DNA of 23,251 nucleotides from a virus. Shown piece by piece: positions 1 through 23,251 of this stretch; position 1 is the stretch's first letter; each line of letters begins with the position of its first letter. The notes beneath the pieces were generated by a model. The model saw only the letters and a list, made by a program, of their open reading frames with translations. It was not told the origin of the DNA and did not search any database. The translations under genes were made by a program, and so were the position numbers. The stretch lies in IMG/VR virus record IMGVR_UViG_3300009448_000016, positions 1 through 23,251 of that record. One strand, written 5' to 3'.

Positions 1-96
1 GACCACGCGCTGGCGTGCGGCTTTATGTCGCGCGCGGACTTCGAGCTTATCCGCGCCGAGCTTGCGTCCGAGACGATGGCCGCCGCGGCGGCATGA
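1..96 (+). CDS. C-terminal end of an unidentified protein (truncated by window start)
   Basis: Frame 1 is open from the first base to a TGA at 94-96 and gives the last 31 residues of a protein ending in a run of alanines (ETMAAAAA). The segment reads like a helical, soluble C-terminus (SRADFELIRAELASE). The stop codon overlaps the GAGGAG ribosome binding site of the next gene, so the two are probably translated as one operon. Nothing in 31 residues identifies the family. The reading is supported by natural amino-acid composition and by the neat junction with the next gene, not by homology. Confidence 0.6.
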   Translation, partial: DHALACGFMSRADFELIRAELASETMAAAAA

Positions 97-107
97 GGAG
101 AACGACC

Positions 108-596
108 ATGGAAGAACGAATCAAAGAAGCGGTGCTCGCGCTCGCGGAGCTTGTGCCCAGCGCGGCAGTGATCGAGGAGCTACTCGACATGCCGCCCGAG
201 GCGATGATCGCCAACGCACCGGCAAACGTCGCCTGGTGGCTCGGCTACCTGCAAGGCGCGGCCGATCAGGCCAATGTCACGGTGCGGATGCTGCTCGATG
301 AGCACGGCGTGTCGATCGACGACTCGTTCGAGGCTCTGCCGGCCCAGCGCGCCAGCCTGCCGCAGGCCGAGCCGCAGGAAGCGGAGGGTGAGCCCGCCGA
401 GGTCCACGTTGTGCTGCAGGTCCGCGGGAGCGCAGGCGACACTCTGCACGTTGTCGACGCGCTGCTCGACGCCGGCTTCTTTCAGGACGCGATCAACGAG
501 CACGACGTCGACGACGCGGGCGACCTGCACGTGGTGTCGGCCGTGGTCCGCACCCGCGAAGCGGTGCTCAGCGAGGCCGGTGCTGCCCATGGCTAA
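108..596 (+). CDS. Hypothetical acidic phage protein, 162 aa
   Basis: The ATG at 108 was chosen because a perfect GAGGAG lies at 95-100 with 7-base spacing; an in-frame upstream ATG at 15 lacks this and would run through the preceding gene. The product is strongly acidic. Residues 1-75 look helical (EERIKEAVLALAELV). A Pro/Glu/Ala linker follows near residues 80-100, then a compact alpha/beta stretch (HVVLQVRGSAG, LHVVDALLDAGFFQDAINEHD). I do not recognise the family. It overlaps the next start by 8 bases, which suggests translational coupling to the helix-turn-helix gene behind it. A role in regulation or early phage metabolism is only a guess from position. Confidence 0.7.
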   Translation: MEERIKEAVLALAELVPSAAVIEELLDMPPEAMIANAPANVAWWLGYLQGAADQANVTVRMLLDEHGVSIDDSFEALPAQRASLPQAEPQEAEGEPAEVHVVLQVRGSAGDTLHVVDALLDAGFFQDAINEHDVDDAGDLHVVSAVVRTREAVLSEAGAAHG

Positions 597-1143
597 GCGC
601 AGCCAGCCACTGGCCCTCGGCGTCGCCACGCTGACCGGGCGCCAACTGTTCCTCGAGATGAAGGCGCGGGGCAACGCGTTCTCGGAGGCGACGTATTACG
701 AGGGCGTGCGCGACCTCGTGAACGACCCAGAGTCGACAGCCGCCGACGTGCTCGAGCTGATTCTGAGCGACCTCAACCCGTGCCTGCAGCCGGGCGTGGT
801 GCCCGGCTCCGGCTTCGTGTCGCGCACGACGTTGGAGAGCTCGCTCTGGGTCGCGCTGGTCGACCTGCTCGACCGCAAGCGGCTCGAGGAGCTCGACGCT
901 GAGCTGCGAGTCGGCATCGAGGACCGCTTCAGCGTCCCGCTCGCACGCGCCGCCGAGCAGCTCAAAATCCATGTGAGCGCGCTCCGGCAAGCTGTGCACG
1001 CCAACCGCATCCCGAGTTGGTTCAAAGACGGCGGCCACTGGCTCCGGCCCGAGACGGTCGCAGCGTTCAAGCCCGAGCGACGCGGACCTTCCAGTGCAGC
1101 GACCAAGCGGAATAAGAAGGCAACGAAGGCGAGGATTCGATGA
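589..1143 (+). CDS. Excisionase/HTH_17-like DNA-binding protein, 184 aa
   Basis: The start ATG at 589 overlaps the previous gene by 8 bases. Residues 117-160 read like the helix-turn-helix of excisionase/MerR-type domains: a hydrophobic start (VPLARAAEQLKIH), a recognition helix (VSALRQAVHANRIPSW) and the typical wing ending in WLRPETVAAF. This matches the usual pattern in which an A-A-x-x-L helix is followed by basic residues, a Gly-Gly turn and a Trp-Leu-Arg strand. The N-terminal 110 residues are an acidic helical region of unknown family, and the last 25 are a basic tail (KRNKKATKARIR). It may bind DNA as a late-gene regulator or assist packaging; the target is unknown. Its stop overlaps the next start (ATGA). 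Confidence 0.65.
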   Translation: MAKRSQPLALGVATLTGRQLFLEMKARGNAFSEATYYEGVRDLVNDPESTAADVLELILSDLNPCLQPGVVPGSGFVSRTTLESSLWVALVDLLDRKRLEELDAELRVGIEDRFSVPLARAAEQLKIHVSALRQAVHANRIPSWFKDGGHWLRPETVAAFKPERRGPSSAATKRNKKATKARIR

Positions 1144-1583
1144 AGAAAACTGAGCATGTCGCGCGCGAGAAGGCTCGGATCAGGGCAGCGCAAAAGATCA
1201 TGGCGCAGCTGGAGGACTTTATTGCAAGCGGCGACGAGTCCGCCCTGGATCCGCACGTTCTTCAGTACATCCAAGGCGCCGCAGGCACAAAACAGACACC
1301 AGAGACATACCGAGAAAAGAAACTCGGTATGTCGTCCGACTCCACGCTGGTTCGCGCCGCGGTGAGCGACTGGCGGCCATCGAAGCTGCGAACCACGAAC
1401 CCTGCCTATCGAAAATACCACTCGGTTGCCGCGCCCTGCGGCGCAGCGGCGAGGGTGACTCGGTGGCTCGAGCCTGTGCCCATTACGAGCGTCCCCGCGA
1501 CGCAACTCTGCTCCAAGTGCTGCCGGGAGGAGTATTGGAGCGCAGTTCCGGGAACCGAACCGGAACCCCGGAACCGCAAATAG
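1140..1583 (+). CDS. Small basic hypothetical protein, 147 aa, hairpin inside the gene
   Basis: ATG at 1140 overlaps the preceding stop (ATGA), so the start is well supported by coupling. The first 60 or so residues are convincing protein: a charged helix (REKARIRAAQKIMAQLEDFIA) followed by a second helical segment. The second half is less protein-like, with clustered Cys (LCSKCCREEYW) and a repetitive GTEPEPRNRK tail, and it is encoded by GGAACC-rich repetitive DNA. A perfect inverted repeat sits in the middle of the reading frame at 1304-1333. The true gene might once have ended earlier, or the 3' half may be decayed. No family recognised; I trust the N-terminal half more than the C-terminal half. 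Confidence 0.5.
   Translation: MKKTEHVAREKARIRAAQKIMAQLEDFIASGDESALDPHVLQYIQGAAGTKQTPETYREKKLGMSSDSTLVRAAVSDWRPSKLRTTNPAYRKYHSVAAPCGAAARVTRWLEPVPITSVPATQLCSKCCREEYWSAVPGTEPEPRNRK
1304..1333. repeat. Perfect 11-bp inverted repeat with 8-base A-rich loop
   Basis: GACATACCGAG at 1304-1314 is followed by the loop AAAAGAAA and then CTCGGTATGTC at 1323-1333, an exact reverse complement. As RNA it would fold into a stable hairpin; as DNA it looks like a dimeric-protein operator or recombination site. It lies inside the reading frame of the small basic protein. There is no T-run after the stem, so it is not a typical intrinsic terminator. Its AT-rich loop and arms stand out from the surrounding GC-rich DNA. 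Confidence 0.75.
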
Positions 1584-1919
1584 CACCGGCCCTGGCGCCA
1601 TTTGCCGGGCCCGAACAAAAAGGGGGCGGACAGCCAGTGTCCGTACCCTTTGCGCGCACGCGGCCGTACGAAAGACCACCCGAAAACCGTCGCACCGTGT
1701 GCGCAAAAATAATCGCGGATAAACATCGAAGATCACAAAAGACCGCGGATAAGCAGGCTGTTTTGCATATAGGGGGTGAGGCTCGTGAGTGGCGCCCACC
1801 CGGGTGCCCGAACGCAGCGCCGCCTTCGCGGGCGGATGCAGGTCGGTCGTCCTAGGCGCCCCCGAGCCAACCCATCAGTCCAAGCGTCGGCGTCGTCGGG
1901 CGGCTATGCTCCCCGGCGA
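1584..1919. other. Gene-poor stretch between early and packaging genes
   Basis: No convincing protein is visible here. Reading frames that cross it give low-complexity, Arg/Pro-rich translations typical of GC-rich non-coding DNA. The segment 1610-1775 is richer in A/T than its surroundings and holds two copies of a 12-bp direct repeat. It precedes the terminase genes, so it is the most likely place in the window for a late promoter, but I cannot point to a sigma-70-like pair with good spacing. No terminator with a T-run was seen. Confidence 0.5.
1714..1755. repeat. Two direct repeats CGCGGATAARCA spaced 30 bp apart
   Basis: CGCGGATAAACA occupies 1714-1725 and CGCGGATAAGCA occupies 1744-1755. 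The start-to-start distance of 30 bases is close to three helical turns, so two copies of a regulator could bind the same DNA face. They sit in the A/T-enriched part of the gene-poor stretch upstream of the terminase genes. A role as operator is inference; two copies is too few to exclude chance. Confidence 0.4.
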
Positions 1920-2120
1920 ATGCGGTTCGAGTCCGGGAGCGGCGACGGCGGTCCAAGCGTTAGCTGTGTGCGGTGCGGCGAAAGTCGGCCGTGGCCAGCG
2001 ACCGACCGCAATCGCATGCCATCCCCGGCGGAAAACGCAGCGGACGGCGTCACCGTGAGCACCGACGAGCCTTGCAAGTGCGGGGCTAACCGAGTGCGCA
2101 TCAAGCTCGAGCTCGAGTAG
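1920..2120 (+). CDS. Possible small zinc-ribbon-like protein, 66 aa
   Basis: From an ATG at 1920 the frame encodes a Cys pair (SCVRCGES), a polar linker of about 30 residues, and a second Cys pair (CKCGANRVRIKLELE). The C-x2-C plus C-x-C arrangement ahead of a beta strand is what small phage zinc-ribbon proteins show. No clear ribosome binding site precedes this ATG, and the start could be elsewhere; the N-terminal 15 residues are low complexity. It lies just upstream of the small terminase gene. The conserved-looking C-terminal half makes me list it, but it may be chance. Confidence 0.35.
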   Translation: MRFESGSGDGGPSVSCVRCGESRPWPATDRNRMPSPAENAADGVTVSTDEPCKCGANRVRIKLELE

Positions 2121-2168
2121 CTGCTAGGCCACGCCAGCGCTTCCCGAGTCGTGGAAGTGCAGGGCAGC

Positions 2169-2657
2169 ATGGCCAGGCCAACGAAGCTCACCCCCGAGGT
2201 GAGCGAAGAAATCTGCAAGGCGCTTGAGGACGACGGCGCCTTCATCGAGACAGCGGCGCAGGCGGCTGGAATCGACCATTCGACGCTCTACCGCTGGCTA
2301 GACCGGGGGCTCAAGGGCGAAGAGCCGTTCGCCGCGTTTTGCGAGGCAGTCGCGCGCGCGCGCGCTATGGGCGAGTTGAAGCTGCTCCGCGACGTGCGGC
2401 GCGGCGACGACAAGGGCATCGGTTTCGGTCGAGCTCGCGGCTCAGCGTTCATCCTCGAGCGGACGCGCCGCGCCTACGCACAGCGAGTTCGCATCGACGC
2501 CGAGGAAGCGGTGGAGCAGGTGATCGAGGTCTTCCGTGGGATTTGTACGCCGGAAGATTTCGGAAGGGCGCTGGAACAAATCGAGCGTCTCGATCGCGGC
2601 GACAGTGGCGCGCCGTCACCTGCAGGTGATCAAGAAGGACCAGCCGAGGTCCACTGA
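2169..2657 (+). CDS. terS: Terminase small subunit-like HTH protein, 162 aa
   Basis: The small terminase subunit recognises the packaging site on phage DNA and loads the large subunit. The protein starts MARPTKLTPEVSEEI, a start shared by many phage terminase small subunits, and has a helix-turn-helix at residues 27-46 (ETAAQAAGIDHSTLYRWLDR). A basic middle region (ERTRRAYAQRVRI) and an acidic helical C-terminus for oligomerisation or TerL contact follow. The ATG at 2169 has AGGG just upstream; a GTG at 2151 would add six residues. The gene lies directly before, and overlaps, the large subunit, which fixes its role better than sequence alone. Confidence 0.8.
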   Translation: MARPTKLTPEVSEEICKALEDDGAFIETAAQAAGIDHSTLYRWLDRGLKGEEPFAAFCEAVARARAMGELKLLRDVRRGDDKGIGFGRARGSAFILERTRRAYAQRVRIDAEEAVEQVIEVFRGICTPEDFGRALEQIERLDRGDSGAPSPAGDQEGPAEVH

Positions 2658-4098
2658 AGCGATCCCGAGGCTGCTCGACTGGGTCGAGCAAAGCTTCCCG
2701 CAGTACAAGCGCTTCGACTACTTCACGCCGTACGCCGAAGCGATCGAATGCGCGGCACGTGGAGAGCCGCAGAACATCGCGTTTGCCGGGCCTCCCCAAC
2801 ATGGCAAATCGGTTTTCACGATCTGCGCGCTGCTGTGGATAGCGACGTTCTATCCCGGCAAGCGGCACGCGTACGTCACGTACAACCAGACCAAGACCGA
2901 AGAGGTCGCGAAGGATTTTCAGTCACACGCCAGGCAGATCGGCCTCGCTGTCAGCGGCACGCTCGACAAGACGGAGCTGCCCGGCGGGACGACGATCAAG
3001 TTCACGTCGATCAGCGGCGGCATCACTGGCTCTGCGGTCGACGGACTCTGTGTCATCGACGACCCGATCAAGGGCGCGAAGGAAGCGCGCTCGGCGACGG
3101 TTCGATCCGACCTCGTGCGCTGGTACCAGCGCGAAGCGTATACGCGCCGGCACCCATCAACGTCGTACATCACGATGGCCACGCGGTGGCACGTCGAGGA
3201 CCTGTCCGGCTACCTGATCAAGCATCAGGGCTACCGGTACATCAACCTGAAGTGCATCGCCGAACCGGCGAATGACAACGACATCGGGCCGGACGGCCGC
3301 GTCATCAGCGACCCGCTGAAGCGGTTCCCTGGCCAATCGCTAAGCCCGCTCAAGCCGCCTGAGTTCTTCGTTCGTGAGCGCGCGGACCGCGACACTTGGT
3401 ACTCGATGTACCAGGGCGAGCCGCAGCCCATCGGCGGCGAAGTCTTCCGAGCTCCTGCTTTCTACAAACTCAGCGCGCTTCCGACGCGCGGCTACAAGAT
3501 CGTCTTCGGTCTCGACCTCTCGTACACCAAGAAAACCGCAAGCGATTACTCCGTTTGCGTCGAGGTGTGGGCGGTACGCGATCCGAAGCTCCGCGACTAC
3601 AAGGACCCGAACGACAAGATCGGCACGCCGGTCATTTGGTTCTACGTTCGCGAGGTCCACCGCAAGCAGGTCGACGCGCCGAGTTTCACTCTCACGCTCA
3701 AGGCCAAGAAGGCGGAGCGTCCCGGTGTTCGGTTCTACTGGTATGCACCAGGGACCGAGGCGGGCGCAGGCGACTTCATCAAGAAGTCGGGCATCCCGCT
3801 CACGGTGCTCAATCCGAACGGCGACAAATTCATTCGCGCGACGCGGCACACCGCTCCGCTCTGGAACATGGGCCGCGTGCTTCTGCCGCAGGCCGACGAC
3901 GACAGCGACGAGACGATCGGCTCGAGCTTCGATTGGGTGAACGTGCTGATCGATGAGGTCACGTCCTTCACCGGCGTGAGCGATGTGCACGACGACATCG
4001 TCGATGCGCTGGTGGTCGCTGTCGATCAGCTGCTCAAGCAGTTCGCAAGCGACGACGGAGGCTCGCGCGTCGAATCGATCAAGCTCTCCGACCGCTGA
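2605..4098 (+). CDS. terL: Terminase large subunit, 497 aa
   Basis: This is the ATP-driven packaging motor and headful or site nuclease. Residue numbers are from the GTG at 2605. The Walker A motif is GPPQHGKS (62-69), the Walker B-like strand is LCVIDD (148-153), and a motif III-like SYITMATRWH lies at 187-196. The C-terminal RNase H-fold nuclease shows its first acid in FGLDLSY (D304) and later acids in VHDDIVDAL (about D463, D464 and D467). Length is normal for the family. The start is uncertain: GTG 2605 overlaps terS by 53 bases, GTG 2536 has a better GAGG at 2526-2529 but would overlap by 122 bases, and GTG 2626 is also possible. Confidence 0.93.
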   Translation: MARRHLQVIKKDQPRSTEAIPRLLDWVEQSFPQYKRFDYFTPYAEAIECAARGEPQNIAFAGPPQHGKSVFTICALLWIATFYPGKRHAYVTYNQTKTEEVAKDFQSHARQIGLAVSGTLDKTELPGGTTIKFTSISGGITGSAVDGLCVIDDPIKGAKEARSATVRSDLVRWYQREAYTRRHPSTSYITMATRWHVEDLSGYLIKHQGYRYINLKCIAEPANDNDIGPDGRVISDPLKRFPGQSLSPLKPPEFFVRERADRDTWYSMYQGEPQPIGGEVFRAPAFYKLSALPTRGYKIVFGLDLSYTKKTASDYSVCVEVWAVRDPKLRDYKDPNDKIGTPVIWFYVREVHRKQVDAPSFTLTLKAKKAERPGVRFYWYAPGTEAGAGDFIKKSGIPLTVLNPNGDKFIRATRHTAPLWNMGRVLLPQADDDSDETIGSSFDWVNVLIDEVTSFTGVSDVHDDIVDALVVAVDQLLKQFASDDGGSRVESIKLSDR

Positions 4099-4120
4099 GC
4101 CATGGACGCGATGAACCGAA

Positions 4121-5815
4121 ATGGCAAAGCGCACGAAGCAGCCGAAGATGCCGGCCAAGGAGACGCCGGCCGACGATAAGCGCTACGCGCAGGCCGTCCG
4201 GCTCGTTCGCGACTGGACGCCGCGCAAGCTCCGCCAAGCACGCGAGCGCGCGGAAGGCGGCGATCTCTCGGGCGCAGTCGCCGTCTGCGAGATGCTGCTG
4301 CAGGACGACGCCGTCTCGAGCGGCCTGAAGTCCGTAGCCGACGCGCTCTTTGCGCTCGTTCCCGGGTTCGAGCCGAGCGGTGATCGCAGGCGCAGTAAGC
4401 GCACCGTCAACGCGCTCGAAGCGGGCGAGGACTGGTGGGAAGGCCTGCCGGAATCCGAGCAGCGCCAGATCTTCAAGTGGGGCTTGCTCCTTGGCATTGG
4501 CCTTGGTCGCAACCGCTGGACCGAGAAGAAGGATCACGGCAATCGGCTTTTGCCGATGCTCGAGCATTGGCACCCGCAAGGCCTGCGGTGGAACAACGCT
4601 GAGCAGCGCTGGACGATTCGCGATCACCGCGGCATCGAGCACGAAGTCGTACCCGGTGACGGCGAGTGGTTCATGTACCGCCCGTTCGGCAAGAACCGAG
4701 CGTGGGCAGAGGGCCTCTGGTACTGCCTCGCGCACGTCGTCCTGCTGAAGGCCTACGCGATCATCGATGTGGGCCGCGTGAGCGGTCGTATCTCGATGCT
4801 CGTGGCGCACGCGCCGCCTGAAGTCGAATCGACCAAAGAGCTGCGCCAAGAGCTCGCCGACAGCTTGCTCGATGGCATCGCCGATGGCGGCGACGCGGTG
4901 GCAGCGCTGCCCACTGGGTGGCTGCTCAGCGCGGTCAAGATCAGCGACGGCGCCGCCGAGCTCTTCGAGACGCAGGCCAGCTTCGCCAACGACGCGATCG
5001 CGATCACGATCCGCGGCGGCAACCTCACCACCAACGTCAAGGGCGGCAGCAAGGCCGCGACCGAGACGCAGGCGAAGACCAACGAGGTTCCGAAGCTCAA
5101 GTTCCACGCCGAGTCGTGGTCGACGGCGGTGCACGACGACGCGCTGCAGCCGTGGGCGTACTTCAACTTCGGTGACGCAGGCCTCGCGCCGTGGCCGGTC
5201 TACCCGACCGAGCCCGAAGAGGATCGCAAGGTCCGCGCCGATGGCATCACCGCCGTAGCGAAGATGGTGAAGGACCTCGAAACCGAGGGCTTCGAGCTCG
5301 ACGACAAGGCCGTGATCCACGACTTCGGCATGGGGACGTTCGTGAAGGGGCGCAAGGACGCGGCGACGCGCCAGAAGGAAGCTGCTGAGCGCTTTGCGAT
5401 GCAGCAGCCCCCGGGCAGCGGCGCGCCGGCACCAGCAGATCCGAAAGCTCCCAAGGTGCCCGCCAAGAAGGACGACAAGGACCCGAAGGCGAAGCAGGGC
5501 CTCGGCACGGGCGGTATCGCGATGCTCGCCTCTGGCGACCTAGCGACCAGCGCGCCCAACTTCCTCGCTGCGCAGCTCTGGATCGACGACCTCGTCGCTA
5601 GTGCGGCTGCAGCAGGCAACGTCGCGCTCGAACCCTTCATCGAGCAGATTCTCGCGGAGGTCGAAGCCTCCGAGTCGGTGCCTGAGGTCTACGACCGCTT
5701 GCGCAAGCTCGCGCCGGATCTGAGCGGCGCCGACACGAAGGAATTGCTCTACCGCGTGATGGTGCTCTCCGAGCTTGCTGGCCGCGCCGCGGTGACGGCC
5801 GACATCGACGCGTAG
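4121..5815 (+). CDS. DUF935-like (Mu gp29-type) portal protein, 564 aa
   Basis: The portal forms the ring through which DNA enters and leaves the head. The protein has the layout of DUF935/Mu gp29 portals: an early helical part with a D-x-x-V-x-S-G-L-K segment (residues 63-71), a WHPQGLRWN beta region, a central helical stem with the NLTTNVKGGSKAA turn, and a Pro/Lys-rich linker (about 425-465). A helical C-terminal domain (FIEQILAEVEASESVPEVYDR) ends the protein. Position between the large terminase and the MuF gene agrees with Mu-like order. No strong ribosome binding site is seen before the ATG. The family assignment comes from pattern and context, not a search. Confidence 0.85.
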   Translation: MAKRTKQPKMPAKETPADDKRYAQAVRLVRDWTPRKLRQARERAEGGDLSGAVAVCEMLLQDDAVSSGLKSVADALFALVPGFEPSGDRRRSKRTVNALEAGEDWWEGLPESEQRQIFKWGLLLGIGLGRNRWTEKKDHGNRLLPMLEHWHPQGLRWNNAEQRWTIRDHRGIEHEVVPGDGEWFMYRPFGKNRAWAEGLWYCLAHVVLLKAYAIIDVGRVSGRISMLVAHAPPEVESTKELRQELADSLLDGIADGGDAVAALPTGWLLSAVKISDGAAELFETQASFANDAIAITIRGGNLTTNVKGGSKAATETQAKTNEVPKLKFHAESWSTAVHDDALQPWAYFNFGDAGLAPWPVYPTEPEEDRKVRADGITAVAKMVKDLETEGFELDDKAVIHDFGMGTFVKGRKDAATRQKEAAERFAMQQPPGSGAPAPADPKAPKVPAKKDDKDPKAKQGLGTGGIAMLASGDLATSAPNFLAAQLWIDDLVASAAAAGNVALEPFIEQILAEVEASESVPEVYDRLRKLAPDLSGADTKELLYRVMVLSELAGRAAVTADIDA

Positions 5816-5825
5816 GACGACCACG

Positions 5826-7391
5826 ATGGCAGCGCCGGCATGGGACGCGCCGGCAGACGCCGACAAGTTCGTCGCTGCGAGCGACTGGTTTGCCAAACGC
5901 ACGGTCATCACCGGCGCCGAGGCTCGCAAGCTCGACGACGACGCCAAGAAGCACGCGTTCTGGGTCGGCGGCGGTCTTCAGATCACGCAGATCCAACGCG
6001 TCTTCGACGAGCTCAAGAAGAACGCAGACAGCGGCGGCACGCTCGAAGAGTTCAAGAAGTCGATCCGCGACACGCTGCGCAACCCGCACCACGTCGAGAC
6101 CGTCTACCGCAACGCGATCCAGCGTCAGTACAACGCCGGCCGCTACCGGCAGATGCGCGAGCCGTTCACGCTGCGCCTGCGGCCCTACTGGCTCCTCGAC
6201 ACTGTTCTCGATGCTCGCCGATCCGAGATCTGCAAGATCTGCGGCGGCACCATCCTCCCCGCGGACCATCCGTGGTGGCTGACGCACATTCCGCCGCTGC
6301 ACCATCGGTGCCGCAGCTCGATCCGATGCCTGCGCGCGCGCGAAGCTGAACGCCGCGGCATCAGCGCCGCGCCGCCCGGTGAAGACGGCGACGCGCAAAA
6401 AGGCTTTGGCCACGCTCCGGACGACGCCGACGAGCCGCCGAAGCCCGACCCAAAGAAGACCGACCCCGCGCTGCTCCGCAAGCTCAAGGAGCAGGAGCCC
6501 GAGGGCGTCAAGAAGCGCAAGCCCGTCGCGCCGCCCCCGCCGGCGCCGAAGGAGCCCGAGCTCGACACGAAGCGCTGGCTGCCGGAGTACGAGCCGACCT
6601 ATGGTTCCGACGCAGCGAAGTCGCTTGCTCACGGGCGCGCCGCGCTCGAGTTGGGACTCGACCTACCGGTCGCGGCCATCCGCAAGAACCTCCGCAAGGT
6701 CGACGCTCCGGGCGTCAAGGCGATGACCGAGGCCTGCGAGGACTGCGACGCCGGTCGAACGCTGCGTGAACAAGCGGGCGAGCTCGAGCCGCTCCGCAAG
6801 GCCGCAGCTGCGCTCGCCGGCCACCTTCACACGCTCCCCGCGCGCCAGGCGATGGCGAACGCATCGATCGCGTCCACGTCGAAGGGCGAGGCTGCGCTCG
6901 AGTTCTTCAGCAAGGTCACGGGCCCGAGCACCGGCGACCTCCCTGCGAGTCTGACGGCGACCGCGATCAGGAGGCGCAACGGCTCCTACTTCGACGCCGT
7001 CGCGGCGAAAATCGTATACACGGCCCGGCCGGGCGCGCTGCACCACGAGATCGCGCACGCAATCGAGCACTACGCCCCGGAGCTTTTCGGCCGCGCGGTC
7101 GCCTTCCTCAAGGCGCGCCGCAAGGGCCATGCGCTTCAGAGTCTCGGCGTAAACGGACTGGCCTGGAAAGACCAATTTTTCCACGCATATACAGGTCGTC
7201 GCTATCCGAAAAAACGGGACGTCCCTGGGCTTCCGATCGACGAGGAAGCCGAGGTTCATTCCACCGAGACGCTGTCCACGTCGGTGGAGCTGCTGTTTGC
7301 CAACGAGACCTTCTGGGGTACGTTGGAAGACTGGATAAGGGCTGACTCGGAGCACTTTCTGTTCATGCTCGGGCAACTCGCTGGCAAATGA
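5826..7391 (+). CDS. MuF minor head protein fused to C-terminal zincin-like metallopeptidase domain, 521 aa
   Basis: Residues 1-175 look like a Mu gpF/SPP1 gp7-type head morphogenesis domain: NAIQRQYNAGRY, LDARRSEICKICGG, and the hallmark PPLHHRCRSSIRC at 157-168. A long Pro/Lys/Asp linker (180-250) joins a helical region (255-345) to a C-terminal domain carrying HEIAH (H407-E408-H411), a zincin HExxH motif. E481 in STETLSTSVELLF is a candidate third ligand. MuF proteins often carry variable C-terminal effector domains, and this layout fits a MuF polymorphic toxin or a virion-borne protease. The DNA for the last 80 residues is less GC-rich than its neighbours, as expected for a swapped module. 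AGGA at 5814-5817 supports the start. Confidence 0.88.
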   Translation: MAAPAWDAPADADKFVAASDWFAKRTVITGAEARKLDDDAKKHAFWVGGGLQITQIQRVFDELKKNADSGGTLEEFKKSIRDTLRNPHHVETVYRNAIQRQYNAGRYRQMREPFTLRLRPYWLLDTVLDARRSEICKICGGTILPADHPWWLTHIPPLHHRCRSSIRCLRAREAERRGISAAPPGEDGDAQKGFGHAPDDADEPPKPDPKKTDPALLRKLKEQEPEGVKKRKPVAPPPPAPKEPELDTKRWLPEYEPTYGSDAAKSLAHGRAALELGLDLPVAAIRKNLRKVDAPGVKAMTEACEDCDAGRTLREQAGELEPLRKAAAALAGHLHTLPARQAMANASIASTSKGEAALEFFSKVTGPSTGDLPASLTATAIRRRNGSYFDAVAAKIVYTARPGALHHEIAHAIEHYAPELFGRAVAFLKARRKGHALQSLGVNGLAWKDQFFHAYTGRRYPKKRDVPGLPIDEEAEVHSTETLSTSVELLFANETFWGTLEDWIRADSEHFLFMLGQLAGK

Positions 7392-7696
7392 TCTGGCGCT
7401 TCAGCGACGGCACGGTAGCGACTCTCGGTGGTGACATCGAAGGCGCGTCGCTTTTCGCGCACGAGCTCCGCGCGATGCTCGAGCGGCCTCGTGTCGGCGT
7501 GGCCTTCGGGCAGATGCCCGACGGCGGCGCCTGGCTCGACAAGAACGACCCAGCGCTCTTCGACGCGTGGCTGCGCCAGGAGATGGATCGCCCGTTCCGG
7601 AGTGCGATGAATCTAAGGCTCGTCGAGGTCCCCAAGGACATCCCGGCGCTGCCGGAGCAGGACGAAGCGGAGATTCCCGATGGCGCGGTCTCTTGA
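7388..7696 (+). CDS. Small acidic protein translationally coupled to the MuF-zincin gene, 102 aa
   Basis: The ATG at 7388 overlaps the MuF-zincin stop (ATGA), so the two are coupled. The product starts MIWRFSDGTVATLGG, a short beta segment, then a helical part (LFAHELRAMLERP) and a WLDKNDPALFDAWLRQEM segment. The C-terminus is acidic and Pro-rich. I do not recognise a named family. A small gene directly behind a putative toxin could encode an immunity protein, but it could equally be an ordinary accessory gene of this phage group. Function is left open. Confidence 0.75.
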   Translation: MIWRFSDGTVATLGGDIEGASLFAHELRAMLERPRVGVAFGQMPDGGAWLDKNDPALFDAWLRQEMDRPFRSAMNLRLVEVPKDIPALPEQDEAEIPDGAVS

Positions 7697-7982
7697 AGAA
7701 CGGCGCGGCGTACTGATGGCCGACGAAGACCAAACGCCCGCAATGAGCGACGCCGAGCGCATCGCAAAGCTCGAGGCCCAGGTCGCTGCGCTGTCCGCTC
7801 CTCCGGCGGTCGAGCCTGTGCCAGAGGCACCCAAGCCGCCGACCATGCAGGACATGATCGCCGAAGGCGTCACGCCCGAGCAGTTCCGTTCGCGCATGAA
7901 GAAGCACGCGACACCGTCTGCGCTCGCCGGCCTCGAGCAGATGTACCGCAAGGCCTACAACGCCAAGCACGGCAAGGCGTGA
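7680..7982 (+). CDS. Small hypothetical protein, 100 aa, with coiled-coil N-half
   Basis: ATG at 7680 is preceded by GGAG at 7669-7672 with 7-base spacing and overlaps the previous gene by 17 bases; a second ATG at 7716 (MADEDQT) is an alternative start. The N-terminal half contains a short heptad-like helix (ERIAKLEAQVAALS), followed by a Pro-rich linker and a helical C-terminal module (EGVTPEQFRSRMKKHATPSA). The C-terminal module resembles that of the next gene, so the two may be distant paralogs. Function unknown; the position among head genes suggests a small virion or assembly factor. Confidence 0.7.
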   Translation: MARSLEERRGVLMADEDQTPAMSDAERIAKLEAQVAALSAPPAVEPVPEAPKPPTMQDMIAEGVTPEQFRSRMKKHATPSALAGLEQMYRKAYNAKHGKA

Positions 7983-8236
7983 TGGCACAGCACGGCTACA
8001 CGGGCCCGCTGCGCTTCGAAGACATCGAGCTCGACCTCGCGTCGACCATGCTCGAGATCCGGCCGGTCCAGGTCGAGCAGGACCCGTTCGGTCAGCTGTT
8101 CGACGTGGTCCGGGACGCGCTCGACGACGGCCATGCGCCCGAGGCTTTCTCCGCCCGCCTCAAAGGCCCCGCCGAGATCGTCGAAGAGCTCGCAGCCGCC
8201 TACCGCGCCGCGTACGCACTTCGCTACCCGCGCTGA
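7982..8236 (+). CDS. Small acidic hypothetical protein, 84 aa
   Basis: ATG at 7982 shares one base with the preceding stop (TGATG). The protein is acidic, with a beta-rich start (GPLRFEDIELDL, STMLEIRPVQVEQ) and a helical C-terminus (DGHAPEAFSARLKG, then AAAYRAAYALRYPR). That C-terminal half lines up with the preceding gene through the pattern G-x-[TA]-P-E-x-F-x-x-R-[ML]-K and a shared Y-R-x-A-Y. No family recognised. It is probably another small head-region protein of the same operon. Confidence 0.7.
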   Translation: MAQHGYTGPLRFEDIELDLASTMLEIRPVQVEQDPFGQLFDVVRDALDDGHAPEAFSARLKGPAEIVEELAAAYRAAYALRYPR

Positions 8237-8299
8237 TCGCCGCCGGCGCCGCGCACACCACCAAGCCGCAGCCGCAGGGCCGCGAGCAAAGGCTCCCTC

Positions 8300-8761
8300 G
8301 TGCTCACACCCGAGATGAAGCAGGTCTCGCGAAGCGGGATGTCTGTTCCTAACCCGTACGCTCGCGTTTCGCTGATCAACGCGCTGACGTCCGAGGCTCG
8401 TAACTCCGACGTGGTCGACGCGACCGGCTACACGAAGCTGATCATCATCGCGCAGCTCGTCGGCGCAGCCGCTGGCACCGACTTTGTCGGCGCGATCGAG
8501 ATCCTCGGCGGCGGCTTCGATGCCTCGGTGATCGCCGACTGCACGCCGATCACGATCCTGGCCACGGCGCCGCAGAGCCCGCTTCCCACCGGCCTCACGA
8601 TCGACGGCGAAGGCGATGGTCTCGCGATCGCGGCCACGTTCGCTTCGCCCGCGCCGATCATCCTGCACTTCGACAAGGTGCCGCCGAAGCTCGCCGCACG
8701 CCTGCTCTTCACGAGTTGCGCCGTGCCCGTTCTGCTCACGGTCGAAGCCTACCTCCTGTAG
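8300..8761 (+). CDS. Predicted beta-sandwich structural protein, 153 aa
   Basis: The GTG at 8300 is chosen because AAAGG lies about 7 bases upstream; ATGs at 8315 and 8339 are alternatives. The product is dominated by alternating hydrophobic strands (KLIIIAQLVGAAAG, FVGAIEILGGG, PIILHFDKVPPKLAARLLF, VPVLLTVEAYLL) with few charges, as in small virion decoration or surface proteins. It is similar in style, though not clearly in sequence, to the N-terminal half of the connector at 13541. A 63-base spacer precedes it. I read it as a virion protein of unknown exact place. Confidence 0.7.
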   Translation: MLTPEMKQVSRSGMSVPNPYARVSLINALTSEARNSDVVDATGYTKLIIIAQLVGAAAGTDFVGAIEILGGGFDASVIADCTPITILATAPQSPLPTGLTIDGEGDGLAIAATFASPAPIILHFDKVPPKLAARLLFTSCAVPVLLTVEAYLL

Positions 8762-8780
8762 CCGACCCGCTCCGCTCTCT

Positions 8781-8972
8781 ATGCAAGCACTCCCCCGCGG
8801 CCACGCCGTGGGCATCGAGCACGTGCGGCGCCGCAGCGCGCCGGAGACACGGCCCGAGCCCAAGCACGCGCCCAACGCCTTTCACGCGCCCGACTGCGGG
8901 TGCCCGCGCTGCCGCATCCCGGCCACGCGCATGCCCGCGCCGCCTCCGACGCGAACACGAGAAGACCGATGA
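8781..8972 (+). CDS. Possible small His/Cys-rich protein, 63 aa
   Basis: A short frame from ATG 8781 ends in a TGA that overlaps the protease start (ATGA), the junction style used elsewhere in this operon. The product is basic and rich in His, Arg and Pro, with a compact FHAPDCGCPRCRIP segment (C-x-C-x2-C after a His) that could bind a metal ion. There is no clear ribosome binding site and the composition is partly low complexity, so it may be chance. Its value is that it fills an otherwise unexplained 207-base gap and would couple translation of the protease. Confidence 0.4.
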   Translation: MQALPRGHAVGIEHVRRRSAPETRPEPKHAPNAFHAPDCGCPRCRIPATRMPAPPPTRTREDR

Positions 8973-10420
8973 ACGCTTGGCGATTCCACATGCGCGGCGG
9001 CGATGCCGGCCAAGCGCTCGAGATCGACGTCTTCGGCGTCGTGGGCGAGGACTGGTACTACGACAGCGTCACCGCCGCGAGCATCGCGCGCCGGCTCAAG
9101 AGCACGCCCGATCTCACGCTGATCAAGCTCCGCATCAACAGCGAAGGTGGCGACGCCTTCGACGGCTTCGCGATCTACAACCTGCTCAAGGAGCACAAGG
9201 CGCGCGTCGAGGTCGATATCATCGGTCTCGCGGCGAGCGCCGCCTCCATCATCGCCATGGCCGGCGACGTGATCCGCATCGAGTCGAACGGCTGGATGAT
9301 GATCCACAACGCCGCCGGCATCGTTCGCGGCGAGAGCGAAGACATGAAGCGCTGGGGCGACGTGCTCCAGAAGATCAGCGACCAGGCCGCCGATATCTAC
9401 GCCGCGCGCACCGGGCTCGATAAGGCCGCCTGCGCCGCGATGATGAAGTCGACGACGTGGATGACCGCGTCGGAAGCCCAGGAGTACGGCTTCGTCGACA
9501 GCGTCGTGCCCTTCAAGAAGGGCGCTCGGACCGCCGGCGCCACGCAGCGCGCAGGCATGAGCGCGGGCGGAAACGCTCTCGCGTTCATGAAGGTCGACGA
9601 CTACGAAAACGTGCCCGACGAGCTCCGCGCAGCGATCGAGAGCGCACGTACTGCGTACGCGACTCGCCGCACTGCGCCGCGTGAGCCGCAGGCACCACAG
9701 CAACAGCTTTTTCCGGAGCCCGGTGGCCCGGTGGAACCGCAACTGATTCCCCGGACCGGGGAGGAGACACCAATGTCTGAATCGACTCTTCTCGCATTTC
9801 TCGCAACCGCTGGCCTCGCGAACGTGAGCGAGCTCAACGCTCGTCTCGCCTTCGCCACGCGCGCCGAAAGCGTGCTCGGCAAGAATGGCAATGACGCCAT
9901 CGCCGCGCTCGAAGCGCAGCGCACCGAGATCAGCACCCTCAAGGCGACGCTCGGCAAGGTCGAGGCTCTCGCCGGCAAGTCCGGCGAAGACACGCTCGGC
10001 GTGCTGGCCGCGTGGAAGCAAAGCCACGGCGAGCTCGCCGACGTGCGCACGGAGCTGAGCACGCTCCAGACCGCAATGACCGAGAAGGAACTCGAGAGCG
10101 CGCTCCAAGTCGCGAAGACCGAGAACAAGCACACGCCAGCTCGCGAGACGAACCTGCGCAAGATGATCGCCGACAAGGAGATCACGGCGAAGGGCGCGCT
10201 CGCGATGATCGCCGAGTGGGGCGTCATCGCGGCGTTGGCAAGCTCACGCGAGCCGAAGCAACCCGCGGGCGGCCCGAACACGGGAGACCCCGCGTCGCTC
10301 AAGTTCGAGGGCAAGACCTACGCCGAGATGAAGCCGGCGATGCGCGCGAAGCTCAAGCAGCAAGACCCGGACCTGTTCGATCGCATGAAGGATGACTTCG
10401 AGGATTCGAAGAAGAAGTGA
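8969..10420 (+). CDS. ClpP-like (S14) prohead protease with C-terminal scaffold region, 483 aa
   Basis: Residues 1-180 are a ClpP/S14 serine protease: LRINSEGGDAFDGFAIYN (54-71), the nucleophile region GLAASAAS (86-93, S90), the histidine in MMIHNAAG (H113), and the acid in EYGFVDSVV (D177). Such proteases mature the prohead by cutting scaffold and often themselves. Residues 269-483 are helical and charged, with a coiled-coil-like middle and a basic end (RMKDDFEDSKKK), as in scaffolding proteins. A strong internal start at 9773 would make that part separately. The ATG at 8969 was preferred to an in-frame GTG at 8900 because of the ATGA junction and because MNAWRFH begins the conserved domain. 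Confidence 0.88.
   Translation: MNAWRFHMRGGDAGQALEIDVFGVVGEDWYYDSVTAASIARRLKSTPDLTLIKLRINSEGGDAFDGFAIYNLLKEHKARVEVDIIGLAASAASIIAMAGDVIRIESNGWMMIHNAAGIVRGESEDMKRWGDVLQKISDQAADIYAARTGLDKAACAAMMKSTTWMTASEAQEYGFVDSVVPFKKGARTAGATQRAGMSAGGNALAFMKVDDYENVPDELRAAIESARTAYATRRTAPREPQAPQQQLFPEPGGPVEPQLIPRTGEETPMSESTLLAFLATAGLANVSELNARLAFATRAESVLGKNGNDAIAALEAQRTEISTLKATLGKVEALAGKSGEDTLGVLAAWKQSHGELADVRTELSTLQTAMTEKELESALQVAKTENKHTPARETNLRKMIADKEITAKGALAMIAEWGVIAALASSREPKQPAGGPNTGDPASLKFEGKTYAEMKPAMRAKLKQQDPDLFDRMKDDFEDSKKK
9760..9775 (+). promoter_or_regulatory. Strong internal ribosome binding site and start for the nested scaffold
   Basis: GGAGGA at 9760-9765 lies 7 bases before an in-frame ATG at 9773 inside the protease gene, far better than the site at the protease start itself. 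A short inverted repeat CCCCG-GAC-CGGGG at 9749-9761 overlaps the first bases of the site and could tune access. Protease genes with a nested scaffold start are known from lambda C/Nu3 and Mu I/Z. Confidence 0.75.
9773..10420 (+). CDS. Nested scaffolding protein from internal start, 215 aa
   Basis: Initiation at ATG 9773 would give the C-terminal 215 residues of the protease gene as a separate protein beginning MSESTLLAFLATAGLANVSE. It is helical, with a long charged middle (EIAL-type heptads near EISTLKATLGKVEAL and ADVRTELSTLQTAM) and a conserved-looking tail (FEGKTYAEMKPAMRAKL) that in scaffold proteins usually contacts the capsid protein. The major capsid gene follows directly. Evidence is the near-consensus ribosome binding site and the established precedent; expression is not proven from sequence. 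Confidence 0.7.
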   Translation: MSESTLLAFLATAGLANVSELNARLAFATRAESVLGKNGNDAIAALEAQRTEISTLKATLGKVEALAGKSGEDTLGVLAAWKQSHGELADVRTELSTLQTAMTEKELESALQVAKTENKHTPARETNLRKMIADKEITAKGALAMIAEWGVIAALASSREPKQPAGGPNTGDPASLKFEGKTYAEMKPAMRAKLKQQDPDLFDRMKDDFEDSKKK

Positions 10421-10607
10421 TCCAGCACGCAGCGTAGACGAGAGCGCGCTCCGGCCACCGCCGTAGAGCGCGCGCCTCCTCGTCCACCGCAGCAGCGCAC
10501 GCGGCGCTCCAACCGCGCTCTCCGTTCCGTTCACCCGGCGCGACGCGGCCACGCGTGCGTTCGCCGCAACGCACGCAACCACAAATTTTCAAAGGACCTA
10601 AGAAATC
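10421..10607 (+). promoter_or_regulatory. Leader region of the major capsid gene
   Basis: This 187-base gap is the longest non-coding stretch in the structural block. It is GC-rich and repetitive in G/C for most of its length but turns A/T-rich just before the capsid gene (ACAAATTTTCAAAGGA). AGGA at 10593-10596 is the probable ribosome binding site, with a longer than usual 11-base spacing. A capsid-specific promoter or an mRNA-stabilising leader is plausible given the high dose needed, but no clear -35/-10 pair was found. Confidence 0.4.
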
Positions 10608-11861
10608 ATGGCTCGCACCACCAAGGCAGATGTCTTTCAGCCGGAGATCCTCGAAGAGACCGTCCAGGGGCGCTTCGCTCAAAAGGACGCGTTCAAGGGC
10701 TCCATTCTCGAGCGCTCGGGCGCCGTCATCGTTCGCCCGAACTTCGCTGAGAAGGATCCCAAGCGCATCGGCAGCACGATCCGCATGCCGTACTTCGGCA
10801 CCGTCGGCGAGTTCGTCGCGCGCACCGATGGCAACGCCGTCGACTTCAACGCCATCGGTCAGATGACCGAAGACGCGACGATCGGCTGCGACTCGCTGGG
10901 CTTCGAGGTCACGCAGTGGGCCGAGTCGAGCGCTCGCGACGAGGATGTCGACGCGTACGACGAGTGCACGGACCAGATCGTCGAGGCGGGCGTCCGCGCG
11001 ATGGACAAGGTGATCATCTCCGCAGCGTCGACTTCGCCGCTCGTGCTCGACATGCACAGTCTGAGCGCTCCGGTCATGATGAGCTACGACCTGATGGTCG
11101 AGGGCAAGACGACCTTCTGGGGCGACGACCAGAGCGACATCGTCGCGGCCGTTGTCCACAGCCGCACCAAGGCTGACCTGATGAAGCTGAAGTACAGCGA
11201 CGGTCGGCCGATGCTCACCGAGAAGGCGAGCGAGTCGGACTTCGACCGCTTCTGCGGCATCGCGCTCGTGCTGAGCGACAAGGCGCCGCTCGCCGGCTCG
11301 ACGATGAGCGCGGTGACAGCCGCTGGCACCACGCCTCCGACGGTCACGCTCGCCGGCACGCCGCTCGGCCCGTGGAACCTCGAGATCGACATCGTCACCG
11401 GCGGCCTGTCGAACGGCACGGCGACCTTCCGCTTCCGCGTGAAGGGCCAGCTGTGGTCGGCCACCTACGCTGTTCCGAATGGCGGCGGCGCCATCTTGCT
11501 CGACGACAGTAAGCAGGCGGCCGTGCTGCCGATCACCAGCCTCGGCACCGCGGACTCGTTGGTCGGCGTGAACGGCAAGACCGGCATCACGGCGACGTTC
11601 GCGAACGGCACGTACGCCGCGGACAACTCGTACACCGCGACGGCGCGCCTCAAGACCGAGACGCAGCTCATCAAGAAGGGTGCCTTGGCCTTCTGGTACA
11701 ACCAGAACGCTCTGCGCGTCCTGACCGACGGCGACATCTCGCGCGACAGCAAGCTCGCGGCGATGCACCTCTACCGCTCGGGTCACTGCTACCGCCGCAC
11801 CCGCTCGGGCAACATGCCCGGCGTCGTGCGCATCCAGCACAACGTCAGCGGCTACCTCTGA
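10608..11861 (+). CDS. Major capsid protein (HK97-fold) with inserted beta domain, 417 aa
   Basis: Position directly after the protease/scaffold, length, and the sequence MARTTKADVFQPEILEETV mark this as the major capsid protein. An N-arm (1-45), a beta-rich E-loop-like part (FGTVGEFVARTDG) and an A-domain-like segment (AMHLYRSGHCYRRTRSGNMPG) fit the HK97 fold. Residues 238-348 form an extra module: PTVTLAG, FRFRV, LWSATYAV and the closing TFANGTYAADNSYTAT. A related module occurs in the tail sheath. It splits the capsid fold between DKAPLAG and LKTETQLIKKGALAFWY, so it probably projects from the shell surface. The fold call rests on context and pattern. Confidence 0.88.
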   Translation: MARTTKADVFQPEILEETVQGRFAQKDAFKGSILERSGAVIVRPNFAEKDPKRIGSTIRMPYFGTVGEFVARTDGNAVDFNAIGQMTEDATIGCDSLGFEVTQWAESSARDEDVDAYDECTDQIVEAGVRAMDKVIISAASTSPLVLDMHSLSAPVMMSYDLMVEGKTTFWGDDQSDIVAAVVHSRTKADLMKLKYSDGRPMLTEKASESDFDRFCGIALVLSDKAPLAGSTMSAVTAAGTTPPTVTLAGTPLGPWNLEIDIVTGGLSNGTATFRFRVKGQLWSATYAVPNGGGAILLDDSKQAAVLPITSLGTADSLVGVNGKTGITATFANGTYAADNSYTATARLKTETQLIKKGALAFWYNQNALRVLTDGDISRDSKLAAMHLYRSGHCYRRTRSGNMPGVVRIQHNVSGYL

Positions 11862-11961
11862 TCCACCGCGCTGAGCGGCTGCGGCGTGCGCTCACCAGCG
11901 CGCGCCGCGGCCGATCGCGCTCGCTCCGCATCCCGACTCCAGCTTTCGAGGAACACTCCCC

Positions 11962-12519
11962 ATGGGCATGACATCCATCCGCCGCAACGAAGAAGCGCTC
12001 AAGCTCCAGGAAGCGCGCGGCGGCAGGCCTGCGCAGCCGCAACCGTCATCCATCCCGTTCTCGCAGCATCAGGCCGAGATCGAGGCGTTGCGCACGGAGT
12101 TCAAGCGCCAGCTGATCGAGGCGCGAGCAGCGGCCCCGGCCGTGCTGGTCGCCGAGGACCCGCGCGTTGCGGAGCTCACCAAGGCCATGGGCGATGGGCA
12201 CGTCATGCTCCGCGACGCATACAACGCGATCGTGGCAGGAACATCCGAGAACGATGCGCTGAAGAAGCGCGTCGAGGAGCTCGAAGGCCAGCTGGTCGAG
12301 GCGGTCGGCAATCTCACGTCAGCGGCCAACGAGCATGAGCGGCTCAGGACCGAGAACGTAAAGCTCGCTGCGGACCTCACGGCCGCGCGCGCCGATCTCG
12401 AGGCGTTCGAATCGCTCCAGGACGAGCAGAAGGCGCCCGCACCGGCACCCGACGCGAAGGCGACCGCGGCCGAAGCTGCAGCCGAGCCGGCCAAGAGCGG
12501 CAAGGGCCCGAAGAAATAG
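11962..12519 (+). CDS. Coiled-coil protein, 185 aa
   Basis: ATG at 11962 has GAGGAA at 11948-11953 (8-base spacing). Residues 35-145 read as long amphipathic helices with heptad patterns (LKKRVEELEGQLVEAVGNL and LRTENVKLAADLTAARADL), followed by an Ala/Pro/Lys-rich disordered tail that ends KSGKGPKK. No enzyme motif is present. It sits between the capsid and the connector genes, so a head-assembly or internal head role is likely, but I cannot name the family. The 100-base gap before it shows nothing else. Confidence 0.75.
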   Translation: MGMTSIRRNEEALKLQEARGGRPAQPQPSSIPFSQHQAEIEALRTEFKRQLIEARAAAPAVLVAEDPRVAELTKAMGDGHVMLRDAYNAIVAGTSENDALKKRVEELEGQLVEAVGNLTSAANEHERLRTENVKLAADLTAARADLEAFESLQDEQKAPAPAPDAKATAAEAAAEPAKSGKGPKK

Positions 12520-12522
12520 GCC

Positions 12523-12792
12523 GTGATCTACCGCCGCTACTGCCTGCTCAAGCGGCTCGACGCACGCGCACACGACACCGGCTTCGAAGACTACTGGCAC
12601 AAGCGCCAGATCGACGAGGCCGGCACGGCGTTCCCCGCCGACTTCCCGCTCATCGCTGAGCTCGCTCCGGTCGGTTACCTCGCGCTCGAAGATCTCGACG
12701 GCGCCGACGAGTGCGAGCTCATCGATGCCGGGCTCGAGCCGGCGTATGCGCGCCGCGTGATCGAAGCGTACTGCGCGCTCACCCACACCTGA
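12523..12792 (+). CDS. Small hypothetical protein, 89 aa
   Basis: GTG at 12523 lies 3 bases after the previous stop; there is no strong ribosome binding site, so it probably relies on coupling. The protein begins with basic/aromatic helices (IYRRYCLLKRLDAR, FEDYWHKRQIDEAG) and ends with a helix-hairpin-like segment (LIDAGLEPAYARRVIEAYCAL). I do not recognise a family. Natural composition, the tight junction and its place between capsid and virion proteins support a real gene of unknown function. Confidence 0.65.
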   Translation: MIYRRYCLLKRLDARAHDTGFEDYWHKRQIDEAGTAFPADFPLIAELAPVGYLALEDLDGADECELIDAGLEPAYARRVIEAYCALTHT

Positions 12793-12844
12793 TCAACGCG
12801 CGCGCGTCGCGCTGCCACGTTCCACACCACCAAGGATTTTGCTC

Positions 12845-13537
12845 ATGGGCACTTCGCAGAACGGCTCTTTCGTTCCCGCCGCCAGGGAGATCGCCACGGG
12901 CGTCCTCCAGAGCCAGGCCGGCAATCTGGTCGCAACCGACCGAGCGGCCCTCAAGACGATCGGCGCCGATGTCCGCTACCGCGGCATGGAAGCGCTCGTG
13001 CTCTCCGATCGCTCGCGCTGGGTCTTCGACGACGCCGCGCTGGTCGCCGTGATCGATGCGACCGAGAACCTCGTGCTCACGCCCGACGGCCTGAGCAGCG
13101 CCGCCGGCCGCTGGCTGCGCGCGGATTCATCGTTCGTGATGAAGCTGCCTGTGGCATTCGGTCTCGCGAACAACGCGGTGATCATGACGGTGCCCGAGGG
13201 CTTCGCGATCCGCCCGACCGGCATGCCCTACTGGGAGACCACGGTGGGCTGGACCGGCGGCGCGAGCTCGGCCATCGGCATCTCGTCCAGCCGTACAGGC
13301 TTCACGGCCGATGGCGCCGTGCTCGGCGGTGCCGCTGGCGATGTCGCGGCCACGCTCGTTGCGGGCATCCAGCCGGGCACCGTCGGCGTCGGCTTCGACT
13401 CCCTCGCCGAGATCCAAGCGGGCCTCTTCGAGGAGGGCGACACCTTCATTTACGACGAAATCACGAGCGCGTTCACCGCGGGCTCGGGCTTCGTCTGCAT
13501 CCCCGTCTCGATCGCGGTCGCGCCTGTCACTCCGTAA
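12845..13537 (+). CDS. Predicted beta-rich virion surface protein, 230 aa
   Basis: ATG at 12845 follows AAGGA at 12832-12836. After a helical start (GTSQNGSFVPAAREIATGVL) the protein is mostly beta strands with Gly/Ala/Ser turns (SFVMKLPVAFGLANNAVIMTV, AAGDVAATLVAGIQPGTVGVGF, TAGSGFVCIPVSIAV), the style of phage decoration and fibre-like beta-sandwich proteins. The closing part resembles jelly-roll modules that end in a run of hydrophobic strands. No catalytic motif is visible. It is probably a head decoration or head-fibre protein, since it lies between the capsid and the connector genes. Confidence 0.65.
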   Translation: MGTSQNGSFVPAAREIATGVLQSQAGNLVATDRAALKTIGADVRYRGMEALVLSDRSRWVFDDAALVAVIDATENLVLTPDGLSSAAGRWLRADSSFVMKLPVAFGLANNAVIMTVPEGFAIRPTGMPYWETTVGWTGGASSAIGISSSRTGFTADGAVLGGAAGDVAATLVAGIQPGTVGVGFDSLAEIQAGLFEEGDTFIYDEITSAFTAGSGFVCIPVSIAVAPVTP

Positions 13538-13540
13538 TCC

Positions 13541-14290
13541 ATGGCCGCTTCCTTCCCCATCGAGCTCCACGCGCTCAGCGCTGGAGCGGTTGCAGCTGGG
13601 GTGGGCGCGGCCGTCGACATCGAGTACCTCACGAGCACGTCGCTGCGCATCCCACGCTCAGCGGCGCAACTCGCGCTCGAGATTACGGAGCTCGTAGCCA
13701 ACAGCGAGCTCGAGGTCATCATCGAGACGTCCAGCGACAACGTCGCCTGGTCGGTCTCGACCGCCAAGCGATTCGTTGAGGTCGGCCTCTGGCAGATCAT
13801 CTCCGGCGGCCTGCGGCGCTACGTGCGTGCACGCTGGAGCCTGCTCGGCTCGGCCACAGTCGTAACGTTCGGCCTGGCCGGCGAGGCGCAGCAGCTCCTT
13901 TGCGAGCCGATCGACATCACCACCTACGCGGTGCCCGCGACATCGATCGCGAAGGTGCAGCTCGAGGACCAGTACCTCGCGTGCATCGCTGCGAGCGATA
14001 TCGCTGAGGCGGCCATCGGCGGCGCCTTCAAGCCGCCGCTGCGCGCCTGGGGCGGCGCGGTGCGTTCACAGACGGCGATGCTCGCGGCCGCGATCGCATT
14101 TCGAAAGCGCGGCAAGGACTCGCAGGGTCCGGACGCGAGCGTGTTCGAGGGCGAGACCCGTGCGCTTTCGTGGTTCGGCCAGGTGAAGAACGGCAGCCTA
14201 AAGCCGCCGGGCATCATCGACAGCACGCCCGAGCGCTACGAGGCCGCCGGCGCCGTTGTCGCACGCCGACCGGGCCGCGGCTGGAGCTAG
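13541..14290 (+). CDS. Head-tail connector (Mu gp36/DUF1320-like) with N-terminal beta domain, 249 aa
   Basis: The C-terminal part (140-249) shows the helical connector pattern: a long helix starting LEDQYLACIAASDIAEAAI, the PPLRAWGGAVR turn, a RKRGKDSQGPD loop, and a last helix with ALSWFGQVKNGSLKPPGI, typical of DUF1320/gp36-type proteins. The N-terminal 120 residues are a separate beta domain (LEVIIETSSDNVAW, RYVRARWSLLGSATVVTFGLA). The gene is 3 bases from its upstream neighbour. I infer that it plugs the portal for tail attachment, with the extra domain facing outward. The fusion makes it longer than the usual 130-150 residue connector. Confidence 0.7.
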   Translation: MAASFPIELHALSAGAVAAGVGAAVDIEYLTSTSLRIPRSAAQLALEITELVANSELEVIIETSSDNVAWSVSTAKRFVEVGLWQIISGGLRRYVRARWSLLGSATVVTFGLAGEAQQLLCEPIDITTYAVPATSIAKVQLEDQYLACIAASDIAEAAIGGAFKPPLRAWGGAVRSQTAMLAAAIAFRKRGKDSQGPDASVFEGETRALSWFGQVKNGSLKPPGIIDSTPERYEAAGAVVARRPGRGWS

Positions 14291-14293
14291 AAC

Positions 14294-14833
14294 GTGAGCC
14301 TGCCCAGCGACGAGGAAGAGCCAAGCCGGCTCGAGAAGGTCACGCGCACGATCCACGCGAAGATCGGCGACCCGAGCGTCACCTACCTCTTTGGGCGTAA
14401 GAGCCTGAAGCTGCACGAGGGCGCTCGACGTATCTGCTACGTGCGCGACGGCGGCAACGTCGTTGCGCCGCGGCAAACGGGCGCCGAAGAGATCTTGAAC
14501 GGTCGATACCGCATCGCGATGTGCCGCACGCGCGCGGAGAATGTCGTCGCGCATCTCTACGCAGAGACCGACGGGGTTGCAGACGACTTGCTCGACGCGT
14601 TGATCGCGGCGATCTGCCAGGTCGATCCGAACCCCACGTTCAGTCGCTACAACGCGACGAGTGACGAGGCGGAAGAGGCCGGAGAGATCCTCCGTACCTA
14701 CAAATACATCGTCCCGTTCGTGCTCCGACTTCCGGTGCCGTCGTCGATCAAGCCGCTGCGCGTGATCACCGCGATCGAGCACGAGTGCGGAACGCTTCAG
14801 CCTGACGGGAGCATCACGCCGCAGCCCGACTAG
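14294..14833 (+). CDS. Tail-terminator-like protein, 179 aa
   Basis: GTG at 14294 lies 3 bases after the connector. The protein has the alpha/beta pattern of tail terminators and DUF1834/gp37-like joining proteins: an early strand (HAKIGDPSVTYLFG), a central strand with NVVAHLYAETDGVADDLLDALIAAI, and a closing strand (FVLRLPVPSS). Such proteins form a ring that stops tail tube growth and joins tail to head. Order (connector, terminator, gpG-like, sheath) agrees with contractile-tail phages. There is no diagnostic motif, so the family is tentative. Confidence 0.55.
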   Translation: MSLPSDEEEPSRLEKVTRTIHAKIGDPSVTYLFGRKSLKLHEGARRICYVRDGGNVVAPRQTGAEEILNGRYRIAMCRTRAENVVAHLYAETDGVADDLLDALIAAICQVDPNPTFSRYNATSDEAEEAGEILRTYKYIVPFVLRLPVPSSIKPLRVITAIEHECGTLQPDGSITPQPD

Positions 14834-14849
14834 CAGAAGTGAGGTTGCC

Positions 14850-15386
14850 GTGCGCTTCAAGTTCACCGGCAACTTCAAGGCGCTCAAGGCCTGGAAGGAA
14901 AAGATCGCGCAACTCCCTGAGGCGCTCGATCAGGTCAACGAGGCGCTCTGCGAAGAGGCCATAGAGCTCGTACGCGAAGGCTTCGAGCAGCAGCGTGATC
15001 CGGACGGCGTTCCGTGGATGCCGCATGCGGCGCTCACGGAAAGACTTCGACCCGGCGGACGCATCCTCGAAGACGACGGCCACCTGAAAGCCGGATGGCA
15101 TCGCCGCTTCGTGGATCGCAAAGGCTTCGGCCTCGGCAATGCGCAGAAGACCGCTGAGTGGGCGCAGAAGGGCACGGGCATCCACGGCCCACGCAAGCGT
15201 GCGATCAGACCGATCAACGGCACCGCGCTTCGTATCCCGACACCAGGCGGCGCGATTTTCCTCGGCTCTATAGCCGGCCAGCAGCCGCGCCAGATGGTGC
15301 CCGAAGGCAAGCGCCTTCCCACGCGCTGGAAGAACCGTTTCGTCGAGACCGCACAGGACGTGCTGGTCGAGATCTTCAGAGGGTAG
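14850..15386 (+). CDS. Virion morphogenesis protein (gpG/Phage_tail_S-like), 178 aa
   Basis: GTG at 14850 is preceded by GAGG at 14841-14844. The hallmark QRDPDGVPWMP (48-58) followed by GGRILEDDGHLKAGWHRRF (70-88) is the signature of the Mu gpG/P2 gpS-type tail completion family. The C-terminal part contains GTGIHGPRKRAIRPINGTAL and RQMVPEGKRLP, also usual there. The family acts in tail completion or head-tail joining. Length (about 150-180 aa) fits. In Mu the homologous gene lies nearer the portal; here it is placed just before the tail sheath. Confidence 0.85.
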   Translation: MRFKFTGNFKALKAWKEKIAQLPEALDQVNEALCEEAIELVREGFEQQRDPDGVPWMPHAALTERLRPGGRILEDDGHLKAGWHRRFVDRKGFGLGNAQKTAEWAQKGTGIHGPRKRAIRPINGTALRIPTPGGAIFLGSIAGQQPRQMVPEGKRLPTRWKNRFVETAQDVLVEIFRG

Positions 15387-15389
15387 AAA

Positions 15390-15716
15390 ATGCATCTCAC
15401 TCCAGCGAAGTGGGCGGAGAAGCTCGGCTTCATCGCGCCCGCCAATCCCAATCTGCCGCAGCAAGAGCGGCACGCGAAGTGGGAGCACGCAGCGGCTGAC
15501 CGGCTCTTCGGCTGGTCGGATCACGCGTTCCACTTCCAAGCGAAGGCGGACGTCTTCGAGATCACCGAAGAGGCCTACCGCGAAGCCCTGCGCATCGCGG
15601 CCGTGTACCCGCTCGAAGCGCCAAACCTTCAAGCGCTTCCGCCGAGTCAACTCGAGCGATTCGCCGAATTCCAGCCGCGCGCCAAGTCCGCGTCGGATGA
15701 CGAGGAGAACAGCTAA
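15390..15716 (+). CDS. Small phage protein of unknown function, 108 aa
   Basis: ATG at 15390 lies 3 bases after the morphogenesis gene and its stop shares a base with the sheath start (TAATG). The sequence has a clear protein character: RHAKWEHAAADRLFGWSDHAF, an aromatic/His-rich helix, then FEITEEAYREALRIAAVYP. The C-terminus is disordered and acidic and carries a GAGGAG ribosome binding site for the sheath. Similar EHxxADxLxGW-type small proteins occur in phages, to my recollection, but I cannot name a function. Confidence 0.75.
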   Translation: MHLTPAKWAEKLGFIAPANPNLPQQERHAKWEHAAADRLFGWSDHAFHFQAKADVFEITEEAYREALRIAAVYPLEAPNLQALPPSQLERFAEFQPRAKSASDDEENS

Positions 15717-17206
15717 TGCCTGCGATTCCCTCCGCAAAGGAGAGCGTACGCGACTTCGGCACGGGGCAGTCTCAGCCCGCGTCGATGCGCGCGGTCGTGA
15801 TCGGCGCAGCGAGCGCCGGTCCATCCAATCAGCTCAACTTCTTCGGCGACACCAACACCCTGCGTGACACGCACGGCGAGGGCCCCGGCGTCGAGCAGGT
15901 CGCCAACATCATCAGCAAGGGCGGCGGCCCCGTCGGCTTCGTGCGCCCGACGACGTCGATCGCGGCCAGTAACGGCGTGGTCACGAAGACCGGCACCGGC
16001 CCCGACATCACACTCTCCGGCTCGGCCGCGCTCGACGCGCGCATCCGTGTCGAGGTGATGCGTGGCGGCGCCCTGGGCGTCGGCGCGTTCCGTTACTGCT
16101 GCGACGGCTACGACGGCGACACCGAGTCCGAGCGCACGTACAGCGAGACGATCACGATCCCGTCGGGCGGCACGTTCGCGATGCCGGGTCTCGGTATCAC
16201 GCTAACGTTCGCGTCTGGGACGTACGTCGTCGGCGACTTCTACACGGCCGACGTCGAGTGCGCCGGCATGAACGCGGGTGACCTCGCGACGGCCTTCGCG
16301 CCGCTCGCAAGCACGCCTTCGCCATGGCGCTTCGTGTCGGTCAAGACGAGCCGCGCGAACGGAGACTCGACCGCGCACGCGACGCTCGGCGCCGCGCTCC
16401 AGGCGCAGCTCACGACCATCGCCGGCACCTCGAAGTTTCGGCGCGGCATCATCTCTGCCGATGCGGGTGAGGACAGCCACGCCGCAGCCGCGGCAGCGCT
16501 CGCGAGCACAGTCGCCACGCGTCTGATGTTCCCCTACGGCATGGTGCGTCGTGCGACCGTGAAGCCGTTCCCCGGTTTCGCGTTCCCCGTCACGCACGGC
16601 GCCGATGTGTTCGCAGCTCGAGCTGCCGCGAGCCTGCTCAGTACCGACCTCAAGCGTGTGCGCAGTGGCGCGCTCGAAGAGATCGTGAAGCTCTTTCATG
16701 ACGAGTACCGGACGCCGAGCATCCTCGACGACGTCAAGGTCTCGACGCTCCGCACCTATGAGCACCTCGCGGGCTACTACATCTCGCAGGCGCGCCTGAA
16801 GAGCCCGAGCGGCTCGGACTTCAAGCTGTGGCCGCACGGCATCGTGATGGACGTCGCGTGCGAGACGGTCAATCGCATGATGACGACGTTCATCGGCGAG
16901 GGGATGCGCGTCGGCACGGCCGTGATCAACGGCATCGAGTACCCGGGCGCGCTCGATGAGCTCGACGCGGTCGACATCGAAGAAGAGGTGAGCCAAGCGC
17001 TCATTTCTCAGCTGCTCAGCCCGGTCAACGCGAAGGGCTTCTCGGGTCACGTGTCGGATCTGCGCTTCCGCATCGATCGCACGCGCAACGTGCTCAGCAC
17101 GGGAACCATCGTCGGCTTCGTCGGCATGTTGCCGCTCGCGTACGTCGACTACATCGAAACTGCGCTCGGCTTCGTGTCCGAGCTTCCTGCCGCCGCGGCG
17201 GCGTGA
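15716..17206 (+). CDS. Contractile tail sheath protein with inserted beta domain, 496 aa
   Basis: The sheath contracts to drive the tube through the envelope. Order (just before a tube-like gene), length and the C-terminal half (LRTYEHLAGYYISQARLKSP, FRIDRTRNVLSTGTIVGFVG and a terminal beta strand) fit a DUF2586/Mu gpL-type sheath. A strong GAGGAG at 15702-15707 supports the start. Residues 86-182 form an inserted module with PDITLSG, VEVMRGGALGVGAFRY and TFASGTYVVGDFYTAD, matching the module in the capsid protein. It would decorate the tail surface. Two adjacent Cys (CC at 128-129) within the module are unusual. The sheath call is from context and pattern. Confidence 0.82.
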   Translation: MPAIPSAKESVRDFGTGQSQPASMRAVVIGAASAGPSNQLNFFGDTNTLRDTHGEGPGVEQVANIISKGGGPVGFVRPTTSIAASNGVVTKTGTGPDITLSGSAALDARIRVEVMRGGALGVGAFRYCCDGYDGDTESERTYSETITIPSGGTFAMPGLGITLTFASGTYVVGDFYTADVECAGMNAGDLATAFAPLASTPSPWRFVSVKTSRANGDSTAHATLGAALQAQLTTIAGTSKFRRGIISADAGEDSHAAAAAALASTVATRLMFPYGMVRRATVKPFPGFAFPVTHGADVFAARAAASLLSTDLKRVRSGALEEIVKLFHDEYRTPSILDDVKVSTLRTYEHLAGYYISQARLKSPSGSDFKLWPHGIVMDVACETVNRMMTTFIGEGMRVGTAVINGIEYPGALDELDAVDIEEEVSQALISQLLSPVNAKGFSGHVSDLRFRIDRTRNVLSTGTIVGFVGMLPLAYVDYIETALGFVSELPAAAAA

Positions 17207-17214
17207 GGTAGAGC

Positions 17215-17685
17215 ATGAGCGACGATATCTGCTACCCCGAGCTAGAGCGCTTCGCCTACTCGTTCCAGAACGGCGAGCTCAACCTCGGCCGTCGGATCTA
17301 CATCGGCGTCAAGAATATCTCCTTCGATCAGCCGACCGAAGAGGGCGTGATCATGGGCACCCGCGCGTGGCCGCTCATGCGCACGCAGGGCTCGATGGGC
17401 CTGGGCGAGGGCACCGTCGAGTTCAGCGAAGAGGGTGCGCGCGTCAAGCTCATCGACGCGCTCGGCAACGGCTACCGCGACAAAATATGGGGCGCGAAGT
17501 GGAAGCTGAAGGCCACCGGTCGCCCGGTCGTGACCGTCGCGTGCCATTCGTGCCGCTTGCTGAGCAACCCCATCGACCACGAAGAAGGCACCGATGGGCT
17601 CGGCGGCGAGATCACATTCTCGTTCATGTACTTCACGATCAACGGCAAGGCGCCGCACTTGGGCATGCCGTCTCCGACGCGCTGA
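17215..17685 (+). CDS. Tail tube protein, 156 aa
   Basis: ATG at 17215 has GAGGT at 17205-17209. The gene directly follows the sheath, and its length and beta-rich pattern (GRRIYIGVKNISFDQP, GTRAWPLMRTQGSMGLGEG, GEITFSFMYFTINGK) fit tail tube proteins of Mu-like and related contractile tails. The tube is the inner DNA channel built of stacked hexamers. It contains two Cys in VACHSCRLL, which is uncommon in tube proteins. The role follows mainly from the sheath-tube-chaperone-tape order. Confidence 0.78.
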   Translation: MSDDICYPELERFAYSFQNGELNLGRRIYIGVKNISFDQPTEEGVIMGTRAWPLMRTQGSMGLGEGTVEFSEEGARVKLIDALGNGYRDKIWGAKWKLKATGRPVVTVACHSCRLLSNPIDHEEGTDGLGGEITFSFMYFTINGKAPHLGMPSPTR

Positions 17686-17725
17686 TCCGACTCTCCGACC
17701 TCACCATCGCTAGAACGTAGGGCAC

Positions 17726-18070
17726 ATGGCACCGAAAAAAGAACCGAAGAAGCCGTCGGAAGAGCACGACGAGGCGCTGAAAGCACTCCGCAAGGAGCAC
17801 GGCGATATCGTCTACTTCACGAAGGGCGCCTTGCTCTTCGCGTTCCGCGCGCCGACGCAAGACGAGTACGAGAACACGCACGAGCGCATCCGCAAGGGTG
17901 ACCCGCTCGGCGTCGTGAACCGCGAGCTGTGCCAGTTGACCCAGGTCAGCGGCACGCTCGAGCAGCTCACGCAGGTGTTCGAGAAGGCACCACGTATCCC
18001 GATGGTCGTCGGTGACGAGCTTGCAGAGCTCGCCGAAGGCGGGATCGAAGTCTCCGTAAAAAAAGACTGA
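17726..18070 (+). CDS. Tail assembly chaperone, short form, 114 aa
   Basis: Lies between the tube and the tape measure, where contractile and siphophages encode the tail assembly chaperone. The product is acidic and helical with a Lys/Glu start (APKKEPKKPSEEHDEAL), a short beta part (DIVYFTKGALLFAFRAPT) and an acidic C-terminus (ELAELAEGGIEVSVKKD). It ends right after an A7 tract, which is placed so that ribosomes could slip back one base and continue into the downstream frame. The short form corresponds to lambda gpG. No family-specific motif, so the call rests on position plus the slippery site. Confidence 0.75.
   Translation: MAPKKEPKKPSEEHDEALKALRKEHGDIVYFTKGALLFAFRAPTQDEYENTHERIRKGDPLGVVNRELCQLTQVSGTLEQLTQVFEKAPRIPMVVGDELAELAEGGIEVSVKKD
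18058..18064 (+). promoter_or_regulatory. Slippery A7 heptamer for programmed -1 frameshifting
   Basis: The heptamer is A AAA AAA in the zero frame (GTA AAA AAA GAC TGA), six bases before the stop of the short chaperone. It satisfies the X-XXY-YYZ rule for -1 slippage. The next frame is then open for 64 codons without a start codon near its beginning. A run of seven A is rare in this GC-rich DNA. No pseudoknot was established by eye. Confidence 0.75.
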
Positions 18071-18258
18071 GCCTCTGGAAGCAGGTCCGCCGCCGTCCCT
18101 ACTTGCGCGCTCGAGCACTGCGAGCGTTTCGCGACGCTGACGGCAGCGACCTCGACTGGGCCGGCGCGCTGATGATCTCCGAGGCCTTCGAGGACATCGG
18201 ATTCATCCGCAGCTTCACCGAGGCCTACGCCAAGAGCATGAAGAAGCGCCGACGCTGA
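18064..18258 (+). CDS. Frameshift extension of the tail assembly chaperone (64 codons, no own start)
   Basis: After a -1 shift at the A7 tract, reading continues from 18064 as RLSLWKQVRRRPYLRARALR and on to the TGA at 18256-18258. The extension holds a basic helix, an acidic DGSDLDWAGALMISEAFEDI segment and a basic end (KSMKKRRR). Joined to the 113 shared residues it gives a protein of about 177 residues, analogous to lambda gpGT, whose extension binds the tape measure. The frame has no ATG in its first 36 codons, so normal initiation would lose most of it. The tape measure gene starts 6 bases after its stop. Confidence 0.72.
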   Translation, partial: RLSLWKQVRRRPYLRARALRAFRDADGSDLDWAGALMISEAFEDIGFIRSFTEAYAKSMKKRRR

Positions 18259-18264
18259 GCACCC

Positions 18265-20196
18265 ATGACGGATTTTGCTTCATTCGAGCTACGGCTGATC
18301 GATGCGGTCAGCCGGTCCAGCCGGAAGATCAAGCGATCCGTCGAGGGGATGCTCGGCTCGATGGGCCGCACCGGCAAGGTCGCCGAGGACGCGGACCGCG
18401 CAACGCGCGGCGCTCTCGGGCGCACGGTGCGCGCGACGCGCAAGGCCGACAAGGCCATCGTGAAGTCCGGACGCTTCCGCGACAAGAAGAGGCGGCTGCG
18501 GGAGAAGGACGGCCGCTTCGTCGGTGGCGGCGGCAAGAGCGGCGGCTTCTTCGGTGGTGGCGGCGGTGGTGGTGGCGGGCTCGGCGACCACATCAAGGGT
18601 CACCTGATCTCCGGCGCGATCATGGAGATGGGGCGCCTCGCTGTTGCTACCGCACGGGCCACCGGCGAGTACATCACGTTCAAGCAGAACGCGGACCTCG
18701 CGTTCTCGCAGCTCACCAAGCACGACGTGCCGGGCGGGAAGCTCTTCGAGCACGCAAGTCAGCTCGCGCGCCGCTACGGACTCGATCTCTTCGACACGAC
18801 GAAGCAGTACCAGAAGTTCTTGGCGCTGCAGTTCAACCCGAAGGAGATCGACAAGCTCACGAAGATGGGCGCCGACCTCCGCGTGCTCGGCAACGATGCC
18901 GAGGGCGTGCAAGGCATCTTCACCGCCCTTGGCCAGATCAAGAGCAAGGGCAAGATGCAGGCGGAGGAGATGCTGCAGCTCGCGGAGCGCGGCATCAGCG
19001 GTCAGCTGATCTGGGAGGAAGCAGGCAAGCTCCTCGGCGGCAAGAGCGTCGACGAGGTCCGCAAGATCCAGGAGCAGGGCAAGATCTCGAGCGACGTCGG
19101 CCTGCAAGCGGTCGAGAACGCCGTCAACCGCAAGCTCAATCAGGGCAAGCTCGGAGAAGCCGGAGCGCATTTCGCCGACACCACGATCAGCGGCTTCGTT
19201 GGCCGCATGAAGGCGTTCGGTCAGGACGCGGGTCTTAGCCTCGTGGACAGGCTGGTCGCTCCGCTCACGAAGGTGGCGGGCGATGCGCTCACGCGCGTCG
19301 GAAAGTTCTTGGGCAGTGCGGATGGCGCCGCAACGATCGACCGCATGGCGACGAGCATCGGCCAGTTCGCTAACCGAGCGATCGAGCTCGCTGGCGTCTT
19401 TGGGCCCGCGTTCGGCGAGAGCTTCAGCGGCGTGTGGGACAAGCTTGCTGCGGGCGGCACTGCGTTTGCGGATGCGTTCGGCAGCGACAACGCAGCCGAC
19501 AACGTCGGGCGGATCGCTCACGCGCTCGGCGAGGTCACGGCCTTGGCTGTCGGCTTTGGCGTTGCCTTCGCCGCCACAAGCGTCGCCATGGTCGAGTTCG
19601 GTGGTCGCGCGTGGGAGGTCGGAAAGACGATCGTCGCGGGCCTCACCGAGCCGCTGATGTCGCGCATCGCGGGCATCATGCTTTGGTGGGACGAGATCGC
19701 GGGGATCTGGAACACGAAGAGCTACGGCATCATCCGTAAGTCGTGGGAGATCGGCAAAGAGATTGTTTGGGGCATCGGCAAAGGTCTCTGGTCGCTCGCG
19801 ACGTGGCTGCCTGAGCAGATGATGGCGATCGTTGGCACCGCCTACGACGCTGCGAAGCAGCTCCTCGGAATCTCTTCGCCCTCGAAGCTCTTCGCGGAGC
19901 TCGGCGGCTACACGGCTGAGGGCTTCGCGCTCGGCATCGACGGCGGCTCGGGAATGGTTGGCGCTTCCACGCGCCGCATGACCGACGAAGCGATCTACGG
20001 CCCCGCCACGACCACGTTCGACGCAGGCGCCGGCGGCGACACGATCAGCGGCGGCAGCACGCTCACCTTCGCGCCGCATATCGAGGTCCACGGTGGCGGC
20101 GGCCGCGACGCCGATGACCTCGCTGTAGAAATCGAACGCATCTCGCGGCGCCAAATGGAAGCGTTCTTCAGGGAGCTCGCGCTCGAGCACGCCTAA
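18265..20196 (+). CDS. Tail tape measure protein, 643 aa
   Basis: This determines tail length and is ejected ahead of the DNA. The protein begins with basic helices (DAVSRSSRKIKRSVEGMLGS), followed by a Gly-rich hinge with nine consecutive Gly (97-105). Long helices, an Ala/Gly-rich hydrophobic region (about 420-450: VTALAVGFGVAFAATSVAM), and a characteristic tape-measure end GISSPSKLFAELGGYTAEGF (about 535) complete it. At 643 residues it predicts a medium-short contractile tail. Its stop shares one base with the next start (TAATG). The classification is secure from the GISSPSKLF-type motif, size and order; the exact subfamily is not known. Confidence 0.93.
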   Translation: MTDFASFELRLIDAVSRSSRKIKRSVEGMLGSMGRTGKVAEDADRATRGALGRTVRATRKADKAIVKSGRFRDKKRRLREKDGRFVGGGGKSGGFFGGGGGGGGGLGDHIKGHLISGAIMEMGRLAVATARATGEYITFKQNADLAFSQLTKHDVPGGKLFEHASQLARRYGLDLFDTTKQYQKFLALQFNPKEIDKLTKMGADLRVLGNDAEGVQGIFTALGQIKSKGKMQAEEMLQLAERGISGQLIWEEAGKLLGGKSVDEVRKIQEQGKISSDVGLQAVENAVNRKLNQGKLGEAGAHFADTTISGFVGRMKAFGQDAGLSLVDRLVAPLTKVAGDALTRVGKFLGSADGAATIDRMATSIGQFANRAIELAGVFGPAFGESFSGVWDKLAAGGTAFADAFGSDNAADNVGRIAHALGEVTALAVGFGVAFAATSVAMVEFGGRAWEVGKTIVAGLTEPLMSRIAGIMLWWDEIAGIWNTKSYGIIRKSWEIGKEIVWGIGKGLWSLATWLPEQMMAIVGTAYDAAKQLLGISSPSKLFAELGGYTAEGFALGIDGGSGMVGASTRRMTDEAIYGPATTTFDAGAGGDTISGGSTLTFAPHIEVHGGGGRDADDLAVEIERISRRQMEAFFRELALEHA

Positions 20197-20795
20197 TGGC
20201 CATCCCCGACTACACCAGCGTCGAAGACTGGGACATCGTCTTTCTCGGCGGTGCTCGGATGCCCGGCGTTGCAAGCGTCGAGGTCAAGGGCAAGTCGGGG
20301 CTCGACAAGCGCAAGGCCAAGGGCAGCAAGAAGGGCAGGGCCGCCGACCAGGGCGAGCCGCCGATCGAGTTCGATATCGACCTCGAGCTGCAGCCCCACG
20401 AGCTCAACGCATTTCAGGCCGCGCTGAACACGCTCCGCGCGGCGAACAAGGGCGAGACGAAGCAGCCCATCTCGATTGCGCACCCGCAGGCGGCGATGGT
20501 TGGCGTCGCGCTTGTGATGGTCGGCTCGTTCCGGCTGCCGCACCCGAAGGGCGGTAGCTCGTACCGGGCCTCGATCGAAGTGATCGAGTGGAAGGCGCCG
20601 AAAAAGCTCGCGACGAGCGCGAAGAAGCCCGCTCCGGAGAAGGACGACTTCGGCAACGAGTCGGACATCGACGCACTGATCCAAGCGCTGAGCCCAGCCA
20701 ACTTCGAGAGCGCCGAGGGGCAGTTCTCAAGCGACCCGTCGCTCTACCAAAACCAGAGCACCCCCGACCAAGCGACTCTATTTACACCGGGGTGA
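20196..20795 (+). CDS. Baseplate-proximal tail protein, 199 aa
   Basis: ATG at 20196 overlaps the tape measure stop (TAATG). The N-terminal 60 residues are beta-rich with a basic patch (KSGLDKRKAKGSKKGRA), then EFDIDLELQPHELNAFQAALN. The middle looks like a small beta domain (PISIAHPQAAMVGVALVMVG, YRASIEVIEWKAP), and the end is a disordered Lys/Asp/Ser-rich tail. Proteins in this place often connect tape measure to hub (for example Mu gp43/DNA circularisation or LysM-type proteins), but I see no LysM motif. The call is by position; the exact family is unknown. Confidence 0.6.
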   Translation: MAIPDYTSVEDWDIVFLGGARMPGVASVEVKGKSGLDKRKAKGSKKGRAADQGEPPIEFDIDLELQPHELNAFQAALNTLRAANKGETKQPISIAHPQAAMVGVALVMVGSFRLPHPKGGSSYRASIEVIEWKAPKKLATSAKKPAPEKDDFGNESDIDALIQALSPANFESAEGQFSSDPSLYQNQSTPDQATLFTPG

Positions 20796-20798
20796 TCC

Positions 20799-21452
20799 GT
20801 GATCACATGCAACGGTCACCCGGTTCTCAGTGCACGTATCACTGCGCCATTTAGCGGCGCCTGGGTAGCGTTTCTCGAGCTCGACGCGGACGAACCAATC
20901 GCCGGCGCCCTGAAGATCGAGGACGCCTCGGGCGCCCTTTTTGGCTATGCGGTGCGCAGCGGAGTCTCCGGCGGCGCATGCGCGGTGCAGGCGGTCGGTG
21001 GCCGCGGCGGATTCGCTCCGAGCGCTCCCGATGTTCCGGCGCGCTCATACCTCGGCGCGACCGCGCGCGAAGTGGTGAGCGACATTCTCGCCGCCGGCGG
21101 CGAGCGAATGAGCGGCTTGAGCTCGCCTCTATCCACGAATTTCCCTTACTGGACGCGCGCGGCTGGCCGCGCATCGGCAGCCCTCTCCGTGCTCGCTGAT
21201 CACCTCGATGCGAGGTGGCGCGTACAGCCCGACGGCCTGGTGTGGTTCGGTTCCGACTCTTGGGCGGCGCAGCCGAGCAGCTACGAGGCCGACGAGATCG
21301 ATCGTGACCACGTCGCTGGCACCGTGCAGATCGCGCCCGACACGATCGGTCTGCTTCCAGGGGTCACCTTCAACGGGGACCGCGTGGGACGTGTCGAGCA
21401 CGTGCTGGGCCGGAACGAGCCGCTCCGAACGACGTACTGGGTCGCCGAATGA
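20799..21452 (+). CDS. Baseplate hub protein (gpD/gp27-like), 217 aa
   Basis: GTG at 20799 lies 3 bases after the previous stop. The layout is hub-like: beta strands at the start (HPVLSARITAPFSGAWVAFLEL), then the ARSYLGATAREVVSDILAAGGE helix, a short beta part (FPYWTRAAGRASAALSVLADHL), and DARWRVQPDGLVWFGSDSWA, which resembles the second barrel of phage hub proteins. It is short for a hub (usually above 300 residues), so later domains may be missing or supplied by the next gene. The hub anchors the spike. The stop overlaps the next start by four bases (ATGA). Confidence 0.7.
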   Translation: MITCNGHPVLSARITAPFSGAWVAFLELDADEPIAGALKIEDASGALFGYAVRSGVSGGACAVQAVGGRGGFAPSAPDVPARSYLGATAREVVSDILAAGGERMSGLSSPLSTNFPYWTRAAGRASAALSVLADHLDARWRVQPDGLVWFGSDSWAAQPSSYEADEIDRDHVAGTVQIAPDTIGLLPGVTFNGDRVGRVEHVLGRNEPLRTTYWVAE

Positions 21453-21820
21453 CCGAGAAGACCGTCGTCTACGACATGCCGTTCACGCCGCGGGTCACGC
21501 TCACGCGCACCGCCGCGGGCGGATACCGATCCGTGATCGAGGTCACCGAGCTCAATCCTACGCGCGCGACGACCGCCGAGGAGCGCGGCGCCGGCATCGA
21601 GTCACTCAACCCGCCCACCGTGCGGATCGAGGCCTACCGCGCCGTCGGCGAAGGTCATCGCGCACTCATCGACACGAGCATTCGCGCCGTGCTCTCTGCG
21701 ATCCGCGCGACGTCACCCGATGAAACGCCGGTGCACCCGGCCGACCTACTCTCCGCCGGCTTTCGCGTCGCGCTCGGCATGCGTGGCGCGCTGCGCCTGC
21801 TCGACGACGAATCGATATAG
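21449..21820 (+). CDS. Small baseplate-region protein, 123 aa
   Basis: ATG at 21449 overlaps the hub stop (ATGA), so it is coupled. The sequence is beta-rich at the start (KTVVYDMPFTPRVTLTRTAAGG, YRSVIEVTELNP) and helical at the end (HRALIDTSIRAVLSAIRATS, LLSAGFRVALGMRGALRLLD). No motif identifies the family. Its place between hub and spike suggests a baseplate or hub-accessory protein; it could also be the missing part of a split hub. Confidence 0.65.
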   Translation: MTEKTVVYDMPFTPRVTLTRTAAGGYRSVIEVTELNPTRATTAEERGAGIESLNPPTVRIEAYRAVGEGHRALIDTSIRAVLSAIRATSPDETPVHPADLLSAGFRVALGMRGALRLLDDESI

Positions 21821-21822
21821 CC

Positions 21823-22293
21823 GTGGAACCATCGGAAGCACTGCAGCGATTCATCCGCTGGGTGATGCGTGACACGATCTACCACGGCTCGTACGTCGCC
21901 ACGGTCGAGCGCCAGCACGACAACGACACGGTCGACCTAACACCCGAGGACGAGCGGGTACGCGGCACCGGCTTATCGAATGTACCGATCCGGCACGGCA
22001 TGCCCGGCGTGCGCGTGCGCGTGCAAGTTGGCGCGAAGGTGATGCTCGAGTTCGCGTCTGGCGACCCGAAGCAGCCGTTCGCGACGTTCTGGGAATCGGG
22101 CGCGATTGAGAGCTTGAGCTTCGACGGCGGCGATAGGCCGATCGCTCGCGTAGGCGACATCGTTACCGTGTTTTGGCCGCCATCGGTCCCTGTGGTGGGC
22201 ACGATCGGCGTCCTACCGTTCACCGGCACGATGACGATCACCACGCCGGCCGTGGGCATCATCGACAGCGGCGCGCCGCGGGTGCGTGCCTGA
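21823..22293 (+). CDS. Baseplate spike protein (gpV-like) with PAAR-like end, copy 1, 156 aa
   Basis: Spikes puncture the outer membrane. The N-terminal part (ALQRFIRWVMRDTIYHGSYV, then ATVERQHDNDTVDLTP) reads like the OB-fold of gpV/Mu gp45-type spikes. Near residue 104 comes DRPIARVGDIVTV, and the end is GIIDSGAPRVRA; PxARVGD and GSPxV-type turns are features of PAAR spike-tip proteins. The GTG at 21823 lies 3 bases after the upstream stop. The next gene is a close relative with the same start and layout, so this is one of a tandem pair. PAAR assignment is pattern-based. Confidence 0.75.
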   Translation: MEPSEALQRFIRWVMRDTIYHGSYVATVERQHDNDTVDLTPEDERVRGTGLSNVPIRHGMPGVRVRVQVGAKVMLEFASGDPKQPFATFWESGAIESLSFDGGDRPIARVGDIVTVFWPPSVPVVGTIGVLPFTGTMTITTPAVGIIDSGAPRVRA

Positions 22294-22829
22294 TGGAGCC
22301 CGGCGACGCGTTCGCGCGGATCATCCGCTGGGTGATGCGCGACACCACGTTTTTCAAGGTCTACGGCGCGACCGTCGAAGTCGATCACGGTGACTCGGTC
22401 GACCTCACGCCAGACGATCCGGAGATGCGCGGACTCGGCCTCACGCGCGTGCCCAAGGGCGCGGGCGAGCTCGCCGACAGCTGCCTCGTTCAGCCGGGCC
22501 TGCGCTGCCTTTTCGGCTTTCGCAACGGCGATCCCGCTAAACCCATCGTTCGTGCCTGGGAATACAAGCGCGGCAGCGCGCACGTCATCCTCGATGGCGG
22601 CGGCTCACCGGTCGCGCGCGTCGGCGACCTAATCAAGGTCCTCACCTTGCCTGCGCTGCCCGTCGTCGGAGTCATCGGCGGCATCACGCAGAATCCGAAC
22701 CCAAGCCCGCCGCCGGCCACCATCGACGTCGTCGTGCCGGCCGGCACGCCGCTGACGCTCGCGGTGGCGACGATCGCGGTGCCGGTCAACGGCGTAATCT
22801 CGAAAGGCGCGGCAAGGGTGAGAGCGTGA
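22293..22829 (+). CDS. Baseplate spike protein with PAAR-like end, copy 2, 178 aa
   Basis: ATG at 22293 shares a base with the stop of copy 1 (TGATG). The N-terminus (MEPGDAFARIIRWVMRDTTF) matches copy 1 nearly residue for residue in the RWVMRDT region, and SPVARVGDLIKV (105-116) and the end (GVISKGAARVRA) align with it too. It is 22 residues longer, mainly through a Pro-rich insert (TQNPNPSPPPATIDVVVPAG) before the final strands. The loop at 56-70 differs (GAGELADSCLVQPG). The two probably arose by duplication and may form a heterotrimer or serve alternative tips. Confidence 0.75.
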   Translation: MEPGDAFARIIRWVMRDTTFFKVYGATVEVDHGDSVDLTPDDPEMRGLGLTRVPKGAGELADSCLVQPGLRCLFGFRNGDPAKPIVRAWEYKRGSAHVILDGGGSPVARVGDLIKVLTLPALPVVGVIGGITQNPNPSPPPATIDVVVPAGTPLTLAVATIAVPVNGVISKGAARVRA

Positions 22830-23251
22830 CGGTCGAGTACCTCGGGTCGCTGACCATGGGCGAGTGCGTGCCCATGGGCGTGCTCGCTCAAGTGAAGCTC
22901 ACCGCTTCGCTCCAGCTAAAGCTGGGCGAGTTGCAGGCGAAGCTCGCCGCGCTTCTGGCGCTCCAGGTTCAGTTGCAAGTGCAGCTGCCATCGATCACCG
23001 CCGCGCTCGATATTGTGGCCAGCCTGCAGATCTCACCGCCGTCGCTAAACCTTCAGATCTCTGCTGTCCTGGCGCTCATCGCGGAGATCCAGGTCGAGCT
23101 TGCGAGCATCCAAGCGGACCTCGCCTTTTCGGCTCAACTAGGGCTGCTTTTCGGATCGCCCGGCATCCACTTTTACCTGTACGAGGGCCCTTCCGAGAGC
23201 TTCGGTCCGGAGATGGGCTCGCAGGTGCAGACGCAACTCGCGGGGCAAAGA
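22826..23251 (+). CDS. Coiled-coil tail/baseplate protein, truncated by window end
   Basis: GTG at 22826 overlaps the preceding stop (GTGA) and the frame stays open to the last base, giving 142 codons. It starts MTVEYLGSLTMGECVPMGVL, followed by long amphipathic helices rich in Leu and Gln (LQLKLGELQAKLAALLALQV and a second block around AVLALIAEIQVELASIQADL). A more globular part follows (LLFGSPGIHFYLYEGPSES). Repeated Leu-x-x-x-Leu spacing indicates coiled coil or helical bundle. Likely a baseplate wedge or fibre-attachment protein from position; family not recognised. The C-terminus is missing. Confidence 0.75.
   Translation, partial: MTVEYLGSLTMGECVPMGVLAQVKLTASLQLKLGELQAKLAALLALQVQLQVQLPSITAALDIVASLQISPPSLNLQISAVLALIAEIQVELASIQADLAFSAQLGLLFGSPGIHFYLYEGPSESFGPEMGSQVQTQLAGQR

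Follow-up and report, generated by a model that had tools for sequence, protein, structure and literature searches.

Ig-like domains of tailed phages are described as promiscuous and are thought to be accessory and adhesive (Fraser 2006, via passages of PMC7602432 and PMC9230969). A survey summarized in part of PMC7602432 assigns them to five classes of carrier, namely major head, major tail, baseplate, fibre and decoration proteins, and beta-sandwich domains that occur promiscuously on the heads and tails of phages are already a known kind (passages of PMC7602432). Extra domains of sheath proteins are located away from the tail tube, and a part in adhesion or stability has been suggested for them (passages of PMC9230969), and the sheaths of Meiothermus phage MMP17 and Faecalibacterium phage FP_Mushu have been described as two-domain proteins (Evseev et al. 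2022, passages of PMC9230969).

The module described here, about 95-105 aa long, resembles the phage Ig-like domains in being a small beta-sandwich common to unrelated virion proteins. However, it gives no reliable Pfam Ig-like match, the solved fold closest to it is FlgL D2, it also occurs in contractile sheaths and neck-region proteins, and it is internal to its carrier, not a frameshifted tail end. As in the phi29 capsid with its BIG2 domain (PMC7602432), an HK97-fold capsid bears an extra beta domain, but the module belongs to a different domain family and is also present in the sheath of the same phage. The MMP17 and FP_Mushu sheaths carry the module, and the sheath copy is the extra domain in the sense of PMC9230969, whose passages on this domain make no connection to capsids, baseplate or other virion proteins. 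What is new is that one family, absent from the domain libraries searched, connects shell, contractile sheath, baseplate and other virion proteins of many phages, extending the known pattern to sheath and neck-region proteins. A literature search, with most subscription journals outside its scope, found no paper in which a common domain ties the sheath to the capsid. Most structural proteins of phages lack annotation, and the domains that they share offer a handle on how virions acquire new surfaces. For annotators the module is a new family, for structural biologists it suggests a testable view of what decorates heads and tails, and for evolutionary biologists it is an example of domains exchanged among the genes of one virion, with a position on a tree for each gain.

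One homologous module in capsid and sheath

The gene order of the window, by which we mean the whole stretch of DNA analysed (23,251 bases), is the usual head-to-tail order of a contractile-tailed phage. Comparison of the module profile with the window ORFs identified carriers only in the capsid and sheath ORFs, whose genes lie ~4 kb apart in one genome. The features are as follows.

10608..11861, + strand: major capsid protein, 417 aa, HK97 fold with inserted module; phrog_247 (major head protein), E 7.1e-12
11298..11663, + strand: capsid copy of the module, residues 231-352, set against 14 aligned module-less capsids; profile hit, E 5.5e-25
15716..17206, + strand: tail sheath protein, DUF2586 family, 496 aa; PF10758, E 2.7e-13; phrog_907 (tail sheath), E 1.7e-10
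15965..16279, + strand: sheath copy of the module, residues 84-188, conserved among sheath relatives; profile hit, E 5.4e-30

The window sheath scored 50.2 bits with PF10758 against a gathering cut-off of 26.4 bits, identifying it as a DUF2586 tail sheath. The segment singled out by an earlier sequence-only reading, 15971-16261, falls inside the sheath copy and corresponds exactly to sheath residues 86-182, and all four motif pairs quoted there are present in the capsid and sheath translations. Elsewhere in the window, two adjacent genes (21823-22293 and 22293-22829) encode paralogous products (41% identity, E 3e-38) resembling tandem spike or baseplate proteins, and 12839-13537, between the capsid and sheath genes, encodes a 232-aa protein for which neither Pfam nor PHROGs gave a match.

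Capsid residues 231-352 and sheath residues 84-188 are one homologous module of ~100 aa. BLASTP of the two window proteins aligned capsid 236-344 with sheath 89-178 (27% identity, E 7e-5). A profile built from sheath modules only found the window capsid among the window ORFs (E 1.3e-15), and a profile built from the capsid inserts of other phages found the window sheath (E 3.7e-10). With the sheath profile, the real capsid segment scored 56.5 bits, compared to 9.7 bits for the best of ~2000 shuffles, and among reversed decoys (19,002 ORFs) the best E-values were 0.053 with the sheath-module profile and 4.1 with the capsid-insert profile. Profile-profile comparison of 14 capsid with 60 sheath modules gave a probability of 99.6 and an E-value of 5.2e-24 over 89 columns. 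Chance similarity of the two segments was thus ruled out by the profile E-values, shuffles and reversed decoys. Searches with single window proteins found no relatives, whereas alignment-based scans did recover them.

The module is a regular extra domain of DUF2586-type sheaths, single or as a tandem double, and sits after the first core segment. Among 88 sheath reading frames, some of them near-identical, it was present once in 76, in tandem in 11 and absent in 1, frequencies that are biased upward because module motifs were used in the sheath search. Sheath relatives from Thermus, Meiothermus, Myxococcus and Faecalibacterium phages retain it; among cultured carriers, Thermus phage Riverbug has a sheath copy, and Myxococcus phage Mx4 has one in the sheath and one in the baseplate. 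In the capsid, the module is a clean insert between a strand ending in 'SDxxP' and the strand 'GALAFWYN'. Of the 28 aligned capsids, 14 have it and 14 show just a short loop at this site. The module-less capsids are 283-294 aa long and include those of Thermus and Meiothermus phages, and the window capsid copy has an additional low-confidence loop around residues 300-320. An intein-like explanation was set aside, as the module is a normal domain of nearly all sheaths found.

Predicted structure and nearest folds

We built the capsid model from capsid sequences alone and the sheath-module model from sheath modules alone. The AF2 pLDDT was 84.3 for the capsid and 93.7 for the sheath module, and both models contain six strands that agree in order and in aligned position. 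In a library of predicted viral structures, both matched the same 472-aa protein model, A0A411CVZ4 (capsid model: E 8.5e-7, 26% identity over 137 columns; sheath-module model: E 1.7e-7, 39% identity), which by its length and identity we take to be the MMP17 sheath. The capsid model has the HK97 fold (VIA Z 16.4 to 9eg4 over 246 residues, rmsd 3.9; Z 13.2 to HK97 itself, 2gp1). The sequence-only reading had held that capsid and sheath, two unrelated folds, share one domain, which a non-significant profile comparison or different predicted folds would have contradicted. BLASTP, the separate-family profiles, the significant profile-profile comparison and the models all agree that the HK97-fold capsid and the DUF2586 sheath carry the same module.

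The module model is a confident beta-sandwich (pLDDT ~94). Its closest solved fold was the D2 domain of Xanthomonas FlgL (VIA Z 8.4, rmsd 2.3, 82 residues), with a Z only slightly above the range of chance arrangements or unrelated beta domains. FlgK, flagellin and FliD followed, the top eight rows all being flagellar proteins, and Wzc came next (Z 5.2); this concurrence of several flagellar proteins is notable. Foldseek matched a phage protein named SbsA Ig-like (E 0.011), and against PDB it returned nothing at E < 0.001. In FlgL and FlgK, D2 is an inserted outer domain on a polymer. Its fold matches that of the module, but searches of 30 FlgL and 15 FlgK sequences, drawn from two bacterial phyla, with hhalign and hmmsearch detected no sequence homology, and E. 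coli FlgK 325-418 reached no more than 7 bits. Since the sequence tests against both families were negative, we claim similarity of fold and not membership of a family, and the idea of homology to flagellar D2 domains was set aside.

No Pfam, PHROGs or NCBIfam family describes the module. In Pfam, 60 sheath modules gave no convincing match (best: Big_1, one member, E 0.005), and neither PHROGs and NCBIfam nor sequence searches of the PDB produced a reliable hit. An Asp-box-like 'SxDGGxTWS' hairpin matched BNR and sialidase repeats weakly; the sialidase hits were confined to the hairpin, and assignment to a known family was rejected. The weak match would fit contact with surface polymers, although hairpins of this kind may be structural only.

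Other carriers and their distribution

We scanned the loci of relatives with the module profile for further carriers. The results revealed the module in several unrelated virion protein classes, namely capsid, sheath, baseplate J, DUF3383 sheath, neck-region and LamG-like proteins, so that a search among related phages, as proposed in the sequence-only reading, found it in many classes. Baseplate J carriers, identified by PF04865 (E 4.2e-19) and phrog_6, bear the module at the N-terminus, in the middle or at both places. A DUF3383-type sheath (L107, 9539-11170; PF11863, E 1.8e-23; phrog_205) also contains it, and as this is a family other than DUF2586, sheaths may have gained the module more than once. 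Neck-region carriers are unnamed proteins immediately upstream of the sheath gene (L064 and L065), a spike-like protein in L105 has two copies, and LamG-like carriers occur in L106, L109, L112 and L126, of which L126 alone matched Pfam (PF13385, E 1e-4, under its cut-off); the spike, LamG and neck labels rest partly on gene position and sequence appearance, as several of these proteins gave no clear PHROGs or Pfam hit. An unnamed protein directly after the capsid carries the module in L046 and L064, and gp97 of phi38:1, annotated as a virion structural protein, carries it as well. Locus L064, which shares a contig with L104 and L117, has four copies, in the capsid, the next gene, the neck region and the sheath.

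Tail or adaptor proteins form a further carrier group. Three related proteins of ~415 aa (L134, 7365-8606; L137, 7338-8570; L138, 6707-7969) have one module each, and one stretch of these proteins matches tail-fibre families.

Ten bacterial genomes with such a sheath each gave a single module match, located in a frame of sheath length, and within one phylum 4 of 101 genomes matched, two strongly and two marginally. These results indicate that the module is mainly a virion domain. The sole apparently cellular carrier seen lies on a human gut contig (L113, 6249-7184); it combines two module copies with what appear to be a signal peptide and a C-terminal membrane anchor, and a signal-peptidase-like ORF follows it.

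Possible function and history

We infer that the module is displayed outside head and tail, because the extra domains of sheaths are set apart from the tube (passages of PMC9230969) and because the capsid copy is inserted into a loop, in agreement with the surface location put forward in the sequence-only reading. The glycan binding or virion protection suggested there may be a role of the module. The most likely reading, to which our analysis gives an even chance, is that the module is an exposed accessory domain, probably making weak contacts with polymers, that was transferred long ago and then inherited. Its ends presumably lie close together, so it could fit into loops without disturbing the host fold, and many copies would be displayed on the outside of head and tail. 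There it would most likely make many weak outer contacts with polymers on host or other surfaces, much as has been proposed for the promiscuous phage Ig-like domains (passages of PMC9230969 and PMC7602432), and cementing between subunits would be the main alternative or a second role. Against this proposal, many close relatives do without the capsid copy. A broader version, which we consider unlikely, would make the module a mobile, virion-specific, unnamed domain of flagellar-D2 fold that gives head, neck, sheath, baseplate and spike a common outer surface and a shared adhesion coat.

If the module instead served as structural cement, it would stabilize contacts of adjacent subunits within the capsid and within the sheath, a role suggested for sheath domain II of phage 812 (passages of PMC9230969). 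Its presence in 87 of 88 sheath reading frames, 11 of them tandem, in a search that favoured carriers, fits such a role. However, the same module occurs in spike-like and LamG-like proteins and at varied positions in baseplate J, which makes a common neighbour unlikely, and capsids of the heat-exposed Thermus and Meiothermus phages lack it; we regard the cement reading as possible but doubtful. It is quite improbable that the module is a neutral passenger, spreading because it folds well and loops tolerate it, with no shared function. Its very varied carriers and positions and its optional presence in the capsid are what a passenger would show, but the sheath module is conserved over long divergence, and on the capsid-core tree the capsid copy is retained in 12 diverse capsids of one group.

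The accessory-domain reading includes an old transfer of the domain among virion genes and among phages, which would have been followed by inheritance within each gene. On the capsid-core tree (28 rows, insert columns removed), presence of the insert requires 2 changes, the second due to L103. In the module tree, which has 123 rows and about 100 columns, so few that deep branching is unresolved and only well-supported tips were used, the window capsid copy grouped with the L014 capsid copy (support 100/90, 80% identity) and, with L014 and three further capsids, in a group of five capsids (99/97), whereas the window sheath copy grouped with other sheaths. Across the 14 phages with both copies, capsid and sheath modules of the same phage were 31.7% identical compared to 31.4% between phages (permutation P = 0.40). 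The two changes, the module-tree grouping and these identities indicate that the capsid insert is old and inherited. The sequence-only reading had suggested copying between genes within this phage; a recent sheath-to-capsid duplication has almost no probability, despite the proximity of the two genes and local-looking copies elsewhere (the post-capsid gene of L046 and L064; L081), since the module tree and the identity comparison put the window's two copies in different groups, and it was rejected. The module is a travelling add-on of phage particles, not a fresh copy made in one virus.

Local copying may have taken place in other phages. The module copies of the post-capsid gene cluster with those of capsids, the L046 one beside the L064 capsid copy (99/81). 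Just upstream of the sheath gene of L081, a 98-aa ORF (3296-3589) carries a module copy nearest to that of its own sheath, and is perhaps a partial duplication of the sheath gene.
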